Origin: Chloroflexota bacterium
GTDB lineage: Bacteria > Chloroflexota > Dehalococcoidia > UBA2979
NCBI GenBank assembly: GCA_947479915.1
Contig: CANKAU010000003.1
Span: 62,001 to 126,000 of the forward strand
Length of the DNA stretch: 64,000 bases
Direction: 5' to 3'
Below are positions 1-64,000 of the stretch, piece after piece; position 1 is the first letter of the stretch; each line of letters opens with the position of its first letter. The position numbers were made by a program, and so were the translations under genes. The notes beneath the pieces were generated by a model that saw only the letters and a program-made list of their open reading frames with translations, did no database searches and had not been told where the DNA came from.

Positions 1-384
1 CGGCTGATACCGAACGAGCGGCTCGCGCCGCACGGGCTTCACTCCCGGCAGCGGCGTAGTTGTGCCCGGGACGAAGGTCACGGTGTCCGCGAGCAGCCAG
101 CCATCCACCGCGAACTCGACCTGGACACCGGTCGCTCGCACGCGGCTCACGTCCTGGGCCGGCGTAGCACCAGGGCCGTAAAGGTGGATCAGCCAGTCCC
201 CGCCCGCGTTCGAGAACGCAACGCCGACCAGCTTCCCCTCGCTGAACGCCTCGACGTACTGGCTTGGCCCCAGTCCTCGCCCGACCGCCCACATCGGCGG
301 CACCTCGGCGGCCGTTGCCGGGCTGGGCCGCTCGACGAGCGGCATCAGGAGCGCCGCCAACACCAGCAGGACGATGCGCTTCAC
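1..384 (-). CDS. Secreted protein of unknown function, N-terminal part (runs off the left edge)
   Basis: The first 128 codons of a minus-strand gene lie here without a stop, so the 3' end is outside the window. The GTG start has a strong ribosome site (GGAGGT, seven bases upstream). The protein begins Met-Lys-Arg followed by a leucine/valine/alanine-rich stretch and a PSPATAA-like cleavage region near residue 24, which is a typical Sec signal peptide. The mature part shows short beta-strand-like segments with many Gly, Val and Thr and no recognised motif. I do not recognise the family; an extracellular or periplasmic location is the only supported statement. Confidence 0.7.
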   Translation of the reverse strand, partial: MKRIVLLVLAALLMPLVERPSPATAAEVPPMWAVGRGLGPSQYVEAFSEGKLVGVAFSNAGGDWLIHLYGPGATPAQDVSRVRATGVQVEFAVDGWLLADTVTFVPGTTTPLPGVKPVRREPLVRYQP

Positions 385-435
385 GGGAGAACCTCCACTC
401 GCGGGAAACCTACCACGACGCGTTGCGAGCCCCAA

Positions 436-465
436 TTGACGCCCCTCGGCGAGTAAGCGTACCCT
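436..465 (+). promoter_or_regulatory. Predicted promoter of nadABC
   Basis: A -35 TTGACG (436-441) and a -10 TACCCT (460-465) are separated by 18 bases, and nadA is the first plus-strand gene downstream. The spacing equals that of other predicted promoters here (rpsB, nusA, trpE). The -10 overlaps a GCGTAC hexamer that recurs in the nearby inverted repeat. The start point would be near 472. Confidence 0.45.
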
Positions 466-482
466 CGACGCATAGTCAGTTA

Positions 483-497
483 GCGTACTGAGTACGC
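483..497. promoter_or_regulatory. Perfect inverted repeat upstream of nadA, candidate operator
   Basis: GCGTACT, one base, AGTACGC: a perfect 7+1+7 dyad about 90 bases before nadA. A third GCGTAC copy (457-462) overlaps the predicted -10. Position and symmetry fit a repressor site for the NAD biosynthesis operon. The binding protein is unknown, and I cannot match the site to a known NadR, NiaR or NrtR motif. Confidence 0.45.
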
Positions 498-586
498 AAA
501 GTGCGTGAATCGGACGGCCCGAGGATCGCGCGGCGTGCGAGGCCCACCGGGGCGCAGACGCGAGACGCAAGAGTCGAGGCTCCTCG

Positions 587-1813
587 ATGACTTCTCCGGC
601 GGCCGCGAGGCCGAACCCGTACTTCCCCATCGGTCAGCTCCAGTGCGAGACCGACAGCGGGATCGACACCATCCCGCTCGCCCTCGAGCAGTCGTTCCCG
701 TCGTGGCAGACCACGATCCCGGAGCGCTACCGCGGCATGGACGCGGAGGAGCTGACGCGCCGCATCCGGAACGCGCGCGCGACGCTGGGCGACAAGGTCG
801 TGATCCTCGGCCACCACTACCAGCGCGAGGACATCATCCAGTTCGCCGACGATCGAGGTGACTCGTTCGCGCTGGCGCAGTACGCGGCTTCGCATCCCGA
901 GGCGCCGTACATCGTCTTCGCGGGCGTGCACTTCATGGCGGAGGCGGCAGACATTCTGGCCGCGCCGCACCAGCAGGTGATCCTGCCGAATATCGAGGCC
1001 GGCTGCTCCATGGCGGATATGGCCGCCGAGCCGGACGTCCACCAGGCGTGGCGCGAGCTGGGCGAGCTGTACGGCGGCACGGACGACATCATCCCTGTGA
1101 CGTACATGAACAGCGCGGCGAGCCTGAAGGCGTTCTGCGGCGCGAACGGCGGGGTGGTCTGCACCTCGTCCAACGCGAAGCAAGTGCTGGAGTGGGCCTT
1201 CACGCAGGGCAAGCGCGTGTTCTTCTTCCCGGACCAGCACCTGGGCCGCAACACGGGCGCGGCGATGGGCATTCCGCTCGACGAGATGGTGCTGTGGAAC
1301 TGGCGCGTGCCGGCAGGCAACCTCGGCGGCGCTTCCGAGGAGGCGCTGCAGGGTGCACGCATCATCCTGTGGCAGGGCCACTGCTCCGTGCACCAGCGCT
1401 TCAGCCTGACGCAGATCGAGGACGCCCGCGCGAAGTACGCCGCCCTCGGACAGCAGGTGCAGATCGTCGTGCACCCGGAGTGCCGCTACGAGGTGGTGCA
1501 GGCCGCGGACGCCAACGGCTCCACGGCATACATCGCGAAGTACGTGGCGAACGCTGCGCCGGGCTCGATCATCGGCGTAGGCACGGAGATCAACCTCGTC
1601 GCTCGGCTGGCGAAGGAGAACCCGGACAAGACCGTGTTCTGCCTCGACCCCGTCGTGTGCCCGTGCAGCACCATGTACCGCGTGCACCCGGCCTACCTCG
1701 CGTGGGTCATGGAGGAGCTCCTGGACGGGCGCGTGGTGAACCGCATCCAGGTCCCGGAGCACCACCGCAAGGACGCCCGCGTCGCCCTCGAGCGCATGTT
1801 GGCGCTGAAGTAG
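587..1813 (+). CDS. nadA: Quinolinate synthase NadA
   Basis: Condenses iminoaspartate with dihydroxyacetone phosphate to quinolinate, the second step of de novo NAD synthesis, using an oxygen-sensitive [4Fe-4S] cluster. The substrate motif GHHYQ is at residues 75-79. Cysteines at the family's cluster positions are visible: C140 in GCSMA, C266 in CSVH, and C358/C360 in VVCPCSTM. At 408 residues this is the long NadA form with an N-terminal extension. The ATG start has only a weak GAGG upstream; the next in-frame Met (M51) would remove conserved N-terminal sequence. First gene of nadA-nadB-nadC, 115 bases before nadB. Identification is firm. Confidence 0.96.
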   Translation: MTSPAAARPNPYFPIGQLQCETDSGIDTIPLALEQSFPSWQTTIPERYRGMDAEELTRRIRNARATLGDKVVILGHHYQREDIIQFADDRGDSFALAQYAASHPEAPYIVFAGVHFMAEAADILAAPHQQVILPNIEAGCSMADMAAEPDVHQAWRELGELYGGTDDIIPVTYMNSAASLKAFCGANGGVVCTSSNAKQVLEWAFTQGKRVFFFPDQHLGRNTGAAMGIPLDEMVLWNWRVPAGNLGGASEEALQGARIILWQGHCSVHQRFSLTQIEDARAKYAALGQQVQIVVHPECRYEVVQAADANGSTAYIAKYVANAAPGSIIGVGTEINLVARLAKENPDKTVFCLDPVVCPCSTMYRVHPAYLAWVMEELLDGRVVNRIQVPEHHRKDARVALERMLALK

Positions 1814-1928
1814 ACCAGTATTTCGTGCGCGCTCATGGCGGGGATACCCGCCCCGCGCTCCGGGAGGTCGCAAGACGTCTCGGCCACTCCCGGATCCGCC
1901 TGCGAATCGCCGCCGGAAAGATCGCGCA

Positions 1929-3548
1929 ATGACCTCATCTCCTGAATCCGGCGGAGCGTACGACCTCGTGGTCGTCGGGTCGGGGATCGCCGGGCTGTAC
2001 GCCGCGCTGCAGGCGCGGGAGCACGGCGCGAGCGTCCTCGTCGTCACCAAAGGGTCGATGGAGGAGGCGAGCACCCGCTACGCGCAGGGCGGCATCGCCG
2101 CTGCGGTGGGCCCCGAGGACTCGCCCGAGGATCACCTGCGCGACACGATCGAGGCCGGCGCGGGACTCGTGGACGAGGCCGCTGCGCGCATCCTCGTGTT
2201 CGAGGCAGCCGACCGGATCGCGGACCTCGTGCGCTACGGCGTGCGCTTCGACAGCACGAACGGCGAGGTCTCGCTGGGCCGCGAGGCGGCGCACTCCGCT
2301 GCGCGCATCGTGCACGCGCGAGGCGACGCGACCGGTCTGGAGATCGAACTGTCGCTCTCCGCGCTCGCCCGACGCGAGGTCACCATCCTCGAGCACACCT
2401 TCGCGACGAAGATCGTCGTCGAGGATGGACGCGCGGTCGGTATCGAGACGCTGAACGCGAGCACGCGGCAGCGCGCGCGGTACGAGGCAGGCAACGTCAT
2501 CCTCGCGACCGGCGGTGCGGGCCAGATGTACCGCACGACGACCAACCCCCCGGTGTCGACCGGCGACGGCGTGGCGCTCGCGTACGAGTGCGGCGCCGAG
2601 GTCATGGACATGGAGTTCACGCAGTTCCATCCGACCGCGCTGGTGCTGCCCGGACGCCCCGTCTTCCTGATCTCTGAGGCCGTCCGCGGCGAGGGCGCCC
2701 TGCTCTACAACACCGACGGCGAACGCTTCATGCCGGCCGTGCATCCGCTCGCCGAACTGGCACCTCGCGACGTCGTCGCGCGCGCGACCTACGCCGAGAT
2801 GGCGCGCACGGGCAGCGATCACGTGCTGCTGGACATCACCGCGAAGGACGCCGCGTGGCTCGCCTCGCGCTTCCCGCAGATCTACGCGCAGTGCCTGGAC
2901 GCGGGCCTCGACATGTCGAAGGACCGCATCCCGGTGTCGCCCGCCGCGCACTACACGATGGGCGGCGTGCGCACGAACACGTGGGGTGAGACGACCATCG
3001 CCGGGCTGTTCGCCGTCGGCGAGACCGCCAACACCGGCGTGCACGGCGCGAACCGCCTCGCCAGCAACTCGCTGCTCGAGACCGTCGTCTTCGCGAAGCG
3101 CACCGTAGAGCGCCTGTTCGAGCCCGGCACGTACGACCCGCCCCCCGCCCGCACCGAGGGTGCCCTGTCCCTGCTGCCCTCCGCCGGCAACCACACCACG
3201 CCGACGGCGCAGCAGGTGCGCGACCTGATGTGGGCGAACGTCGGCATCGTGCGCACCGGCCCCGGCCTCCGCGCCGCCGCGATCCAACTCGCGCAGTGGA
3301 TGGCATGGCTGCCCGAGGCCCACGACCGCGCGTCGCACGACCTGCACGCAATCCTCGTCTGCGCGAGACTGGCGACCGAGGCCGCACTCCGCCGCGAGGA
3401 GTCGCGCGGGGCCCACTACCGCGAGGACTTCCCGGAGACAGTGGAGGCGTGGCGTCGCCACCTCGTCTTCCGGATGACGAACATCGCATCGATGGAAGAA
3501 CCGCACGAAGACGGCGAGAAGGAGCGATGGCGTGAGCACGCAGGCTAG
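1929..3548 (+). CDS. nadB: L-aspartate oxidase NadB
   Basis: FAD enzyme that oxidises L-aspartate to iminoaspartate, the substrate NadA consumes. The N-terminal dinucleotide-binding motif GSGIAGLYAAL sits near residues 14-24, followed by the TRYAQGGIAA segment typical of NadB. HGANRLASNSLLE near residue 375 is the conserved FAD/substrate region separating NadB from plain fumarate reductase subunits. At 539 residues it has the usual length, including the C-terminal helical domain. The ATG follows GGAAAG. It overlaps nadC by 17 bases, so the two are probably translationally coupled. Cytoplasmic. Confidence 0.96.
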   Translation: MTSSPESGGAYDLVVVGSGIAGLYAALQAREHGASVLVVTKGSMEEASTRYAQGGIAAAVGPEDSPEDHLRDTIEAGAGLVDEAAARILVFEAADRIADLVRYGVRFDSTNGEVSLGREAAHSAARIVHARGDATGLEIELSLSALARREVTILEHTFATKIVVEDGRAVGIETLNASTRQRARYEAGNVILATGGAGQMYRTTTNPPVSTGDGVALAYECGAEVMDMEFTQFHPTALVLPGRPVFLISEAVRGEGALLYNTDGERFMPAVHPLAELAPRDVVARATYAEMARTGSDHVLLDITAKDAAWLASRFPQIYAQCLDAGLDMSKDRIPVSPAAHYTMGGVRTNTWGETTIAGLFAVGETANTGVHGANRLASNSLLETVVFAKRTVERLFEPGTYDPPPARTEGALSLLPSAGNHTTPTAQQVRDLMWANVGIVRTGPGLRAAAIQLAQWMAWLPEAHDRASHDLHAILVCARLATEAALRREESRGAHYREDFPETVEAWRRHLVFRMTNIASMEEPHEDGEKERWREHAG

Positions 3549-4452
3549 CAACGAGACGAAGCACGTCCTGCCCTCCGGTCACCCGGCCGCCAGCCTGATC
3601 GCGGAGATCGTTGCGAGCGCCCTCGAAGAGGATCGCGCGGGCTTTGACGTGACGACGCAGGCGACCGTGCCCCCCGACCAGCCCGGCGAGGCGACCCTCC
3701 TCTACAAGGAGGACGGCGTGGTCTGCGGCCTGGAGGTCGTGCGCGAAGTCTTCTGGCAGATGTCGGACGAGATCGAGATGGACTTCCTCGCCGAGGAGGG
3801 CGCGTGGGTGCCGAAGGGCACCGTGGTCGCGGAACTCCGCGGCCCGCTCGCGCCGATGCTGTCCGGCGAGCGCGTCGCCCTCAACCTGCTGCAGCGCATG
3901 TCAGGCACCGCGACCATGGCGCACCGCTACGTCGCCGAGGCGGCGCGGGGCGGCACCGGCCGCGTGGTCGACACGCGCAAGACCACGCCGGGTCTGCGCG
4001 CGCTCGAACGCTACGCCGTGCGCTCCGGCGGCGCGTTCAACCACCGCGATACGCTGGAGGACGGCGTCCTGATCAAGGACAACCACATCGAGGCGGCGAC
4101 CCGCCGCGGCGTGGACCCGGCGCAGCTCATCGCGGAGGTGCGCGGCCGCGTGCAGCACCTCCTCCGCATCGAGGTGGAGGCGGACACGCCGCACCTCGCG
4201 CGGGCGGCGGCCCACGGCGGCGCGGACGTGGTGCTGCTGGACAACATGCCGCCCGACATGATGGCGGCGATCGTCGCGGAGTCCCGCGCGAACCCGAAGA
4301 CGTCGCGCGTGCTGTTCGAGGCCTCCGGCGGCGTCCGCATCGAGACGATCGCCGCGATCGCGGCGACCGGCGTCGACCTGATCTCCGTGGGCGCGCTCAC
4401 CCACTCGGCGCCGGCCCTCGACATCTCGCTCGACGTGCGGCCCGCGGACTGA
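3532..4452 (+). CDS. nadC: Nicotinate-nucleotide diphosphorylase (carboxylating) NadC
   Basis: Converts quinolinate and PRPP to nicotinate mononucleotide, CO2 and pyrophosphate, closing the three-gene de novo NAD pathway. Family motifs are present: DTRKTTPGLR near residue 145, GGAFNHR, and LIKDNHI near residue 180, which carry the quinolinate- and phosphate-binding Arg, His and Lys. Length 306 residues, slightly above usual because of an N-terminal extension. The start is GTG with GAAGGAG eight bases upstream, inside the end of nadB. No gene follows closely, so the operon probably ends here. Confidence 0.95.
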   Translation: MSTQASNETKHVLPSGHPAASLIAEIVASALEEDRAGFDVTTQATVPPDQPGEATLLYKEDGVVCGLEVVREVFWQMSDEIEMDFLAEEGAWVPKGTVVAELRGPLAPMLSGERVALNLLQRMSGTATMAHRYVAEAARGGTGRVVDTRKTTPGLRALERYAVRSGGAFNHRDTLEDGVLIKDNHIEAATRRGVDPAQLIAEVRGRVQHLLRIEVEADTPHLARAAAHGGADVVLLDNMPPDMMAAIVAESRANPKTSRVLFEASGGVRIETIAAIAATGVDLISVGALTHSAPALDISLDVRPAD

Positions 4453-4537
4453 GAAGCGAGAAGCAGCAAACAGCACAGGCGGGCAGCCCCCCTCGGCGCT
4501 GCGCGATTCGCTAATGGCGCGACCCGATCACGCTCGC

Positions 4538-4543
4538 TAGGAT
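4538..4543 (+). promoter_or_regulatory. -10 box placed for a leaderless transcript (P-loop kinase gene)
   Basis: TAGGAT ends exactly six bases before the ATG at 4550 and no Shine-Dalgarno is visible, so transcription would begin at or next to the start codon. No -35 match is seen. The same layout recurs at six other genes in the window. Confidence 0.45.
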
Positions 4544-4549
4544 CAGCGC

Positions 4550-5107
4550 ATGAACCAGGTCATCCTGCTCTCAGGCCCCCCGGGTGCCGGCAAGACGCTG
4601 GTCGGCGAGGCGCTCTGCGAGCGCTTCGACCGCATGGTTCACGTCGAGGTGGACGAGCTGCGTCACTGGGTGAAAGCGGGCTACAGCCACCCGTGGATCT
4701 TCGACCGCCAGGCCGCCGAGCAACTGGAGCTGGCCGGTCGCGAGGCCGTTGCGATCGCCCGCGAGGCGATCGCCATGCGCTACTCGGTGGTGATCACGGA
4801 CGTGGCGCTGCCGCAGAAGGCGGAGCTGTACCGCGATCTGCTGTACCGCCTCCCCGTCCCCGCGCACATCGTCACGCTGCTCCCGAGCCTCGAGGTGACG
4901 CTGCGGCGTGACGCCGAGGCGCGCGTCTCGTTCCCGGAGCGCATCGAGCCGCTGCACCGACTCTTCACGGACGCAGTCGCGGAGGGCACGCTCCCGGGCA
5001 TCGTCCTCGACACCTCGGCCGACACTGGGCCGAAGCAGACCGCGGACCGCGTGCAGGATCTCGTCGGGCGCGGCCTGTCGCTCGTCCGCGCCTCGAACTG
5101 GAACTAG
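4550..5107 (+). CDS. P-loop ATPase/kinase of the zeta-toxin/AAA_33 type
   Basis: A 185-residue soluble protein with a Walker A motif GPPGAGKT at residues 9-16 and a Walker B-like segment near residue 82 (VVITDVAL). The layout, a short P-loop fold with a helical lid containing RRDAEAR, resembles small-molecule kinases such as chloramphenicol phosphotransferase-like and AAA_33 proteins. The substrate cannot be told. The gene stands alone on the plus strand after nadC and converges with dtd. The ATG is set by the Walker A distance from the N-terminus; it lacks a ribosome site and may be leaderless. No antitoxin-like neighbour is present, which argues against a toxin role. Confidence 0.7.
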   Translation: MNQVILLSGPPGAGKTLVGEALCERFDRMVHVEVDELRHWVKAGYSHPWIFDRQAAEQLELAGREAVAIAREAIAMRYSVVITDVALPQKAELYRDLLYRLPVPAHIVTLLPSLEVTLRRDAEARVSFPERIEPLHRLFTDAVAEGTLPGIVLDTSADTGPKQTADRVQDLVGRGLSLVRASNWN

Positions 5108-5137
5108 CGCCGCAACAGCCACCCGGATCCGGGCGAC

Positions 5138-5617
5138 CTACCCCCGCCTCGGCCGATCGCGATCCGCGCTGTCGAGGATGATCGTGACCGGGCCGTCGTT
5201 TGCCGACTCCACCACCATGTGCGCGCCGAAGCGGCCTTCCTCGACCTGGAGGCCACGCGAGCGCAGCGCGTCCCGAACCGCCTCGACCAGCGGCGCTGCG
5301 ATCTCAGGACCGGCGGCTTCGGTGAAGGCGGGGCGCCGACCCCGGCGCGTGTCGGCGTACAGCGTGAACTGCGAGACGAGCAGCACGGCCCCGCCGATGT
5401 CCTCGACGGAGCGGTCGGGACGCTCGGCAGCCTCCGTGCCGGGCTCACCCGCGAAGAGCCGCATCTCCGCGATCTTGCGCGCGCACCAGTCCACCTCGGC
5501 GGGGCCGTCGTCCGGCGCTATGCCGAGGTAGACGAGCAGGCCCGCCTCGATCGCACCGGTCTCCGCGCCCGCAACGGTCACACGGGCGCGGAGGACGCGC
5601 TGGATGACGGCGCGCAT
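5138..5617 (-). CDS. dtd: D-aminoacyl-tRNA deacylase Dtd
   Basis: Hydrolyses D-amino acids from mischarged tRNA, a trans-editing step after aminoacylation. The protein starts MRAVIQRVLRARV as in the family. It carries both signature motifs: SQFTLYAD near residue 81 and a C-terminal NDGPVT with the Gly-Pro that gates chirality. At 159 residues it is about ten longer than E. coli Dtd, the excess being an Asp/Arg-rich C-terminal tail. It lies 20 bases downstream of the fmdB-type gene on the same strand, so they may be co-transcribed. Cytoplasmic. Confidence 0.95.
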   Translation of the reverse strand: MRAVIQRVLRARVTVAGAETGAIEAGLLVYLGIAPDDGPAEVDWCARKIAEMRLFAGEPGTEAAERPDRSVEDIGGAVLLVSQFTLYADTRRGRRPAFTEAAGPEIAAPLVEAVRDALRSRGLQVEEGRFGAHMVVESANDGPVTIILDSADRDRPRRG

Positions 5618-5637
5618 GGCGGTCGGCGGCGAGCGGG

Positions 5638-5946
5638 CTAGTCGGCGGCGCTCGACGTCGTGGACGTCGAGGAGGACGAGGACGAGGAGTCGGAGGACGT
5701 GCTCTCGGACTTCTTCGGCGGGGTCTTGGAGCGGACGCCCTTCGGGCCGTCGCTGCCGGACGAGCTCGAGTCGCTTCGGCCGGAGGTCTTGTAGAAGCCC
5801 CCGGACTTGAAGACGAGGGGCGGCGCGACGAGCTGGCGCTTCGCCGGCTTGCCGCAGCGCTCGCAGGGATGCTCGATCGGGGATCCGAACGGCTGCTGCA
5901 GTTCGTACTTATGTCCAGCTTCACACCGGTAGTCGTACCGTGGCAT
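5638..5946 (-). CDS. FmdB-family zinc-ribbon protein with Ser-rich tail
   Basis: A 102-residue protein opening MPRYDYRCEAGHKYELQQP, the hallmark start of FmdB/CxxC regulatory zinc ribbons. Further cysteines in CERCGKPA near residue 32 complete a one-metal ribbon. The C-terminal 45 residues are almost all Ser, Thr and Lys and are probably disordered. The start was chosen at this ATG because the family begins at MPxYxY and a GGGGAG ribosome site lies upstream; the frame stays open further 5' but that part is not protein-like. FmdB proteins are proposed regulators or chaperone-like factors; the role here is unknown. Confidence 0.85.
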   Translation of the reverse strand: MPRYDYRCEAGHKYELQQPFGSPIEHPCERCGKPAKRQLVAPPLVFKSGGFYKTSGRSDSSSSGSDGPKGVRSKTPPKKSESTSSDSSSSSSSTSTTSSAAD

Positions 5947-6057
5947 GAGCACTCCCCGTGACGCGGACCACGTCACCTCGGCTGATGGCGAGTGGGTGGA
6001 ACTGGCCGACAGTGTACGAAGCGCCTCCCCCGGTGACAACGGACAAGGCGCCACCGG

Positions 6058-6087
6058 TTGCCCGCGAGGCTCCCGCCCGGCCATACT
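6058..6087 (+). promoter_or_regulatory. Predicted promoter of the rpsB cluster
   Basis: TTGCCC (6058-6063) and CATACT (6082-6087) with an 18-base spacer, about 110 bases before rpsB. The divergent zinc-ribbon gene begins at 5946, so this 250-base gap is the only place for a promoter of the long cluster. Confidence 0.4.
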
Positions 6088-6196
6088 GTGAGTTCGCACA
6101 GGCCATCACTTGAGCGACGAACCACCTATGTCGACGCCTGCCCACGCTCCGGCGCGGGCAAATCTATGCGCCGACGGATACGAGAAGGAGACCCGA

Positions 6197-6970
6197 ATGG
6201 CCGCTGGTATTTCCATGCGCCAGATGCTTGAGGCTGGAGTTCACTTCGGCCACCAGACGCGGCGCTGGAACCCGCACATGCGCCGGTTCATCTTCACCGA
6301 GCGCAACGGCATCCACATCCTGGACCTCGCCCAGACGGTGCAGCGCCTCGACGCTGCGCTCGAGAAGGTGCGTGAGGTCGTGTCGTCCGGCGACCAGGTG
6401 CTCTTCGTCGGTACGAAGAAGCAGGCCCGCGGCATCATCGAGCAGGAAGCCAACCGCGCCGGCATGCCGTACATCAACACGCGCTGGCTGGGCGGCACGC
6501 TGACCAACTTCATCACCATCACCAAGCGCATCGAGCACTTCAAGACGCTCGAGCAGCGCGTTGAGGGTGGCGAGGAGGCGCTGGAGGCACAGGGCTTCAC
6601 CAAGCGCGAGCGCATGGTGCTGGCCAAGGAGTTCGAGCGCCTCACCCGCTCGTTCGCTGGCATGCGCAACATGACCCGCCTGCCCGGCCTCCTCTTCATC
6701 GTCGACCCGACGATGGAGGAGAACGCGGTGCGCGAGGCGAACCGCGCGGGCATCCCGATCATCGCGATGTGCGACACGAACGCCGACCCGGACGTCATCC
6801 AGTTCCCGATCCCCAGCAACGACGACGCGATCCGCGCCATCCAGCTGATGACGGCCCGCATCGCGGACGCCTCGCTGGAGGGCATCGCCGTCGGCGAGGT
6901 GGAGCAGCAGTTCCAGGCCGCGACCGTGGGCGCTCCCTCCGAGGACGCTCCGGCCGAGTCCGCCGAGTAA
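6197..6970 (+). CDS. rpsB: 30S ribosomal protein S2
   Basis: Structural protein of the small ribosomal subunit, needed for S1 binding. The sequence has the S2 hallmarks MRQMLEAGVHFGHQTRRWNP at the start and FIVDPTMEENAVREANRAGIP near residue 160. It is 257 residues, a normal length. The ATG was chosen because AAGGAG (6185-6190) sits six bases upstream and the S2 family begins here; the reading frame also opens at 6110 but that extension is not S2-like. A 75-base gap separates it from tsf. S2 often regulates its own operon through the leader, but I could not define a leader structure. Confidence 0.97.
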   Translation: MAAGISMRQMLEAGVHFGHQTRRWNPHMRRFIFTERNGIHILDLAQTVQRLDAALEKVREVVSSGDQVLFVGTKKQARGIIEQEANRAGMPYINTRWLGGTLTNFITITKRIEHFKTLEQRVEGGEEALEAQGFTKRERMVLAKEFERLTRSFAGMRNMTRLPGLLFIVDPTMEENAVREANRAGIPIIAMCDTNADPDVIQFPIPSNDDAIRAIQLMTARIADASLEGIAVGEVEQQFQAATVGAPSEDAPAESAE

Positions 6971-7045
6971 CACCGACCGCATCGCGGTTGACCCAGACAG
7001 GTGGGGGCGCGTCCGCGCGCCCCGCGCACGCACGAGGACAGAGAC

Positions 7046-7549
7046 ATGGCAGTCAGCACTGAGGACGTGAAGAAGCTCCGCGAGGAGACAGGCGCCGGCG
7101 TCATGGACGCCAAGCGCGCCCTGGACGAGACGGACGGCAACTTCGAGAAGGCCAAGGCGATCCTGCGCGAGCGCGGCATTGCCGCCGCCGCCAAGCGCGC
7201 CGAGCGCGAGACCGGCCAGGGCGTGGTGGAGGCCTACATCCACAACGGCGGGCGCATCGGCGTCATCGTCGAGGTGCAGTGCGAGACGGACTTCGTCGCC
7301 CGCACGGACACCTTCCGCCAGCTGGCCAAGGACGTGGCGATGCAGGTCGCCGCGATGAACCCGATGGCGCTCACCCCGGAAGACGTCCCGGCCGAGCACA
7401 ACGGCACCGCCGAGGAGAACGCCCTGCTCACGCAGACGTTCATCAAGGACGGCAGCCGCACCATCCAGCAGCTGGTCCAGGACGTGGTCGCCACCACCGG
7501 CGAGAACGTCCGCATCGCGCGCTTCTCCCGCTTCGAGCTGGGCGCGTAA
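7046..7549 (+). CDS. tsf: Elongation factor Ts (short form)
   Basis: Nucleotide-exchange factor for EF-Tu. The N-terminal UBA-like domain shows VKKLREETGAGVMDAKRAL, and the core contains the signature QCETDFVART near residue 80, which inserts into EF-Tu. At 167 residues it is far shorter than the E. coli protein (283) and slightly shorter than the Thermus type, so it lacks most of the second core subdomain and the coiled coil; such short forms act as dimers in Thermus. The start is the ATG after GAGGACAGAGAC. pyrH, commonly next in this cluster, is missing; a hairpin follows instead. Confidence 0.95.
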   Translation: MAVSTEDVKKLREETGAGVMDAKRALDETDGNFEKAKAILRERGIAAAAKRAERETGQGVVEAYIHNGGRIGVIVEVQCETDFVARTDTFRQLAKDVAMQVAAMNPMALTPEDVPAEHNGTAEENALLTQTFIKDGSRTIQQLVQDVVATTGENVRIARFSRFELGA

Positions 7550-7570
7550 CCGCAGTTCATTCACACAGTC

Positions 7571-7605
7571 GTAGCGCCCGGCCCACACGCGTGGACGGGC
7601 GCTAC
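7571..7605 (+). terminator. Strong hairpin between tsf and frr
   Basis: GTAGCGCCCG (7571-7580) and CGGGCGCTAC (7596-7605) form a perfect 10-bp stem around a loop that itself contains CACGCGTG. No run of T follows, so it is either a factor-assisted terminator or an mRNA processing/stabilising structure that would uncouple rpsB-tsf from frr. Confidence 0.55.
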
Positions 7606-7682
7606 GCTATCGTGAAGTCCGGGGTCTTCCGCCCGATCCTCTCGGGATCGACGGCCGGGGGGATTGCCCGGCGGAGGAGACC

Positions 7683-8240
7683 ATGACCGACGAAATCCTC
7701 CTGGAGACCGAAGAGCGCATGGAACACGCCGTGCAGGCGTTCCGTCGCGATCTCGCCTCCGTCCGCACCGGACGGGCCTCCACCTCCCTCATCGAGCACA
7801 TGGGCGTGGACCTGTACGGGCAGCGCATGCAGCTCATCCAGCTCGCCAACCTCGGCGCGCCGGAAGCGCAGTTGCTCACCGTCACGCCGTACGACCGCGG
7901 CTCTGTGGACGCGATCATGCGCGCCATCCAGCAGAGCGACCTGGGCATCACGCCCCAGAGCGATGGGCGCATCATCCGCCTGCCGATCCCCCCGCTCACC
8001 GAGCAGCGCCGCAAGGAGTTCGTGAAGCAGGTTCACACCAAGGCCGAGGAAGGCCGGGTGTCGATCCGCAACGCGCGCCGCCACGCCAATGACGAGCTGA
8101 AGAAGGCCGTCCGCGCCGCCGAGATCTCCGAGGACGACGAGCGCCGCGCCAACACGGACGTCGAGCACCTCACCTCGAAGTACATCGACGAGCTGGACGC
8201 CGCTGCCCGGGAGAAGGAGCGCGAGCTCCTGGAGGTCTAG
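7683..8240 (+). CDS. frr: Ribosome recycling factor
   Basis: Splits the post-termination ribosome with EF-G. The 185-residue protein shows FRRDLASVRTGRAS near residue 20, the family's most conserved segment, LTVTPYD near residue 62, and a Lys/Arg/Glu-rich three-helix-bundle pattern with RNARRHANDELKK at the C-terminus. The start ATG has GGCGGAGGAG just upstream. The stop TAG lies two bases before the uppS start, so the genes are in one transcript. Length and motif order are normal. Confidence 0.97.
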   Translation: MTDEILLETEERMEHAVQAFRRDLASVRTGRASTSLIEHMGVDLYGQRMQLIQLANLGAPEAQLLTVTPYDRGSVDAIMRAIQQSDLGITPQSDGRIIRLPIPPLTEQRRKEFVKQVHTKAEEGRVSIRNARRHANDELKKAVRAAEISEDDERRANTDVEHLTSKYIDELDAAAREKERELLEV

Positions 8241-8242
8241 CG

Positions 8243-9022
8243 TTGGTCGTGACGTCCCAGACCGCGCCGCCGCTGCCGGAGCTCACGTCCCGGCCGCGTC
8301 ACGTCGCCATCATCATGGACGGCAACGGGCGCTGGGCGAACGGGCGTGGCCTCGGACGGTCCGAGGGGCACCGCGCGGGTGCCGAGGCGATCCGCCCCGT
8401 CATCGAACGGCTCGCGGAGCACGGCGTCGAGGTGCTCACGCTCTTCGGCTTCTCGACCGAGAACTGGGGCCGCCCCCGCGCCGAGGTCCAGACGATCCTC
8501 CGCCTCGGCGGCGAGTTCATCGACCGCTACCTCGAGGAACTGCACCAGCGCGGCGTGCAGCTGCGCCACCTGGGCGACCCGGAGCGACTGCCCGGCGTGC
8601 TGCAGAAGAAGGTGCGACAGGCCGTGGAGCGCACCGCGCACAACGACCGCATGATCGTGAACCTCGCGTTCAACTACGGCGGGCGCGCGGACATCGTCTC
8701 CGCGGTGCAGCGCCTGATCGCCGAGGGCGTCCCCGCCGAGCGCGTCACCGAGGAGGCGATCACCGCCCGCCTCGCCACTGCGGGGCTGCCGGAGCCGGAC
8801 CTGCTGATCCGCACCGGCGGTGAGCGACGGGTCTCCAACTTCCTCGTGTGGCAGAGCAGCTACTCCGAGTACTACTTCACCGACCGGCAGTGGCCGGACT
8901 TCGACGCCGCAGCCGTGGACGACGCGCTGCTCGAGTACGCCCAACGCCGCCGCCGCTTCGGCCGCGTGCTGGACGACGGCTCGCGGGACCCCGGGTCGGA
9001 CGAGTCCGGCGCGAACGACTAG
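8243..9022 (+). CDS. uppS: Isoprenyl transferase (undecaprenyl diphosphate synthase)
   Basis: Adds isopentenyl units in cis to farnesyl-PP to make the lipid carrier for cell-wall glycans. Motifs: HVAIIMDGNGRWAN near residue 22 with the catalytic Asp, TLFGFSTENW near residue 72, and RTGGERRVSNFLVWQ near residue 192. Length 259 residues. The start is TTG at 8243, eight bases after GGAGG and two bases past the frr stop; an in-frame GTG at 8249 is an equally possible start. With cdsA, dxr, rseP and ispG it forms the isoprenoid/lipid block of this cluster. Cytoplasmic face of the membrane. Confidence 0.94.
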   Translation: MVVTSQTAPPLPELTSRPRHVAIIMDGNGRWANGRGLGRSEGHRAGAEAIRPVIERLAEHGVEVLTLFGFSTENWGRPRAEVQTILRLGGEFIDRYLEELHQRGVQLRHLGDPERLPGVLQKKVRQAVERTAHNDRMIVNLAFNYGGRADIVSAVQRLIAEGVPAERVTEEAITARLATAGLPEPDLLIRTGGERRVSNFLVWQSSYSEYYFTDRQWPDFDAAAVDDALLEYAQRRRRFGRVLDDGSRDPGSDESGAND

Positions 9023-9028
9023 CCCGCC

Positions 9029-9817
9029 ATGCTGCGACAGCGACTCATGGTCGCGTCCGTTGGTCTCCCGCTCCTCGCGCTGCTGCTCTACGTCCCCGAG
9101 CCGGTGTTCGCCGTTGTCGTGATCGCCCTCCTCGCCTACGGCGCGTACGAGATGATGCACGCCGCCGAGCCCGCCGCACCGCTCTCGTACGGACTGAGCG
9201 TCGCCGCCGGGGCCGCGCTGTTCCTCGCCCTGGCTCGCACCAGCCCGGAGGTGCCGCTCGGCCTGCTGCTGGGCACCACTGCCGTCACCGTCGCGCTGCT
9301 GCTCTGGCCCGCCGCGCGGCTGTCCGCGAGCGTCGGCGGGTGGTGGCTCGGCGCACTGCTCTATACGGCCGTCCCCGGCGCGCACCTCGTCCTCGCGCGG
9401 AACTTCGTCGACGGGCAGGCGTGGCTGGTGGTGCTGCTGGCGATCACCTTCGCCACGGACACGGGCGCATACGCGTGCGGTCGCCTGTTCGGCCGCCACA
9501 AGCTCGCGCCCGCGATCTCGCCGAACAAGACCATCGAGGGCGCGATCGGCGGCCTCGCGCTCGGTGCGGCAGCGGCCATCGGCGTGCCGACGCTGCTGGG
9601 CGTTGCCACGAGGATGCCCGGCCCGTTGCTGCTCGCGGGCGTCGTCCCCGCAGCGGCGATGATCGGCGACCTCGTGGAGTCGGCGCTCAAGCGGCGGCTT
9701 GGCGTGAAGGACATGTCGGGGCTACTGCCGGGCCACGGCGGACTGCTCGATCGCCTCGACAGCCTGTTGCTCGCGGGGCCGTGCCTATACTGGATTGTGC
9801 GATGGTTGCAGGCATGA
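9029..9817 (+). CDS. cdsA: Phosphatidate cytidylyltransferase CdsA
   Basis: Makes CDP-diacylglycerol from phosphatidic acid and CTP; this is the donor for the phosphatidylinositol-phosphate-synthase-like enzyme at 34613. The 262-residue protein is mostly hydrophobic with about seven membrane segments. It carries the full C-terminal signature, SALKRRLGVKDMSGLLPG followed by HGGLLDRLDS, near residues 214-242. It starts seven bases after uppS and its TGA overlaps the dxr ATG. Integral inner-membrane protein. Confidence 0.95.
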   Translation: MLRQRLMVASVGLPLLALLLYVPEPVFAVVVIALLAYGAYEMMHAAEPAAPLSYGLSVAAGAALFLALARTSPEVPLGLLLGTTAVTVALLLWPAARLSASVGGWWLGALLYTAVPGAHLVLARNFVDGQAWLVVLLAITFATDTGAYACGRLFGRHKLAPAISPNKTIEGAIGGLALGAAAAIGVPTLLGVATRMPGPLLLAGVVPAAAMIGDLVESALKRRLGVKDMSGLLPGHGGLLDRLDSLLLAGPCLYWIVRWLQA

Positions 9818-11004
9818 CGAGCCCCCTTCCGACGCGCGTTGCCGTCCTCGGGTCCACCGGATCCGTGGGGGAGCAGGCGCTCGATGTTGTGCGCTCGATG
9901 CCGGATCGCTTTCGCATCACCTCGCTCGCCGCGGGCCTGAACACCGCCCGGCTGCGCGACCAGATCGCCGAGTTCCACCCCGCCACCGCGAACGCGCGCC
10001 CCGGCCGCGAGGTCGATGCACTGCGCACCGCGTTCCCCGACGTCGCATGGCCGAGCCTCGACGAGATCGCCGTGCGCGACGACGTCGACGTGCTCCTCGT
10101 CGCGACGAGCGGGCTCGCGGGCCTCGCACCGACAATCGCCGCGCTGCGTGCGGGCAAGAAGGTCGCCATCGCGAACAAGGAGACGCTGGTCGTGGGCGGC
10201 CATGCCGTGCGCGCCGCTCTCGCCGAGGGCGCACCGCGCGGCGCGGAGCTGCGCCCCGTGGACTCCGAGCACTCCGCGATCTGGCAGTGCCTCTGGGGCG
10301 AGGCCCCGGAGAGCATCGACCGGCTCACGCTGACCGCCTCGGGCGGCGCGTTCCGCGATCACGACACGTCGGCGCTGGACGCGGTGACGCCCGCCGAGGC
10401 GCTGGCCCACCCCACGTGGAAGATGGGCCCGAAGATCACGATCGACAGCGCCACGCTCTTCAACAAGGGCCTCGAGGCAATCGAGGCGCGCTGGCTCTTC
10501 GACATCCCCCTCGACCGCGTCGACATCCTGCTGCACCGCGAGAGCGTGGTGCATTCGATGGTCACGTTCCGCGACGGCTCGGTGAAGGCGCAGCTCGGCG
10601 AGCCCGACATGCGCCTGCCGATCCAGGTCGCGATCGCCTACCCCGACCGCGCGCCCGCGCGCCCGGCACCGCCGTTGGACCTCGCGCTCCGCGGATCGCT
10701 GCACTTCGGCGCGATCAGCGTGGAGCGCTACCCGGCGCTCGGCGTCGCGCTGGAGGCCGGGCGGCGCGACGACACCTCGGCGGCGGCCGTCGCCGGGGCG
10801 GACGAGGCCGCCGTGGCGCACTTCCTCGCGGGGCGCTGCACCTTCACCGACATCCCTCGCCTCCTCGCGCGCGCGCTCGAGGCGCACGCGCCAGACGCGA
10901 CACCCGACCTCGACGCGCTGCTGGCGGCGGAGACGTGGGGTCGACGATTCGTCGACGAGATCATCGCGACCGGGTCCCTGGTAATGAACGGAAGTTCGTC
11001 ATGA
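9814..11004 (+). CDS. dxr: 1-deoxy-D-xylulose 5-phosphate reductoisomerase
   Basis: First committed step of the MEP isoprenoid pathway: NADPH-dependent conversion of DXP to 2-C-methyl-D-erythritol 4-phosphate. Motifs: VLGSTGSVGEQ (NADPH) near residue 10, NKETLVVGG near residue 120, DSEHSAI with metal-binding Asp/Glu near residue 145, ASGGAFRD, and HPTWKMGPKITIDSATLFNK near residue 195. Length 396 residues. The ATG chosen overlaps the cdsA stop as ATGA; an in-frame ATG 12 bases upstream is possible but less usual. ispG of the same pathway lies downstream. Confidence 0.96.
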   Translation: MTSPLPTRVAVLGSTGSVGEQALDVVRSMPDRFRITSLAAGLNTARLRDQIAEFHPATANARPGREVDALRTAFPDVAWPSLDEIAVRDDVDVLLVATSGLAGLAPTIAALRAGKKVAIANKETLVVGGHAVRAALAEGAPRGAELRPVDSEHSAIWQCLWGEAPESIDRLTLTASGGAFRDHDTSALDAVTPAEALAHPTWKMGPKITIDSATLFNKGLEAIEARWLFDIPLDRVDILLHRESVVHSMVTFRDGSVKAQLGEPDMRLPIQVAIAYPDRAPARPAPPLDLALRGSLHFGAISVERYPALGVALEAGRRDDTSAAAVAGADEAAVAHFLAGRCTFTDIPRLLARALEAHAPDATPDLDALLAAETWGRRFVDEIIATGSLVMNGSSS

Positions 11005-12233
11005 ACGAGAACTGGCGCGAGCACACTCCCCTGAGCACCCCGAAGCCCCCCGAGGGGCCCGAGAAGAACGGGCGACAGAGCCTGATCTCGCTCGGCCTCG
11101 TGATCGTCGGCGTGATCGCGATGGCGATCTTCGCGCGCAGCGCGCTGCAGAGCACGGCGCTGTTCCTTTTCATCCTGCTGGGCCTGGTCATGGCGCACGA
11201 GGCGGCGCACTTCTTCACGGCGAAGGCGTTCGGCATCTTCGTGCACGAGTTTGCCTTCGGCTTCCCGCCGCGCATCTGGGGCAAGCGCATCGGCGAGACG
11301 CTGTACTCGATCAACTGGCTGCCCGTCGGCGGCTTCGTGCGCCTCGAGGGCGAAGAGTCGGCCGAGGGGCCGCGCTCGTTCGCCTCGCAGGCCGCGTGGA
11401 AGCGCCTGATCGTGCTGGCCGCGGGCGCGATCACCAACCTGCTCCTGCCGATCATCCTGTTCGCGTTCGCGCTGACATTCCCGCACCAGGTGCCGGAGGG
11501 GCGCGCCGTGGTCACCGGCATCCAGTCCGGCACGCCTGCCGAGACCGCCGGCCTGAAGACCGGCGACGTGATCCTCAGCGTGGCGGGCCGCCCCGCGAAC
11601 AACATCGTCGAGGCTTCCCGCTTCGTGCGGCTGAACCAGGGCAAGACGTTCGACCTCGAAGTGCGGCGCGACGGACAGGTCACGCACGTCAACGTCTACG
11701 GGCGCTGGGCGCCGCCTCCGGGCCAGGGCCCCACCGGCATCAGCATCGCGCCGCAGACGGTCGCGCCCGACGGAAAGCCGTACACGATCACCGAGCAGCA
11801 GCCCCCGTGGGAGGCGCTCCCGAACGCCACGCGCATGACGTGGGACACGATGATCCTCGCGCGGAACGAGGTCGTCGGGTGGTTCAAGGGCACCGGCGGC
11901 CCGCAGCTTGCCGGCCCGGTCGGCATCGCGCAGACCACCGGCGAGGTCGCCCGCTCGTCGGAGACGACCGTCGGCGCGATCTCGCCGCTGCTGGAGCTCG
12001 CCGCGCTGCTGTCGATCAACCTCGGCATCATGAACCTGCTCCCGCTGCCCATGCTGGACGGCGGCCGCATCTTCTTCCTGCTGATTGAGGTGGTGCGCGG
12101 CGGCAAGCGCATCGCCCCAGAGCGGGAGGCGATCGTGCACACGGTGGGCTTCGTCGCCTTCCTCGTGCTGGCGATCGTCGTGACGTTCGCCGACATCTCG
12201 CGGCTCATCGGCGGCGGTCCGTCGCTGCCGTAG
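11001..12233 (+). CDS. rseP: Site-2 protease family membrane metalloprotease RseP
   Basis: Intramembrane zinc protease that cleaves membrane-bound regulators such as anti-sigma factors. The 410-residue protein has the catalytic HEAAH motif near residue 64 in a membrane helix, one PDZ domain (about residues 160-230: GTPAETAGLKTGDVILSV), and the second zinc-site motif MNLLPLPMLDGGR near residue 350. The N-terminus is about 30 residues longer than usual, polar and Pro/Lys-rich. It starts inside the dxr stop (ATGA). The substrate is unknown; no anti-sigma factor gene is in the window. Confidence 0.93.
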   Translation: MNENWREHTPLSTPKPPEGPEKNGRQSLISLGLVIVGVIAMAIFARSALQSTALFLFILLGLVMAHEAAHFFTAKAFGIFVHEFAFGFPPRIWGKRIGETLYSINWLPVGGFVRLEGEESAEGPRSFASQAAWKRLIVLAAGAITNLLLPIILFAFALTFPHQVPEGRAVVTGIQSGTPAETAGLKTGDVILSVAGRPANNIVEASRFVRLNQGKTFDLEVRRDGQVTHVNVYGRWAPPPGQGPTGISIAPQTVAPDGKPYTITEQQPPWEALPNATRMTWDTMILARNEVVGWFKGTGGPQLAGPVGIAQTTGEVARSSETTVGAISPLLELAALLSINLGIMNLLPLPMLDGGRIFFLLIEVVRGGKRIAPEREAIVHTVGFVAFLVLAIVVTFADISRLIGGGPSLP

Positions 12234-12242
12234 CGGGCGTAA

Positions 12243-12248
12243 TATGAT
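12243..12248 (+). promoter_or_regulatory. Possible -10 element before the Rieske-like gene
   Basis: TATGAT lies 39 bases upstream of the ATG at 12288, just after the rseP stop. No convincing -35 is seen. It would allow the next gene, and possibly ispG, to be transcribed separately from the upstream cluster. Confidence 0.3.
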
Positions 12249-12287
12249 CCTCGACGGGCCGTCCCATCCCGGCCCCGGGAGTCTTCG

Positions 12288-12860
12288 ATGACCGCCTCCC
12301 CCGAGGCACTCGCTCCCACCCACCGACCGAGCCCACGCGCGGTCGTGCTCGCTATCCTCGGCATGGCGTTGCTAGGGCTGCTTGCCGTCGGAACGATGCA
12401 GTACGCGATGCCGCAGGGGGATGAGGCGCGGGGGATCGCGCCACTGCCGAAGGCGGTCGGCGCGACGTCAATAATCCTCGGTGGTCGCGAGATCTGGCTG
12501 ACGCGCTCCGCGAACGGCGAACTACACGCGATCGACAATCGGTATGCGTACCGGAGTGGCCTCGCGTATCTGCCGCCGGACTCCGTTAATGCCCCGATCC
12601 GCGCGTGCTTCCCGGACGGGGCATTCACCCCAGCGGCGCCGTATGGGTATCCATTCTTCGCCCTCGATGGAACCCGTTGGAGCGCGCTCAGTCCGATGCA
12701 ATGGCGTTACCCGGTTCGGATCGAGAGTGATCGGGTCCATGTGAATCTGAGCGATGGGATGGCGGTAGACAGCCGACCTCTGCAACTCGTCCCCGATCCC
12801 GACTCACCCGAGAGATTCTGGGTGCGGTACGAGTGCCTCACTTCAAATCCCTCGTCCTAA
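12288..12860 (+). CDS. Membrane-anchored protein with a Rieske-like fold lacking cluster ligands
   Basis: A 190-residue protein with one N-terminal membrane helix (about residues 18-40) and an exported C-terminal domain. The order of segments recalls a Rieske domain: GGREIWLTRSANGELHAIDN, a CFPDGAFTP stretch, FFALDGTRWSALSP, then YPVRIESDRVHVNL. The paired Cys-x-His and Cys-x2-His ligands are absent; only two isolated cysteines remain (near residues 105 and 183). A cluster-free relative is therefore inferred, not proven. It sits between rseP and ispG and is preceded by a TATGAT element, so it may be an insertion into the cluster. Confidence 0.6.
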   Translation: MTASPEALAPTHRPSPRAVVLAILGMALLGLLAVGTMQYAMPQGDEARGIAPLPKAVGATSIILGGREIWLTRSANGELHAIDNRYAYRSGLAYLPPDSVNAPIRACFPDGAFTPAAPYGYPFFALDGTRWSALSPMQWRYPVRIESDRVHVNLSDGMAVDSRPLQLVPDPDSPERFWVRYECLTSNPSS

Positions 12861-12926
12861 CCAACCTCGGCTCCGCCTGCGATACCCTGTCCTCGCCAGC
12901 ACCGATCGACTGAACGAGGTACCTCG

Positions 12927-14096
12927 ATGGCCCCGATCCGCCGCAAGCCCACCCGCGCCGTCCGCGTCGGCGCCGTCCAGATCGGCGGCGGCGCGCCGAT
13001 CGCCGTGCAGTCGATGGCCGCGACCAAGACGCAGGACATCGAGGCGACCGCACGGCAGGTGCAGCTCATCAACGCCGCGGGCGCGGACATCATCCGCATC
13101 GCCTGCGACTCCCGGAAGGACGTCGAGGCGCTCGCCGAGGTACGCGCGCGCACGCGTGACCTCAACGACGGTCGCGGCGCGACGCTATCGGTGGACCTGC
13201 AGGAGAACTACCGCCTCTCCGAGATCGTGGCGCCGCACGTGGACAAGATCCGGTACAACCCCGGCCACCTGCACCACCACGAGAAGGACAAGTCGATCCG
13301 CGACAAGGTCGCGTACATCGCCGACATCGCGGTGAAGCACGACATCGCGCTGCGCGTCGGCGTGAACTGCGGCTCGGTCGACCCGGAGAAGGCCGCGAAG
13401 TTCGGCCACGACGACGTCGGCGCAATGGTGGAGAGCGCCCTCGAGCACGCGCAGATGCTCGACGACCTCGGCTTCACGAGGTACGTGGTGTCGCTGAAGG
13501 ACTCCGACTGGCGCAAGGTCGTGGAGGGCAACCGCCGCTTCTCGTCGCAGCGCCCCGACGTCCCGTTGCACCTCGGCGTGACCGAGGCAGGCATGCCGCC
13601 CGACGGCATCATCAAGACGCGCATCGCCTTCGAGCAGCTGCTCGCAGAGGGCATCGGCGACACGATCCGCGTCTCCCTCACGCTGCCGTTCGAGGACAAG
13701 GGCCAGGAGATCACCGTCGGCCGCGACCTGATCGCTGACATTGAGGCCGGTCGCTTCCGCTCAGTGCCGCTGAACTTCGGCGAGGGGCTGAACATCATCT
13801 CGTGCCCCTCGTGCTCCCGCGTTGAGAACGAGCAGTTCATCGTCCTCGCACAGGATCTGAAGAAGATGACCGAGTACGCGAAGGATTACCGCGTCACGAT
13901 CGCCGTGATGGGCTGCCGCGTGAACGGCCCCGGTGAGACGGACGACGCGGACATCGGCCTGTGGTGCGGCCCGCTGGGCGTGAACCTGAAGCACGGCGAG
14001 GAAGTCGTGGGCCACTTCCCGTACGACCAGGTGCTGGACCAGGCGCACGCGCTCCTCGACCGCGTCATCCGCGACAAAGGGCTCGCGCCCGCGTAG
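12927..14096 (+). CDS. ispG: 4-hydroxy-3-methylbut-2-enyl diphosphate synthase IspG
   Basis: Penultimate MEP-pathway enzyme; a [4Fe-4S] protein that reduces methylerythritol cyclodiphosphate to HMBPP. The sequence begins with [20 protein letters not shown], includes [15 protein letters not shown] near residue 108, and ends with cluster motifs CPSCSR near residue 291 and [10 protein letters not shown] near residue 328. At 389 residues it is the single-barrel bacterial form without the extra plant/Chlamydia domain. An ACGAGG ribosome site precedes the ATG. Together with dxr in this cluster it indicates a working MEP pathway. Confidence 0.95.
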
Positions 14097-14115
14097 CGCC
14101 GAGGGGGAGGGGAAG

Positions 14116-14208
14116 CCCTCACCCCAACCCTCTCCCGCTTCGCAGGAGAGGGAGCCGGAATCGGATTTCAGAACCCTCGCCCGTTTACGGGAGAGGGCAG
14201 GGTGAGGG
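14116..14208. repeat. Compound intergenic palindrome (REP-like)
   Basis: Nested inverted repeats fill the gap after ispG. Outer arms CCCTCACCC (14116-14124) and GGGTGAGGG (14200-14208) enclose two hairpins: CCCTCTCC/GGAGAGGG (14128-14135 with 14145-14152) and an imperfect CCCTCGCCCG/CGGGAGAGGG pair near 14174-14197. The CCCTCTCC...GGAGAGGG core is like interspersed palindromes in many high-GC genomes. Only this copy was noticed in the window. It could also stop transcription from ispG. Confidence 0.7.
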
Positions 14209-14242
14209 CCTCCGCCCGTCACACCTCGAACAGCGAGCGCAC

Positions 14243-15181
14243 ATGACCAACGCCCTGCCACCTGCCGCGCTCTCCACGATGTGGGCCGTGCAGCCGCGCT
14301 TCGAGCGCGACCTCGGCGCGTTCCTCGATCGCACCGCGGAGCTGGGCTACGAGGCCGTCGAGATCAACCACTCGATGACCGCCGAGCATGCCGGCGCGAT
14401 CATGGGCTACGCGTCGCTGCCGGTGACCGGCGTGCACGCGCCCGCGCCGCTGGAGCGTCACCCCACCGCCGGCTGGAACCGCGAGATGAACCTCGCGGCG
14501 ACTGACGAGGCCGAGCGCGCGCTGGCCGTCGGCTACCACCAGCGCTCGATCGATCTCGCGGCCGACGCAGGCGCGCGGATCGTCGTCGTCCACCTCGGCG
14601 GTGTGGGGTCGAGGATGCTCGCGGGCGAGCGCCGCCTGCGCTCGATGTACGACCGCCGCGACTCCCTGTCGGCCGAGTGGCAGGCCGCCGTGGACGACAC
14701 ACTGAAGGAGCGCGCCGCGATCGCCGCCCCGTGGCTGGAGCAGGCGCGACGCAGCCTGGAGGAGATGGCGGAGACCGCCGCTGCGCGCGGCATCACGCTC
14801 TCCATCGAGACGCGGCTGCACTATCACGAGATCCCGCTGCCCTTCGAGCTCGCGAACCTCCTGCTCCCGTACCCCTCGGAGGTCGCGGGGTACCAGCACG
14901 ACGTCGGCCACGCCGAGGTGCACCACCGGCTCGGCGTCACGGATCGCAGCGCGTGGTGGGATCTGCTGGGCGACCGCCTCGTCGGTCTGCACCTGCACGA
15001 CGTGCGAGGGCTGACGGATCACCGCGCGCCCGGCAACGGCGACGTGGACTATGCCTGGCTGGCGGAACGCATCGCCGCCGCCACGCCGAACGCCGCTCGC
15101 ACGTTCGAGATCGATCAGCACGAGTCGGACGAGGACGTCGCGCGCGGGCTGCGCTTGCTGCGGGAGCACGGCATCGCATAG
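14243..15181 (+). CDS. TIM-barrel sugar isomerase/AP-endonuclease-2-like protein
   Basis: A 312-residue protein of the xylose isomerase-like TIM barrel superfamily. Supporting segments: TAELGYEAVEINHSM near residue 30, VVVHLGGVG near residue 114, ITLSIETRLHYHEIP near residue 183 (a metal-site Glu in the family), YQHDVGHAEV near residue 215 and LHLHDVRG near residue 245. These His/Asp/Glu placements match the divalent-metal site. The substrate is unknown; sugar epimerase or isomerase activity is the usual guess. The ATG is directly after the palindromic repeat with only a weak ribosome site. Confidence 0.75.
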   Translation: MTNALPPAALSTMWAVQPRFERDLGAFLDRTAELGYEAVEINHSMTAEHAGAIMGYASLPVTGVHAPAPLERHPTAGWNREMNLAATDEAERALAVGYHQRSIDLAADAGARIVVVHLGGVGSRMLAGERRLRSMYDRRDSLSAEWQAAVDDTLKERAAIAAPWLEQARRSLEEMAETAAARGITLSIETRLHYHEIPLPFELANLLLPYPSEVAGYQHDVGHAEVHHRLGVTDRSAWWDLLGDRLVGLHLHDVRGLTDHRAPGNGDVDYAWLAERIAAATPNAARTFEIDQHESDEDVARGLRLLREHGIA

Positions 15182-15292
15182 GCGCGTCGAGCCTGCTCAG
15201 AATCGCGCATTCCTGCGTCGGACATCCTTGCGGACCGCGTGCGCGATCTCGTAGCGTCCGCCGCCGTTGCGCCAATTCCGGAAGGACTCGAG

Positions 15293-16066
15293 ATGAAATC
15301 GAAGTTCGACGACGCCGCGGCGTCATACACGCGGGTGCGCCCGGAGTACCCGCCTCCACTCATCGACGCGCTCTTCGACCGCGTGCCGGAACACGACCCG
15401 CTCCGCACCCTCGAGGTCGGCCCGGCGACGGGACAGCTCACCGGCGCGCTGCTCGGGCGCGGCGCGCACGTTACCGCTGTTGAACTGGGACCGAACCTCG
15501 CCGAGAACCTCGCACGGCGCTTCCGGCGACAACCGAACCTCAGCATCGTGAACGCGCGCTTCGAGGACGCCCCGGTCGCCGAGGGTGCGTGGGACCTCGT
15601 GGTCTCGGCGACGGCGTATCACTGGGTGACGCCTGAGGCACGGATGACGAGGCCGCACCGACTGCTGGTTCCGGGCGGGCTGTTGGCGATCATCGACACC
15701 GTGCAGATCGCGTCGCCGGTGGATCGCGGGTACTTCGAGCGCAGCCACCCGATCTACCAGAAGTACTGGCCGCAGCAGGGCCCCTACGAGTTCGGGCCCG
15801 CCGAGGACGCCGACCACTGGGCCGCCGCCGAGATGCGCGAGTCGCCGCACTTCCAGGACGTCGAACTCCAGCACTGGCGTTGGGACGAGATCTACACCGT
15901 CGACCGCTACGAGGATCTCCTGCGGTCGTACTCGAACACGAACGACCTGCCGCCGGACGCGCGTGAGCGCTTCATCGCGGACATCCGCGCGATGGTGTCG
16001 GCGGAAGAGGGCGGCATGGTAATCCGCCCGCGCGTCGCGGTGCTGGTGACCGGGCGGCGCGTCTAG
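15293..16066 (+). CDS. SAM-dependent class I methyltransferase
   Basis: A 257-residue methyltransferase with the SAM-binding motif LEVGPATGQLTGALL near residue 36, acidic VTAVELGP at the end of strand 2, FEDAPV, and DLVVSATAYHWV near residue 103, as in Methyltransf_11/UbiE-like proteins. The substrate cannot be inferred. The ATG at 15293 is chosen because GGAAGGA lies seven bases upstream and FDDAAASYTRVRPEYP is the usual family start; the open frame extends 18 codons further. Its TAG shares the palindrome CTAG with the stop of the convergent Rieske gene. Confidence 0.88.
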   Translation: MKSKFDDAAASYTRVRPEYPPPLIDALFDRVPEHDPLRTLEVGPATGQLTGALLGRGAHVTAVELGPNLAENLARRFRRQPNLSIVNARFEDAPVAEGAWDLVVSATAYHWVTPEARMTRPHRLLVPGGLLAIIDTVQIASPVDRGYFERSHPIYQKYWPQQGPYEFGPAEDADHWAAAEMRESPHFQDVELQHWRWDEIYTVDRYEDLLRSYSNTNDLPPDARERFIADIRAMVSAEEGGMVIRPRVAVLVTGRRV

Positions 16067-16686
16067 GCGAGGAACCGGGGAGGCACGGGCACGGCACGCG
16101 AGGGGTTGGTCCGGTCGCCGAGTTCACCGTTCGTCGCGTCCACAATGACCTCGCCGATGCTCGTGATGTGGACGCGGAACGTGGTGAGCGATCGTGGGGC
16201 CGGCCCGAAGATGCGGACGCCCGCCCTTGTGTAGGTCGAGCCGTGGCAGGCGCATCGGAACCAGCCCTGCTGACCCTCAAAGTCGAAGCCCGGGTTCCAG
16301 CGCAACGTGCACTGGAGGTGAGCGCATTGAGCGTCCATCGCGAGAATCCCGTTGCCCCCATCGCTCCCGTTACGCGCGGCGTCCGCAGGGTCGAGGTGCA
16401 CGATCTGCAGGCGACGGAGCAAGCCGTTCGCGTCCTTGATTTCGAAGTGAACGGGCGCGCCACCGCGCACGAAATCGCCGGTGCTCCCCACGCGCAGCGC
16501 CGCCGCATACGGCCCGGTCGGCGTCAAGAAGTCTGAGAACAGCTTCCCCGCGCCCGGCACGACTCCGCCGAGCCCGACCGCGAACAGGAAGCGCGCGAAG
16601 CCTCGACGGGAGGTCGAGGTGCGCAGGGCGACGGGGCCGTCGTCGGGATCATGTGGTGCGTCGAAGTGCGACTCGGAGTGCGGCAT
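16063..16686 (-). CDS. Tat-exported Rieske [2Fe-2S] protein
   Basis: A 207-residue protein with a twin-arginine signal (TSRRGFARF, residues 24-32) and following hydrophobic segment, then a Rieske domain. Cluster ligands are complete: CAHLQC at residues 121-126 and CACH at 145-148, including the second cysteine of each box that forms the disulfide of bc1/b6f-type proteins, followed by GPAPRSL. It is likely the Rieske subunit of a quinol-oxidising complex on the outer face of the membrane. No cytochrome b gene is adjacent, so the complex is not established. Confidence 0.9.
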   Translation of the reverse strand: MPHSESHFDAPHDPDDGPVALRTSTSRRGFARFLFAVGLGGVVPGAGKLFSDFLTPTGPYAAALRVGSTGDFVRGGAPVHFEIKDANGLLRRLQIVHLDPADAARNGSDGGNGILAMDAQCAHLQCTLRWNPGFDFEGQQGWFRCACHGSTYTRAGVRIFGPAPRSLTTFRVHITSIGEVIVDATNGELGDRTNPSRAVPVPPRFLA

Positions 16687-16710
16687 CGAAGCCCCCTCGG
16701 CGGGAGCGTA

Positions 16711-17475
16711 CTACACCGCCGCGCCACCGAGGCCCGAGAGCAGCCAGCCGACCGCGTAGGCGAGGAGCGCGGCGCCGCCGCCGAGGCCGAGCGTCTCGAG
16801 GCCCGACCACCACCACGACTCATCCACCACGCGCGCCTTCGCGGCGCCCGTGGCGAAGAACGTGACCGCCGTCATGCCGGCGCTCCACCACAGCGCGTTC
16901 CCGATCGCCCCCGGCACGATGAGATCGATCACGAACACCACCAGCGGCACCGAGCCCGCGATCATGAACGCGATGAACGTGGAGACGCCGGCGCGGATCG
17001 CGGAGCGCCCGTGCACGGGCAGCCCGTGCTCCTCGCGCAGCATCGTCTCCACCCACAGGTGCTCGTCCGCCGTGATCACCTCGACAACGCGGTCGAGGGT
17101 GTCGCCGGTGATGCCCTTCGCCTCGAAGATCTGGCGCACCTCTTCGCGCTCGCCCTCCGGGATCGCGCGGACGTGGGCGTGCTCCTCGGCGCGCAGGCGC
17201 TCGCGGCGCTGCTCCTCCGAGCGGTTCCCGAGGTAGTTGCTCACCGCCATGCTGAAGCCGTCCGCGAACAGGTTGGCCATGCCGAACAGCAGCACGAGGC
17301 CCGCCGACAGGCCCGCCCCCGCCGCGCCCGCGACCACCGCGAACGTGGTGACTGCGCCGTCGATGGCGCCGTAGATGAAGTCCTGCAGATAGGAGTGGTC
17401 GGGACCGTCGTTCAGCCGATCGCGAATCGCGTCCGGTGTGTGCGAGGGCTCCAGGTGCTCACGGGTCACGCTCAT
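16711..17475 (-). CDS. VIT1/CCC1-family iron/manganese transporter-like membrane protein
   Basis: A 254-residue protein with DFIYGAIDGAVTTFAVVAG near residue 32, the signature first helix of the VIT/CCC1 family, then GLVLLFGMANLFADGFSMAVSNYLG in helix 2, an acidic cytosolic helical segment rich in Glu (metal-binding in family members) and three C-terminal helices. Expected role: export or sequestration of Fe2+ or Mn2+. The start ATG at 17475 is preceded by CATTCT at leaderless spacing; an in-frame GTG at 17481 is an alternative. It lies 18 bases after the DUF309 gene on the same strand. Confidence 0.85.
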   Translation of the reverse strand: MSVTREHLEPSHTPDAIRDRLNDGPDHSYLQDFIYGAIDGAVTTFAVVAGAAGAGLSAGLVLLFGMANLFADGFSMAVSNYLGNRSEEQRRERLRAEEHAHVRAIPEGEREEVRQIFEAKGITGDTLDRVVEVITADEHLWVETMLREEHGLPVHGRSAIRAGVSTFIAFMIAGSVPLVVFVIDLIVPGAIGNALWWSAGMTAVTFFATGAAKARVVDESWWWSGLETLGLGGGAALLAYAVGWLLSGLGGAAV

Positions 17476-17493
17476 GCCCACAGAATGCCGCGA

Positions 17494-17985
17494 TCAGGCC
17501 CGCGGCACCATACGCGTTTCGAGCAGTGGCAGCGGCTCGCCGGCCGCCTCGCAGCGCTCCGCCTCGGCGCGGACGTCCTCGACCATCGCCATGAACGAGG
17601 CGATGTCGATGCCGCGGTGCGTCGTCCCGTGCCGCCCGATGCGCTCCAGCGCCCGCCCCAGGAGCGCATTCGCCCCGTGCGCGTTGCCGCGCAGCCAGTG
17701 CGTGTACCCCGCGCCGAGCTGGGCGAGGCCCTTGAAGAACTCCTCGTCGCCGGTGCCCTTGCAGCGCGCCCAGCACGTCTCCCATGCCTCGTGCGCGCCG
17801 AAGTAGTTGCCCGCGCCGAAGAACGCGATCGCGGCCTCGTGCCCCTCGTCGATGCTCATCGCGTCGAAGTCGGGGAGAACGAGGCGGCTCGGGGTGCCAT
17901 CGGGCAGCGGCCGTCCCGCCTCGTCACGCGGGCGCGGCGGCTTGGGGTCGAGCGGGGGCGGCCAGACGTCGGGTGGCTGAGTCAT
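17494..17985 (-). CDS. DUF309 family protein
   Basis: A 163-residue protein whose C-terminal two thirds match the DUF309 pattern: FFGAGNYFGAHEAWETCW near residue 56, then FFKGLAQLGAGYTHWLRGN. The conserved His-Glu-x-Trp-Glu helix resembles a metal site, but no activity is established for the family. The N-terminal 45 residues are Pro/Arg-rich. The start is the ATG at 17985 because TACGAT lies at leaderless spacing before it. Divergent from proS. Confidence 0.8.
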   Translation of the reverse strand: MTQPPDVWPPPLDPKPPRPRDEAGRPLPDGTPSRLVLPDFDAMSIDEGHEAAIAFFGAGNYFGAHEAWETCWARCKGTGDEEFFKGLAQLGAGYTHWLRGNAHGANALLGRALERIGRHGTTHRGIDIASFMAMVEDVRAEAERCEAAGEPLPLLETRMVPRA

Positions 17986-17991
17986 GCCCCC

Positions 17992-17997
17992 ATCGTA
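17992..17997 (-). promoter_or_regulatory. -10 box for a leaderless transcript (DUF309 gene)
   Basis: Minus-strand TACGAT ends six bases before the ATG at 17985. The proS box (18030-18035) faces the other way, so both divergent genes would be transcribed from a 56-base gap without 5' untranslated regions. Confidence 0.5.
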
Positions 17998-18029
17998 GCG
18001 AGCGCCTAGCCCCGCGCCTCGCGCGCCCG

Positions 18030-18035
18030 TAGACT
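18030..18035 (+). promoter_or_regulatory. -10 box for a leaderless transcript (proS)
   Basis: TAGACT ends six bases before the proS ATG at 18042, with no Shine-Dalgarno. No T-box or other leader is possible with this geometry, so proS is not riboswitch-controlled from this promoter. Confidence 0.5.
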
Positions 18036-18041
18036 CGCGGC

Positions 18042-19847
18042 ATGCGCATGTCACGAATGTTTGGCCACACCCTCCGCGAAGCGCCCACCGAGGCGGACAC
18101 GCCCAGCCATGCCCTGCTGCTGCGCGGCGGGTACATCGACCAGCTCATGGCCGGGGTGTACTCGTTCATGCCGCTGGGGCACCGCGTGAAGCGGAAGATC
18201 GAGCAGGTCATCCGCGAGGAGATGGACGGCGCGGGGGCGCAGGAAGTGACGCTGCCCGCAATCCAGCCGGCCGAGCTGTGGGACCAGACCGGCCGCCGCG
18301 CCGCGATGGGCGACGTGCTGTTCCAGCTGACCGACCGCCGCGAGCGCGAGCTCGCCCTCGGCCCCACGCACGAGGAGGTGATCACGCGCCTCTTCGCCGA
18401 CCACGCCGTGTCGTACCGCGACCTCCCCGTGACGCTGTACCAGATCCAGACCAAGTTCCGTGACGAGGCGCGCCCTCGCGGCGGCCTGATCCGCGTGCGC
18501 GAGTTCACCATGAAGGACGCCTACTCCTTCGACGCCGACGACGCCGGCCTCGACGTCTCGTACAACGCGATGTTCGAGGCGTACCGGCGCATCTTCGCTC
18601 GCTGCGGCGTGCCGACGGTGCCGGTACAGGCGGACTCGGGCGCGATCGGCGGTAAGGGGTCGCAGGAGTTCATCTTCCTCACCAACATCGGCGAGGACAC
18701 GATCATCCTCTGCGACACCTGCACCTACGCCGCGAACCAGGAGAAGGCCGAGTTCGTCCGCCCTTCCTCGATCGCGGGTGACGGGCAGCCGATCGAGGAG
18801 GTCGCCACGCCCGGCGTCACCTCGATCGAGGCGCTCGCGGAGTTCCTCGGCATCGAGGCGCGCCAGACGGCGAAGGCCGTGTTCTTCATCGCGACGCGCC
18901 ACAGCAAGGACGCCCCGGACGAGGTGTTCCCCGTCTTCGCGATGACGCGCGGGGACCTCGACGTAAACGAGGTGAAGCTCGCCAACGCACTGGGCGGCGT
19001 GGAGCTGCGGCCGATGGTGGACAGCGAGGTCGCGTCCTACGGCATCGTCGCGGGGTACGCCTCGCCGGTCGGTCTGCGCGCGGACGTGCGCGTGGTCGCA
19101 GACCTCTCGCTCGTCGACGCGCCAAACCTCGTGGCGGGCGCGAACAAGGCGGGCTTCCACCTGCGCAACGTGAACCACGGTCGCGACTGGCAGGCCGCCG
19201 TCATCGGCGACATCGTCAGCGCACAGGCGGGGCACGGCTGCGCGCGCTGCGCCGCTGAGGGCCGCGAGGGCCACCTCCGCGCCGAGCGCGGCATCGAGAT
19301 GGGACACGTGTTCCGCCTCGACTACACGTACACGACGAAGATGAACGTCAGCGTGCAGGACGCGAGCGGCGGACAGCTCACGCCGACCATGGGCTGCTAC
19401 GGCATCGGCGTGGGCCGCATCCTGTCAGCCGCCGTGGAAGCGCACTTCGACGACAACGGCATCGCTTGGCCGGCCGAGATCGCGCCGTACGACGTCCACC
19501 TCGTGGGCATCGGGCTCGACCGCGACGCCGAGGCGGCCGCGGACGCCGAGGCGCTGTACGCGGAGCTGACGGCAGCGGGCTTCGAGGTGCTGTTCGACGA
19601 CCGCGACGAGCGCCCCGGCGTGAAGTTCAACGACGCCGACCTGCTGGGCATGCCGGTGCGTCTCACCGTCTCCAGCCGCAATACGAAGGCCGGGGTCGTG
19701 GAGTCGAAGGCGCGCACGGCTGCCGAGGCCGAGAGTGTCGCCCGCGCGGAGGTCGTCGCCCACGTCCGTGCACTGCGCGATCAGGCGATCGCCGAGTGCT
19801 CCGTGGAACGCATCGAGGCTATCGCTCGCCGACCTTCGCTCGCATAG
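18042..19847 (+). CDS. proS: Prolyl-tRNA synthetase, bacterial type with editing domain
   Basis: Charges tRNA-Pro. The 601-residue size and the insertion between class II motifs 2 and 3 (about residues 225-380, YbaK-like, with EKAEFVRP and KAVFFIATR) identify the bacterial form that edits Ala-tRNA-Pro. Motif 2 TKFRDEARPRGGLIRVREF is near residue 140 and motif 3 GCYGIGVGRILSA near residue 450. An anticodon-binding domain ends the protein. Its last 29 bases overlap the 3' end of the convergent HD-GYP-like gene. proS commonly follows rseP and ispG; here three minus-strand genes and two others intervene. Confidence 0.96.
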   Translation: MRMSRMFGHTLREAPTEADTPSHALLLRGGYIDQLMAGVYSFMPLGHRVKRKIEQVIREEMDGAGAQEVTLPAIQPAELWDQTGRRAAMGDVLFQLTDRRERELALGPTHEEVITRLFADHAVSYRDLPVTLYQIQTKFRDEARPRGGLIRVREFTMKDAYSFDADDAGLDVSYNAMFEAYRRIFARCGVPTVPVQADSGAIGGKGSQEFIFLTNIGEDTIILCDTCTYAANQEKAEFVRPSSIAGDGQPIEEVATPGVTSIEALAEFLGIEARQTAKAVFFIATRHSKDAPDEVFPVFAMTRGDLDVNEVKLANALGGVELRPMVDSEVASYGIVAGYASPVGLRADVRVVADLSLVDAPNLVAGANKAGFHLRNVNHGRDWQAAVIGDIVSAQAGHGCARCAAEGREGHLRAERGIEMGHVFRLDYTYTTKMNVSVQDASGGQLTPTMGCYGIGVGRILSAAVEAHFDDNGIAWPAEIAPYDVHLVGIGLDRDAEAAADAEALYAELTAAGFEVLFDDRDERPGVKFNDADLLGMPVRLTVSSRNTKAGVVESKARTAAEAESVARAEVVAHVRALRDQAIAECSVERIEAIARRPSLA

Positions 19848-21051
19848 GCAGGTCCGGCACCGCGGCGTCCAGCACCTCGATCGCCGCGTCCGGCGTGTCG
19901 GCCAGCGCGATCTCAATGGCGGTGGGCAGCGGGTGCCCGGCCGGGTCCAGGAATAGCCGTACCACGGGCTGCTCCTGGTGCCCCGGCGGGATCGCGCACA
20001 CGACGCCGGTCATGCCCTCGTACCCGCCGCGCACCACGCGGATGTCCGTGCCCAGCGGCAGCACCGGGAACGACGCGAGCAGACGGTGCACGACCTCGCG
20101 GTTCAGGGTGCGCCCCGCGAGCGATTCGAGGATGTCGCGCGCCGCGGCAGGCGAGTGCCCGCTGTACCCCGGGCTCGGTGAGACGATCCGCTCGTAGGCA
20201 TCAGCGACCGCGATGATCTCGGACGTCAGCGTGACCCGCTCCAGGTCGCGCTTCTCTTCGGCCGTCCGCAGCACGCGGTGCCCGCCCTTGCGACCGCGTG
20301 GGAAACCGGAGGCGTCGGCGGCCTCGTGGTGCTCGCCCGCGACGATCGACAGGTGGAGCGACGGCCCGCCGAAGGGCTCCAGCATCGCCTCGCCGAGGAT
20401 CGCGTGGTCCTCGTAGCGGATGCGCTCCGGGATGCTTCGCTGCGAGTGTGGGATCGCCAGCACCTGTCGCGGCACGAACACCATGCCGGCATCGTGCAGC
20501 AGCGCGGCGCACACGGCCGTCACCCGCTCGCGCGCGTCCATCCCCACGAGCGTTGCGAGGCGCGATGTGACGGCGGCGACGCCGATGCTGTGGCCGTCCT
20601 CGTCTCCCCCGGAGCTGCGGTCGATCAGGTAGCCGCCCATCGGATCCGCCTGCTCGCAGTCCTCGATGAAGACACGCACGACGGAGGGCAGGTCGTCCAC
20701 GAAGCGGCTGCGCGCGAGGGGCGCGGTGGGGCGCCCGTTGCGCAGACCCTCGAGCGCTCGCTGCGTGGACATGTTCAGGAGCGGCGCGACCAGCTCACGG
20801 ACCTTCTGGTTGAAGTCGCGGAGGAGGGGGCGGACGGTGCTGCGACCGCTGTCCAGCGGAACCACGTGCAGGCCCTCGCCCCAGCGGTCGTTCACGAAGC
20901 ACCAGGAGACACCACGCCCCTTGAGGGCCTGGAGGGTGCGGTCGGTCAGGGCGTGCCCGGCGCGCGCGATGATCTCGCCACCGGGACCGGTGACGTCGCG
21001 CGCCAGGGTCGCCCCCGGGGAAACAGGTCGATCGAGTCGTAGTCGGCGCAC
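19819..21051 (-). CDS. HD-GYP-like phosphodiesterase domain protein, degenerate motif
   Basis: A 410-residue soluble protein. The N-terminal part (1-110) is unrecognised. The central HD domain has HSIGVAA near residue 154, LLHDAGM near 184, and GEHHEAADASGFPRGRKGG near 242. The last corresponds to the HD-GYP box HHExxDGxGYP, but Asp-Gly is Asp-Ala and GYP is GFP. That suggests c-di-GMP turnover or sensing, with activity uncertain. A C-terminal 80-residue beta-rich domain follows. The GTG start at 21051 is chosen for the AAAGGA five bases upstream; an in-frame TTG at 21084 has none. Confidence 0.75.
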   Translation of the reverse strand: MRRLRLDRPVSPGATLARDVTGPGGEIIARAGHALTDRTLQALKGRGVSWCFVNDRWGEGLHVVPLDSGRSTVRPLLRDFNQKVRELVAPLLNMSTQRALEGLRNGRPTAPLARSRFVDDLPSVVRVFIEDCEQADPMGGYLIDRSSGGDEDGHSIGVAAVTSRLATLVGMDARERVTAVCAALLHDAGMVFVPRQVLAIPHSQRSIPERIRYEDHAILGEAMLEPFGGPSLHLSIVAGEHHEAADASGFPRGRKGGHRVLRTAEEKRDLERVTLTSEIIAVADAYERIVSPSPGYSGHSPAAARDILESLAGRTLNREVVHRLLASFPVLPLGTDIRVVRGGYEGMTGVVCAIPPGHQEQPVVRLFLDPAGHPLPTAIEIALADTPDAAIEVLDAAVPDLPMRAKVGER

Positions 21052-21153
21052 GGTGATCCTTTGCCACCCCGTCGCCCGCCGCAAGTCGCGGCTCAGGGAT
21101 CATCGGCTGGTGGCGGCGGCATCCGCAGCCGTGCGGGACACGAATCTGTGCTC

Positions 21154-21183
21154 TTGAGGCGGGCCGGTGCGCGGTGCTACCAT
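21154..21183 (+). promoter_or_regulatory. Predicted nusA promoter
   Basis: TTGAGG (21154-21159) and TACCAT (21178-21183) with an 18-base spacer. Transcription would begin near 21190, 20 bases before an intrinsic terminator and about 120 bases before the nusA ATG. Confidence 0.45.
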
Positions 21184-21208
21184 AAGGGGCGACGACGCCT
21201 CTCCAGAG

Positions 21209-21234
21209 ACGTGGGACACGTTCCCACGTTTTTT
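21209..21234 (+). terminator. Intrinsic terminator in the nusA leader (attenuator candidate)
   Basis: ACGTGGGA (21209-21216), a 5-base loop, TCCCACGT (21222-21229), then six consecutive T (21229-21234). This is the clearest plus-strand terminator in the window, and it lies between the predicted promoter and nusA rather than after a gene. The nearest upstream plus-strand gene, proS, ends 1.36 kb away. Termination here would reduce nusA-rnpM-infB-rbfA expression; feedback by NusA, a termination factor, is an attractive inference. Confidence 0.8.
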
Positions 21235-21310
21235 GTTGGGAGCAGCCTCGTGCCCACACACGCCCCGGCACGGGCCATCGGATGAACCGAACAGGCCCCA
21301 GGTAGGACTC

Positions 21311-22990
<1,680 letters not shown>

Positions 22991-23018
22991 CGGGAGTGCC
23001 CCAGGCGGCGGGGCGCGC

Positions 23019-23357
23019 GTGCGGCATGTGCCGCAGCGCACCTGTGTCGCCTGCCGGCTGACCGGTGACCAGCGGACATTCGTCCGGCTAGTCCGGACGC
23101 CGGACGGCACCGTCCAGGTGGACGAACAGGGCAAGGCGCCCGGACGTGGCGCCTACCTGTGCCGGACGACCGCTTGCTGGGAACGCGGCGCAAAGGGGGC
23201 ACTGGCCTCCGCGCTGCGCACGAGTATCAACCAAACGAACCGCGACGCCCTGCTCGCCTATGGCGCGCGGTTCGAAGCACCAACAGCGGGCTCGGACGAG
23301 GACGGCGCGGACGCCCCGCCCGATCCCCCGAGCGCCACAGAGAGCGGGGTCATATGA
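23019..23357 (+). CDS. rnpM: YlxR/RnpM RNA-binding protein
   Basis: A 112-residue small basic protein of the YlxR family, recently linked to RNase P modulation in Bacillus. Signature segments: RTCVACR near residue 7 and KAPGRGAYLCRTTACW near residue 39. The C-terminal 30 residues are acidic and probably disordered. The start is a GTG after a GGCGGGG stretch, because the family begins just before RTCVACR; no ATG is available. Its TGA overlaps the infB ATG. Lies in the usual nusA-ylxR-infB order. Confidence 0.9.
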   Translation: MRHVPQRTCVACRLTGDQRTFVRLVRTPDGTVQVDEQGKAPGRGAYLCRTTACWERGAKGALASALRTSINQTNRDALLAYGARFEAPTAGSDEDGADAPPDPPSATESGVI

Positions 23358-25147
23358 CCAACAACACTGCCATCCAACTTCCTGCGGCGATCTCCGTCGG
23401 CGATCTCGCACAGACGCTCGGCGTGACTCCGGTCGACGTGATCAAAGAGCTGATGAAGAACGGCGTGATGGCCACGATCAACCAGGTCGTGGACTTCGAC
23501 ACTGCGGCCGTCGTGGCTACCGACCTGGGGTTCAACCCGGAAGAGCAGACCGTCGCCGCCCCGGCCGCCGCTGAGCCGGGCGCCGAGGCCGTCCCCGACA
23601 CCAGCCGCGCCTCCATGCGCATCATCGTGGAGAACGAGGTCGGCGCCGTGACGCGCCCGCCCGTCGTCACCGTCCTCGGCCACGTGGACCACGGCAAGAC
23701 CACCCTCCTCGACGCCATCCGCCACGCGAACGTCGTCTCCGGCGAGGCCGGCGGCATCACGCAGCACATCGGCGCGTACCAGGCCACGGCGCCGGACGGT
23801 CGCCTCGTCACGTTCATCGACACCCCCGGCCACGAGGCGTTCTCGCAGATGCGCGCGCGCGGCGCTCGCATCACAGACGTCGCGATCGTGGTCGTGGCGG
23901 CAGACGACGGTGTGATGCAGCAGACCCGGGAGGCGATCGACCACGTGCGCGCCGCCGGCGTGCCGATGGTCATCGCGCTCAACAAGATCGACGCGTCCAA
24001 CGCGAACCCCGACCGCGCGAAGCAGCAGCTGATGGAGATCGGCCTGGTTCCCGAGGAATACGGTGGGGATCTGATCGTCGTCCCGACCTCCGCCATCAAG
24101 GCGGAGGGCATCGACGAGCTGCTGGAGAACGTCCTCGTCGTCGCGGAGCTGCAGGACCTGCGCGCCAACCCGGACCAGGACGCCCAGGGCATCATCATCG
24201 AGGCGAAGACGGACCGTCACCGCGGCGTCGTCGCCACCGTCCTCGTGCAGACCGGCACGCTGAAGCAGGGCGACGCGATCCTCAGCGGCACCGCCTACGG
24301 GCGCGTGAAGGCCATGACGAACGCCCGCGGCGAGCGCCTCAAGACGGCCGGCCCGTCGACCCCGGTCGAGGTTCTCGGACTGAACGACGTGCCCTCCGCC
24401 GGTGACCGCTTCGTCGTCCGCGCGGACGAGAAGACCGCCGCGGCCGAGGCCACCGCCCGCCAGCGCTCCATCGACGCCGGCGAGGAGGGTGCCGCGAAGG
24501 TCACGCTGGAGACGCTCTTCGGCGAGATCCACAAGGGCAACGTGACCGACTTCAACCTCGTGCTGAAGGCGGACGTGCAGGGCTCGATCGACCCGCTGGT
24601 GAAGACGCTCGAGGACCTCACGGTCGACGAGGTGCGCGTGAAGGTCGTGCACGCCTCGGTCGGCTCGGTCACGGAGTCGGACGTGCAGCTCGCCGCCGCT
24701 GCGCGCGGCGTCATCATCGCCTTCAACACCGGGGCCGAGCAGGGCGCGCACCGCCTCGCCGACCAGGAGAAGGTCGAGATCCGCGAGTACCGGATCATCT
24801 ACGACATCGTGGAGGACGTGGAGAAGGCCGTGAAGGGCCTCCTCGACCCCATCTACGAGGAGCGCGCGGACGCCAAGATCGAGGTTCGACAGATCTTCCG
24901 CGTCGCCCGCCGCAACGCGATCGCCGGCAGCTACGTCCGCGACGGCTCCGCCGTCCGCGGCGCCCGCTGCCGCGTGCTGCGCAAGGGCACCGTCATCCAC
25001 GAGGGCCAGATCGAGAGCCTGAAGCGCATCGACGAGGACGCCCGCGAGGTCGCGGCCGGCCTTGAGTGCGGCATCCAGGTCACGAACTTCGACTCCTTCG
25101 AGGAAGGCGACGAGATCGCGACCTACCACATGGAGCAGGTCCGCTGA
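23354..25147 (+). CDS. infB: Translation initiation factor IF-2
   Basis: GTPase that places initiator tRNA on the 30S subunit. The 597-residue protein is a short IF-2 with almost no N-terminal extension: a winged-helix IF2_N domain (5-60), then the G domain with G1 GHVDHGKTT (109-117), G3 DTPGHEAF near 155, G4 NKID near 210 and G5 TSAI near 248. Domains II, III and C2 (RVARRNAIAGSYVRDG near 517) follow. The ATG overlaps the rnpM stop. Its TGA overlaps a CTG that probably starts rbfA. Confidence 0.97.
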   Translation: MTNNTAIQLPAAISVGDLAQTLGVTPVDVIKELMKNGVMATINQVVDFDTAAVVATDLGFNPEEQTVAAPAAAEPGAEAVPDTSRASMRIIVENEVGAVTRPPVVTVLGHVDHGKTTLLDAIRHANVVSGEAGGITQHIGAYQATAPDGRLVTFIDTPGHEAFSQMRARGARITDVAIVVVAADDGVMQQTREAIDHVRAAGVPMVIALNKIDASNANPDRAKQQLMEIGLVPEEYGGDLIVVPTSAIKAEGIDELLENVLVVAELQDLRANPDQDAQGIIIEAKTDRHRGVVATVLVQTGTLKQGDAILSGTAYGRVKAMTNARGERLKTAGPSTPVEVLGLNDVPSAGDRFVVRADEKTAAAEATARQRSIDAGEEGAAKVTLETLFGEIHKGNVTDFNLVLKADVQGSIDPLVKTLEDLTVDEVRVKVVHASVGSVTESDVQLAAAARGVIIAFNTGAEQGAHRLADQEKVEIREYRIIYDIVEDVEKAVKGLLDPIYEERADAKIEVRQIFRVARRNAIAGSYVRDGSAVRGARCRVLRKGTVIHEGQIESLKRIDEDAREVAAGLECGIQVTNFDSFEEGDEIATYHMEQVR

Positions 25148-25506
25148 GCCGCCGCACCGAGAAGCTCGGTGACCAGATCCAGTCGGTCCTGGCCGAGCTG
25201 GTACACAGGCGCGTGAAGGATCCGGACGTCGCGGAAGCGATGTTCTCCTTCGTGTTCGTGGAGATCTCGCCCGACCTGTCGCATGCCCGCGTGCACGTCT
25301 CCGTGCTGGGCGACGCGACGGACAAGGAGCGCGTGCTCAACGGCCTGGCCCGCGCAGAGCCGTTCCTGCATCGCGAGCTGGGCAAGGAACTGCACATCCG
25401 CCGCGTCCCGCGCCCCCACTTCATCCTCGACGAGTCGATCGAGGAAGCCGACCGCATGACGACCTTGCTGCGCACGGTCGCGCACGACGAGGGCCGCGAG
25501 TTCTAG
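25144..25506 (+). CDS. rbfA: Ribosome-binding factor A, probable CTG start
   Basis: 30S maturation factor of 120 residues. The family pattern is clear: SRRTEKLGDQIQSVLAELVHRRVKDP at the start of the KH-like fold (two segments, 2-27), VEISPDLSHARVHVSVLG near residue 38, and a C-terminal PHFILDESIEEADRMTTLL. No ATG, GTG or TTG lies at the expected start. A CTG overlapping the infB stop (CTGA), with GGAG eight bases before it, fits. The only alternative, GTG at 25066, adds 26 arginine-rich residues that are an out-of-frame reading of infB. Confidence 0.88.
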   Translation: MSRRTEKLGDQIQSVLAELVHRRVKDPDVAEAMFSFVFVEISPDLSHARVHVSVLGDATDKERVLNGLARAEPFLHRELGKELHIRRVPRPHFILDESIEEADRMTTLLRTVAHDEGREF

Positions 25507-25540
25507 TCGCGGCCCTGGCTGCTGTCTCGCGCGGCGCGCG

Positions 25541-26161
25541 CTAACGGGCCTCGACGAGCTTCCCGTCCGTGATGCGCAGCCGCCTGGTCACGCCGACCGA
25601 GGGTTGCGTGGTCATCGGCTCGCCGGGCTTGCGCTCGGCGTAGTTCACCTCGATCACCCCGTCCACGATGCGCGTGGTCTGCGGCGCAATGCGGTCGCCG
25701 AGCAGCACCGCGTTGGTGCCGGTGTACCCGGTCGCCTTCTTCAACGCCGCCACCGCGTAGAAGAAGGTCCCGCTGCCGCCCGGGCTCTGGGTGAGCACGA
25801 AGCCCACGTCTGCCTGCCCGTCGCCGTTGAGGTCGCCCGTCGCATCGTTCCCGAAGACGCGAGTCGTGATCTTCGAGGCCGACCCGGGCGCCGCCTCCAC
25901 CTCGAGCAGGCCGTTCTTCAGCACGACCGGCTTGCCCTCCACCACGTACGTCGCGTCGCGGAATGACGCGACGGCCGCCGCCGATGCGGGGGTGGTGGCG
26001 GCCGTCGCGGTCGAGGTGGGAGCGGGCTGCGTGGCGCTAGCGGACACGGTCGGCGTGGCGGTGGTGGTACTGATGGCTGGGGCCGAGGTGCTGCACGCTG
26101 CGGCGGACAGCGCCACCGCCCCGCACGTTGTCATCACCACGCCTCGCAGCAGTCGGTACAT
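25541..26161 (-). CDS. Putative lipoprotein with FG-GAP-like segment
   Basis: A 206-residue protein with a signal peptide and lipobox (LSAAAC, Cys near residue 23), a 45-residue Thr/Ala/Ser/Pro linker, and a globular C-terminal domain. The domain contains GDLNGDGQADVGFVLTQ, an Asp-rich calcium-binding-like FG-GAP motif, and a beta-rich end. It should be anchored outside the membrane. Function unknown. It follows the SIMPL-domain gene by 42 bases on the same strand and has a GAGGCGAGG ribosome site. Confidence 0.7.
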   Translation of the reverse strand: MYRLLRGVVMTTCGAVALSAAACSTSAPAISTTTATPTVSASATQPAPTSTATAATTPASAAAVASFRDATYVVEGKPVVLKNGLLEVEAAPGSASKITTRVFGNDATGDLNGDGQADVGFVLTQSPGGSGTFFYAVAALKKATGYTGTNAVLLGDRIAPQTTRIVDGVIEVNYAERKPGEPMTTQPSVGVTRRLRITDGKLVEAR

Positions 26162-26203
26162 CGCCTCGCCTCTCTGGTCGACCTCTGGTCAGACTGAGAC
26201 GGT

Positions 26204-27091
26204 CTACTTCAGGTCGTACGCCACCGTCACCTGAACCTGCCACGTGACGCTCGGGATGGGGCCGGGGCCGCCACCGAACGAGGGGGTCGGCTGGTGCACC
26301 GTGACGCTGCGGATCTCGCCCAGCGTCACGCCGGCGGCCTTCGCGCTGGCCTCCGCCATCACCTTCGCCTGCTCCGTCGCCTGCTGGATGGCGGACGCGA
26401 GCTTCTCGGACGCGGGGGGCGTCGGGTTGCCCGGGCCGCCCTTGATGAACGAGTTCACGTTCGTCGCACCGCCGTCGATGGCCACGCGCATCGCTGTCGC
26501 CAGCTGCTCCGGACCGGTCGTGTCCACCATCAACTGCGCGTTCACGCTGTAGCCCACAGGCGGCGGCACCGGGATCGGGCGCACCGGCATGATCGCGGGC
26601 GTCGCGGGCGTCGTCAGCCCGCCGCCTGTGCCACCAGCCGGCGCCGAGGCGCCCGACCCGCCCTCCATGGGCGCGATCGCGGCCGGGTCGATCGCCGGCA
26701 TCGGCACGGCGTAGCCGTAGTTCGGGCCGATGTTGAAGCCCTGGACGTGGATCGCCGACTCGGGGACACCCGCCGCCTTCAGCGAGGCGGTGAGCTTCGC
26801 GATGCGGTCCTGCACCGTCTTCACCGCGGTCTGGACGTCCGAGCCCTTCGAGCGCTCCTCGACGGTGAGCATCAGCGCTCCGCCGGCCACCTGCGCAGCG
26901 TCACCGGGGATCTGGCCGATGCCGGTCGCGGACAGGGTGCGCACCGCGGACACCGGCGCGACGCTGAGCGGAGGCGCGACGGGCGTCTGCGCCCCGGCGT
27001 GCGAGGGCAGCAGCACCACCTGCGCCGCGCCGAACAGCGCGGCCGCGGTCAACACCGCCAGCCCGGTCTTCTGCATCACGTTCGGTGTCAT
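26204..27091 (-). CDS. Secreted SIMPL (DUF541) domain protein
   Basis: A 295-residue exported protein with a signal peptide (LAVLTAAALFGAAQ, about 10-35). The SIMPL pattern includes RTLSATGIGQIPGDAAQV near residue 51, VQTAVKTVQDRIAKL, an IHVQGFNIGPNYG strand, YSVNAQLMV near 183, and the C-terminal EASAKAAGVTLGEIRSV plus VTVAYDL. A Pro/Gly-rich insertion (about 135-178) separates the halves. The family (E. coli YggE is one member) has no settled activity; stress-related roles are reported. Start ATG with GAGGAG upstream. Confidence 0.82.
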   Translation of the reverse strand: MTPNVMQKTGLAVLTAAALFGAAQVVLLPSHAGAQTPVAPPLSVAPVSAVRTLSATGIGQIPGDAAQVAGGALMLTVEERSKGSDVQTAVKTVQDRIAKLTASLKAAGVPESAIHVQGFNIGPNYGYAVPMPAIDPAAIAPMEGGSGASAPAGGTGGGLTTPATPAIMPVRPIPVPPPVGYSVNAQLMVDTTGPEQLATAMRVAIDGGATNVNSFIKGGPGNPTPPASEKLASAIQQATEQAKVMAEASAKAAGVTLGEIRSVTVHQPTPSFGGGPGPIPSVTWQVQVTVAYDLK

Positions 27092-27233
27092 CTGGGGCTC
27101 CTCGCAACAACAGGGGTCTGTGTCTCCTGAACGTCGCCCCGGGCCGTGCGGTTCCCGGCATGCTGGCGGGAGCCCGGTGCGCTGTGAAACGATGCCCGCG
27201 AGGCGTCACCCGACGCAGCGGGATCGAGGTCTG

Positions 27234-28163
27234 ATGCGCGGCTTCCTGAACATCGACAAGCCGCAGGGCATTACCTCGTTCGACGTGGTGCGGCAGATCC
27301 GGCGCGCGGCGCACATGAAGCGCGTTGGCCATGCCGGCACGCTCGACCCCCTCGCGACGGGCGTACTCCCGGTCGCCGTGGGCGATGCCACCCGCCTCGT
27401 CGATGAGCTGGTCGGGGCGCGCAAGCGATACCGCGCGGAGATCCTCCTCGGCCGCGAGACCGACACCTACGACACCGAGGGCGAGGTCGTCGAGGAGCGT
27501 GATGCCTCGGGCGTGACGGAGGCAAGCGTGCGCGCCGCGCTCGACGCGTTCGTGGGCACGATCATGCAGGCGCCCCCCGCGTACAGCGCGATCAAACGCG
27601 GCGGCGAGCCAGCCTACAAAGCCGCGCGCCGAGGCGATCCGCTCACGCTCGAAGCGCGCCCGGTCGTCGTGTACGACCTCGCTGTCATCGCACTGGCGCA
27701 CGAGGGCGCGGTCGCGCGGCTCACGCTCGACATCCGCTGTGGGCAGGGGTTCTACGTCCGATCGCTCGCGCACGATCTCGGCGCGGCACTCGGGACCGGC
27801 GGAACCATCGCCGCACTCCGCCGCCTGCAGGTCGGCCCGTTCGTCGCTGAGGAGGCGATTCCGCTCGATCAGGCGGTCGCACGGCTCGAATCCGGCGACA
27901 TCCACGGCCTCGTCTTGCCGCCCGATGCGGTGGTCGCGCACCTCCCATCAGTGAGCCTGAGCGAGGATGAGGTCGTGCGAGTGAGAAATGGGCTCTCAAT
28001 GAGCCTCACTGACCTCGTGGCTGCCGATCTGCTGGAATCAGCACCGCAGGTACGCTGCTATGGCCCCGAAGGTGAGTTCGTGGGAATGTTGCGTCCCAAG
28101 GGCGCGGAAGGCCTCTGGCACCCGTTCAGAGTCTTCCCACCTGATACGATCGCGCCTCGGTAG
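27234..28163 (+). CDS. truB: tRNA pseudouridine(55) synthase TruB
   Basis: Isomerises U55 of the T-arm in tRNAs. The 309-residue protein starts MRGFLNIDKPQGITSFDVV and carries GHAGTLDPLATGVLP with the catalytic Asp at residue 38, RYRAEILLGRETDTYDTEG near 67, and QAPPAYSAIKRGGEPAYKAAR near 113. The C-terminal PUA-like region is present. The ATG has GAGG upstream. In many bacteria truB follows rbfA directly; here two minus-strand secreted-protein genes separate them, which looks like an insertion into the nusA-infB-rbfA-truB string. Confidence 0.96.
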   Translation: MRGFLNIDKPQGITSFDVVRQIRRAAHMKRVGHAGTLDPLATGVLPVAVGDATRLVDELVGARKRYRAEILLGRETDTYDTEGEVVEERDASGVTEASVRAALDAFVGTIMQAPPAYSAIKRGGEPAYKAARRGDPLTLEARPVVVYDLAVIALAHEGAVARLTLDIRCGQGFYVRSLAHDLGAALGTGGTIAALRRLQVGPFVAEEAIPLDQAVARLESGDIHGLVLPPDAVVAHLPSVSLSEDEVVRVRNGLSMSLTDLVAADLLESAPQVRCYGPEGEFVGMLRPKGAEGLWHPFRVFPPDTIAPR

Positions 28164-28175
28164 CGGGGGGTCGCG

Positions 28176-28205
28176 TTGACACGCACGACCCGCGTACCGT
28201 AGGAA
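28176..28205 (+). promoter_or_regulatory. Predicted promoter of the DUF5679 gene
   Basis: A consensus TTGACA (28176-28181) and TAGGAA (28200-28205) with an 18-base spacer, in the 144-base gap between truB and the small zinc-ribbon gene. The -10 is weak at its last position. Confidence 0.4.
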
Positions 28206-28307
28206 CGGCAACACGTACCGCGACAGCGCCCGATGGATCGGGGCGCAGGACGCAATGCTCACCGGCCCACCCTCGCCAGCGCGCGATGGGCCGCCAACGG
28301 AGGATGA

Positions 28308-28460
28308 ATGGAAGCCTACTGCCTGAAGTGCCGCGAGAAGCGCGAGATGAGCGAGCCGGTCGCCATCCAGATGAAGAACGGCAAGCCCGCGACCGAGGGC
28401 AAGTGCCCGGTGTGCGGCACCAAGATGTTCAAGATCGGCAAGACGGCGGCGCACTCCTAG
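28308..28460 (+). CDS. DUF5679-type small zinc-ribbon protein
   Basis: A 50-residue protein: MEAYCLKCREKREM, a middle with VAIQMKNGKPATEGKCPVCG, then a basic end. Two CxxC pairs (near residues 5/8 and 33/36) form a single zinc ribbon. It resembles the short DUF5679 proteins found in Chloroflexota and other phyla; function is unknown, and such ribbons often bind nucleic acid or act within protein complexes. GGAGG precedes the ATG, and the gene has its own predicted promoter and terminator, so it is a monocistronic unit and probably well expressed. Confidence 0.85.
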   Translation: MEAYCLKCREKREMSEPVAIQMKNGKPATEGKCPVCGTKMFKIGKTAAHS

Positions 28461-28491
28461 GCGCCATTCCTCCCCACAGCAGACACGCGCG

Positions 28492-28521
28492 ACGCCGCCC
28501 CTCCCGGGCGGCGTTTCGTTT
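28492..28521 (+). terminator. Intrinsic terminator after the DUF5679 gene
   Basis: ACGCCGCCC (28492-28500), 5-base loop, GGGCGGCGT (28506-28514), then TTTCGTTT. A 9-bp GC-rich stem with an interrupted T run, 31 bases after the stop codon. The LysR-type gene converges from the other side. Confidence 0.8.
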
Positions 28522-28557
28522 GTCCATACGTGAGACAGGTTCGAGGTGATCGAGCCG

Positions 28558-29505
28558 TTACGCCTCGATGGGGGTCCGCCCCGCCTCGGGCAGCGCGAGC
28601 GCGAGCCGCAGGAACGCCTGCACGCGCGCGTCCGGTGGCGCACCCACCCGACGCACGCCGAGGAGCGTGCGCTCGGCGACCTGGTCGCCTCGGACCGCGC
28701 GGCCCGCGGCGACGTCTTCCTCCGCCACGGCGGCCGGAAGCACGCTCCAGCCCAGCCCCAGCGCGACGACCTGCCGCAGCACTTCCGGGTTCCCCGACTC
28801 GAGCATCACGCGAGGCAGGATGCCGAGGCGACGGAGGCCTTCGTCGATGAGCTGCCGCGTGTGCGAGCCCGCGGGATACAGCGCCCACTCCACGTCCGCC
28901 GCCTCGGTCGCGCCTGCGGTCACGTTCGGCGGCGCGTAGACGTGCAGCGCCTCCGTGCGCACCGACACGGCGTCGAGATCCTCGCCCGCAGGGGCGATGA
29001 CGAAGGCGAGGTCCAGCTCGAAACGGCGGAGGCGATCCATGAGCGCCTCGGATGTGTCGACGAGCAGCCGCAGGTCGACGTCCGGGTGCGCCTCGCGGAA
29101 CGCGCCGATAGTGCCCGGCAGGAGGTACAGGCTCGCCGCGTCGATCATCCCGACTGACAGCGACCCTGCCTCGCCCTGTCGGCGCGACGCCAGCCATGCA
29201 CGCAGCTCCGAGGCGCGCCCCAGCACCTCCGAGGCAAACCGCGCCACCTCGACGCCGGCCTCCGTCAGCACGCGCCGACGCCCGTCACGCTCGAACAGCG
29301 GAACGCCGACGTGGCGCTCGAGGGCGGCGAGGGCCTGGGACAGCGCGGGCTGGCTCACGCCAAGGCGCTCCGCGGCCGCGGTGAACGTGGGGGAGCGCTC
29401 GACCTCACGGAGGTAGGCGAGCTGGTGGGCGTGGAACGGGAAGGGGACGGGCACGACCGCGTCGGGTGGCAGGTTTGGGGAGAATGGGTCCCGATCTGTC
29501 GTCAT
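28558..29505 (-). CDS. LysR-type transcriptional regulator
   Basis: A 315-residue LTTR. The winged helix-turn-helix lies near residues 28-85: LREVERSPTFTAAAERLGVSQ, then PALSQALAALERHVGVPLFERD (both in the standard spacing). A periplasmic-binding-like effector domain follows (about 110-310). The N-terminus has a Pro-rich 25-residue extension. The ATG at 29505 is preferred because TAGACT sits at -10 distance for a near-leaderless start and because the upstream ATG (29538) would place coding sequence over the operator. It is divergent from the inositol-lipid operon, which it may regulate; the effector is unknown. Confidence 0.9.
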   Translation of the reverse strand: MTTDRDPFSPNLPPDAVVPVPFPFHAHQLAYLREVERSPTFTAAAERLGVSQPALSQALAALERHVGVPLFERDGRRRVLTEAGVEVARFASEVLGRASELRAWLASRRQGEAGSLSVGMIDAASLYLLPGTIGAFREAHPDVDLRLLVDTSEALMDRLRRFELDLAFVIAPAGEDLDAVSVRTEALHVYAPPNVTAGATEAADVEWALYPAGSHTRQLIDEGLRRLGILPRVMLESGNPEVLRQVVALGLGWSVLPAAVAEEDVAAGRAVRGDQVAERTLLGVRRVGAPPDARVQAFLRLALALPEAGRTPIEA

Positions 29506-29512
29506 ATAGGGA

Positions 29513-29518
29513 AGTCTA
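29513..29518 (-). promoter_or_regulatory. -10 box of the LysR-type gene (near-leaderless)
   Basis: Minus-strand TAGACT ends seven bases before the ATG at 29505; no ribosome site is present. It lies just beside the dyads at 29529-29551, consistent with negative autoregulation, which is usual in LysR regulators. Confidence 0.4.
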
Positions 29519-29528
29519 ATCGTCTCCA

Positions 29529-29551
29529 TCCAATTCATCCATTGGACGAAT
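29529..29551. promoter_or_regulatory. Overlapping dyads between the LysR gene and the inositol-lipid operon
   Basis: TCCAAT (29529-29534) and ATTGGA (29541-29546) form one inverted repeat; ATTC (29533-29536), 11 bases, GAAT (29548-29551) form a second with the T-N11-A spacing typical of LysR sites. Placed between divergent genes, this is the natural binding site for the adjacent regulator. Confidence 0.5.
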
Positions 29552-29653
29552 CAGTCCTCACCTCGGACGATGGAGTTCACCACCAACCACCACAAGGCTC
29601 CGAGGAGCCGCGCCGCGACCCCAAACCGGGAACGGCGGAGGAGAGGACATCGG

Positions 29654-30724
29654 ATGGCCGGCAAGATCAACGTCGCAATCATCGGCGTGGGGAACTGCGC
29701 CTCGTCGCTCGTTCAGGGCGTCGAGTACTACAAGAACGCCGAAGCGGGCGACGTGATCCCGGGGCTGATGCACCCGGTGCTGGGCGGCTACCACATCCGC
29801 GACATCAACTTCACGGCTGCCTTCGACGTGGACATCGAGAAGGTCGGCAAGGACCTCAACGAGGCCATCTTCAGCGGCCAGAACAACACGATGAAGTTCA
29901 CGGACGTGCCCGCGACCGGCGTCACGGTCTCGCGCGGCATGACGCACGACGGCCTGGGCAAGTACCTGTCGGAGGTCATCACGAAGGCCCCCGGCTCCAC
30001 GGCCGACATCGTGAAGATCCTCAAGGAGACGAAGACCGACGTCGTCATCAACTACCTCCCGGTGGGATCCGAGATGGCGACCAAGTGGTACGTCGAGCAG
30101 ATCCTCGAGGCGGGCTGCGCGATGGTGAACTGCATCCCGGTGTTCATCGCCCGCGAGGAGTACTGGGCCAACCGCTTCAAGGAGAAGAACCTCCCGATCG
30201 TCGGTGACGACATCAAGTCGCAGGTCGGCGCGACGATCCTCCACCGTGTGCTCGTGCGCCTGTTCCAGGATCGCGGCGTGCGCATCGACCGCACCTACCA
30301 GCTGAACTTCGGTGGCAACACCGACTTCATGAACATGCTGGAGCGCGAGCGTCTGGAGTCGAAGAAGATCTCCAAGACCAACGCCGTCACCAGCCAGATC
30401 GCGTACGACCTGCCGGCCGCCGACGTGCACGTCGGCCCGTCCGACTACGTGCCGTGGCTGAAAGACCGCAAGTGGTGCCACATCCGTATCGAGGGCACGA
30501 CCTTCGGCGATGTCCCGCTGATGCTGGAGACCAAGCTCGAGGTGTGGGACTCGCCCAACTCCGCCGGCGTGGTGATCGACGCGATCCGCGCGGCGAAGAT
30601 CGGCCTCGACCGGGGCATCGGGGGGCCGCTCTACGAGACCTCGGCGTACTTCATGAAGTCCCCGCCGAAGCAGATGCTGGACGAGGACGCGCGCGACGGC
30701 CTGGAGGCCTTCATCGCGGGCTAG
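29654..30724 (+). CDS. ino1: Inositol-1-phosphate synthase (prokaryotic type)
   Basis: NAD-dependent cyclisation of glucose 6-phosphate to 1L-myo-inositol 1-phosphate. The 356-residue length matches the actinobacterial/archaeal form. Motifs: [19 protein letters not shown] with the NAD-binding glycines near residue 11, [14 protein letters not shown] near 133, the catalytic-region [26 protein letters not shown] (two segments, near 220-245) and [17 protein letters not shown] near 301. The ATG is preceded by GGAGGAGAGGA. First gene of the operon; its product is the acceptor for the PI-phosphate-synthase-like enzyme at 34613. Confidence 0.95.
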
Positions 30725-30776
30725 CCCACGCGGTACGCTCTCTGCGGAGCCGGTTCAGGTTCCGTGGAAGGCTGCC

Positions 30777-31682
30777 GTGCTTCTCTACTGGACGTTCGTC
30801 ATCGGAACCACCCTCGCCAGGGTGGTTCCGTTGCGTCTGAGCTACGCCATCGCGCGCGCCGTGGGCGTGGCGACCTACTACGCGTGGCCTGGCGGACGGC
30901 GGCGATGCGTCCAGAACCTGCGGCACGTCACCGGCGGCGACACGGTCGAGGCGCGGCGCATCGCGCGGGCCTCCTTCGCGAACTACATCGTGTACCTCGT
31001 CGACTTCTTCCGGCTCATCGGCAGCACGCGCGAGGAATTCGCTGGCCGCGTGGTGTCCGATGAGTGGGACAGCGTGGCGCTCGAGGGCAACGGGCACGGC
31101 ATCGTCGCGATGACGCTGCACTACGGGAACTGGGACCTCGGCGCGGTGCTGATCGCGCAGCATGGGCGCGGCGTCGCAGCGATCGCGGATCGATTCGCCA
31201 GCCCACGCGTCGAGGAATTCGTGCTCGGCTCGCGGCGACACCTCGGCATGACGATCATCCCGGCCGACCACGTCGGCCCCGGCCTGCTCCGCGCGCTGCG
31301 TCGCGACGAGGTCGTCGCCGTGCTCATCGACATCCCGGCTCCGGGCAGCGGCGTGCCGGTCACGTTCTTCGGCGACACAATCGTGGTGTCCGACGGCGCA
31401 GCACGCCTCGCGCTCCGCACCGGCGCGCGCGTCGTCGCGGGCCTCGTGGTGCGTGACCAGCCGTGGGATGAGCGTGTGCGCGCCGAGGCCAGCCCCATCG
31501 ACTTCACCCCCACCGGCGACGAGGCCGGCGACGCGCGTGCGCTGATGCAGGCCGTCTTCACGCACCTGGAGCACCGGGTCCGGCGCGATCCGGCTCAGTG
31601 GTACATCTTCCGCAACCTCTGGCCGTCCGATGTCCGCGGCACCACGCGGCTGCGCACGCCGCACGCGTCGCGGGGCGCCTGA
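30777..31682 (+). CDS. LpxL/PatA-like membrane acyltransferase (first copy)
   Basis: A 301-residue lysophospholipid acyltransferase of the HtrB/LpxL fold, to which mycobacterial PatA (PIM acyltransferase) belongs. The catalytic HX4D motif is HYGNWD (residues 115-120), followed by LGMTIIPADHVGPGLLRALR and VLIDIPAPGSGVPVTFFGD, equivalent to the family's acyl/substrate region. An N-terminal hydrophobic helix anchors it. GTG start with GGAAGG upstream. Being next to ino1 and the PimA-like gene, it is likely to acylate an inositol lipid or mannoside rather than lipid A; no other lipid A gene is in the window. Confidence 0.85.
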   Translation: MLLYWTFVIGTTLARVVPLRLSYAIARAVGVATYYAWPGGRRRCVQNLRHVTGGDTVEARRIARASFANYIVYLVDFFRLIGSTREEFAGRVVSDEWDSVALEGNGHGIVAMTLHYGNWDLGAVLIAQHGRGVAAIADRFASPRVEEFVLGSRRHLGMTIIPADHVGPGLLRALRRDEVVAVLIDIPAPGSGVPVTFFGDTIVVSDGAARLALRTGARVVAGLVVRDQPWDERVRAEASPIDFTPTGDEAGDARALMQAVFTHLEHRVRRDPAQWYIFRNLWPSDVRGTTRLRTPHASRGA

Positions 31683-32584
31683 TGCTGCACTTCGTCGCGC
31701 TCTGGCTCCTCGTGCACATCGGTGGCGCGATCCCGCTCGCGGTGCTCGACCGGATCGCCGGAGCGGCGGGCAATGGCGCGTGGTGGGCCTCGCGGCGGCT
31801 CCGCGAGGTCACGCGCGACCACATGCGCCACGTGCTGGGGCCGGACGCCGCTGCGCACGACATCGACCGAGCAGCGCGCGAGTGCGTCCGATCAGCAGCG
31901 CGCGGCTATGCCGAATTCGCTCACCTGCACGGGCTCTCACCCACCGTCGTGCGTTCACGCATCACCTCGACCGACGGGATCGAGGCGCTCGCCGTCGCGC
32001 ATGCCGAGGGACGCGGCGTGATCATCGTCTCCGCACACCTCGGGGCACCAGAGGTGATCAGTCACGCGGCGCCGACGTTCGAGGTCGAGATGGCCGGGGT
32101 GGCAGAGCCGCTGCGCCCGCAGCGCGTCCACGACTTCGTGCAGGGCATGCGCGCGGTGACGGGCGTGCAGTACTTCAGCGCGACACTGGCAGGGCTGCGC
32201 GAGGCGCGTGCGCACCTCGGTCGAGGCGGTGCGCTGGGCCTGCTCGTCGACCGTGACGTGCTGCACACGGGACGTCCGTACGCCTTCTTCGGAGAGCGCG
32301 CGCTCATGCCGACCGGTGCTGTGGAGTTGGCACGCCGCACCGGCGCGCCGATCGTCGCCGTGTGGTGCTACCGGGCGGTCGAGGCGGGACGGTACCGCCT
32401 GGTGGCGCGGCCCGTGCCACTGCCGGAAGCGACGGGAGCGCGCGATACCGACGTGGATTCGGGTATGCGTGCGGTGCTCGCAGCACTGGAAGCGGCGATC
32501 CGCGAGGAGCCGGGGCAGTGGTTTCCGCTGGCGCCGGTCTGGTCCGGCCTCGGCACCGCACGTGCGAATTGCAATATTGCTTAA
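31682..32584 (+). CDS. LpxL/PatA-like membrane acyltransferase (second copy)
   Basis: A 300-residue paralogue of the preceding protein, starting within its stop codon (TGATG). The motif is HLGAPE (residues 119-124), HX4E in place of HX4D; family members tolerate either acid. Further matches: GGALGLLVDRDVLHTGRPYAFF (in two parts) and FFGERALMPTGAVELARRTGAP. An N-terminal membrane segment (residues 3-24) is present. Two tandem acyltransferases suggest two different acylation positions on the same lipid, or a catalytic and an accessory subunit; this is inference. Confidence 0.82.
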   Translation: MLHFVALWLLVHIGGAIPLAVLDRIAGAAGNGAWWASRRLREVTRDHMRHVLGPDAAAHDIDRAARECVRSAARGYAEFAHLHGLSPTVVRSRITSTDGIEALAVAHAEGRGVIIVSAHLGAPEVISHAAPTFEVEMAGVAEPLRPQRVHDFVQGMRAVTGVQYFSATLAGLREARAHLGRGGALGLLVDRDVLHTGRPYAFFGERALMPTGAVELARRTGAPIVAVWCYRAVEAGRYRLVARPVPLPEATGARDTDVDSGMRAVLAALEAAIREEPGQWFPLAPVWSGLGTARANCNIA

Positions 32585-32607
32585 CCCGTCAAGTCTGTCT
32601 GCGCGCC

Positions 32608-32613
32608 TACAAT
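32608..32613 (+). promoter_or_regulatory. Internal -10 box for a leaderless PHP-gene transcript
   Basis: TACAAT ends six bases before the ATG at 32620, with no Shine-Dalgarno, inside the operon after a 35-base gap. This would give the PHP, PimA-like and PI-phosphate-synthase-like genes a second promoter. Confidence 0.5.
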
Positions 32614-32619
32614 GAACGC

Positions 32620-33435
32620 ATGACTGGTCAGCCGCTGCACATGGATCGCGAGGAACCGAGCGCACCTCGACGATTCGGTCGCGCCGATCTGCAAGTGCAC
32701 ACCTCCCACGGCGACGGCATGGAGGACGCGCGCACCATCTTCGAGCGCATCGAGCTGCGCGGCGAGCTGGACGTCATCGCCATTACGGACCACGACGACG
32801 TGCGCGGCGCCCTGGAGGCGCGCGAGGTCTACAGCCACTCCCGCTACCACTTCGACCTGATCACCGGTATTGAGGTCACGACCCGGCAGGGCCATCTGCT
32901 CGCGCTCTTCGTGGACCAGCCGATCCCCTCGTTCCGTTCGCTGGAGGCCACCGTGGCCGCCGTGCACCGGGCAGGCGGCCTCGCGGTCGTCCCTCACCCG
33001 TTCTCGGCGCTCACGCGCTCCGTCGGCCGCCGTGCCCTGGAGCGTGTGCTGGCGATCGAGGACGAGAGCACCCACCCGGACGGTATCGAGCTGGCAAACC
33101 CGACGAGCATGGGCTGGGACACCGGCGCTCGGGCGCGCCGCCTGAACGCGACGCGCTACCACCTCGCCGAGACCGGCGGCAGCGACGCGCATTTCGTCGA
33201 GGCGCTCGGGAACGCGTACACGCTGTTCCCCGGTCGCGACTCGCTCGCGCTGCGCACCGCGATCCTCGAGCGCCGCACGACCGGCGTCATCGACCAGGGG
33301 ACGCCACTCCGCGACATCGGCGCGCGCCGCTTGCTGGCCCAGCAGGTGCGCGGGCTCGCCGTCACCCCGCGGAAGGTGCTGGGGCCGATGGCCGCGCGCC
33401 TGCGCGACCGCATCACCCGGGCGGGGCTCGCGTGA
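32620..33435 (+). CDS. PHP-domain metal-dependent phosphoesterase
   Basis: A 271-residue PHP protein of the TrpH/YciV type. Metal motifs: ADLQVHTSHGDG near residue 22, ITDHDD at 55-60, GIEVTTRQGHLLALF near 82, VVPHPFS near 125 and GSDAHF near 187. The first motif is normally HxH and here is QxH (Gln25, His27), one ligand short. Known relatives hydrolyse phosphoesters of nucleotides. Its position between the acyltransferases and the lipid synthase suggests it could dephosphorylate phosphatidylinositol phosphate; not demonstrated. Stop overlaps the next start (GTGA). Confidence 0.85.
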   Translation: MTGQPLHMDREEPSAPRRFGRADLQVHTSHGDGMEDARTIFERIELRGELDVIAITDHDDVRGALEAREVYSHSRYHFDLITGIEVTTRQGHLLALFVDQPIPSFRSLEATVAAVHRAGGLAVVPHPFSALTRSVGRRALERVLAIEDESTHPDGIELANPTSMGWDTGARARRLNATRYHLAETGGSDAHFVEALGNAYTLFPGRDSLALRTAILERRTTGVIDQGTPLRDIGARRLLAQQVRGLAVTPRKVLGPMAARLRDRITRAGLA

Positions 33436-34616
33436 AGATCGCCCTCGTGTCGCCGTACGACTGGGACGTCCCGGGCGGCGTGAACACGCACGTGGCCGCG
33501 CTCTCCACACACCTGCGCGGCCACGGGCACGAGGTGAAGATCCTGGCTCCCGCCGCCCGCGACGTGGACGACCCGCATGTCATCACCCTCGGCCGGCCGT
33601 GGCCCGTCGCCGCCTCGGGTTCGGTCGTACGCATCGCCCTCGACCCGATGGTCGGGCGGCGCGTGAAGCAGGTGCTGCAACGCGAGCAGTTCGACGTGGT
33701 GCACATCCACGAGCCGCTGATGCCGGTGCTGCCCATCCATGTGCTGCGCCACTCGCGCACCGCGAACCCGCGTGTCGTGAACGTGGGCACGTTCCATGCG
33801 AGGAAGGACGGCGGCAACCGTCTCTACGCCTACGGTCGCCGGCTCCTAAAGCGCTGGTTCCGCGAGCTCGACGGGAAGATCGCCGTCTCACCGCCGGCCA
33901 GCCAGTACGTCTCGCGATACTTCCCCGGCTACTACAACACCGTCCCGAACGGCATCGACGTCGCTCACTGGTCGAGGCAGGACATCACGCCGATGCCCGG
34001 CTACGAGGGCACACAGAACATCCTGTACACGGGCCGCGCAGAGAAGCGGAAGGGCCTTGCGGTGCTCATCCGCGCTTTCGGCATGGTGAATGCCCGCAAC
34101 CCCGAGGCACGCCTGATCGTCGTCGGCCCTGACTCGCGCGCGCGCCGCCGCTATGAGTCGTGGGTGGAGACCAGCGGCCGTCGGGGCATCACGTTCGTCC
34201 CGGAGCAGGCCTACAGCGACCTCGTGCGGTTCCACCGCGCCAGCCAGATCTTCTGCTCGCCGGCCCTGGGCCACGAGTCGCAGGGGTACGTGCTGCTGGA
34301 GGCGATGGCGGCCGGCATCCCCGTAGTCGCCAGCGACATCGAGGGATACGCCTCGGTCATCACCCACGGCGTGGACGGACTGCTCGTTCGTCCGAACGAC
34401 GCCATGGCGCTGGCCGACGCCCTGACGGCGCTCCTGCAGGACCCGAAGCGCCGCGCCACGCTCGCCGCGGCCGGCCGTCGGACGGTCGAGGACTACTCGT
34501 GGCCCCGGGTCACAGAGCGCGTACTCTCCTACTACGAACGCCTCCGCGAGCAGCAGGAGACGGTGGAGGCCTCGCGGCGATTGGCGCTTCGGCATACGCT
34601 GACGGCAACACGATGA
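33432..34616 (+). CDS. GT4 glycosyltransferase, PimA-like
   Basis: A 394-residue GT-B glycosyltransferase. The N-terminus KIALVSPYDWDVPGGVNTHV closely resembles mycobacterial PimA, the GDP-mannose:phosphatidylinositol mannosyltransferase. Donor-site features: YTGRAEKRKGLAVLIRAF near residue 198, FCSPALGHESQGYVLLEAM (the E-x7-E region) near 275, and GIPVVASDIEGYASVI. The GTG start overlaps the PHP stop and its TGA overlaps the PI-phosphate-synthase-like ATG. With ino1 and that enzyme in the same operon, transfer of a hexose to an inositol lipid is the best reading; the sugar is not determined. Confidence 0.85.
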   Translation: MKIALVSPYDWDVPGGVNTHVAALSTHLRGHGHEVKILAPAARDVDDPHVITLGRPWPVAASGSVVRIALDPMVGRRVKQVLQREQFDVVHIHEPLMPVLPIHVLRHSRTANPRVVNVGTFHARKDGGNRLYAYGRRLLKRWFRELDGKIAVSPPASQYVSRYFPGYYNTVPNGIDVAHWSRQDITPMPGYEGTQNILYTGRAEKRKGLAVLIRAFGMVNARNPEARLIVVGPDSRARRRYESWVETSGRRGITFVPEQAYSDLVRFHRASQIFCSPALGHESQGYVLLEAMAAGIPVVASDIEGYASVITHGVDGLLVRPNDAMALADALTALLQDPKRRATLAAAGRRTVEDYSWPRVTERVLSYYERLREQQETVEASRRLALRHTLTATR

Positions 34617-35260
34617 ACGTACGACTGCTTCCCGCTCGTCCCCCTGCCGCCGCGATCGACCCGATCGTGCGCGTCCTCGCGTCCCTGGGCATCGGCCCGG
34701 CGGCGCTGACGACTGCGGGGCTCATCGGCAACGTCTTCGCCGCCGCGCTGATCGTGGACGGCTCGCTGCTCGCCGGCGGCTTCGTGCTGCTCCTCGCGAG
34801 CGCGCTCGACATGCTCGACGGCGCGCTGGCACGCGCCACCGGCAGCGCCTCACGCTTCGGCGCAATGTTCGACTCCGTCCTCGATCGCTTCTCGGAGGCG
34901 GTCGTGCTGTTTGGCATCGCCTGGTACGCCATCGAGTCCGGCAACCGCGAACAGGCGCTGCTCGCGTTCGCCGCCGTCGTCGGTTCGCTGATGGTGTCCT
35001 ACGTCCGCGCGCGCGCCGAGGGATTGAACCTGCAACTCCGCGACGGCATCTTCACCCGCGCCGAGCGAGTGGTTCTGACCGGCGCGATGCTCATCCTCGG
35101 CTACGTCACGATCGGCCTGTGGATCCTCGCGACGCTATCGCTGTTCACCGCGTTCCAGCGGCTGTGGATCGCGAGCCGCATGCTGCTCGCCGCCGACGCA
35201 CCGCCGCGGCCGATGCGCGTGAGCGCGCCGAAGACCGCCAAGCCCGAGCCGCGCCGGTGA
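34613..35260 (+). CDS. CDP-alcohol phosphatidyltransferase, PI-phosphate synthase-like
   Basis: A 215-residue integral membrane enzyme with about six helices. It has the complete CDP-alcohol transferase signature D-x2-D-G-x2-A-R-x8-G-x3-D-x3-D at residues 66-91 (DMLDGALAR...G...D...D), so it is catalytically intact. Operon context with ino1 suggests it joins CDP-diacylglycerol (from CdsA at 9029) to inositol 1-phosphate, giving phosphatidylinositol phosphate as in mycobacterial PgsA1; phosphatidylglycerophosphate synthesis is the alternative. ATG overlaps the upstream stop. Confidence 0.85.
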   Translation: MNVRLLPARPPAAAIDPIVRVLASLGIGPAALTTAGLIGNVFAAALIVDGSLLAGGFVLLLASALDMLDGALARATGSASRFGAMFDSVLDRFSEAVVLFGIAWYAIESGNREQALLAFAAVVGSLMVSYVRARAEGLNLQLRDGIFTRAERVVLTGAMLILGYVTIGLWILATLSLFTAFQRLWIASRMLLAADAPPRPMRVSAPKTAKPEPRR

Positions 35261-36087
35261 CGTCCATGTCCGGCCCCCTCCCTCGCGAAGCCGAGGTCGA
35301 GGTGATGCAGTTCTTCGCGGAGCGCCTCGCGCGGCCCGTGAGCATCGATGTCTGGACGCGCCGCGGCACCGGCCTCGTGCTCCCCGACCGCGACACCTCC
35401 GCGCACGACGACGAGCAACTGGCACTGATGCGCCAGTTCGTGCGCCTGACGCCCGCGCTCACCGTCACCCCGTACGACATCGAGAAGCACGGCGACCGCG
35501 CCGCCGAGGCGCGCATCGACCTGACGCCGACCACGGTGATGCGGTGTGCGGGACGATCGGTGCAGTACGTGGGCATGGCGGGGGGGATGCTGTTCCCCGC
35601 GTTCCTCGACGTCATGTCCTACCTGTCGGTTGGCACGACGCCGCTGGACGACAGCTCCCGCGAGGTCCTCGCGACGCTGCGCGACCCGGTGCAGCTCGAG
35701 CTTCTGGTGGCGCCGTACGACAACTACTCCGGGCACCTGATGCGCCTCGCGTCCGCGCTCGCCGTGGAGTGCCGCGCGATCCGGCTACGCATCGTCGATG
35801 CGACCGAGTACCCGATCTTCGCCTCGCTGCGCGGGGTGAGCGGCGTGCCGGTGCTGTCGATCGACGGGCAGCGGTTCGTGGGCGTGTGGGATGAGACCGA
35901 GCTGGTCGAGCAGATCCGCCGGATCGCCACCGGCAACACCGAGGCAGTGATCCGCAGCGCGGTCTACGCCGTCCCGTTCATCACCGAGGCCGACGCCCGC
36001 GCGATGGAAGCGGAGAGTGCCGCCGAGGTCGCAGGCGCCATGGCGCCGTCGCCCTCGGGCGGCCTGTACATCCCCGGGCGCGACTAG
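35257..36087 (+). CDS. Tandem thioredoxin-fold (PDO/glutaredoxin-like) protein without redox cysteines
   Basis: About 276 residues in two thioredoxin-like halves, as in archaeal protein disulfide oxidoreductase. The second half has LLVAPYDNYSGHLMRLASALA near residue 148, where functional members have CPYC, and SGVPVLSIDGQRFVG near 193 with the cis-proline loop. Neither CxxC is present; cysteines occur only in RCAGR and VECRA, away from the active-site positions. Redox activity is therefore unlikely; a binding or scaffold role is possible. GTG start overlaps the preceding stop (GTGA); ATG at 35266 is an alternative. Last gene of the inositol-lipid operon. Confidence 0.7.
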   Translation: MTSMSGPLPREAEVEVMQFFAERLARPVSIDVWTRRGTGLVLPDRDTSAHDDEQLALMRQFVRLTPALTVTPYDIEKHGDRAAEARIDLTPTTVMRCAGRSVQYVGMAGGMLFPAFLDVMSYLSVGTTPLDDSSREVLATLRDPVQLELLVAPYDNYSGHLMRLASALAVECRAIRLRIVDATEYPIFASLRGVSGVPVLSIDGQRFVGVWDETELVEQIRRIATGNTEAVIRSAVYAVPFITEADARAMEAESAAEVAGAMAPSPSGGLYIPGRD

Positions 36088-36117
36088 CGCCGTCCCCCGG
36101 CGGGCCTGCCTGCTCGG

Positions 36118-37488
36118 CTAGGCCTTCTTCCTCGACAGCCGCAGCGCGAAGAACGCCAGCGCCGCCGCAACGACAACCGCCCCGCCACCGACGGCGATCG
36201 CCGTCGTCGAGGAGACCGCGGGGCCGCCAGCCTGCGCCCCGGCTGCGCCGCCAGCGGTGTTCTCGGCCGAGGTGACGGAGGTCGGGATGCCCAGCGGCTG
36301 CTGGGTCGCCTGCGCCCCGGCGATGCTCGTGGCCTTCGGCACGGGCGGGAAGTCGATGGCCTTCAGCCCAACGCTCTTGCGCCACGCGTTGTAGAGACCG
36401 TCCTGGTCGACGCCGATGTTCTTCTCGAGCGCCTCGTCGATCGGGGCGCCGTCCTTCACGGACTTGAAGATCGCGGCGAACTTGTCCTTGCCGTAGGTGT
36501 CGACCATGAACTTCACGGTCGACCACGACTGGCCGTAGAAGATGTCCACCTGGCCGGGCTGGTTCGTCGGCGCCGCCATGGAGCGCAGGCGCGTCGTGCC
36601 GTCCGCCTTGATCGCGCGCTCGATGGCCGGGCGGTACCCGCCCGGGTCCTTCTGTGCGTAGACCGCCGTCCCCTCGTCGATCCACGACGGGAGCGAGGTG
36701 AAGGGGCCGTCGCCCGCGACCTTCGTGACGATGTGTCCGGCCTCGTGGCGCGCGACGTCCTCGAACCCTCCGAGCGGGTCGTAGATGTGCAGCACGTCCG
36801 GGGAGACGCGGGAGCCGCCCGTGATCACCTGCTGATCGAAGGTGGCGGCGCGGGAGCGCTGCGCGGCCTTCGCGTCATTCGTGTTGCGCCACACCACGAC
36901 CCGCACGTCGTAGGGCACCTTCACCTTCAGCAGCGTCTCGTTATCGGCGATCGATGCGACGGTGGCGTTGAGCGCGACGTCCGCGTTCGCCTCGTTGCCG
37001 CCGTACCAGTACACGCTGACCTGACCGCGCTTCTTCGACTGCCACTGGTAGCGGCCATCGAGGAACGTCATCGTCGCCTCGGGGGTGGTGACGCTGGCGC
37101 CGTTCTTGTCGGTGACGGTCCACGCGTAGGTGATCTGCGTGCCGGTGGGGATGTAGCGCTCGTTGGTGTTCGTCTGGAGCGTGACGGAGGCGTCCACGGT
37201 CCGCCCGCTGACCTCGGCGCGGAGCGAGCCGCCGACGTTGCCGTCCGGGCTCAGCACCTTGTAGTTCACGATTGCAGAGGCGATGTCGGCGTCACCCGTC
37301 GCGCGCACCTTGAAGGTGATCGAGGCGGGATCAGGCGTCTCGACCGTAGCGTTGGTCGCCTGCGGTGCGGCGTGCGCCACGCCCGGCTGCACCATCAGGA
37401 ACGACAACGCTCCGATGAGGGCAACCGCCCCCGGGCCGAGCCCTCGAAACGCGTGCCGGAAGAACCCCGCGCGAGCACCCTCGATCAT
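36118..37488 (-). CDS. Secreted, membrane-anchored gluzincin-like metallopeptidase (peptidase MA-like)
   Basis: A 456-residue exported protein: signal peptide (about 20-41, ending AHAAP), a beta-rich N-terminal domain (about 45-145), then a zinc peptidase domain with RHEAGH (zinc ligands H248 and H252, catalytic E249) and the third ligand in WIDEGTAVY (E272). A Gly/Ala linker and a C-terminal membrane helix ending in basic RLSRKKA follow. Such peptidase MA-like proteins are common in Chloroflexota and Actinobacteria; substrates are unknown. Its ATG overlaps the prfB stop (ATGA), so it is translated from the prfB message. Confidence 0.82.
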   Translation of the reverse strand: MIEGARAGFFRHAFRGLGPGAVALIGALSFLMVQPGVAHAAPQATNATVETPDPASITFKVRATGDADIASAIVNYKVLSPDGNVGGSLRAEVSGRTVDASVTLQTNTNERYIPTGTQITYAWTVTDKNGASVTTPEATMTFLDGRYQWQSKKRGQVSVYWYGGNEANADVALNATVASIADNETLLKVKVPYDVRVVVWRNTNDAKAAQRSRAATFDQQVITGGSRVSPDVLHIYDPLGGFEDVARHEAGHIVTKVAGDGPFTSLPSWIDEGTAVYAQKDPGGYRPAIERAIKADGTTRLRSMAAPTNQPGQVDIFYGQSWSTVKFMVDTYGKDKFAAIFKSVKDGAPIDEALEKNIGVDQDGLYNAWRKSVGLKAIDFPPVPKATSIAGAQATQQPLGIPTSVTSAENTAGGAAGAQAGGPAVSSTTAIAVGGGAVVVAAALAFFALRLSRKKA

Positions 37489-38616
37489 GACGCTACCTCT
37501 CCGCCGTCCACGCCGACCTGCTCACGCAGGTACGCCGTGACGAACTCGTCGATCGCGCCGTCCAGCACGGCGCCTGTGTCGCTGGTCTCCACGTTGGTGC
37601 GGAGGTCCTTCACCATCTTGTACGGGTGCAGGACGTAGGAGCGGATCTGGCTCCCCCACCCCGCGTCCACGTGCACCCCGCGGATCTTCGCCCGCTCGAT
37701 CTCACGCTTCTCGATCTCCATCTCCAGGAGTCTCGAATGGAGTACGAGCATCGCGCTCTCGCGGTTTCGATTCTGTGAACGTTCATTCTGGCAGGTCACC
37801 ATGATCCCCGTGGGGATATGGAGGATGCGGACCGCCGTGTCGTTCTTCTGGACGTTCTGACCGCCGTGGCCGCTGGCCCGGTAGGTGTCGATACGCAGGT
37901 CGTCCGGGTCGATGTCGACCGTCACGTCGCCCTGCTCCGCCTCGGGCATCACCTCGACCAGCGCGAACGTGGTGTGCCGCGAGTGCGACGAGTCGAACGG
38001 CGAGATCCGCACGAGGCGATGCGTGCCGCGCTCGGAGCGCAGCAGCCCGTAGGCGTTCTCGCCCTCGATTCGCACCTCGACGGACTTGACGCCAGCCTCG
38101 TCGCCGGGGCTGAGGGACAGGATGTCGGACTTGAACTTGTGAGACTCCGCCCAGCGCAGGTACATGCGCAGCAGCATCTCGGTCCAGTCCTGGGCCTCCG
38201 TACCGCCCTCCCGGGCATGGATCGAGATGAGCGCGTTCCGCTGGTCGTACGGACCGCTCAGGGTGAGCGCGATCTCGAGCGCCTCGTACTCCCGCTCGAG
38301 GGCACTGAGGTCGCGCTCGATGTCCTCGGTGAGCCCGGCGCGCTCCTCCTCGGTCGCCTCGGCGGCAAGCTCCAGCAGAGCCTGCACGTCGGCGGAGTGC
38401 GCCTCCAGGTTCTGCCAGGTGGTGAGGAGGCCCTCCAGCCGGGCGACACCACGCATGACGCGCTGGGCATTGGCCCGGTCGTCCCAGAGGTCGGACGCCT
38501 GTGCGGCGTCGCGGAGGAGGTTTAGTTCGTGCTGTTTTGCGGGCAGGTCAAAGTCGCACCTGAATGTCCCGCACGCGCTCAAGGAGCTCGGCGACTCGTT
38601 GTTCCCATTCGTTCAT
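37485..38616 (-). CDS. prfB: Peptide chain release factor 2, with programmed +1 frameshift
   Basis: Recognises UGA and UAA stops and triggers peptide release. The gene starts at ATG 38616, runs 22 codons to an in-frame TGA (38550-38548), then continues in the +1 frame to 37485, giving 376 residues. The junction is CTT TGA C, the universal RF2 recoding site, with an SD-like AGGTG just upstream. Later features confirm RF2: SPF codon-recognition tripeptide in RISPFDSSHSRHTTF and the GGQ catalytic motif in ASGHGGQNVQKN. The coordinates include both frames. Followed by the overlapping peptidase gene; folD lies 75 bases upstream. Confidence 0.96.
38547..38562 (-). promoter_or_regulatory. RF2 recoding site (+1 frameshift signal)
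   Basis: Minus-strand AGGTG CGA CTT TGA C. The ribosome stalls at the TGA when RF2 is scarce, slips on CTT to TTT, and continues in the +1 frame. AGGTG takes the place of the E. coli AGGGGG stimulator, three bases before CTT. Confidence 0.93.
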
Positions 38617-38655
38617 GCCCCCATGTTCGCACGGCGCGCCGAGGGACGCGAGGTC

Positions 38656-38676
38656 GGGGGCCGGGGGCCGGGGGCC
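38656..38676. repeat. Short tandem repeat GGGGGCC x3
   Basis: Three perfect head-to-tail copies of a 7-base unit in the gap between folD and prfB. Only its low complexity is notable; slippage or G-rich structure is possible, and no function is implied. Confidence 0.8.
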
Positions 38677-38691
38677 GAGGAGCGGAGCCGG

Positions 38692-39570
38692 CTACAGCCC
38701 CTTCGCGGCGGCGAGGGTGTTCACGATGAGCATGGCGATGGTCATGGGGCCGACGCCGCCGGGGACGGGCGTGATCGCCGAGGCGACGGCGCTCACGCCC
38801 TCGAAGTCCACGTCGCCGACGAGGCGCTTGCCGGACTTGCGGCTCGCGTCGTCGATCTGGTTGATGCCGACGTCAATGACGACCGCACCGGGCTTCACCA
38901 TGTCCGCGGTGATCGCGCGGGGGCGGCCCATCGCCGCCACGAGGATGTCCGCCTCGCGGGTAACGGCGCCGAGGTCACGCGTGCCGGTGTGCGCCAGCGT
39001 GACCGTGGCGTTCGCGCCGGGCGCCTTGTTCGCCAGCAGCATCGCCAGCGGCCGACCGACGAGCACGGAGCGGCCCACGATGACCACGCGCTGGCCTTCC
39101 GGGTCGATGCCCTCGCGGCGGAGCATCTCCAGCACTCCCGACGGGGTCGCAGGGGCGAAGGCAGGCACGCCCTGCAGCAGCAGGCCAAGGCTGGTCGGCG
39201 AGAGGCCGTCCACGTCCTTCTTCGGGCTGAGCGCGCTCATCACGGCCAGCTCGTCGAGGTGCTGCGGCAGGGGCATCTGCACGAGGATACCGGAGACGCT
39301 CGGGTCGGCGTTCAGGCGGGCGACCTCGTCCAGCAGCTCCTGCTGCGTGAGGGTGGCGGGGCGCTGGATGGTCTCGGAGGTCATCCCGGCCTCCTCGCAC
39401 GCGCGGCCCTTGTTGCGCACGTAGACGTGCGAGGCGGGGTCGTCCCCGACGAGGATCACCGACAGGTGCGGCCGACGACCGCCGGCGGCGATGTGCGCCT
39501 CGACCTGCCGCGCCACGTCGGCGCGGACGGCGGCGGCAATCGCGGTGCCATCGATGATGCGTGCGGTCAC
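38692..39570 (-). CDS. folD: Bifunctional methylenetetrahydrofolate dehydrogenase/cyclohydrolase FolD
   Basis: Interconverts 5,10-methylene-, methenyl- and 10-formyl-tetrahydrofolate. The 292-residue protein has HVYVRNKGRACEEAGM (catalytic Tyr-x3-Lys) near residue 48, GILVQMPLPQHLD near 93, PKKDVDGLSP near 120, GRSVLVGRPLAMLL (NADP) near 168 and a C-terminal TPVPGGVGPMTIAMLI. The start is a GTG with GCGAGGAGC upstream; no ATG is nearby. Same strand as prfB but with a 75-base gap containing a GGGGGCC repeat. Confidence 0.96.
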   Translation of the reverse strand: MTARIIDGTAIAAAVRADVARQVEAHIAAGGRRPHLSVILVGDDPASHVYVRNKGRACEEAGMTSETIQRPATLTQQELLDEVARLNADPSVSGILVQMPLPQHLDELAVMSALSPKKDVDGLSPTSLGLLLQGVPAFAPATPSGVLEMLRREGIDPEGQRVVIVGRSVLVGRPLAMLLANKAPGANATVTLAHTGTRDLGAVTREADILVAAMGRPRAITADMVKPGAVVIDVGINQIDDASRKSGKRLVGDVDFEGVSAVASAITPVPGGVGPMTIAMLIVNTLAAAKGL

Positions 39571-39624
39571 GGGGATGCTCCTCGCCAGTCGTGCGGGTGG
39601 GTGCCGGAAGGGGGTCGGGAGGCG

Positions 39625-39630
39625 AGTATA
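39625..39630 (-). promoter_or_regulatory. Possible -10 of folD
   Basis: Minus-strand TATACT, 54 bases before the folD GTG, in the divergent folD/acpS gap. No good -35 is seen at 17-18 bases. Confidence 0.35.
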
Positions 39631-39645
39631 GGCATGGCTTCGTGC

Positions 39646-39651
39646 TAGATT
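39646..39651 (+). promoter_or_regulatory. Possible -10 of acpS
   Basis: TAGATT, 39 bases before the acpS ATG, back-to-back with the folD -10. No clear -35; the two divergent promoters would overlap and could compete. Confidence 0.35.
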
Positions 39652-39690
39652 CCGCGAGCGCCCGCCTCGGACAGGCGGTGAAGGGGCCGC

Positions 39691-40164
39691 ATGACCAGCC
39701 ACGCCGTGGGCATTGATGTGATCGAGACCGATCGGGTCGCGTCGGTGCTGTCGAAGCACCCGGAGCGCTTCCTGTCGCGCGTGTTCACGCCCGCGGAGGT
39801 CGCATTCTGCCGCGGCCGCGTGCCAGAGCTCGCCGCTCGCTTCGCCGCCAAGGAAGCGATGATGAAGGCGCTCGGCACCGGGGCGCGCTCCGTCGCGTGG
39901 CGCGACATCGAAGTGCTCCCCGACCGTCGAGGCAAGCCCGTCGTCTACCTGTACGGCGGGGCGAAGCGGCGCGCGGCGGTGATCGGGCTGGACGCGATCG
40001 ACATCTCTCTGACCCACCTGCAGGGCATCTCCATGGCGGTGGTCGTCGCGACGCAGGAGATCCTCGAGGAGGACCACACGGCGGGCCGTGCGCGGCTCAT
40101 CGAGCGGCTGCAGGCGCGCGGGCTGCTGGGCGAGGACGAGCAGAACCCGGACGAGGCGTTCTAG
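39691..40164 (+). CDS. acpS: Holo-[acyl-carrier-protein] synthase AcpS
   Basis: Transfers 4'-phosphopantetheine from CoA to acyl carrier protein. The 157-residue protein shows the magnesium-binding GIDVIETDRV near residue 7 and FAAKEAMMKALGTG near residue 51, both diagnostic of AcpS-type transferases. About 30 extra C-terminal residues, charged and helical, exceed the usual 120-130. The ATG has a GTGAAGGGG ribosome site. Its stop shares a base with the next start (TAGTG), and fatty-acid genes fabD and fabF follow, so activation of ACP and chain synthesis are linked in one region. Confidence 0.93.
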   Translation: MTSHAVGIDVIETDRVASVLSKHPERFLSRVFTPAEVAFCRGRVPELAARFAAKEAMMKALGTGARSVAWRDIEVLPDRRGKPVVYLYGGAKRRAAVIGLDAIDISLTHLQGISMAVVVATQEILEEDHTAGRARLIERLQARGLLGEDEQNPDEAF

Positions 40165-41828
40165 TGGCCAAGCTCGTCACCACCGCCCAGATGCGCGCCC
40201 TCGAGGCTGCCGCGGTCGCCGCGGGCGTCTCCGAGCGCGAGCTGATGGCGCAGGCGGGCCTCGCGGCGGCGCAGGAAGCATGGATGGCAATCGGCGCGCT
40301 CGAGGGTGCCGAGGCGCTCGTGCTCTGCGGGCCCGGCAACAACGGAGGCGACGGACTCGTCGCGGCGCGACACCTGCACGAGTGGGGCGCCGAGGTACAC
40401 GTCTACCTGCTGCGCGCCCGCCCCGCCGGCGACCCCGAGTGGTCCGCCGTGGTCGAGGCCGGCATCGGCGCAACGACCGTCGCGGAAGACTCCGGGTTCG
40501 CGTTTCTTGAGCAGCAGCTCTCGGGCGCCACCGTCGTCCTCGACGCGCTGTTCGGCACCGGGTTCACCCCGCGCGAACGCCCAATCGTGGGCGACGCGGC
40601 CGAGATTCTCATCCGCCTGGTCGCGGCACGAGAGGCGGTGCCGCCCGTGCAGTTGATCGCCCTCGACCTGCCGAGCGGTGTGGACGCGGACACGGGGTTC
40701 TCCGATCCACTGACCGTGGCCGCCGACGCGACGGTGACCTTCGGCTACGCCAAGACGGGGCTGTACTCGATGCCCGGGCGGCGCTTCGCCGGCGACATCC
40801 TGCCGGTCGCCATCGGCCTGGCGCCGGACGCCGCCGAGGGACTGCCGTTCGAGGAGCTGCGCATGCGCGACGTGCGCGCCCGGATGCCGGCGCGCTCCGA
40901 GGACGGGCACAAGGGGAGCTTCGGCACGGTGGTGATCGCCGCCGGGTCCCGGCGCTTCCCGGGAGCCGCCCGCCTCTCGGCCGAGGCTGCCGCCCGCTCG
41001 GGTGCCGGCCTCGTGACCCTCGCCGCGCCCGAGGTGATCCAGCCGCTGCTCACGAGCCTCGCAGACGCCACGCACGAGCCGCTCCCCTCCACTGATGGCA
41101 CGTTGGACGGCGACGCCGCGCGGGCCCTGCTCCGGGCCATCCGAGGCGGCCGCGCGCGCGCGCTCCTGGTCGGCCCGGGCCTCGACCTCACCGCCGCGAC
41201 CGAGGCATTCGTGACGCAGCTGCTGGCGGGCCTCGACGAGGTGGGCGGCCTCAACGCTGTCGTGCTCGACGCCGACGCCCTGAACGCGCTGGCGCGGCTA
41301 CCGGGCTGGCACGAGCGCCTCGCACTGCCGCGCATCCTGACGCCGCACCCCGCTGAGATGGGCCGCCTGATCGGCGTGTCGTCCGAGGACGTCCAGGCGG
41401 CGCGGCTCACCGTGGCGTGCCGTTATGCAAAGCTCACCGGCAGCATCGTCGTCCTGAAGGGTGCCTGCACCATCGTGGCGCACCCGGACGGGCGCGCCCG
41501 GCTGTCCGAGGTCGCGACCTCAGCGCTCGCCCACGCGGGCACCGGCGACGTCCTCGCGGGCCTGATCGCCGGGTTCGTGGCGCAGGGCCTCGATCCGTTC
41601 GACGCTGCGTCGGCGGGCGTGGCGGTGCACGCGGAATGCGGCCGGCAGGCCGCGTCGAGCATCGGTGCTGCCTCGACGCTGGCGAGCGACCTCCTGCGAC
41701 TGTTGCCCGCCGTCCGGCGCGCTGTGGACCCGGCGGGGCCGGGTCTGCACGCACTCGGCACGGGCGGAGACCGCGGCGATGCAGGATTGACGCAGGGGTC
41801 GAAATGGTACAATCACGAGAACGGATGA
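40164..41828 (+). CDS. nnrD: Bifunctional NAD(P)HX epimerase/ADP-dependent dehydratase
   Basis: Repairs hydrated NADH/NADPH. The 554-residue protein fuses an N-terminal YjeF_N epimerase (about 1-215, LVLCGPGNNGGDGLVAARHL near 55; DLPSGVDADTG near 170) to a C-terminal ribokinase-like dehydratase (about 240-520, GHKGSFGTVVIAAGS near 250; ILTPHPAEMGRL near 393; ALAHAGTGDVLAGLIAGF near 455). The GTG start overlaps the acpS stop, as in other genomes where acpS and this gene pair. The last 30 residues are variable and contain the fabD promoter in their DNA. Confidence 0.94.
   Translation: MAKLVTTAQMRALEAAAVAAGVSERELMAQAGLAAAQEAWMAIGALEGAEALVLCGPGNNGGDGLVAARHLHEWGAEVHVYLLRARPAGDPEWSAVVEAGIGATTVAEDSGFAFLEQQLSGATVVLDALFGTGFTPRERPIVGDAAEILIRLVAAREAVPPVQLIALDLPSGVDADTGFSDPLTVAADATVTFGYAKTGLYSMPGRRFAGDILPVAIGLAPDAAEGLPFEELRMRDVRARMPARSEDGHKGSFGTVVIAAGSRRFPGAARLSAEAAARSGAGLVTLAAPEVIQPLLTSLADATHEPLPSTDGTLDGDAARALLRAIRGGRARALLVGPGLDLTAATEAFVTQLLAGLDEVGGLNAVVLDADALNALARLPGWHERLALPRILTPHPAEMGRLIGVSSEDVQAARLTVACRYAKLTGSIVVLKGACTIVAHPDGRARLSEVATSALAHAGTGDVLAGLIAGFVAQGLDPFDAASAGVAVHAECGRQAASSIGAASTLASDLLRLLPAVRRAVDPAGPGLHALGTGGDRGDAGLTQGSKWYNHENG
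41787..41813 (+). promoter_or_regulatory. Predicted fabD promoter with extended -10
   Basis: TTGACG (41787-41792), 15 bases, TACAAT (41808-41813), with TG one base before the -10 forming an extended -10 (TGGTACAAT). It lies inside the 3' end of nnrD and 50 bases before the fabD ATG, so the fabD-fabF-fabF genes can be transcribed separately. Confidence 0.5.
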
Positions 41829-41862
41829 TCCGGCTGTGCAGCCGCCTCCGGGGAGGTGCCGC

Positions 41863-42864
41863 ATGACCGACGCCACCGCATCGTCCGACTCTACCGACCC
41901 CATCGCCATCGTCTTCCCGGGCCAGGGCTCGCAGGCGCCCGGCATGGGCAAGCTCGTCTACGACAACTCGCCGGCCGCCCGCCTCACCTTCGAGGAAGCC
42001 AGCGACGTCACCGGGATGGACCTCGCGAAGATCTGCTTCGAGAGTACCGAGGACGATCTCGCGACCACCCACAACACCCAGCCGGCCGTCCTGACGACCT
42101 CGATCGCGATCATCCGCGCGATGCGCGAGAAGCTCGCCGAGGTGGGGGAGACGGTGCGTCCTCGACTGTTCGGGGGGCATTCGCAGGGGCTGTTCAGCGC
42201 CGCCGTCGCCGCCAGCGCGCTGTCGTTCAAGGACGGGCTGCTGCTCATGATCGAGCGCGGCCGTCTGATGGGTGAGTTCAACACCCGACGTCCCGTGGGC
42301 ATGGCCGCCATCCTCGGCCTGACCGCGGACGCGGTGCGCGAGGTCTGTGACCGCGCCACGACGGGCGACGACTCCCGCGTCGACGTGGCGAACTACAATG
42401 ACGAGACGCAGATCGTGATCAGCGGGGACGCCTCGGCGCTGGAGCGGGCGATGGAGCTCGCGAAGGAGGCCAAGGGCAAGGCGATCCGTCTAAAGCTGAA
42501 GGTCTCCAGCCACACCCCACTGCATATCGAACAGGCCGCCGAGTTCGCCGGCATCATGCGCGACATCCCGATCGGCGCGCCGGACCGTCCGATCGTCTCC
42601 AACATCACCGCGGAGCTGCTCCGCACCGGGGCTGAGATCCGTGCCGAGTTCGAGGCGCAGCTCCGCTCGCCCGTGCTGTGGGCGGAGAACGTCAGGCGCA
42701 TGACGCGCGAGGGCGTGGACCTGCTGATCGAGGTCGGCCCCGGCCACGTGCTCGCCGGCATGGCGAAGCGCATCTCGAAGGAGTTGACCGTGGTCTCGCT
42801 GGACGACGCGCGCGAAGCGCCCATCCCGATCTCGATCCTCCCCGTCCGAAACCCGGCGCAGTAA
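41863..42864 (+). CDS. fabD: Malonyl-CoA:ACP transacylase FabD
   Basis: Loads malonyl groups on ACP for fatty-acid elongation. The 333-residue protein has VFPGQGSQAPGMG near residue 17, the nucleophile in GHSQGL (S107), VANYNDETQIVISG near 178, and the second catalytic His within VSSHTPLH near 212. GGGGAGGTG lies five bases before the ATG. The first 12 residues are Ser/Thr/Asp-rich and not conserved. It is followed after four bases by fabF. No acpP gene is adjacent. Confidence 0.95.
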   Translation: MTDATASSDSTDPIAIVFPGQGSQAPGMGKLVYDNSPAARLTFEEASDVTGMDLAKICFESTEDDLATTHNTQPAVLTTSIAIIRAMREKLAEVGETVRPRLFGGHSQGLFSAAVAASALSFKDGLLLMIERGRLMGEFNTRRPVGMAAILGLTADAVREVCDRATTGDDSRVDVANYNDETQIVISGDASALERAMELAKEAKGKAIRLKLKVSSHTPLHIEQAAEFAGIMRDIPIGAPDRPIVSNITAELLRTGAEIRAEFEAQLRSPVLWAENVRRMTREGVDLLIEVGPGHVLAGMAKRISKELTVVSLDDAREAPIPISILPVRNPAQ

Positions 42865-42868
42865 CCCG

Positions 42869-44107
42869 ATGACACGAGTCGTCGTCACTGGCATCGGACT
42901 GATCACGCCCGTCGGGAACGACACGGCGACCACGTGGGACGCGCTGGTGGCCGGGCGCTCCGGTATCGGCCCCATCACGCACTTCGACACCGCCGCGTAC
43001 GAGTGCCCGATCGCGGGCGAGGTGCGCGACTTCGACCCCACGGACTTCGTGGACGCGAAGATCCTGCGTCGCCTCGACCGGTCCTCGGTCTTCGCGCTCG
43101 CGGGGGCGCAGCAGGCGATCGCAGACGCCGGCCTCGACATGACGCACGAGAACGCGAAGCGCGTGGGCGTGGTGCTGGGCACCGGCATGGGCGGCGCGCA
43201 GATGATCGTGGAGCAGAACGAGGTCCTCGAAGACAAGGGGCCGCGTCGCGTGTCCCCGTTCATGACCTCGCACATGCTGCCTGACACCCCGACCGGCCTG
43301 ATCGCGATCGCCATCGGCGCGCGCGGGCCGAACTTCGGCATCAGCGCGGCCTGCGCCACCGGTGGCGCGACCACCGGCGAGGCGGCCGAGATCATCCGCA
43401 GCGGCCGCGCCGACGTGATGATCACCGGCGGCTTCGAGGCTCCTCTCACGCCGATCTACTACGCCGGATTCCACGCGATGAAGGCACTGGCCGTCGCCGA
43501 CGATCCGACCAAGGCCGTGCGGCCGTTCGACGCGAACCGCTCCGGGTTCATCCTCGGCGAGGGCGCCGGGATCATGGTCCTCGAGTCGCTCGAGCACGCG
43601 CAGGCGCGCGGGGCGCGCATCTACGCCGAGTGGCTGGGCGCCGCGAGCACGAACGACGCCTACGACATGGTCGCCGCCGCCGAGGATGGCCACGGCGTCG
43701 CGGACGCGATGCGCGAGGCGATGTCCGAGGCGGGCATTGGCCCTGCGGACCTCGACTACATCAACGCGCACGGCACCGGCACCGCGCTCAACGACCGCGT
43801 GGAGACGCACGCGATCCGCGAGGTGTTCATGGAGGACGCCGACCGGCTCATGGTCTCTTCGACCAAGTCGATGATCGGTCACATGATGGGCGCGGCCGGG
43901 GCCGTCGAGGCCGCGATCACCGCGCTCGTCTGCCACCACGGCGTGGTGCCCCCCACGATCAACTACGAGACGCCCGACCCCGACTGCGACCTGGACTACG
44001 TGCCGAACGAGGCGCGCGTGTCTCCGGTTCGCCGTGCGATGAGCACGTCCGTCGGACTGGGCGGCCACAACTCCGCGATTATCTTCGGGAAATGGAACGG
44101 TGCCTGA
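42869..44107 (+). CDS. fabF: 3-oxoacyl-ACP synthase II (FabF), first copy
   Basis: Condensing enzyme elongating acyl-ACP with malonyl-ACP. The 412-residue protein has the complete triad: Cys162 in SAACATGG, His in INAHGTGT near 305 and His in GHMMGAAG near 340, plus GEGAGIMVLES near 230. It is thus catalytically intact. It starts four bases after fabD, and its stop overlaps the next fabF (TGATG). Comparison with copy two shows clear but moderate similarity, so the pair is an old duplication with possible division of chain length or substrate. Confidence 0.95.
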   Translation: MTRVVVTGIGLITPVGNDTATTWDALVAGRSGIGPITHFDTAAYECPIAGEVRDFDPTDFVDAKILRRLDRSSVFALAGAQQAIADAGLDMTHENAKRVGVVLGTGMGGAQMIVEQNEVLEDKGPRRVSPFMTSHMLPDTPTGLIAIAIGARGPNFGISAACATGGATTGEAAEIIRSGRADVMITGGFEAPLTPIYYAGFHAMKALAVADDPTKAVRPFDANRSGFILGEGAGIMVLESLEHAQARGARIYAEWLGAASTNDAYDMVAAAEDGHGVADAMREAMSEAGIGPADLDYINAHGTGTALNDRVETHAIREVFMEDADRLMVSSTKSMIGHMMGAAGAVEAAITALVCHHGVVPPTINYETPDPDCDLDYVPNEARVSPVRRAMSTSVGLGGHNSAIIFGKWNGA

Positions 44108-45345
44108 TGGCCGATGAGCGACGTGTGGTGGTGACCGGGGTCGGGCTGCTCACCGCCGTCGGCACGGGACGCGAGGCGACGTGGCAGGCGCTCCTCGCCG
44201 GGACGAACGGCATCCGCCCGATCACCCTGATCGACCCCAGCGACCTGCCCGCGAAGGTCGCGGGCGAGGTGCAGGGCTTCGACCCGTCCGTCGCGATCGA
44301 GCGCAAGGAAGCGCGCCGCATGGACCGCTTCACGCAGCTCGCCGTCGTCGCCTCGGGTGAGGCGCTGGAGCAGTCTGGCCTGGACGTCGCCGCCGAAGCG
44401 GATGAGATCGGCTGCATGATCGGCGCCGGCATCGGCGGCATGTCCACGCTGGAGGAGGAGTTCAAGGTCCTCTTCGAGAAGGGCCCGTCACGCGTGTCCC
44501 CGTTCCTCGTGCCGATGTTCATCGCGGACATGGCGGCGGGGCAGACCTCGATCCGCTACGGGCTGCGCGGCCCCAACTTCAACACGATGTCCGCGTGCGC
44601 CTCCGGCGCCGACGCGCTGGGCACAGCCCTCGAGGTGATCAAGCGTGGCGACGCGATCGCGATGGTCGCGGGCGGCGCCGAGGCCTCAGTGACGCGCATG
44701 TCCGTCGCGGCCTTCGCTGCCTCGCGCGCGCTCTCGCGCAACGAGGACGCCGAGACGGCGAGCCGCCCGTTCGACCTCAACCGCGACGGCTTCGTGCTGG
44801 GCGAGGGCGCCGGCATCCTCGTCATCGAGGAGCGCGAACACGCCATTGCGCGCGGCGCGACGATCCTCGCGGAGTTCGCGTCCTACGGGCAGTCCGCGGA
44901 CGCGTTCCACGTGACGCAGCCCTCCGAGAACGGCGAGGGCGCGGCACGCGCGATGAACATGGCGCTCCGCAAGGCGGGCATCGTCGCCGCGGACGTGGAC
45001 TACATCAACGCGCACGGCACCAGCACGCCGATGAACGACAAGTTCGAGACGATGTCGATCAAGAACGTCTTCGGCGAGGCCGCCTACACCATCCCGGTCT
45101 CCTCGACGAAGTCAATGGTCGGCCACACGCTCGGCGCGGCCGGCGGCGTGGAGGCTGCGGTCACGGTGCTTTCGCTCCGCGACCAGAAGATCCACGGCAC
45201 GTTCCATCTCGTCACGCCCGACCCTGACTGCGACCTCGACTTCGTCACCGAAGGCGCCCGCACGCTCCCCCTCGAGTACGCCATGTCGAACAGCCTCGGC
45301 TTCGGCGGCCACAACTCCTCGCTGGTGTTCAAGCGGGCGGAGTAA
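44107..45345 (+). CDS. fabF: 3-oxoacyl-ACP synthase II (FabF), second copy
   Basis: A 412-residue paralogue of the preceding protein, also with an intact triad: Cys164 in MSACASGAD, His in INAHGTSTP near 302 and His in GHTLGAAGG near 338. It is therefore not a chain-length factor, which would lack the cysteine. NAHGTSTPMNDKFE and GPNFNTMSACASG match canonical FabF more closely than copy one. It ends the fab block; fabG, fabZ, fabI and acpP are not in the window. It begins within the stop of copy one, so both are made from one message. Confidence 0.95.
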   Translation: MADERRVVVTGVGLLTAVGTGREATWQALLAGTNGIRPITLIDPSDLPAKVAGEVQGFDPSVAIERKEARRMDRFTQLAVVASGEALEQSGLDVAAEADEIGCMIGAGIGGMSTLEEEFKVLFEKGPSRVSPFLVPMFIADMAAGQTSIRYGLRGPNFNTMSACASGADALGTALEVIKRGDAIAMVAGGAEASVTRMSVAAFAASRALSRNEDAETASRPFDLNRDGFVLGEGAGILVIEEREHAIARGATILAEFASYGQSADAFHVTQPSENGEGAARAMNMALRKAGIVAADVDYINAHGTSTPMNDKFETMSIKNVFGEAAYTIPVSSTKSMVGHTLGAAGGVEAAVTVLSLRDQKIHGTFHLVTPDPDCDLDFVTEGARTLPLEYAMSNSLGFGGHNSSLVFKRAE

Positions 45346-45426
45346 AGGCCGCAGAGGGGACGACGCCGAACTGAGCGCGATCCCTCGCGATGCTATGCTC
45401 CGTGGACTCCCCCAGGAGCGTACCCG

Positions 45427-47175
45427 TTGCCCCCTCTCGCGCCTGGTCAGTCTTTGACCTCCTCCCCTGATCGCATCCTCCGAGGCTCCGGCGGGCGTCG
45501 ATGGCGCGTGCTTGGCGCGCCGAACCTCGCGGGGTTCGCGGACGCGGGGGAGGGGCTTCCGGCGCTGATGCGCGTGCTGCTCGCGCATCGCGAGGTGCGC
45601 ACGACCGTCGAGGCGCGCGCGTACCTCGGGCGGGCCGGGGAACTCACGGACCCACAGCTCATGCCGAACCTCGACATCGCGGTGGAGCGGCTGGCGCGCG
45701 CGTGCCGCGCGGGCGAGACGGTCGCGGTGTTCGGCGACTACGACGTGGACGGGGTTACCTCGACCACGATCCTCGTCGAGGGTCTGCGTGATCTGGGCGC
45801 GCGGCCGATCCCGTACCTCCCACACCGCTTCTCCGAAGGCTACGGGCCGAACGTGAACGCAGTCCGCGCGCTCGCCGCCCAGGGCGCCACCGTCCTCGTC
45901 ACCGCCGACTGCGGCACCAGCGCCGTGACCGAGGTCGCCGAGGCGAACGCGCTCGGCATGGACGTGCTCGTGCTGGATCACCACACGGTGCCGGAGGTGC
46001 TGCCCGCTGCGCTGGCGATCGTGAACCCGAAACTCGTGGACTCCGCCTACGGTTCCGAGCCGGCAGCGGTCGGCGTGTCCTACAAGGTGATCCACGACCT
46101 GTACGACCAGATGGGCCGCGACTACGCGCCGGAGTCGCACCGCGCGCTGGTCGCGCTGGGCACGATCTGCGACCTCGCGCCGATGGTGTCGGAGAACCGC
46201 GACCTCGTGCGGCTGGGCCTCGACGCCCTGCGCGCCTCGACGCGGCCGGGGCTGCACGCGCTGTGCGCGATCGCGGGGACGAGGGTCGAGGAGATCTCGG
46301 TCGAGACATGCGGCTGGGCGCTGGGCCCGCGCCTCAACGCCGCCGGGCGCATGGAGCACGCGCGCCTCGCGCTCGACCTGCTGCTCGCGACGACGAACGA
46401 CGAGGCCGACGCGCTGGCCGCGCGCCTCGACGAGCTGAACCGCCAGCGGCGCGAACAGACGACCGAGGCGGTCGAACTGGCGCGCGCGTCACTCACGCCC
46501 GAGGACATCGCCGGGCCGCTGCTGATCGTCGCGTCGCCCGATATCTCGATGGGCATCGTCGGCCTCGCGGCCTCGCGGCTGGCAGACGAGTACCACCGCC
46601 CCGCGATCGCGATGCAGATCATCGACGGCGAGGGACGCGCCTCGTGCCGCTCGATCGACGAGTTCGACATCACGGCGCTGCTGCGCCGCAACGCGGATCT
46701 GTTCCTGCGCTTCGGCGGCCACCGCGCCGCGGCCGGCTTCAGCATCGACGCGAGCCGCCTCGAGGAGGTGCGCGACCGGCTGATCGCCGACGCCGCGGAG
46801 CGCCTGGACACCACGGACCTCGCACCGACGATCCCGATCGACGCGGAGCTGTCGCTGAGCGATGTGAACCGGCAGACGATCCAGTGGCTCGGGCTGCTCG
46901 GGCCGCACGGCATCGGGAACCCGACGCCCACGTTCCTCGCGCGTGGCGTCACAGTCGCCGAGACTCGCGCGGTGGGCGCCGAGGGGACGCACCTGCAGCT
47001 CACGCTGAAGGAGGGCGCAGTCACCTGGCGGGCGATCTCCTTCGGGAACGCGGAGCACATGGTGCCGCCCGGCGAGCGCGCGGACATCGTGTTCACGTTC
47101 AAGCGCGATGACTTCCGGGGCGGCGGCGCACTGCAGCTCGAGGTCCTCGACCTGCGGCCGGAGACGGCGGACTAG
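45427..47175 (+). CDS. recJ: Single-stranded-DNA-specific exonuclease RecJ
   Basis: 5'-3' ssDNA exonuclease in recombination and mismatch repair. The 582-residue protein has the DHH motif set: FGDYDVDGVTSTT (metal ligands D104, D106, D108), VTADCGTS near 158, LDHHTVPE near 188, and the DHHA1 domain with FGGHRAAAGFSI near 433. A C-terminal OB-fold (about 455-582) is present. The start is TTG with AGGAG eight bases upstream; no ATG or GTG lies in the right place. It follows the fab genes by 81 bases with a TATGCT -10-like hexamer in the gap. Confidence 0.92.
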   Translation: MPPLAPGQSLTSSPDRILRGSGGRRWRVLGAPNLAGFADAGEGLPALMRVLLAHREVRTTVEARAYLGRAGELTDPQLMPNLDIAVERLARACRAGETVAVFGDYDVDGVTSTTILVEGLRDLGARPIPYLPHRFSEGYGPNVNAVRALAAQGATVLVTADCGTSAVTEVAEANALGMDVLVLDHHTVPEVLPAALAIVNPKLVDSAYGSEPAAVGVSYKVIHDLYDQMGRDYAPESHRALVALGTICDLAPMVSENRDLVRLGLDALRASTRPGLHALCAIAGTRVEEISVETCGWALGPRLNAAGRMEHARLALDLLLATTNDEADALAARLDELNRQRREQTTEAVELARASLTPEDIAGPLLIVASPDISMGIVGLAASRLADEYHRPAIAMQIIDGEGRASCRSIDEFDITALLRRNADLFLRFGGHRAAAGFSIDASRLEEVRDRLIADAAERLDTTDLAPTIPIDAELSLSDVNRQTIQWLGLLGPHGIGNPTPTFLARGVTVAETRAVGAEGTHLQLTLKEGAVTWRAISFGNAEHMVPPGERADIVFTFKRDDFRGGGALQLEVLDLRPETAD

Positions 47176-47325
47176 CCTCCACGTTTCGCCAGTCGCCGGC
47201 GCGTCATGGTCTGCTGACCGGCGCTTAACAGCCCCCGCACACATTTCGATCGCCCACTTGCGACGCTGGTCGTGTCGCCCCACCACCCACGACGGTCGCG
47301 CCGAGAGGCTCGCCCAGGAGGTCTC

Positions 47326-47649
47326 ATGGAATCCAAGCGAAAGACGGCAATCATTGGCGCACTCATCACTGGAGCGGCGCTGACCATCGCCTCCGTCGGG
47401 GTCGCCGCCGCGCAGACGCCGAGCGCCACGCCCAGCGCGACGCCGCCCACGCAGGGCGCTCCCGCGACACCGGGCCAGCCGGGCGACGGACAGCACCCCT
47501 GCCCCGAGGGCGCCGAGCACGCCGGTGACCGAGGCGCCCACGGTCAGATGAACGGCCAGATGGAGGCGATGAGCGGCTCTCACGGCCAGAACCACGCCGC
47601 GATGCACGCGCAAATGGCCGCGATGCACGCGCGGATGGGCCAGCCCTAG
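47326..47649 (+). CDS. Secreted His/Met-rich small protein
   Basis: A 107-residue exported protein: signal peptide (residues 8-29, ending AAAQ), a Thr/Pro/Ala linker, one HPCPEGAEHAGD segment, and a C-terminal third rich in His, Met, Gln and Ala (HGQMNGQMEAMSGSHGQNH and AAMHAQMAAMHARMG). Such His/Met patterns bind Cu(I)/Cu(II) or other soft metals in periplasmic chaperones, but this is inference from composition; no family is recognised. AGGAGG precedes the ATG. It is a single gene ended by a strong hairpin. Confidence 0.75.
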   Translation: MESKRKTAIIGALITGAALTIASVGVAAAQTPSATPSATPPTQGAPATPGQPGDGQHPCPEGAEHAGDRGAHGQMNGQMEAMSGSHGQNHAAMHAQMAAMHARMGQP

Positions 47650-47663
47650 CGCGACCTGACGCA

Positions 47664-47689
47664 GACGCCCCGGGTCTCCCCGGGGCGTC
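47664..47689. terminator. Bidirectional terminator-like hairpin
   Basis: GACGCCCCGGG (47664-47674), TCTC loop, CCCGGGGCGTC (47679-47689): a perfect 11-bp stem between two convergent genes. There is no T run on either side, so it may depend on Rho or NusA, or protect 3' ends. Confidence 0.6.
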
Positions 47690-47717
47690 CGTGCGTCCTG
47701 TCGGTGGCGATCCGCGG

Positions 47718-48173
47718 TCAGTCGTCGAGGCGCTTCTTCGCGTCAGCGCGCGACCAGATCGACTGGTACGCCCGCCCGATAATCGCGTCGCGGAATTCGC
47801 TGAGCTCCATGCCGCGCAGGCGCACCATGCAATCCTCCGGCGACATGTCCGCGGGATCGGCGCCCTCGACGCGCACGAGTAGCTGCTCCCATAGACCGCA
47901 GTCCACCAGCGACCGCACGCGGCGGCCCCACGGGATCATCGTGATCGACTCGGGACGAGGGAGCTGCGGGCGCAGGCGACGAAGCGAGCGGATGCGGTCC
48001 GCGGCGGTGCGCACCATGGGCACCACGGCCATCATCGGACCGACATTCGAGGCGGTGCGCGCGTCCACCAGCAGCGTCTGGTTGAACGCCGGGAAGTAGA
48101 CGCAGATCACCTCTGCCTCCCGGATGTTCTGGATCGCCGCCTCGAGGTCGAGGTCGGAGCCGCCGTCGATCAT
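47718..48173 (-). CDS. Conserved-looking hypothetical protein
   Basis: A 151-residue soluble protein of unrecognised family. The N-terminal half reads like an alpha/beta fold (EVICVYFPAFNQTLLVDAR and NVGPMMAVVPMVRTA), the middle is Arg/Pro-rich and the C-terminal half helical (SEFRDAIIGRAYQSIWSRA). No membrane segment, metal motif or signal is seen. A TAAGG ribosome site overlaps the tyrS stop region, nine bases after tyrS, so it is probably the last gene of the tyrS transcript. No function is proposed. Confidence 0.6.
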   Translation of the reverse strand: MIDGGSDLDLEAAIQNIREAEVICVYFPAFNQTLLVDARTASNVGPMMAVVPMVRTAADRIRSLRRLRPQLPRPESITMIPWGRRVRSLVDCGLWEQLLVRVEGADPADMSPEDCMVRLRGMELSEFRDAIIGRAYQSIWSRADAKKRLDD

Positions 48174-48182
48174 CGTCGTGCC

Positions 48183-49409
48183 TTACTTCGCCACGAGGCG
48201 CAGGTAGCGGTGACGCCCCACGCGGATCTCGTCGCCCGGGCCGACCTCGATATTGAAGTCGGCGACCTTCTCGCCGTTGAGCAGCAGGCCACCCTCGCCG
48301 ACCAGCCGGCGCACCTCACCGTTGCTCTTCACCAGCGCCGCCTCGCGCAGCACGTCCGTGAGCGCCGTGCGGCCGACAACGGCGTGCTCCGGCATCTCGT
48401 CGGGGGTCTCCTTGCGCTGCACCGTGGCCTCGAAGTATTCGCGGGCATCGCGCGCGGCGTCCGCGCCGTGGAAGACGGTGGTGATCTCCTCGCCGAGGCG
48501 CTTCTTGGCGTCCATCGGCCGGAGCGAGCCGTCCGCCAGCGATGCCTCGAGCGCATCGACCTCGACAGGGGTCAGCGGCGTGAGCAGCGTGAAGTAATTG
48601 ATGATCGTGGCGTCGGGGATCGACATGACCTTACCGAACATGTCGTTCGCCGGCTCCGTGATGCCGATGTAGTTGCCGTACGACTTCGACATCTTCTCGT
48701 GGCCATCCGTGCCGACGAGGATCGGCAGCGTGATGCAGACCTGCGGCTGCTGTCCGCGCGCTTCCTGCAACTGCCGCCCCGCGAAGAGGTTGAACGTCTG
48801 GTCCGTGCCGCCCAGCTGCACGTCCGCGTTCAACTCGAACGCGTCGTACGCCTGCATCATCGCGTACAGGAACTCACTGACGTGGATCGGGTCGCCGTTC
48901 TCCTGGCGCTTCGCGAAGTTCTCGCGGCGCATGAACTGCTGCACCGTGTAGTGCGCGGTGAGGCGGGTGACATCGGCGAACGTGAGCTTCGACAGCCACT
49001 CGCCGTTGTAGCGGATGAGTGTCTTCGCGCGATCGAGGATTGCGAACGCCTGATCGGTGTAGGTCTTCGCGTTCTCAGCGATCTCGGCATCCGTGAGCAC
49101 AGGGCGCGTCTTGTCGCGGCCCGTCGGGTCGCCGATGGTCGCGGTGAACGAGCCGATGAGGAACGTCACCTCATGCCCCAGGTCCTGGAACTGGCGCAGC
49201 TTGCGCATGGAGACGGAGTGACCGAGGTGGAGATCGACGCGGGTGGGGTCGTAGCCGCAGTAGACGCGGAGTGGTCGGTCCTGCTCCAGCCGGGCGCGGA
49301 GCTCGCGCTCCATGGTCACGCGGGTCGGCTCGTCGCCGAACTCCGTCCCCGCCATGAGGATGCGCATCTGCTCCTCGACCGGGGCCATCTTGCGGGCGCT
49401 GCTCGTCAT
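48183..49409 (-). CDS. tyrS: Tyrosyl-tRNA synthetase
   Basis: Charges tRNA-Tyr. The 408-residue class I synthetase has the HIGH-type motif HLGH near residue 61, the tyrosine-binding QLGGTDQTFNLFAGR near 190 and KMSKS within GHEKMSKSYGN near 230. The KMSKS rather than KFGKT form and the length place it in the TyrRZ group. A C-terminal S4 RNA-binding domain (VRRLVGEGGLLLNGEKVAD) is intact. The ATG at 49409 follows GGAG; an in-frame GTG is nine bases upstream. No T-box is seen before it. Confidence 0.95.
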   Translation of the reverse strand: MTSSARKMAPVEEQMRILMAGTEFGDEPTRVTMERELRARLEQDRPLRVYCGYDPTRVDLHLGHSVSMRKLRQFQDLGHEVTFLIGSFTATIGDPTGRDKTRPVLTDAEIAENAKTYTDQAFAILDRAKTLIRYNGEWLSKLTFADVTRLTAHYTVQQFMRRENFAKRQENGDPIHVSEFLYAMMQAYDAFELNADVQLGGTDQTFNLFAGRQLQEARGQQPQVCITLPILVGTDGHEKMSKSYGNYIGITEPANDMFGKVMSIPDATIINYFTLLTPLTPVEVDALEASLADGSLRPMDAKKRLGEEITTVFHGADAARDAREYFEATVQRKETPDEMPEHAVVGRTALTDVLREAALVKSNGEVRRLVGEGGLLLNGEKVADFNIEVGPGDEIRVGRHRYLRLVAK

Positions 49410-49437
49410 GCCGGTCACTCCATCATCCCGATCGCGG

Positions 49438-50364
49438 TCACGCGAACCACTGGCGCGCGCGCTGCGCGTCCAGCGCGATCTGCGCCTTCAATGCCTCGAG
49501 GCCATCGAACTTCTGCTCCCCGCGGAGCATCTCCACCAGCTCGATCGTGACCACGTGCCCATAGAGGTCGCCCTCGAAGTCGAGGAGGTGCGTCTCCACC
49601 GTGGTCGTGCGGCCGTCGAACGTGGGGCGCGTGCCGATGTTCGTCACGGCCTGGTACGTCCGATCGTCCACCAGCGCGCGCGTGACGTATACCCCGTGCG
49701 GCGGCAGCGCCCGATCCGGGCTGACGCCCACGTTCAGCGTGGGGAAACCCATCTGCCGGCCGCGTTGCTCGCCGTGGAGCACGGGGCCGCGAATCGCGTA
49801 GGGGCGGCCCAGCAGCGCCTGCACCTCGTCCATCCGTCCCGACGCCAACGCGTCGCGCACGCGCGTCGAGGAGATGCGGTCGCGACCGTCGGCGTCCGGG
49901 AGCAGCGGCACCGCGATGACCTCGAAGCCCTGCTCTTCGCCGATCGCACGCAGGCGGTCGACGGTGCCCTCGCCGCCCCGTCCGAGGCGGAAGTCCTCGC
50001 CCACGACGAGGACGCGCATGCGGGCCTCTTCGACGAGCAGGCGGGTGAAGTCGGCGGCGGACACCTGCTGCAGCTCGGACGTGAAGGTGAGCACGGAGAC
50101 GAACGCGACGCCGAGGTCACGGAGCAGCTCGACGCGTCGCTCCAGCGATTCGATGTACGAGAACGAGACGTCGGGTCGGACCACGGTCACGGGGTGCGGG
50201 TGGAAGGTGACGACGCCACCGGTCAGGCCGCGCGCGCGCGCCTCGTCCTGCATGCGCGAGATGAGCATCCGATGGCCGCCGTGGACACCGTCGAACACGC
50301 CGATGGACAGCGCATGATCGCCGGGCGTGACGGTGCGTCGCAGTTCATCTCGGACCAGCAGCAC
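49438..50364 (-). CDS. ribF: Bifunctional riboflavin kinase/FAD synthetase RibF
   Basis: Makes FMN and FAD from riboflavin. The 308-residue protein has the nucleotidyltransferase domain (about 1-175) with IGVFDGVHGGHRML near residue 21, VTFHPHP near 52 and SSTRVRDALASG near 166, and the kinase domain (about 180-305) with GPVLHGEQRGRQMGFPTLNV near 192 and NIGTRPTF near 240. The start is GTG without a strong ribosome site. It sits between scpA and tyrS on the same strand with gaps of 45 and 28 bases, probably one transcript. FAD is needed by NadB, encoded in the same window. Confidence 0.95.
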   Translation of the reverse strand: MLLVRDELRRTVTPGDHALSIGVFDGVHGGHRMLISRMQDEARARGLTGGVVTFHPHPVTVVRPDVSFSYIESLERRVELLRDLGVAFVSVLTFTSELQQVSAADFTRLLVEEARMRVLVVGEDFRLGRGGEGTVDRLRAIGEEQGFEVIAVPLLPDADGRDRISSTRVRDALASGRMDEVQALLGRPYAIRGPVLHGEQRGRQMGFPTLNVGVSPDRALPPHGVYVTRALVDDRTYQAVTNIGTRPTFDGRTTTVETHLLDFEGDLYGHVVTIELVEMLRGEQKFDGLEALKAQIALDAQRARQWFA

Positions 50365-50409
50365 GGGCGGTGGGGTCCCTTCTGCACTCTCGACCAGCAG
50401 CGGCGTCCT

Positions 50410-51384
50410 CTAGACGCCGGTGAAGTCCTCTTCCAGCTCCGCGCCGTTCGAGGCGCCGAACAGGGGCGCCACGGCGCCCGCCAGCTTCACGAGGTCGATG
50501 TCGCCGAATGACTCCGACTGCACGGCTTCCAGGTAGCGCTGCTTGATGAGCTCCAGCACCGCCATGAAGTCCACGATGACCTCGGTGCGGGTCGTCGCGC
50601 CCTCGATCAGGCGGCGGAACGAGGTGCGGTTGGTGAGCTCCAGCTGGCCGACCATGCGCGAGATGCGGTCGCGCAGCCGCACCGGTTCGCGGCGCACCTC
50701 GCTGACCGGCGCTTCCTCGGGGATGCGCTCCATGATGTCGCGAATGACATCGACCAGCGACGAGAGCGTGACGGACTCGAGGCCCGTCGGCATCGGCACC
50801 TTCGGCAGCGGCGCCACGCGGCGGTATGTGCCGCTGGTGCCGTCGCGGTCGCGGAAGAACTCCGCGGCCTGCTTGAAACGGCGGTACTCACGCAGCGCCT
50901 CGATGAGCGCGCGGATGTCGTTGCCTTCTTCTTCTTCCTCGACGACCGGCTGCGCCTCCCGCGGCAGCAGCGCGCGCGACTTCAGCAGCAGCAGCCGCGC
51001 ACCGATCGCGATGAACTCCGCGAGCTGGCCGAGGTTGATGCGCTCCTGCGACCGGAGGTACCTCAGGTACTGCTCCGTCACGGCGAGGAGCGACACCTCC
51101 GTGATGTCCAGCTCCTCACGCTCGATGAGGTGCAGCAGCAGGTCGAGCGGGCCGTCGAAGACCGGGAGGTCGAACTTGAAGACTTCCTCGGCCTCAGGCA
51201 CCGCGGGGGCTTCGTCAGCGGGCGCCGCCGTGCTCGACTCGTCGGTGACGACGGGTTCCTCGGCAGCCTCGGGCACCGCCACGGGCTCGGGGTCGGGGAC
51301 CGCCTCGGCGTCCTCGGCGGGGGCCGGGGGCGCCTCGTCCTCGGCGGTCAGCGGCGTCGGCTCCTGGTCCTGATCGCTCACCAT
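50410..51384 (-). CDS. scpA: Segregation and condensation protein A
   Basis: Kleisin subunit of the SMC-ScpA-ScpB chromosome condensation complex. The 324-residue protein has an acidic Pro/Glu-rich N-terminal extension of about 85 residues, then the ScpA core: FKFDLPVFDGPLDLLLHLIE (87-106), a helical YLRYLRSQERINLGQLAEF segment, and a C-terminal winged helix (RTEVIVDFMAVLELIKQR) that binds SMC. The extension is unusual for ScpA and resembles the small protein encoded just upstream. scpB is not adjacent. ATG starts three bases after the upstream small ORF ends. Confidence 0.92.
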   Translation of the reverse strand: MVSDQDQEPTPLTAEDEAPPAPAEDAEAVPDPEPVAVPEAAEEPVVTDESSTAAPADEAPAVPEAEEVFKFDLPVFDGPLDLLLHLIEREELDITEVSLLAVTEQYLRYLRSQERINLGQLAEFIAIGARLLLLKSRALLPREAQPVVEEEEEGNDIRALIEALREYRRFKQAAEFFRDRDGTSGTYRRVAPLPKVPMPTGLESVTLSSLVDVIRDIMERIPEEAPVSEVRREPVRLRDRISRMVGQLELTNRTSFRRLIEGATTRTEVIVDFMAVLELIKQRYLEAVQSESFGDIDLVKLAGAVAPLFGASNGAELEEDFTGV

Positions 51385-51387
51385 GCG

Positions 51388-51558
51388 CTAGTTGGCCGGG
51401 TGCTGGAGACGGGTCGTCTCTTCGGTCTCGGCGTCGCCCGCCACGTCCTCTTCGGGCGTGGGGATCGCCTCGGCGCCCTCCACGGTGGGCTCCAGCTCCT
51501 CGTCGGATTCGAGGGGGAGTGTGTTCGCTTCGTGATCCTGATCGCTGACCATGGTCAT
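51388..51558 (-). CDS. Small acidic protein resembling the ScpA N-terminus
   Basis: A 56-residue, strongly acidic ORF between aroF and scpA. It starts at an ATG overlapping the aroF stop (ATGA) and ends three bases before the scpA ATG. It begins MTMVSDQDHE, while ScpA begins MVSDQDQE; later EGAEAIPTPEED parallels EDAEAVPDPEPV in ScpA. The matching bases near the two starts are also alike. A partial tandem duplication of the scpA 5' end is the likely origin. Translation coupling to scpA is possible. Coding status is plausible but unproven. Confidence 0.55.
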   Translation of the reverse strand: MTMVSDQDHEANTLPLESDEELEPTVEGAEAIPTPEEDVAGDAETEETTRLQHPAN

Positions 51559-52604
51559 GCCCCCGATGCTACGGATGCGGGCGGCTCGGCGAAGGGACGC
51601 GAGAGCGCCTCTCCGAGGCGGCGTGCCTCGTTCGCCAGGTCGCCGAAATTGTTCGGCGTGAGCGACTGCGCCCCGTCGGAGAGCGCGTGGTCCGGGTTCG
51701 GGTGCACCTCGATCATCAGTCCGTCCGCGCCCGCGGCGAGCGCCGCCATGGACATGGGCCGCACGAGGTACCACTTGCCGGTGCCGTGCGACGGGTCGGC
51801 GATGACGGGCAGGTGGCTCAGTCGCTTCACCAACGCCACGGCGTTCAGGTCGAGCGTGTTGCGGATCGCGGTCTCGAAGGTGCGGATGCCGCGCTCGCAG
51901 AGGATGAGGTTGGGGTTGTTCTGCGACATGACGTACTCGGACGCCAGCAGCCACTCCTCGATCGTCGCGGACATGCCGCGCTTCAGCAGCACCGGCTTGC
52001 CGGTCTTCCCGGCCTCCTGCAGCAGCACGAAGTTCTGCATGTTCCGCGCACCGATCTGCAGCACGTCGGAGTACTCGGCGCAGACGTCCACGTCACGGAC
52101 CGACAGGCACTCCGTGATGACCGGCAGGCCGACCTCGTCGCCCGCCTGGCGCAGCAGCTTCAACGCGTCGAGGCCGAGGCCCTGGAACGAGTACGGCGAG
52201 GTGCGCGGCTTGAACGCGCCACCGCGGAGCACGTGCGCGCCGGCCTTCTTCACGCCTCGAGCGGCGGCGAGGATCTGATCCTCGCCCTCGATGGCGCACG
52301 GCCCGGCCATGAAGACGGGGTGACCGCCGCCGACCTTCACGCCGTGCGGCAGCTCGACGATCGTGTCCTTGGGGTGGGTCTCGCGGCTGGAGAGCTTGTA
52401 CGGCTTCGAGACGCGGATGACCTCGTCCACGCCAGCCATCATCGAGATCTCGTCGCGATGCTCCTGCATCACCTGGCCGAGGCCGGCGATGACCTCGCGC
52501 TCCACGCCGCGGATCGGCTGGCCCTGCAGCCCGAACATGACGAGGCGATCCATGACCGCCTGCACCTGCTCCGGCGTGTGGTCGGGACGCATGACGACGA
52601 TCAT
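51555..52604 (-). CDS. aroF: 3-deoxy-7-phosphoheptulonate (DAHP) synthase, type I-beta
   Basis: First step of the shikimate pathway: PEP plus erythrose 4-phosphate to DAHP. The 349-residue protein has an N-terminal ferredoxin-like regulatory domain (1-70, MIVVMRPDHTPEQVQAVMDR) and a KDPG-aldolase-like barrel: FMAGPCAIEGEDQ near 98, LRGGAFKPRTSPYSFQGLG near 126, LLKRGMSATIEEWLLASEY near 205 and VIADPSHGTG near 270. Thermotoga-type enzymes of this layout are inhibited by Phe/Tyr via the N-terminal domain. Its ATG overlaps the aroH stop, pairing DAHP synthase with chorismate mutase. Confidence 0.94.
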   Translation of the reverse strand: MIVVMRPDHTPEQVQAVMDRLVMFGLQGQPIRGVEREVIAGLGQVMQEHRDEISMMAGVDEVIRVSKPYKLSSRETHPKDTIVELPHGVKVGGGHPVFMAGPCAIEGEDQILAAARGVKKAGAHVLRGGAFKPRTSPYSFQGLGLDALKLLRQAGDEVGLPVITECLSVRDVDVCAEYSDVLQIGARNMQNFVLLQEAGKTGKPVLLKRGMSATIEEWLLASEYVMSQNNPNLILCERGIRTFETAIRNTLDLNAVALVKRLSHLPVIADPSHGTGKWYLVRPMSMAALAAGADGLMIEVHPNPDHALSDGAQSLTPNNFGDLANEARRLGEALSRPFAEPPASVASGA

Positions 52605-52981
52605 GACGTCGCCTCCTGCTTCTCCACGAGGTCGCGACGCAGCACGCGCGCGCCTCGAAGGTAGATGTGCTGGATCTCCGCCGCCGACTTCTCGGTGTTC
52701 ACGTGCATCAGGATGCGCAGGCACTTCGGCAGGCTGCCCGGCACGTTCATCTCGTGCACGCACTCCAGTGCGACGTCTGTCCACCCCAGCTCCCGGGCAG
52801 CGACCGCAGGGAACTCCGCGTTCAGGTCCGCCGTGGTGGAGAAGATGATCGAAGCAACGTGCTCGTGGGGCAGCTCGTTCGCCGTGACGATCGTGTCGAG
52901 CAGCTCGCGCGCCGCGTCGAGGATCTCCTCGCGGGTGTTGGACTCGACGGTGGTGGCGCCTCGGATGCCGCGCACGAGCAT
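52601..52981 (-). CDS. aroH: Chorismate mutase, AroH type
   Basis: Converts chorismate to prephenate for Phe and Tyr. The 126-residue protein matches the Bacillus AroH trimeric fold: VRGIRGATTVESNTREEILDAA (two overlapping stretches, residues 3-24) including the active-site Arg7, IIFSTTADLNAEFPAVAARE near 45, and LRILMHVNTEKSAAEIQHIYLRGA near 88 with the catalytic Arg90 region. A GGGGGACGGAG ribosome site is upstream. First gene of the aroH-aroF-small ORF-scpA string; a -10-like TATACG and an 11-bp tandem repeat lie before it. Confidence 0.92.
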   Translation of the reverse strand: MLVRGIRGATTVESNTREEILDAARELLDTIVTANELPHEHVASIIFSTTADLNAEFPAVAARELGWTDVALECVHEMNVPGSLPKCLRILMHVNTEKSAAEIQHIYLRGARVLRRDLVEKQEATS

Positions 52982-53055
52982 GGGTCTGACTCCGTCCCCC
53001 TGCGATCAGTGGCAGGGCCTGCGATCTGGGTGCGGGCTGCTCAGGAGCCAGACGA

Positions 53056-53078
53056 CCCGGTCGACGCCCGGTCGACGC
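53056..53078. repeat. Two tandem 11-bp-spaced copies of CCCGGTCGACGC before aroH
   Basis: The 12-mer occurs at 53056-53067 and 53067-53078, one helical turn apart, each containing the palindrome GTCGAC. A minus-strand TATACG (53100-53095) lies just upstream, so the repeats would fall early in the aroH transcript, like a repressor site. Confidence 0.5.
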
Positions 53079-53149
53079 GGGTCACGCGGCTCTGCGTATA
53101 GACGAGGGAGAGGAGGCGCGGCGAGGCGGCCTGAAGGACACAGCGAGCG

Positions 53150-53959
53150 TCAGGAGCGGGGAGCAGGCTCACGGCCGGAGATCTCCTCGACGAATGCCCG
53201 AACCGCGTCCGGGCGTCCCGGCGCCGTCGCATCAGCGATCGTGCGCACGAACGCGCTGCCGACCACCGCCGCGTCGGCCAGCTTGCCGACCGCCGCCACG
53301 TGCTCGCGGGCCGAGATGCCGAAGCCCACGGCCAGTGGCAGGTCAGTCCGTGCGCGCACCCGCGCGATGAACTCCGGCAGCTCCGCCGACACCTCGGTGC
53401 GCGCGCCGGTGATGCCCACCACGCTCACACAGTAGATGAACCCGCTCGCGTGCTCCGCCACCAGCCGGATGCGGTCATCCGTGGACGTGGGCGCCAGCAG
53501 GTACACCATGTGCAGCCCCGCTTCGCGGGCCGGCACTTCCAGTTCGGCGGCCTCCTGCGGCGGCAGGTCGACTATGATGAATCCATCGACGCCCGCGCGG
53601 GCAGCGGCCTCCACGAACCGGTTCACGCCATAGGCGAGGACGGGGTTGAAGTATCCCATAACCAGTAAGGGCGCGCGAACCCCGCGCGCTCGCAGCTCGG
53701 CCACTGCGGCGAACACCGTCTCGGTGTTGCAGCCGGCCTTGATCGCCTGCTCGTAGGCCACCTGGTTCACCGGTCCGTCGCCCAGCGGGTCGCTGAACGG
53801 CAGGCCGATCTCCACCGCGTCCGCGCCACCCTCGATCGCCGCCTCCACCAGGCGGACGGTGTCGTTCAGCTCCGGCCAGCCGGCCGGGAGGAACGGGATC
53901 AGGGCCGGACGGCCCTCGGCGCGGGTGCGCGCGAACATCTCCTCGAGGCGGTCGGTCAC
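53150..53959 (-). CDS. trpA: Tryptophan synthase alpha chain
   Basis: Cleaves indole-3-glycerol phosphate to indole and glyceraldehyde 3-phosphate, passing indole to TrpB. The 269-residue TIM barrel has [21 protein letters not shown] near 20, the catalytic Glu in [18 protein letters not shown] near 46, catalytic Asp in [11 protein letters not shown] near 127, and [11 protein letters not shown] near 215. The GTG start overlaps the stop of the CPBP protease gene, so it is separated from trpB by two genes, one on the opposite strand. Whether it is under the trp T-box is doubtful. Confidence 0.95.
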
Positions 53960-54726
53960 TGGGCCACTCCGTACACGGTTGCCACGAAACTCACTCCGTT
54001 AAAGATCGCGTGTGCGGCGATGGTCGTCCAGAGCGACCCGGACGCACGATACACCCACGCAAACACGATGCCGATCAGGGCGAACGGCACGACCACGCTC
54101 ACGTTGAAGTGCACCAGGGCGAAGGCCACCCCGCTCACCAGCATCCCCGCGGCCGGGCCGAAGCGATCCGCGATGCCTCGATACACCAGCGCGCGGAAGA
54201 ACAGCTCTTCCGAGAGTGGCGCGACCACGACCACGGCGAGCCCCAACGCGACCCAGATGGCGGCGGTCCGCGGCAGGTCGTCGGGGATCTGGTTGCCCGC
54301 CCGGAACCCGGACAGGTCGAGCCCGCTCACGCGTTCCACGAGGAAGACCGCTCCGGCATACCCGAGGACGCAGCCGTAGGCACTGAAGAGCGCCACCGGC
54401 ACCCACGACCACTGCTGCGGCAGATCCAGTCGCAGCGCGCGCAGGGAGATGCCGCGCGCGCGCGCGAGGATGAGGACGACCGCCCCGAGCCACGCCTCCA
54501 TCCCGAGTGTGCCGAGGGTCAACAGGAACGCGACGGTCGGGTCGGTGCGGTGGTAGTCGCCACGGAGGATGAACACGACGCTCAGGCCCAGCACCAGCAG
54601 GAAGCCCAGCCCGGCAAGCGCCGTGCCGTACGCCACGTCGCGCACCCGCCACGGGCGGGCGCCCTCCGGCGGAGCGGGAGGCGGTGGCGGGGCGGGCGGC
54701 AGGCCGAGCGGCTCGTCGTGGAACAT
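53956..54726 (-). CDS. CPBP-family intramembrane metalloprotease (CAAX/ABI)
   Basis: A 256-residue membrane protein with about seven helices and a Pro-rich cytosolic N-terminus. The catalytic motifs are complete: [13 protein letters not shown] near residue 173 (EExxxR), FALVHFN near 202 and HAIFNGV near 240. Bacterial members mature peptides or process prenylated or signal peptides, but substrates are rarely known. The ATG has TAGCCT at leaderless spacing. It overlaps trpA (GTGA), an unusual partner, so trpA translation probably depends on it. Confidence 0.87.
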
Positions 54727-54732
54727 GCGACG

Positions 54733-54738
54733 AGGCTA
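54733..54738 (-). promoter_or_regulatory. -10 box for a leaderless transcript (CPBP-trpA)
   Basis: Minus-strand TAGCCT ends six bases before the CPBP ATG at 54726; no ribosome site. This is the likely promoter for CPBP-trpA, independent of the trpE promoter and T-box. Confidence 0.5.
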
Positions 54739-54785
54739 CCAGCGCCCGCCATGAAGCGGGGACGGAACACCCCGCCCCCCTCGGG

Positions 54786-54791
54786 TACCAT
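54786..54791 (+). promoter_or_regulatory. -10 box for a leaderless transcript (HAD gene)
   Basis: TACCAT ends six bases before the ATG at 54798. With the divergent TAGCCT (54733-54738) both genes share a 71-base gap and both look leaderless. Confidence 0.5.
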
Positions 54792-54797
54792 CGAGAC

Positions 54798-55457
54798 ATG
54801 CCGGAGATCTCGCACGTCATCTGGGACCTCGACGGGACACTGCTCGACACCGAGCCGTCCTACCTCCTGTCGGGCATGGAACTGGCGCGCCGGTACGGGC
54901 GGGAGCTGACCCCGGCAATCCGCGAGCGGATGATGGGCCGCCCCGGCCTGGTCGCCGCGCGCATCTTCCTCGACGCCCTCGACATCCCGATCACGCCCGA
55001 GCAGTTCATCGAGGAGCGCGAGGCGATGCTGGAGGCGCTCTTCCGGGAGTGCCAACCGATGCCCGGGGCGCTCGCCTTGAGCCGCCACCTGCACGCCCAC
55101 GGGATCCCGCAGGCCGTCGCCACTTCGTCCGACCGCAGGAACGTGGGGTTCAAGACGGTGCGCCACGCGGACTGGTTCGCGACATTCGGCGCGGTGGTGA
55201 CCGCCGACGACGTGGAGCACGGCAAGCCCGCGCCCGACATCTTCCTCCGTGCCGCCGAGCAGATCGGCGCGCCGCCGGCTTCGACGCTGGTCTTCGAGGA
55301 TTCGCCGCTCGGCGTGGAGGCGGCGCTGGCGGCCGGGATGCACGTCGTGGCCACGCCCGAGGAGGTCTACCGCGACCGCGTGGGCCACGCGCACCTCGTC
55401 CTCACGAGCCTCGAGGAGTTCCAACCCGAGGCGTGGGGGCTGCCGCCCTTCGCGTAG
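54798..55457 (+). CDS. HAD-superfamily phosphatase, beta-phosphoglucomutase-like
   Basis: A 219-residue HAD hydrolase with all four motifs: VIWDLDGTLLD near residue 8 (nucleophile Asp and acid Asp), VATSSDRRN near 110, KPAPDIF near 142 and VFEDSPLGVEAALAAGM near 163. The helical C1 cap (about 18-90) fits the beta-phosphoglucomutase/phosphatase subfamily. Substrate unknown; small sugar phosphates are usual. It is the only plus-strand gene between 47.7 and 63.9 kb and splits the trp genes, lying between trpB and CPBP-trpA. Confidence 0.88.
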   Translation: MPEISHVIWDLDGTLLDTEPSYLLSGMELARRYGRELTPAIRERMMGRPGLVAARIFLDALDIPITPEQFIEEREAMLEALFRECQPMPGALALSRHLHAHGIPQAVATSSDRRNVGFKTVRHADWFATFGAVVTADDVEHGKPAPDIFLRAAEQIGAPPASTLVFEDSPLGVEAALAAGMHVVATPEEVYRDRVGHAHLVLTSLEEFQPEAWGLPPFA

Positions 55458-55525
55458 GGTCGGCGGTCTGAGTCGGCCGGCCTATTCCCCAGCCTCGCTC
55501 AACACCTGGACCGCGCGTTCCGCCT

Positions 55526-56713
55526 CTAGATCTCGACCCCGAGCGCGGTCGCGACGGTCTGCATGTCCTTGTCGCCTCGACCGGACAGGTTCACGACGAT
55601 CAGGTCGTCCGGCGACACCGTGCCGCGCATCTTCAGCACGTGGGCGATCGCGTGTGAGGACTCCAGCGCGGGGATGATGCCTTCGAGGCGCGAGAGCTTC
55701 TGCAGTGCGTCGAGCGCCTCGTCATCAGTGACGGCGGCGTACTCGGCGCGCTCGCTGACCTTCAGCCACGAGTGCTCGGGACCCACGCCGGGGTAGTCGA
55801 GGCCGGCCGAGATGGAGTGCGCCTCCATCACCTGGCCCCACTGGTCCTGCAGCAGGTACGACCGCGCGCCGTGCAGCACGCCCGGGCGTCCTGCGGACAA
55901 CGTTGCGGCATGCTTCTTCGCAAGGCCCTCACCGGCAGCCTCGACGCCGATCAGGCGCACGTTGTCCTCGAGCAGCGGGTAGAACAGCCCCATCGCGTTC
56001 GAGCCGCCACCGACGCACGCGACGGCGATCGTGGGCAGGCGTCCCTCGACGGCGAGCATCTGCGCGCGCGCCTCGATGCCGATGATCGACTGGAAATCGC
56101 GAACCATCGCGGGATACGGGTGCGGCCCGACAACGCTGCCGATGATGTAGTACGTGTCACGGACGTTGGTGACCCAGTCGCGGATCGCCTCGTTCGTCGC
56201 GTCCTTCAGGGTGCGCGATCCGCTCTGCACGGTGCGCACCTCGGCGCCCAGCACTTTCATCTTCAGCACGTTGATCGCCTGCCGCCGCACGTCCTCGGCG
56301 CCCATGTACACGATGCAGTCGAGGCCGAAGAGCGCGCACACGGTGGCGGTCGCGACGCCGTGCTGGCCCGCGCCCGTCTCGGCGATGATGCGCTTCTTGC
56401 CCATGCGCCGCGCCAGCAGCCCCTGCGCGAGGACGGCGTTGATCTTGTGCGCACCGGTGTGGTTCAGATCCTCGCGCTTCAGGTAGACCTTGCAGCCCAC
56501 CTCGGCGGACAGTCGCTCCGCATACGTCAGCGGCGAGGGCCGTCCGACGTAGTCCTTCAGCAGCGCGTCCAGCTCACGGTGGAACTCGGGGTCCTCCATC
56601 GCGGCGTGGTAGGCGGCTTCGAGTTCGATGAGCGCAGGCATCAGCGTCTCGGGGACGTACTGCCCGCCGAACTCACCGAAGTGGCCGCGCTCGTCCGGAA
56701 GGGTGGTGGTCAT
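55526..56713 (-). CDS. trpB: Tryptophan synthase beta chain
   Basis: PLP enzyme joining indole and serine to tryptophan. The 395-residue protein has [19 protein letters not shown] at its start, the PLP lysine in [14 protein letters not shown] near 87, [20 protein letters not shown] near 110 and [16 protein letters not shown] near 230. It is the TrpB1 type that pairs with TrpA. The ATG overlaps the trpF stop (ATGA); the frame is open upstream but without homology. Last gene of the trpE-to-trpB operon. Confidence 0.96.
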
Positions 56714-57459
56714 GAGTTCGTCCCGTCGGCTGCTCGTACCGCCTCGATGAAGGCGCGCACGCGCGCGTAGTCCTTGCGTCCGTCCGTCTCCGTGCCGCTC
56801 GACACGTCCACGGCCCATGGCCCGACGAGGCGCACCGCCTCGCCGACGTTCTCGGGCGTCAGCCCGCCCGCCAGCAGCAGGGGCACGCGCTCCGCCACTC
56901 GACGCGCGACCTCCCAGTCGAAGGTGACACCCGTCCCGCCGCGGTACTGCCCGTGTGCGGAGTCGAGGTGGAGCGCGATCGCAAAGCCCGGTCGCACGAG
57001 TTGCATGGGATCCGAGGGCGAGTCGATCGGCGAGATGTGCACCGTCTGGATCACCTGCTTCGTGACCAGCAGGCAGTCTTCCCAGGACTCGTCGCCGGAA
57101 AGCTGCACCAGGTCGACGCCCGCCTCCTCGGCGATCTCGTTCACCTCGTCGATGCTCTGATCGGCGAAGACGCCCACGGTCAGCGGGCGCTTAGCGTCGA
57201 GGTAGCGCGAGATGACCTGCGTGCCGTGCTGGAACCATGCCTCGTTGTCGTGACGGGCGTGGGCGATCGTCTGCGGCGGCAGCGAGAGCTCATGCGCGGC
57301 GAGTGGCCCGCCGAGCGCGCGCACCATGGCCTGCGCCTGGTCGACGTCGACCTGCCGCGAAGACTTCGCGAAGACCATCCCGACGAAGTCCGCGCCGGCC
57401 TCGGCAGCGGCGATCACGGCCTCGGGAGTGCGGTTGCCGCAGATCTTCACGAGCGTCAC
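56710..57459 (-). CDS. trpF: Phosphoribosylanthranilate isomerase TrpF, with an insertion
   Basis: Third-step enzyme, Amadori isomerisation of PRA to CdRP. The family motifs are present: [12 protein letters not shown] (catalytic Cys7) at the N-terminus, [20 protein letters not shown] near 23, TVGVFADQS near 94, VQLSGDE near 117 and [12 protein letters not shown] near 195 with the catalytic Asp in [14 protein letters not shown]. At 249 residues it is about 35 longer than usual; the excess (about 50-90) follows VRALGG and is predicted helical. GTG start overlaps the trpC stop. Confidence 0.93.
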
Positions 57460-58349
57460 GGTGCTGCGCCTTCCTCAACACCTACCAGCATGAGTTCCCG
57501 CGCCTTCGCCGTCACGTCGCCGCTCAGCACCAGCGCCTCGCCGACGAGCAGCGCGTGCGCGCCCGCCTCGGCCATGCGTCGCGCGTCGGCGGCCGTCTTG
57601 ATCGAGGACTCGGCGACGAGTGTGATGTCCACCCCCAGCGACCTCACGAGGGCGGCCACGCGCTCCGTCACACCGAGGTCCTCGACAAACGTCCGCAGGT
57701 CGCGGTTGTTCACCCCGATCACCCGTGCGCCGCAGTCGAGCGCGACGCGCAGCTCGTCCTCGTCGTGCACCTCGACCAGCGGCTCCATCTCGTACGAGCG
57801 GACGACACCGATCAACTCGGTGAGCGCCGCCGGTTCGAGCAGCATGGTGATGAGCAGGATCGCGTCCGCGCCAAACGCCCGCGCCTCCAGCACCTGGTAC
57901 GGGTCGAACACGAACTCCTTGCGCAGGATCGCAGGGCGATCGGGGTCGAGTCCTACGGCGCGCCGCGCGGCCTCGAGGTCGGCGATCGTGCCCTTGAAGT
58001 GATCCGGCTCGGTGAGCACCGAGATCGCGGCCGCACCCGCCGCGGCGTAGGCGAGCGCCTGCTTCCCGGCGTCGAGGTTCGCGTCGAACAGGCCCTTGCT
58101 CGGCGAAGCCCGCTTGATCTCCGCGATCAGCCGCAGCTGCGCGCCCTCGGGCGTGGCGTGGCGACCGTTCCGGATGCGCTCCGCGAACGACACCTGCGTC
58201 GCGAACGCGGGATCGAGCGCGTTCGCCTCGATGCGCGCCCGCAGCGCAGCCTCGTCACGCGTCGCGCGATCCTCGACAAGCCGCACGCGGCGATCCGCGA
58301 CGATGCGATCGAGGACGGTGCCGGTGGTGCGGGCGCGCTCGCTCGTCAT
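57456..58349 (-). CDS. trpC: Indole-3-glycerol phosphate synthase
   Basis: Closes the indole ring, converting CdRP to indole-3-glycerol phosphate. The 297-residue barrel has LIAEIKRASPSKGLF near 72 (catalytic Lys), SVLTEPDHFKGTI near 107, ILRKEFVFDPYQV near 137, LVEVHDEDELRVAL near 182, GVNNRDLRTF near 202 and VAESSIKT near 232. About 35 residues longer than the minimal enzyme at the N-terminus. The ATG is four bases past the trpD stop. Separate from TrpF rather than fused as in E. coli. Confidence 0.95.
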   Translation of the reverse strand: MTSERARTTGTVLDRIVADRRVRLVEDRATRDEAALRARIEANALDPAFATQVSFAERIRNGRHATPEGAQLRLIAEIKRASPSKGLFDANLDAGKQALAYAAAGAAAISVLTEPDHFKGTIADLEAARRAVGLDPDRPAILRKEFVFDPYQVLEARAFGADAILLITMLLEPAALTELIGVVRSYEMEPLVEVHDEDELRVALDCGARVIGVNNRDLRTFVEDLGVTERVAALVRSLGVDITLVAESSIKTAADARRMAEAGAHALLVGEALVLSGDVTAKARELMLVGVEEGAAP

Positions 58350-58353
58350 CGCG

Positions 58354-59406
58354 CTACCGCCCGGCCGCGCGGCGGGTGGCCTCGACGAACGCGCCCACCT
58401 TCGCAGCGGCATCGCCGTCGTCGATCGACTGCTTCGCCATGTCGACGCCCGCGCGCAGCGACGAGGCAAGACCGGTGACGTACAGCCCCGCGCCTGCCTG
58501 CGCGACGATCAGATCGCGCACGGCCGGGGGCCCCTCGCCGCGAAGCACATCGCGGAAGATCTGTGCGTTCTGCTCGGGCGTGCCGCCCTCGATGTCGGCG
58601 GCGCTGTGCACCGCAACGCCGAGGTCGAACGGCGTGACCGTGCGCTGCGAGACGGTGTCCCCGCGCACCTCGAAGATGGTCGTGGGGCCGGTCACCGTGA
58701 TGTCATCGAGACCGTCCTCGCCCGAAACGACCAGCGCGTGCCGCATGCCGAGGCGCGCGAGCACTTGCGCCATCTTCTCGGCGAGCGCGACGTTCGGCAC
58801 GCCCATGACGTGGCACGAGGCGCCGGCGGGGTTGGTGAGCGGGCCTAGGATGTTGAACACCGTGCGGAAGCCGAGCTGCGGGCGCAACGGCCCGGCGAAC
58901 TTCATGGCGGGGTGGAACGTCTGCGCGAACATGAAGCCGACGCCGGTCTTCTCGATCGTCTGCGCGACCTGCTCCGGCCCGAGCGTGACCACCGCGCCGA
59001 GTGCCTCGAGCAGATCGGCGGAGCCGGACTGCGAGGTCATCGCGCGGTTGCCGTGCTTGCCGATCTTCGCGCCCGCACCGGCCGCGACGAACGCCGCAGC
59101 GGTCGAGGCGTTGAACACCTTCTTGTTCGAGCCGCCTGTGCCGCAGGTATCCAGCAGCGGCTTCACGTTCACATCGACGTGCAGCGAGTGCTCGCGCATC
59201 GCGCGGGCCATGCCGACGAGCTCGTCGACTGTTTCGCCCTTCATGCGCAACGCCGTGACGAACGCACCGAACTGCGCCTCTGTCGCCTTCTCGCCCTCGA
59301 GATCGACGAGGCCCGCGCGCATGATCTCGCGCATCGACTCGGCGGCCTCGACCTCGCTCAGGTCGCGCCGCTCATCGACGAGCGCTGCGAGTGCCTGCTT
59401 GATCAT
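58354..59406 (-). CDS. trpD: Anthranilate phosphoribosyltransferase
   Basis: Joins anthranilate to PRPP. The 350-residue protein shows the PRPP glycine loop LLDTCGTGGSNKKVFN near 84, KIGKHGNRAMTSQSGSADLLEALG near 114 (in two parts), FAQTFHPAMKFAGPLRPQLG near 159 and FNILGPLTNPAG near 185. Length and motif order are normal. It follows trpG by 19 bases and is a separate protein, not fused with the glutaminase. Cytoplasmic. Confidence 0.96.
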   Translation of the reverse strand: MIKQALAALVDERRDLSEVEAAESMREIMRAGLVDLEGEKATEAQFGAFVTALRMKGETVDELVGMARAMREHSLHVDVNVKPLLDTCGTGGSNKKVFNASTAAAFVAAGAGAKIGKHGNRAMTSQSGSADLLEALGAVVTLGPEQVAQTIEKTGVGFMFAQTFHPAMKFAGPLRPQLGFRTVFNILGPLTNPAGASCHVMGVPNVALAEKMAQVLARLGMRHALVVSGEDGLDDITVTGPTTIFEVRGDTVSQRTVTPFDLGVAVHSAADIEGGTPEQNAQIFRDVLRGEGPPAVRDLIVAQAGAGLYVTGLASSLRAGVDMAKQSIDDGDAAAKVGAFVEATRRAAGR

Positions 59407-59425
59407 CGTCTGTCCCTTGTCCCGG

Positions 59426-60019
59426 TTACGCCCGGCCTGATGCGCTGACCGGCAGGCGCATGTTGAGGAAGTTCTGCAGCAGCTGGTGGCCGTGCTGCGT
59501 CATGATCGACTCGGGGTGGAACTGCACCCCTTCGATCACATGCTCGCGATGCCGCACGCCCATGATGATGCCGCTCTCCGAGCGGGCGCTCACCTCCAGG
59601 ACGCTCGGCAGCGTCTCCTGCTTGATCGCGAGCGAATGATAGCGAATCGCCTCGAACGGGTTCGGGAGCCCCTCGAACACGCCGCGGTTGTCGTGCGTGA
59701 TCTGGCTGGTCTTGCCGTGCATGATCTCGCCTGCGCTGACCACGTCACCGCCGAACGCCTCACCGATGCACTGGTGCCCGAGGCACACGCCCAGCAGCGG
59801 CGCCACGCCCGCGAACGCGGTGACGAGGCCCACCGAGATGCCCGCCTCGTGCGGGGAGCAGGGGCCGGGGGAGATCACGACCTGGTCGGGCCGCATCGCG
59901 ATGCAGTCCTCGACGCTGATTTGATCGTTGCGGTGCACCTCGATCTGGGCGCCCAGTTCGCTGAGGTACTGGTAGAGGTTGAACGTGAACGAGTCGTAGT
60001 TGTCGATGAGCAACAGCAT
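59426..60019 (-). CDS. trpG: Anthranilate synthase glutamine amidotransferase subunit
   Basis: Supplies ammonia from glutamine to TrpE. The 197-residue class I amidotransferase has LLIDNYDSFTFNLYQYL at the start, VISPGPCSPHEAGIS near 48, the nucleophile Cys79 in GVCLGHQCIGE and the His-Glu pair in GVQFHPESIMTQHG near 170. Such subunits may also serve aminodeoxychorismate synthase for folate; no pabB is in the window. ATG is two bases after the Nudix/DinB gene stop. Confidence 0.95.
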   Translation of the reverse strand: MLLLIDNYDSFTFNLYQYLSELGAQIEVHRNDQISVEDCIAMRPDQVVISPGPCSPHEAGISVGLVTAFAGVAPLLGVCLGHQCIGEAFGGDVVSAGEIMHGKTSQITHDNRGVFEGLPNPFEAIRYHSLAIKQETLPSVLEVSARSESGIIMGVRHREHVIEGVQFHPESIMTQHGHQLLQNFLNMRLPVSASGRA

Positions 60020-60021
60020 CG

Positions 60022-60948
60022 CTAGCTCCCCTGCGCCATCTTGTTCAGCTGCTCGATGTGCGTGCGGTCGTGGCTCGCCATCCCCTGGATGCGCTCACCG
60101 ATCTGCCCGAGGCCGCGCGTCTCGTGCTCGATGTACGCATCGAGGAGCGTGCCCGCCTCGCGCAGCCACCCGATCGTCGCGCCGCGCACGGCCTGCATGC
60201 GGGCGCGGATGGTGGTCTCATCCTCGGCGGGACGCAGGTGCGCATTGTCGGCCCACTGCTTGTCGTTGAAGCGACGGAACGTGCGCGCCGGCTCGGTGAG
60301 GCAGCGCTTCGCCTCGCCGAGGTAGTACGCCTCCACGTCGGCGACGTGCGACAGCACGTCGAGCGGGCTCCACCCACCGTCGAGGTCGTCGTGGCGGCGC
60401 GCTGCCGCGATCGCATCGAACGCCGCGAGGACGCCGCCGCGCGCGTCGATCAACTCGCGCTCCAGCGTCGCGGCGTCGAACGTCGGGGCGACGGGCGTGC
60501 CCGCTGCCGCCGAGGACGCCGCGAGCCAGTCGCGCACCTCGGGCAGCAGGTCCAGCGCGTGTGCCTCGGTCGGGGGCGCCCACACCGCCTCGCTGTAGAG
60601 GCCGCCGCGGAGCTTCGGCTCGCCGGCCCAGTCGACGCACGTGAAGGTGTTGAGGATGAAGCGCTCACCCTCGTCGCCTTCGAGATAGATCGTGTCGAGG
60701 AACTCGAACGGGCCCGGCTCGACGCCGAGCATCAGGCGCATCAGCCGTGCGAGCGCGTCCTCAGCGGTCTCGTTGTCGGCGACGCCGACGAGCGGCATCG
60801 ACCAGTGACCCGTGAACGGGCCGAGCGCGTGCTTGGTGAGCAGCATCTGCCCGTCGCCCCGCACGAGGACACCCGCGGTCGCGAGCCTCGGCGGGTCGCC
60901 GGCGTGCGGCTTGTCGGTGGTGGTGGGCTGCGAAGACTGGTTCGTCAT
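60022..60948 (-). CDS. Nudix-like / DinB-like fusion protein inside the trp operon
   Basis: A 308-residue two-domain protein. Residues about 20-150 look like a Nudix domain (ATAGVLVRGDGQMLLTKHA; GHWSMPLVGVADNETAEDAL), but the REuxEE part of the Nudix box is replaced by RLMRLMLG, so hydrolase activity is doubtful. Residues about 165-308 look like a DinB/DUF664 four-helix domain (PLDVLSHVADVEAYYLGEAKR; MASHDRTHIEQLNKM) with the three histidines that bind metal. It lies between trpE and trpG with two-base gaps, so it is co-transcribed. Function unknown. Confidence 0.75.
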   Translation of the reverse strand: MTNQSSQPTTTDKPHAGDPPRLATAGVLVRGDGQMLLTKHALGPFTGHWSMPLVGVADNETAEDALARLMRLMLGVEPGPFEFLDTIYLEGDEGERFILNTFTCVDWAGEPKLRGGLYSEAVWAPPTEAHALDLLPEVRDWLAASSAAAGTPVAPTFDAATLERELIDARGGVLAAFDAIAAARRHDDLDGGWSPLDVLSHVADVEAYYLGEAKRCLTEPARTFRRFNDKQWADNAHLRPAEDETTIRARMQAVRGATIGWLREAGTLLDAYIEHETRGLGQIGERIQGMASHDRTHIEQLNKMAQGS

Positions 60949-60950
60949 CG

Positions 60951-62432
60951 CTAGTAGCCCAGGCTGCCGCTGGGGCCGCCCTCGCCGCCCTCGGCGTCGT
61001 CGATGGCCGCGAGGAGGGCGCGCGCCTTCTGGCGGCACTCCTCGTACTCCTTCTCCGGGTCGGAGTCGTAGACGATGCCCGCGCCCGCCTGCACGTGCGC
61101 GAGGCCACCCTGCATCACCAGTGTCCGGATCGTGATGCACGTCTCGATGTTCCCCGACATGTCGAAGAAGCCGACGCCGCCCGCGTAGGGGCCGCGTCGA
61201 TCGGGTTCCAACTCCGCGATGATTTCCATCGCACGGATCTTCGGCGCGCCGGAGACGGTGCCCGCGGGGAACGAGGAGCGCAGCGCGTCGTACGCGCTCA
61301 TGCCCTCGCGCAGCTTGCCCTGCACGTGACTGACGATGTGCATGACGTGCGAGTAGTACTCCAGGTCGAGGCGCTGCGTGACCTCCACGCTGCCCGTCGC
61401 GGCGACGCGGCCGACGTCGTTCCGACCGAGGTCGAGGAGCATGACGTGCTCCGCGATCTCCTTCGGGTCGTGGATCAGCTCCTCGGCGAGGCGCGCGTCC
61501 TCCAGCGCATCGACGCCGCGGCGGCGCGTGCCCGCGATCGGGTGCACCTCCACCACGCCCTCCTCGATGTTCACGAGGAGCTCTGGCGAGGAGCCGACGA
61601 TCGTGGTCTCACCGAACTGCAGGTAGAGCAGGTACGGCGAGGGGTTGATGGCGCGGAGCGAACGGTAGACCTCGAACGGGTGCGCGCCGGTCTCGCGCGT
61701 GAAGCGCTGACTCAGCACGACCTGGATGATGTCGCCACCGGTGATGTACTGCTTCGACTTCGCGACGGCGTCGATGAAGTCCTGCTTGTCCGCCCAGTTC
61801 GTCGTTACCTCGCGCCCGCGGACGCCCGTGTTCGGGACGTACGGCAGCGCGCCCAGCGGCTGGCGGAGGCGGTCGATCAGCTCGTCGATCTTCGCCTGCG
61901 CCTGCCGGTACGCGGCGTCGATGTCGCCGTCGAGGCGGACGTGCGAGACGGCCTTGATCGTGTGCTTCACGTGGTCGAACACCAGCAGCGTGTCCGTGAA
62001 CATGAGCCACGACTCCGGGATGCCCAGGACGTCCTTCCGCCCCAGTGGCACGCGCGGCTCGAAGTGCGTGACCGCCTCGTAGCCGAGGTAGCCGACGGCG
62101 CCGCCGTGGAAGCGGGGCAGCCCCGGCACCTCCACGCTCTGGTAGCGCGTCATCTCCTGCTGCACCACGTCCAGCGGATCGCCCGCCTCGTGCTGGCCGG
62201 CGTACACGCGGTACGGCTCCGTACCGATGAAGGAGTAGCGCCCCTGCCGCTCGCCGCCCTCGACGGACTCGAGGAGGAACGAGTATGGGCCGCGCGCGAC
62301 CTTCAGGAACGCGGAGACGGGTGTTTCCAGGTCGGCGCGCACCTCGCGGTACACGGGCACCACGTTGCCACGGCCGGTCATCTTGCGGACGTCTACGAGG
62401 CTGGGGGTGTAGTTGGCGGTGGCGGTGGTCAT
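60951..62432 (-). CDS. trpE: Anthranilate synthase component I
   Basis: Makes anthranilate from chorismate with TrpG. The 493-residue protein has the tryptophan feedback site SFLLESVEGGERQGRYSFIG near 50, then the chorismate-binding domain: AVGYLGYEAV near 112, GDIIQVVLSQRF near 260, PYLLYLQFGETTIVGSSPE near 292, IAGTRRRG near 330, HVMLLDLGRNDVGRVA near 360 and SSFPAGTVSGAPKIRAMEII near 418. The C-terminal Glu/Gly tail is variable. The ATG follows AGGAGCC. It is the first gene after the T-box, so both feedback and attenuation act on this step. Confidence 0.96.
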   Translation of the reverse strand: MTTATANYTPSLVDVRKMTGRGNVVPVYREVRADLETPVSAFLKVARGPYSFLLESVEGGERQGRYSFIGTEPYRVYAGQHEAGDPLDVVQQEMTRYQSVEVPGLPRFHGGAVGYLGYEAVTHFEPRVPLGRKDVLGIPESWLMFTDTLLVFDHVKHTIKAVSHVRLDGDIDAAYRQAQAKIDELIDRLRQPLGALPYVPNTGVRGREVTTNWADKQDFIDAVAKSKQYITGGDIIQVVLSQRFTRETGAHPFEVYRSLRAINPSPYLLYLQFGETTIVGSSPELLVNIEEGVVEVHPIAGTRRRGVDALEDARLAEELIHDPKEIAEHVMLLDLGRNDVGRVAATGSVEVTQRLDLEYYSHVMHIVSHVQGKLREGMSAYDALRSSFPAGTVSGAPKIRAMEIIAELEPDRRGPYAGGVGFFDMSGNIETCITIRTLVMQGGLAHVQAGAGIVYDSDPEKEYEECRQKARALLAAIDDAEGGEGGPSGSLGY

Positions 62433-62565
62433 CGGGCGGCTCCTGAGGGTTTGCGGTCGAGGTGGGCGGTCGGCATCGAGCGTCGCCAGCGCCACGCGCC
62501 CGGCTCCCCCGCTCGTCTCCCGTACCTCGCTCGCTGCTCGATCATCCCGCACTCCTCGACACAAC

Positions 62566-62598
62566 AAAAAGACCATCACCCGTTGTGGGGCGATGGTC
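62566..62598 (-). terminator. Intrinsic terminator of the trp T-box
   Basis: On the minus strand GACCATCGCCC (62598-62588), a 6-base loop, GGGTGATGGTC (62581-62571), then TTTTT (62570-62566). An 11-bp stem with one G-U pair. It starts next to the T-box antiterminator sequence, so the two structures are mutually exclusive. Confidence 0.93.
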
Positions 62599-62932
62599 CT
62601 CGCGGTGCCACCCACTTGCCCCCCGCGCGGCCACACGAGGTGACGCGACGGAGGCTCGCTCCAGGCACGGCCGCACTCTCGCCGTCGCAGCCTCGATGGG
62701 CGCGACAACGGGCGGGCGATGCCCTGGGCATGGATAACGGCGCCCTCACCGTCGACGCCTACCCCCGCTTGCGCGGGCTCGGGCCGAGACTCCCGGGTCC
62801 ATTCCGCCGCTGCTCGACAGGCACCGGGCTCGCACCAGCCCCGGCTCGCTCGCGTGCCTCGGCGGCGCCCGTCTTCACGGATGCCCTCGATGCACAGCCC
62901 CGCAGCGCGACGTACTACTCCCGATCGCAGTC
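62566..62932 (-). promoter_or_regulatory. Tryptophan T-box riboswitch upstream of trpE
   Basis: Reading the minus strand: AGTAGTA (near 62919-62913), the Stem I loop E strand, lies opposite GAATGGACC, where TGG (62801-62799) is the specifier codon for tRNA-Trp. The flanks pair (CGTCGC with GCGGCG above, TCGGG with CCCGG and GACT with AGTC below). The antiterminator TGGGTGGCACCGCG (62614-62601) matches the T-box consensus and pairs with the uncharged tRNA NCCA end. A U-tailed terminator follows. Uncharged tRNA-Trp should therefore allow read-through into trpE. Confidence 0.93.
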
Positions 62933-62947
62933 AGTATGTACGCGTGA

Positions 62948-62962
62948 CGTAACGAGGTTACG
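62948..62962. promoter_or_regulatory. Inverted repeat over the predicted trpE -10
   Basis: CGTAAC, GAG, GTTACG: a perfect 6+3+6 dyad that covers the proposed -10 hexamer. It could be an operator for a second, repressor-based level of trp control. No regulator gene is adjacent. Confidence 0.35.
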
Positions 62963-62984
62963 CGGCGGGCCGGGAGGGAGTCAA
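62955..62984 (-). promoter_or_regulatory. Predicted promoter of the trpE operon
   Basis: Minus-strand TTGACT (62984-62979), 18 bases, TAACCT (62960-62955). The start point would be near 62948, about 15 bases before T-box Stem I, which is the expected geometry. Confidence 0.5.
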
Positions 62985-63017
62985 ACCCCCGTGATCGGAT
63001 CCAGCCGTTCGCGCCCG

Positions 63018-63425
63018 CTAGTGGATGTTCTTGCCGTCCCATGTGTAGGCGAGTCGGACGCCGGTCTCGCTCCGACCCAGGGCGGGGATCGACGCGGTCG
63101 TGACCTTGCCGGTGGCCGGATCTTTCACGTTCACGCGAACCTGGTCGGTGATCCAGACGCGGACGTTCCCCCCTGTTCCGGCGGCAGGAGCATCCTTCTT
63201 GCCTTTCACCTTCGCGTTCATCTCACGAGCACCGCCGGGCGGCAGCAGGGCCGCGCCGTCCGCCTCGCCGTGCCCAATCCACATCTGCGCCGGCGTCTTC
63301 GACTCGTTTGTCAGCGTCACCACGACCGGGATCTCGATGTCCTCACCGGAGGGGACGCAGGCGAGCAGAGCGCTTGCTGACACGGCCAGGATGACCAATA
63401 GCCGGGTACCGACAGAGCGAAGCAT
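63018..63425 (-). CDS. Small putative lipoprotein
   Basis: A 135-residue exported protein with a signal peptide and lipobox (SASALLAC, Cys23), then a beta-rich domain (EIPVVVTLTNESKTPAQMWIG; NVRVWITDQVRVNVKDP) suggesting an immunoglobulin-like or carbohydrate-binding-like sandwich with a Lys-rich loop. No catalytic motif is seen and the family is not recognised. The ATG has GGAGGTG upstream. It lies upstream of the trpE promoter on the same strand and ends before it, so it is a separate unit. Confidence 0.7.
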   Translation of the reverse strand: MLRSVGTRLLVILAVSASALLACVPSGEDIEIPVVVTLTNESKTPAQMWIGHGEADGAALLPPGGAREMNAKVKGKKDAPAAGTGGNVRVWITDQVRVNVKDPATGKVTTASIPALGRSETGVRLAYTWDGKNIH

Positions 63426-63532
63426 GGCGCACCTCCAGCGTTGAGCCTCAAGCGTGCTCGCCGCGCGCCGCGGGCACTACAGCGGAGGGTCGAGGTGCGA
63501 GCGGGACGTTCGTCCCGAAGTGCGAAGCGCGT

Positions 63533-63868
63533 CTACTCCACCCGCTCCACCCCGGCCACATCACACCGATCGCAGTTCGGGACGTCGCCGGGGATGCGTG
63601 GGGGCGTCGAGGGGCTGCCCCAGTCCTCGACGGTGTCGGTGAGCAGCGGGGAGCGATGGTTGAAGCCGCGCGCCGCCATCTCGACGGCGAGCGCCTCGTG
63701 GCGGGCGTGGAGCGCAGCGAGGTGCCCCACCCAGCGCTGCGTCTCCGGGTGCTTCCAGTAGCCGCCGCCCCCGCGCAGCAGCGCGGACCACATCGTGTGA
63801 ACCTCGACGTGCTCGCCCAGCAGGTGCTGGCGGCAGAGCGCGGTGACCGGGACCGACCACGAGCGCAT
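63533..63868 (-). CDS. Pyrimidine dimer DNA glycosylase-like (T4 endonuclease V family) protein
   Basis: A 111-residue protein with LCRQHLLGEHVEVHTMWSAL near residue 11, which parallels DQHLMAEYREL of T4 DenV: Gln-His-Leu and the catalytic-position Glu (E22 here, E23 in DenV). Further on, LHARHEALAVEMAARGFNHRSPL resembles the DenV helix ending KRGFN. The N-terminal Thr that serves as nucleophile in DenV is Arg2 here, so glycosylase activity is uncertain. A C-terminal NCDRC pair is extra. Shorter than DenV (138). The family assignment is by eye. Confidence 0.65.
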   Translation of the reverse strand: MRSWSVPVTALCRQHLLGEHVEVHTMWSALLRGGGGYWKHPETQRWVGHLAALHARHEALAVEMAARGFNHRSPLLTDTVEDWGSPSTPPRIPGDVPNCDRCDVAGVERVE

Positions 63869-63897
63869 CGAGGTTCCTGGGGCGGCGGCGGCCGGCG

Positions 63898-64000
63898 CTA
63901 CTTGAGCTTCGAGAAGTCGGTGGGCACCATCAGGCGGTTCTCGAAGCGCGCGTTCAGGATGCCGTCACGCTCCGAATCCGCGCGGACGCGGTGCCACTCC
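63898..64000 (-). CDS. C-terminal end of an unidentified gene (runs off the right edge)
   Basis: The last 33 codons and TAG stop of a minus-strand gene. The visible end is charged (ADSERDGILNARFENRL) and finishes FSKLK. No motif allows identification. It lies 29 bases upstream of the DenV-like gene on the same strand, so they may be co-transcribed. Confidence 0.6.
   Translation of the reverse strand, partial: EWHRVRADSERDGILNARFENRLMVPTDFSKLK

Follow-up and report, generated by a model that had tools for sequence, protein, structure and literature searches.

A predicted operon for a glycosylated and acylated inositol phospholipid in Dehalococcoidia

Which lipid is made by a gene cluster in which an inositol phosphate synthase is followed by two acyltransferases, a phosphoesterase, a glycosyltransferase and a CDP-alcohol transferase? 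The question is raised by a locus in a 64,000-nucleotide stretch of DNA (the window), whose presumed Chloroflexota origin is supported and narrowed to Dehalococcoidia. The genes for Ino1, the acyltransferases AT1 and AT2, the PHP protein, the glycosyltransferase GT4, the CDP-alcohol transferase (PIPS) and a thioredoxin-fold protein (TRX) are all intact on the plus strand between 29654 and 36087, and a LysR gene is divergent from ino1 on the minus strand (Table 1). Overlaps are found at the joints AT1/AT2 (1 base) and PHP/GT4, GT4/PIPS and PIPS/TRX (4 bases each), and gaps at ino1/AT1 (52 bases) and AT2/PHP (35 bases); gene list, order, shared direction and short overlaps at most joints are thus as described in the first-pass annotation. 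The order is far beyond chance, because it recurs in many other genomes: the complete series INO1-AT1-AT2-PHP-GT4-PIPS is present in 22 of the 59 loci of relatives, and reduced cores consist of INO1-GT4-PIPS alone (eight loci) or INO1-PIPS alone (three loci).

Table 1. Features of the locus, with positions in the window.
Feature	Position	Strand	Evidence and remarks
LysR-family regulator	28558..29505	-	PF00126 and PF03466; divergent from ino1; conserved ATG at 29505
Candidate LysR operator	29529..29551		Two overlapping dyads; kept in L033 and L034
ino1, inositol-3-phosphate (L-myo-inositol-1-phosphate) synthase	29654..30724	+	PF01658, TIGR03450, 1gr0
AT1, PatA/LpxL-type acyltransferase, HX4D; probable sugar acylation	30777..31682	+	PF03279, NF005919, 5f2t
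AT2, second PatA/LpxL-type acyltransferase, HX4E; possible second acylation	31682..32584	+	PF03279, NF005919
Phosphoesterase of the PHP family, with a basic helix at the C-terminus; candidate PIP phosphatase	32620..33435	+	PF13263, AlphaFold/Foldseek
PimA-type GT4, predicted PI glycosyl(mannosyl)transferase	33432..34616	+	PimA best PDB match
CDP-alcohol phosphotransferase, phosphatidylinositol-phosphate (PIP) synthase type	34613..35260	+	NF052561/NF040950/NF045883; Mtb PgsA1 structure
Thioredoxin-fold, protein-disulfide-oxidoreductase-like, without CxxC; uncertain pathway role	35257..36087	+	TIGR02187, 2hls

Judging from enzyme families, active-site conservation, conservation of the operon and rarity of PgsA and PgpA, all of which are seen in the sequences themselves, we consider it likely that the operon makes an inositol phospholipid, glycosylated and acylated along the lines of the mycobacterial phosphatidylinositol mannosides (PIM). 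The substrates, the order of steps, the sugar, the role of PHP and the regulation would, as we infer them, be as follows. Ino1 would convert glucose 6-phosphate to inositol phosphate, which the CDP-alcohol transferase would join to CDP-diacylglycerol (CDP-DAG) to yield PIP. The conversion of PIP to phosphatidylinositol (PI) would fall to a phosphatase, most likely the PHP protein of the operon, which would act at the membrane through its basic C-terminal helix. The PimA-type GT4 would then add one hexose, probably mannose, to PI, AT1 would acylate this sugar, and AT2 would add a second acyl chain.

The first enzyme matches PF01658 (130.5 bits, cut-off 27) and the Ino1 of M. tuberculosis (1gr0) over its whole length (E=1.8e-149), and scores 547 bits with TIGR03450, under the cut-off of 638. 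In most complete loci ino1 shares the cluster with PIPS.

The CDP-alcohol signature D-x2-DG-x2-AR-x8-G-x3-D-x3-D, reported earlier as intact, is complete in PIPS, and its residues D66, D69, G70, A73, R74, G83, D87 and D91 are invariant in 28 homologues. Its best three profiles are NF052561 (147.0 bits), NF040950 (137.8 bits) and NF045883 (134.4 bits), all under the respective NCBIfam equivalog cut-offs of 350, 180 and 170; since all three families are of PIP-synthase type, the protein is named PIP-synthase-type and not a member of an equivalog. The best solved structures are M. tuberculosis (Mtb) PgsA1 (5.6e-24) and other PIP synthases. The inositol-phosphate pocket of Mtb PgsA1 is formed by R94, S132, Y133, R137, R152, R155 and R195 (PMC6506517, PMC4634129). 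Equivalents in the window protein of these residues other than Y133 are R92, S129, R134, R149, R152 and R183, all invariant or nearly so; in the 28 homologues the positions of R94, S132, Y133, R152, R155 and R195 are invariant. Differences from Mtb PgsA1 are K135 to R and P153 to A. The enzyme is predicted to use inositol 1-phosphate and CDP-DAG.

Two other readings concern these first enzymes. In one, the CDP-alcohol transferase is a PG-phosphate synthase and the operon serves ordinary phosphatidylglycerol (PG) and glycolipid synthesis. PG synthase is nearly universal among bacteria, and PIPS is the sole class I CDP-alcohol transferase found in its own genome (93.6% complete), where PssA is the only other CDP-alcohol transferase. 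Against this, the pgsA model TIGR00560 gives 30.7 bits, under its cut-off of 109, compared with 134-147 bits for the PIP-synthase models; the pocket residues are invariant, ino1 lies in the same cluster in most complete loci, and PgpA is missing too. A grouping with PG-phosphate synthases, named in the first-pass annotation as the outcome that would count against an inositol lipid, was thus looked for and not seen, and we reject the PG-phosphate reading as extremely improbable on profile scores and pocket residues. In the other, Ino1 works mainly for a soluble inositol solute or a thiol of the mycothiol kind, with the lipid genes as an offshoot. The genome does carry an MshA-like GT4 (374 bits, cut-off 462) adjoining a PIG-L deacetylase and, at another site, a short paralogue of CysS, but these genes lie away from the operon, and ino1 keeps the company of PIPS even in genus g8, where the locus has dropped GT4, the acyltransferases and PHP. 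A main role in thiol or solute synthesis is accordingly improbable, although Ino1 may also supply a mycothiol-like route. The PI pathway as first proposed is supported by the PIPS scores, the pocket and the structure matches.

The genes for PG synthesis are rare in the class. A true PgsA was recognised in three of 60 relatives and PgpA (PF04608) in one, and the latter is absent from the genome of the window. Motifs did not place two further CDP-alcohol transferases (L206, L207) in any class. With PG synthesis genes missing from most of Dehalococcoidia, inositol lipids would probably replace PG and be the principal anionic phospholipids. In the open literature searched, nothing usable was found on inositol lipids of Dehalococcoidia or on inositol and diol lipids of Thermomicrobia. 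A report of 2015 is said to describe diol-phosphoinositol and acyl-mannosyl-inositol lipids in Thermomicrobia.

The best PDB match of GT4 is PimA (1e-57), followed by PimB' (2e-20), with a lead over the next family of 123 bits. Conversely, a search of the genome with M. smegmatis PimA retrieved GT4 at 196.8 bits, the next match being at 66.6 bits. A placing of GT4 among unrelated families is thereby contradicted, and the proposed PimA-like glycosyl step gains support. Identity to PimA is about 35%. The residues which we take to be the donor and acceptor residues of PimA are Y9, G16, S65, R68, H118, R196, K202 and E274, together with N63 and R70; the first eight are retained in 39-43 of 43 GT4 sequences, while N63 and R70 are not, and the other GT4 of the genome lacks Y9 and R68. 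A domain search found no ManC-type GDP-mannose pyrophosphorylase domain; a GMPPB-like nucleotidyltransferase is present and hints at a supply of GDP-mannose, but it is about equally close to a UTP-glucose enzyme. Mannose is a plausible sugar for this step. PimB' was not identified here.

Both acyltransferases belong to PF03279, AT1 with the HX4D motif HYGNWD and AT2 with the HX4E motif HLGAPE, and form separate clades. Their best NCBIfam match is the PIM acyltransferase model NF005919 (141.1 and 114.4 bits), although both are below its cut-off of 209 bits, and they match PatA (5f2t) with E=2.7e-16 and 9.5e-8, respectively. Catalytic and substrate residues of PatA are H126, E200 and R164 (PMC4792965). 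H126 and R164 are invariant in AT1 and AT2, and D131 is also kept in AT1; at the position of E200 all have D (28/28 for AT1), so that the acid is retained, and at that of H284 most AT1 have Y and most AT2 have F. PatA-type acylation, as first suggested, is in line with PatA being the nearest relative of both. The accompanying statement that two acylation steps depart from the textbook pathway does not hold, since mycobacterial PIMs bear two extra acyl chains, one that PatA attaches to mannose and one on inositol, whose enzyme had not been identified by 2022 (PMC9490103).

The PHP protein is the sole phosphatase candidate within the operon for the step from PIP to PI, whose mycobacterial enzyme was still to be identified in 2019 (PMC6506517). 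It matches PF13263 above cut-off and PF02811 at 20.9 bits, below the cut-off of 26.4, and its AlphaFold model has the PHP fold by Foldseek (7ug9, E=2.3e-11). The metal-ligand residues H27, H58, E85, H126 and H191 are invariant in 21 homologues. A conserved basic tail, modelled as a helix (235-269), carries a charge of +8 on a body of -8. Closest in sequence and fold are the phosphoesterases of the CehA/McbA and RNase AM types, which share the PHP fold and metal-binding motifs; the window protein reaches 65 bits against a CehA/McbA cut-off of 80, and differs from both types by the basic C-terminal helix, the lipid-synthesis operon and a first motif DLQ, in place of DLH, in the window's family.

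It is about an even question whether the operon makes PI and glycosylated PI with a phosphatase encoded elsewhere forming the PI, PHP acting on some other phosphoester, e.g. in the turnover of lipids. At a threshold of 130 bits, no PHP orthologue is found in about twelve relatives that have INO1-GT4-PIPS or INO1-PIPS, and the PHP enzymes of known function closest to the window protein have nucleotides or RNA as substrates. PHP as PIP phosphatase is favoured by the fact that almost every locus with AT1 has it within the operon, as the only phosphatase-like gene there, by the conserved basic tail, and by the lack of the Bacteroides-type PgpA in 59 of 60 relatives, for which reason PgpA as PIP phosphatase is rejected for Dehalococcoidia. 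PHP as a universal PIP phosphatase is rejected as well, because many genomes with PIPS lack it. Three of the loci without an orthologue (L071, L078, L080) have a different short PHP protein nearby, without basic tail.

Bacterial inositol phospholipids are described as comparatively rare and were formerly believed to be mostly confined to Actinobacteria and spirochaetes (PMC9246714). The mycobacterial PI/PIM pathway (Ino1, PgsA1, PimA, PatA) has the same families, logic and clustered genes, whereas in the window ino1 lies in the operon, two acyltransferases, a PHP protein and a LysR are present, and the proteins are all divergent. In Bacteroides thetaiotaomicron BT_1522-BT_1526, ino1, a PIP synthase and a dedicated phosphatase are likewise clustered (PMC9246714), and the model of the PIP synthase BT_1523 (NF052561) is the top NCBIfam match of PIPS. 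However, that cluster has the PgpA-family phosphatase BT_1525 and leads to inositol sphingolipids (PMC9246714), while in the window PHP may fill the PgpA slot and a PimA-type GT4 and PatA-type acyltransferases are added. Within the phylum, PI is a reported major polar lipid of the genus Dictyobacter, which, compared by lipids alone, also has PG and cardiolipin (PMC12453558), unlike most relatives of the window, which lack PgsA.

That PgsA and PgpA are rare in Dehalococcoidia is new here; this rarity, PHP for the PIP-phosphatase gap and the breadth of operon conservation had no part in the first-pass annotation. Together, the class-wide operon and the PgsA/PgpA rarity predict a membrane chemistry for Dehalococcoidia, an abundant class, largely uncultured, to which organohalide respirers belong; PHP is a concrete candidate PIP phosphatase outside Bacteroides, and AT2 a candidate second PIM-type acyltransferase. 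A bolder reading, less likely than not and more doubtful than the pathway itself, is that most Dehalococcoidia do without phosphatidylglycerol and that inositol phospholipids are the chief anionic lipids which they derive from CDP-DAG, that PHP may represent a new PHP-type class of PIP phosphatases, and that AT2 may perform a second acylation like the mycobacterial one.

The thioredoxin-fold protein scores 93 bits with TIGR02187 (cut-off 185) and matches 2hls (1e-11). Its CxxC motif is lost here and present in most relatives; an active redox partner is rejected for this genome, there being no CxxC.

The LysR regulator has both expected domains (PF00126, 73.3 bits; PF03466, 126.9 bits). Its longest reading frame reaches 29538 and is overlapped by a dyad, so that a start at the conserved ATG is more likely. 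The T-N11-A dyad noted earlier between LysR and ino1 is real as sequence: TCCAAT-N6-ATTGGA at 29529-29546 overlaps ATTC-N11-GAAT at 29533-29551. When the 148-bp LysR-ino1 gap is shuffled, about 20% of the shuffled sequences contain a perfect dyad of equal size, and significance of the dyad from sequence alone is rejected. Within the window's family, 19 loci keep the divergent pair, which backs the proposed LysR control; the pair occurs in none of the relatives' loci compared outside the family, which makes the case circumstantial, and since LysR is confined to this family, its membership of the ancestral operon is rejected. In the family LysR probably controls ino1 together with the downstream genes, and the standing of the dyad as candidate operator is supported by retention of the block in the two congeneric species L033 and L034.

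The first-pass annotation had proposed an operon for a glycosylated, acylated inositol phospholipid with its own LysR regulator. Gene calls and domains confirm the whole gene set, and the proposed biochemistry mostly stands, except for two acylation steps said to lie outside the textbook pathway. As read from sequence, the operon follows the logic of the mycobacterial phosphatidylinositol mannoside (PIM) pathway, to which it adds a second acyltransferase and a PHP candidate. The seven-gene run has six joints, four of them overlaps of 1 or 4 bases, and is followed on the opposite strand by a Peptidase_MA_2 gene and prfB. The thioredoxin-fold gene adjoins the phosphotransferase gene throughout the window's family; its CxxC is lost in the window and several relatives and retained in most relatives.

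Features of the inositol-lipid operon and its divergent regulator (window positions)
Feature	Position	Strand
LysR	directly upstream of ino1; start probably 29505	-
Dyad in the LysR-ino1 gap	29529-29546	
ino1	29654-30724	+
AT1 (PatA/LpxL-type acyltransferase)	30777-31682	+
AT2 (PatA/LpxL-type acyltransferase)	31682-32584	+
PHP-family phosphoesterase	32620-33435	+
GT4 (PimA-type glycosyltransferase)	33432-34616	+
CDP-alcohol phosphotransferase (PIPS)	34613-35260	+
Thioredoxin-fold protein	35257-36087	+

Ino1 matches M. tuberculosis Ino1 from end to end (E=1.8e-149). The phosphotransferase scores 147, 138 and 134 bits against three NCBIfam models of the phosphatidylinositol-phosphate (PIP) synthase type, all under their curated cut-offs, versus 31 against pgsA. 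Its nearest solved structures are Mtb PgsA1 and other PIP synthases, and its closest named relatives come from MAGs labelled Dehalococcoidia or Chloroflexi. Residues R92, S129, Y130, R149, R152 and R183, invariant among 28 aligned homologues, correspond to Mtb PgsA1 R94, S132, Y133, R152, R155 and R195, and most of these Mtb residues line the inositol-phosphate site (PMC6506517; PMC4634129). The scores and conserved pocket residues thus defeat a grouping with PG-phosphate synthases, the main way in which the proposal could have failed.

GT4 matches PimA at 1e-57, with PimB' trailing by 123 bits; in the reverse search of the source genome, M. smegmatis PimA scores 197 bits with this gene and 67 with the second-best. 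The PimA residues Y9, S65, R68, R196, K202 and E274 are retained in 39-43 of 43 sequences; the MshA-like protein that is the genome's other GT4 lacks Y9, S65 and R68. The reciprocal match and retained residues bear out the PimA type. As to the sugar, the domain search found no ManC domain, and one nucleotidyltransferase is about as close to GDP-mannose pyrophosphorylase (7.4e-46) as to a UTP-glucose enzyme (1.1e-45). At loci L164, L167 and L190 about 1 kb without a GT4 match separates ino1 from PIPS, and another enzyme may have taken over the sugar transfer.

For both AT1 and AT2 the top NCBIfam match is the PIM acyltransferase model, under its cut-off, and the top solved match is PatA. They form two distinct clades in one tree, each with several families of the class. 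PatA H126 and R164 are invariant in both and E200 is replaced by D; the place of H284, which contacts inositol in a docking model of PatA (PMC4792965), is taken by Y in most AT1 sequences and by F in most AT2 sequences. Given these changes, their specificity may differ from that of PatA. Two acylation steps do not depart from the textbook pathway, because mycobacteria acylate both the mannose, by PatA, and the inositol, by an enzyme unidentified as of 2022 (PMC9490103).

Bacterial PI synthesis via PIP requires a phosphatase; the mycobacterial one was described as unidentified in 2019 (PMC6506517), and in Bacteroides the step is served by the PgpA-like BT_1525 (PMC9246714). The window's genome and 59 of 60 relatives lack PgpA. 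A PHP fold with conserved metal-ligand-type residues characterises the PHP protein of the operon. Its C-terminal tail is positively charged (+5 to +10) in 21 of 21 aligned orthologues, in most of them on a negatively charged body, and in the window's protein it is modelled with moderate confidence as a helix spanning 235-269. From these features we give roughly even odds that the tail is a membrane anchor and the protein the PIP phosphatase. The main counter-evidence is that the orthologue is absent from about a dozen relatives that have INO1-GT4-PIPS or INO1-PIPS, so another enzyme would be needed there; that the PHP protein acts on another phosphoester, and an unlinked phosphatase makes PI, is about equally probable. 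In three genomes without the operon's PHP, the strand opposite to ino1-GT4-PIPS encodes nearby a shorter PHP protein of 221-230 aa whose tail is not strongly basic (L071 2123-2815, L078 5342-6007, L080 5157-5837).

The source genome has two CDP-alcohol transferases, that of the operon and PssA. Of the PgsA matches in 60 relatives, two score above the pgsA cut-off and one more just below it. This cut-off is strict (passed by 6 of 14 controls), so the motifs of the remaining PF01066 matches were also read: the extra copies are PssA-like, of a GDLAR-type subfamily, or unclassified (L206, L207, L211). At loci L085, L086, L087 and L088 the signature VDGVDGDLAR marks a second subfamily of CDP-alcohol transferases. 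One genome, G048, is the sole carrier of PgpA, one of the three with PgsA, and, of the 29 genomes that reach 90% completeness with no more than 5% contamination, the only one with a recognised PgsA. Genes can go missing from draft genomes, but an assembly effect is an unlikely source of so consistent a class-wide absence of PgsA and PgpA. The operon is conserved in a class whose genomes mostly carry no recognised PG genes, and PI-type lipids probably take the place of PG. No lipid data on inositol lipids of Dehalococcoidia were found in the open literature searched.

INO1-AT1-AT2-PHP-GT4-PIPS is complete in 22 of 59 relatives' loci, INO1-GT4-PIPS only is found in 8 and INO1-PIPS only in 3 (genus g8), several of the 59 ending at contig ends. 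Gene order is rearranged around PIPS in L064, and L139, from a MAG labelled Dehalococcoidaceae, has INO1-GT4-PIPS. The divergent LysR-ino1 pair occurs at 19 loci of the window's family, g8 included, and at none outside it among the 59. The intergenic gap is 148 bp from the probable LysR start; its dyad, which two further species of the genus retain, is not individually significant. LysR control of the operon is plausible.

In genus g5 (L089, L090; G009, G023; genomes of ~1.1-1.2 Mb) the locus is without ino1, GT4, acyltransferases and PHP, and retains a divergent PIPS-like gene adjoining the thioredoxin-fold gene.

An MshA-like GT4 (TIGR03449, 374 bits, cut-off 462) adjoins a PIG-L deacetylase at L214 (665-2700, G000:C28), and a short cysteinyl-tRNA-synthetase paralogue lies elsewhere (L217, G000:C27:6661-7800); the search of the source genome gave no MshD match above cut-off. 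The three genes could possibly constitute a mycothiol-like thiol pathway outside Actinobacteria.
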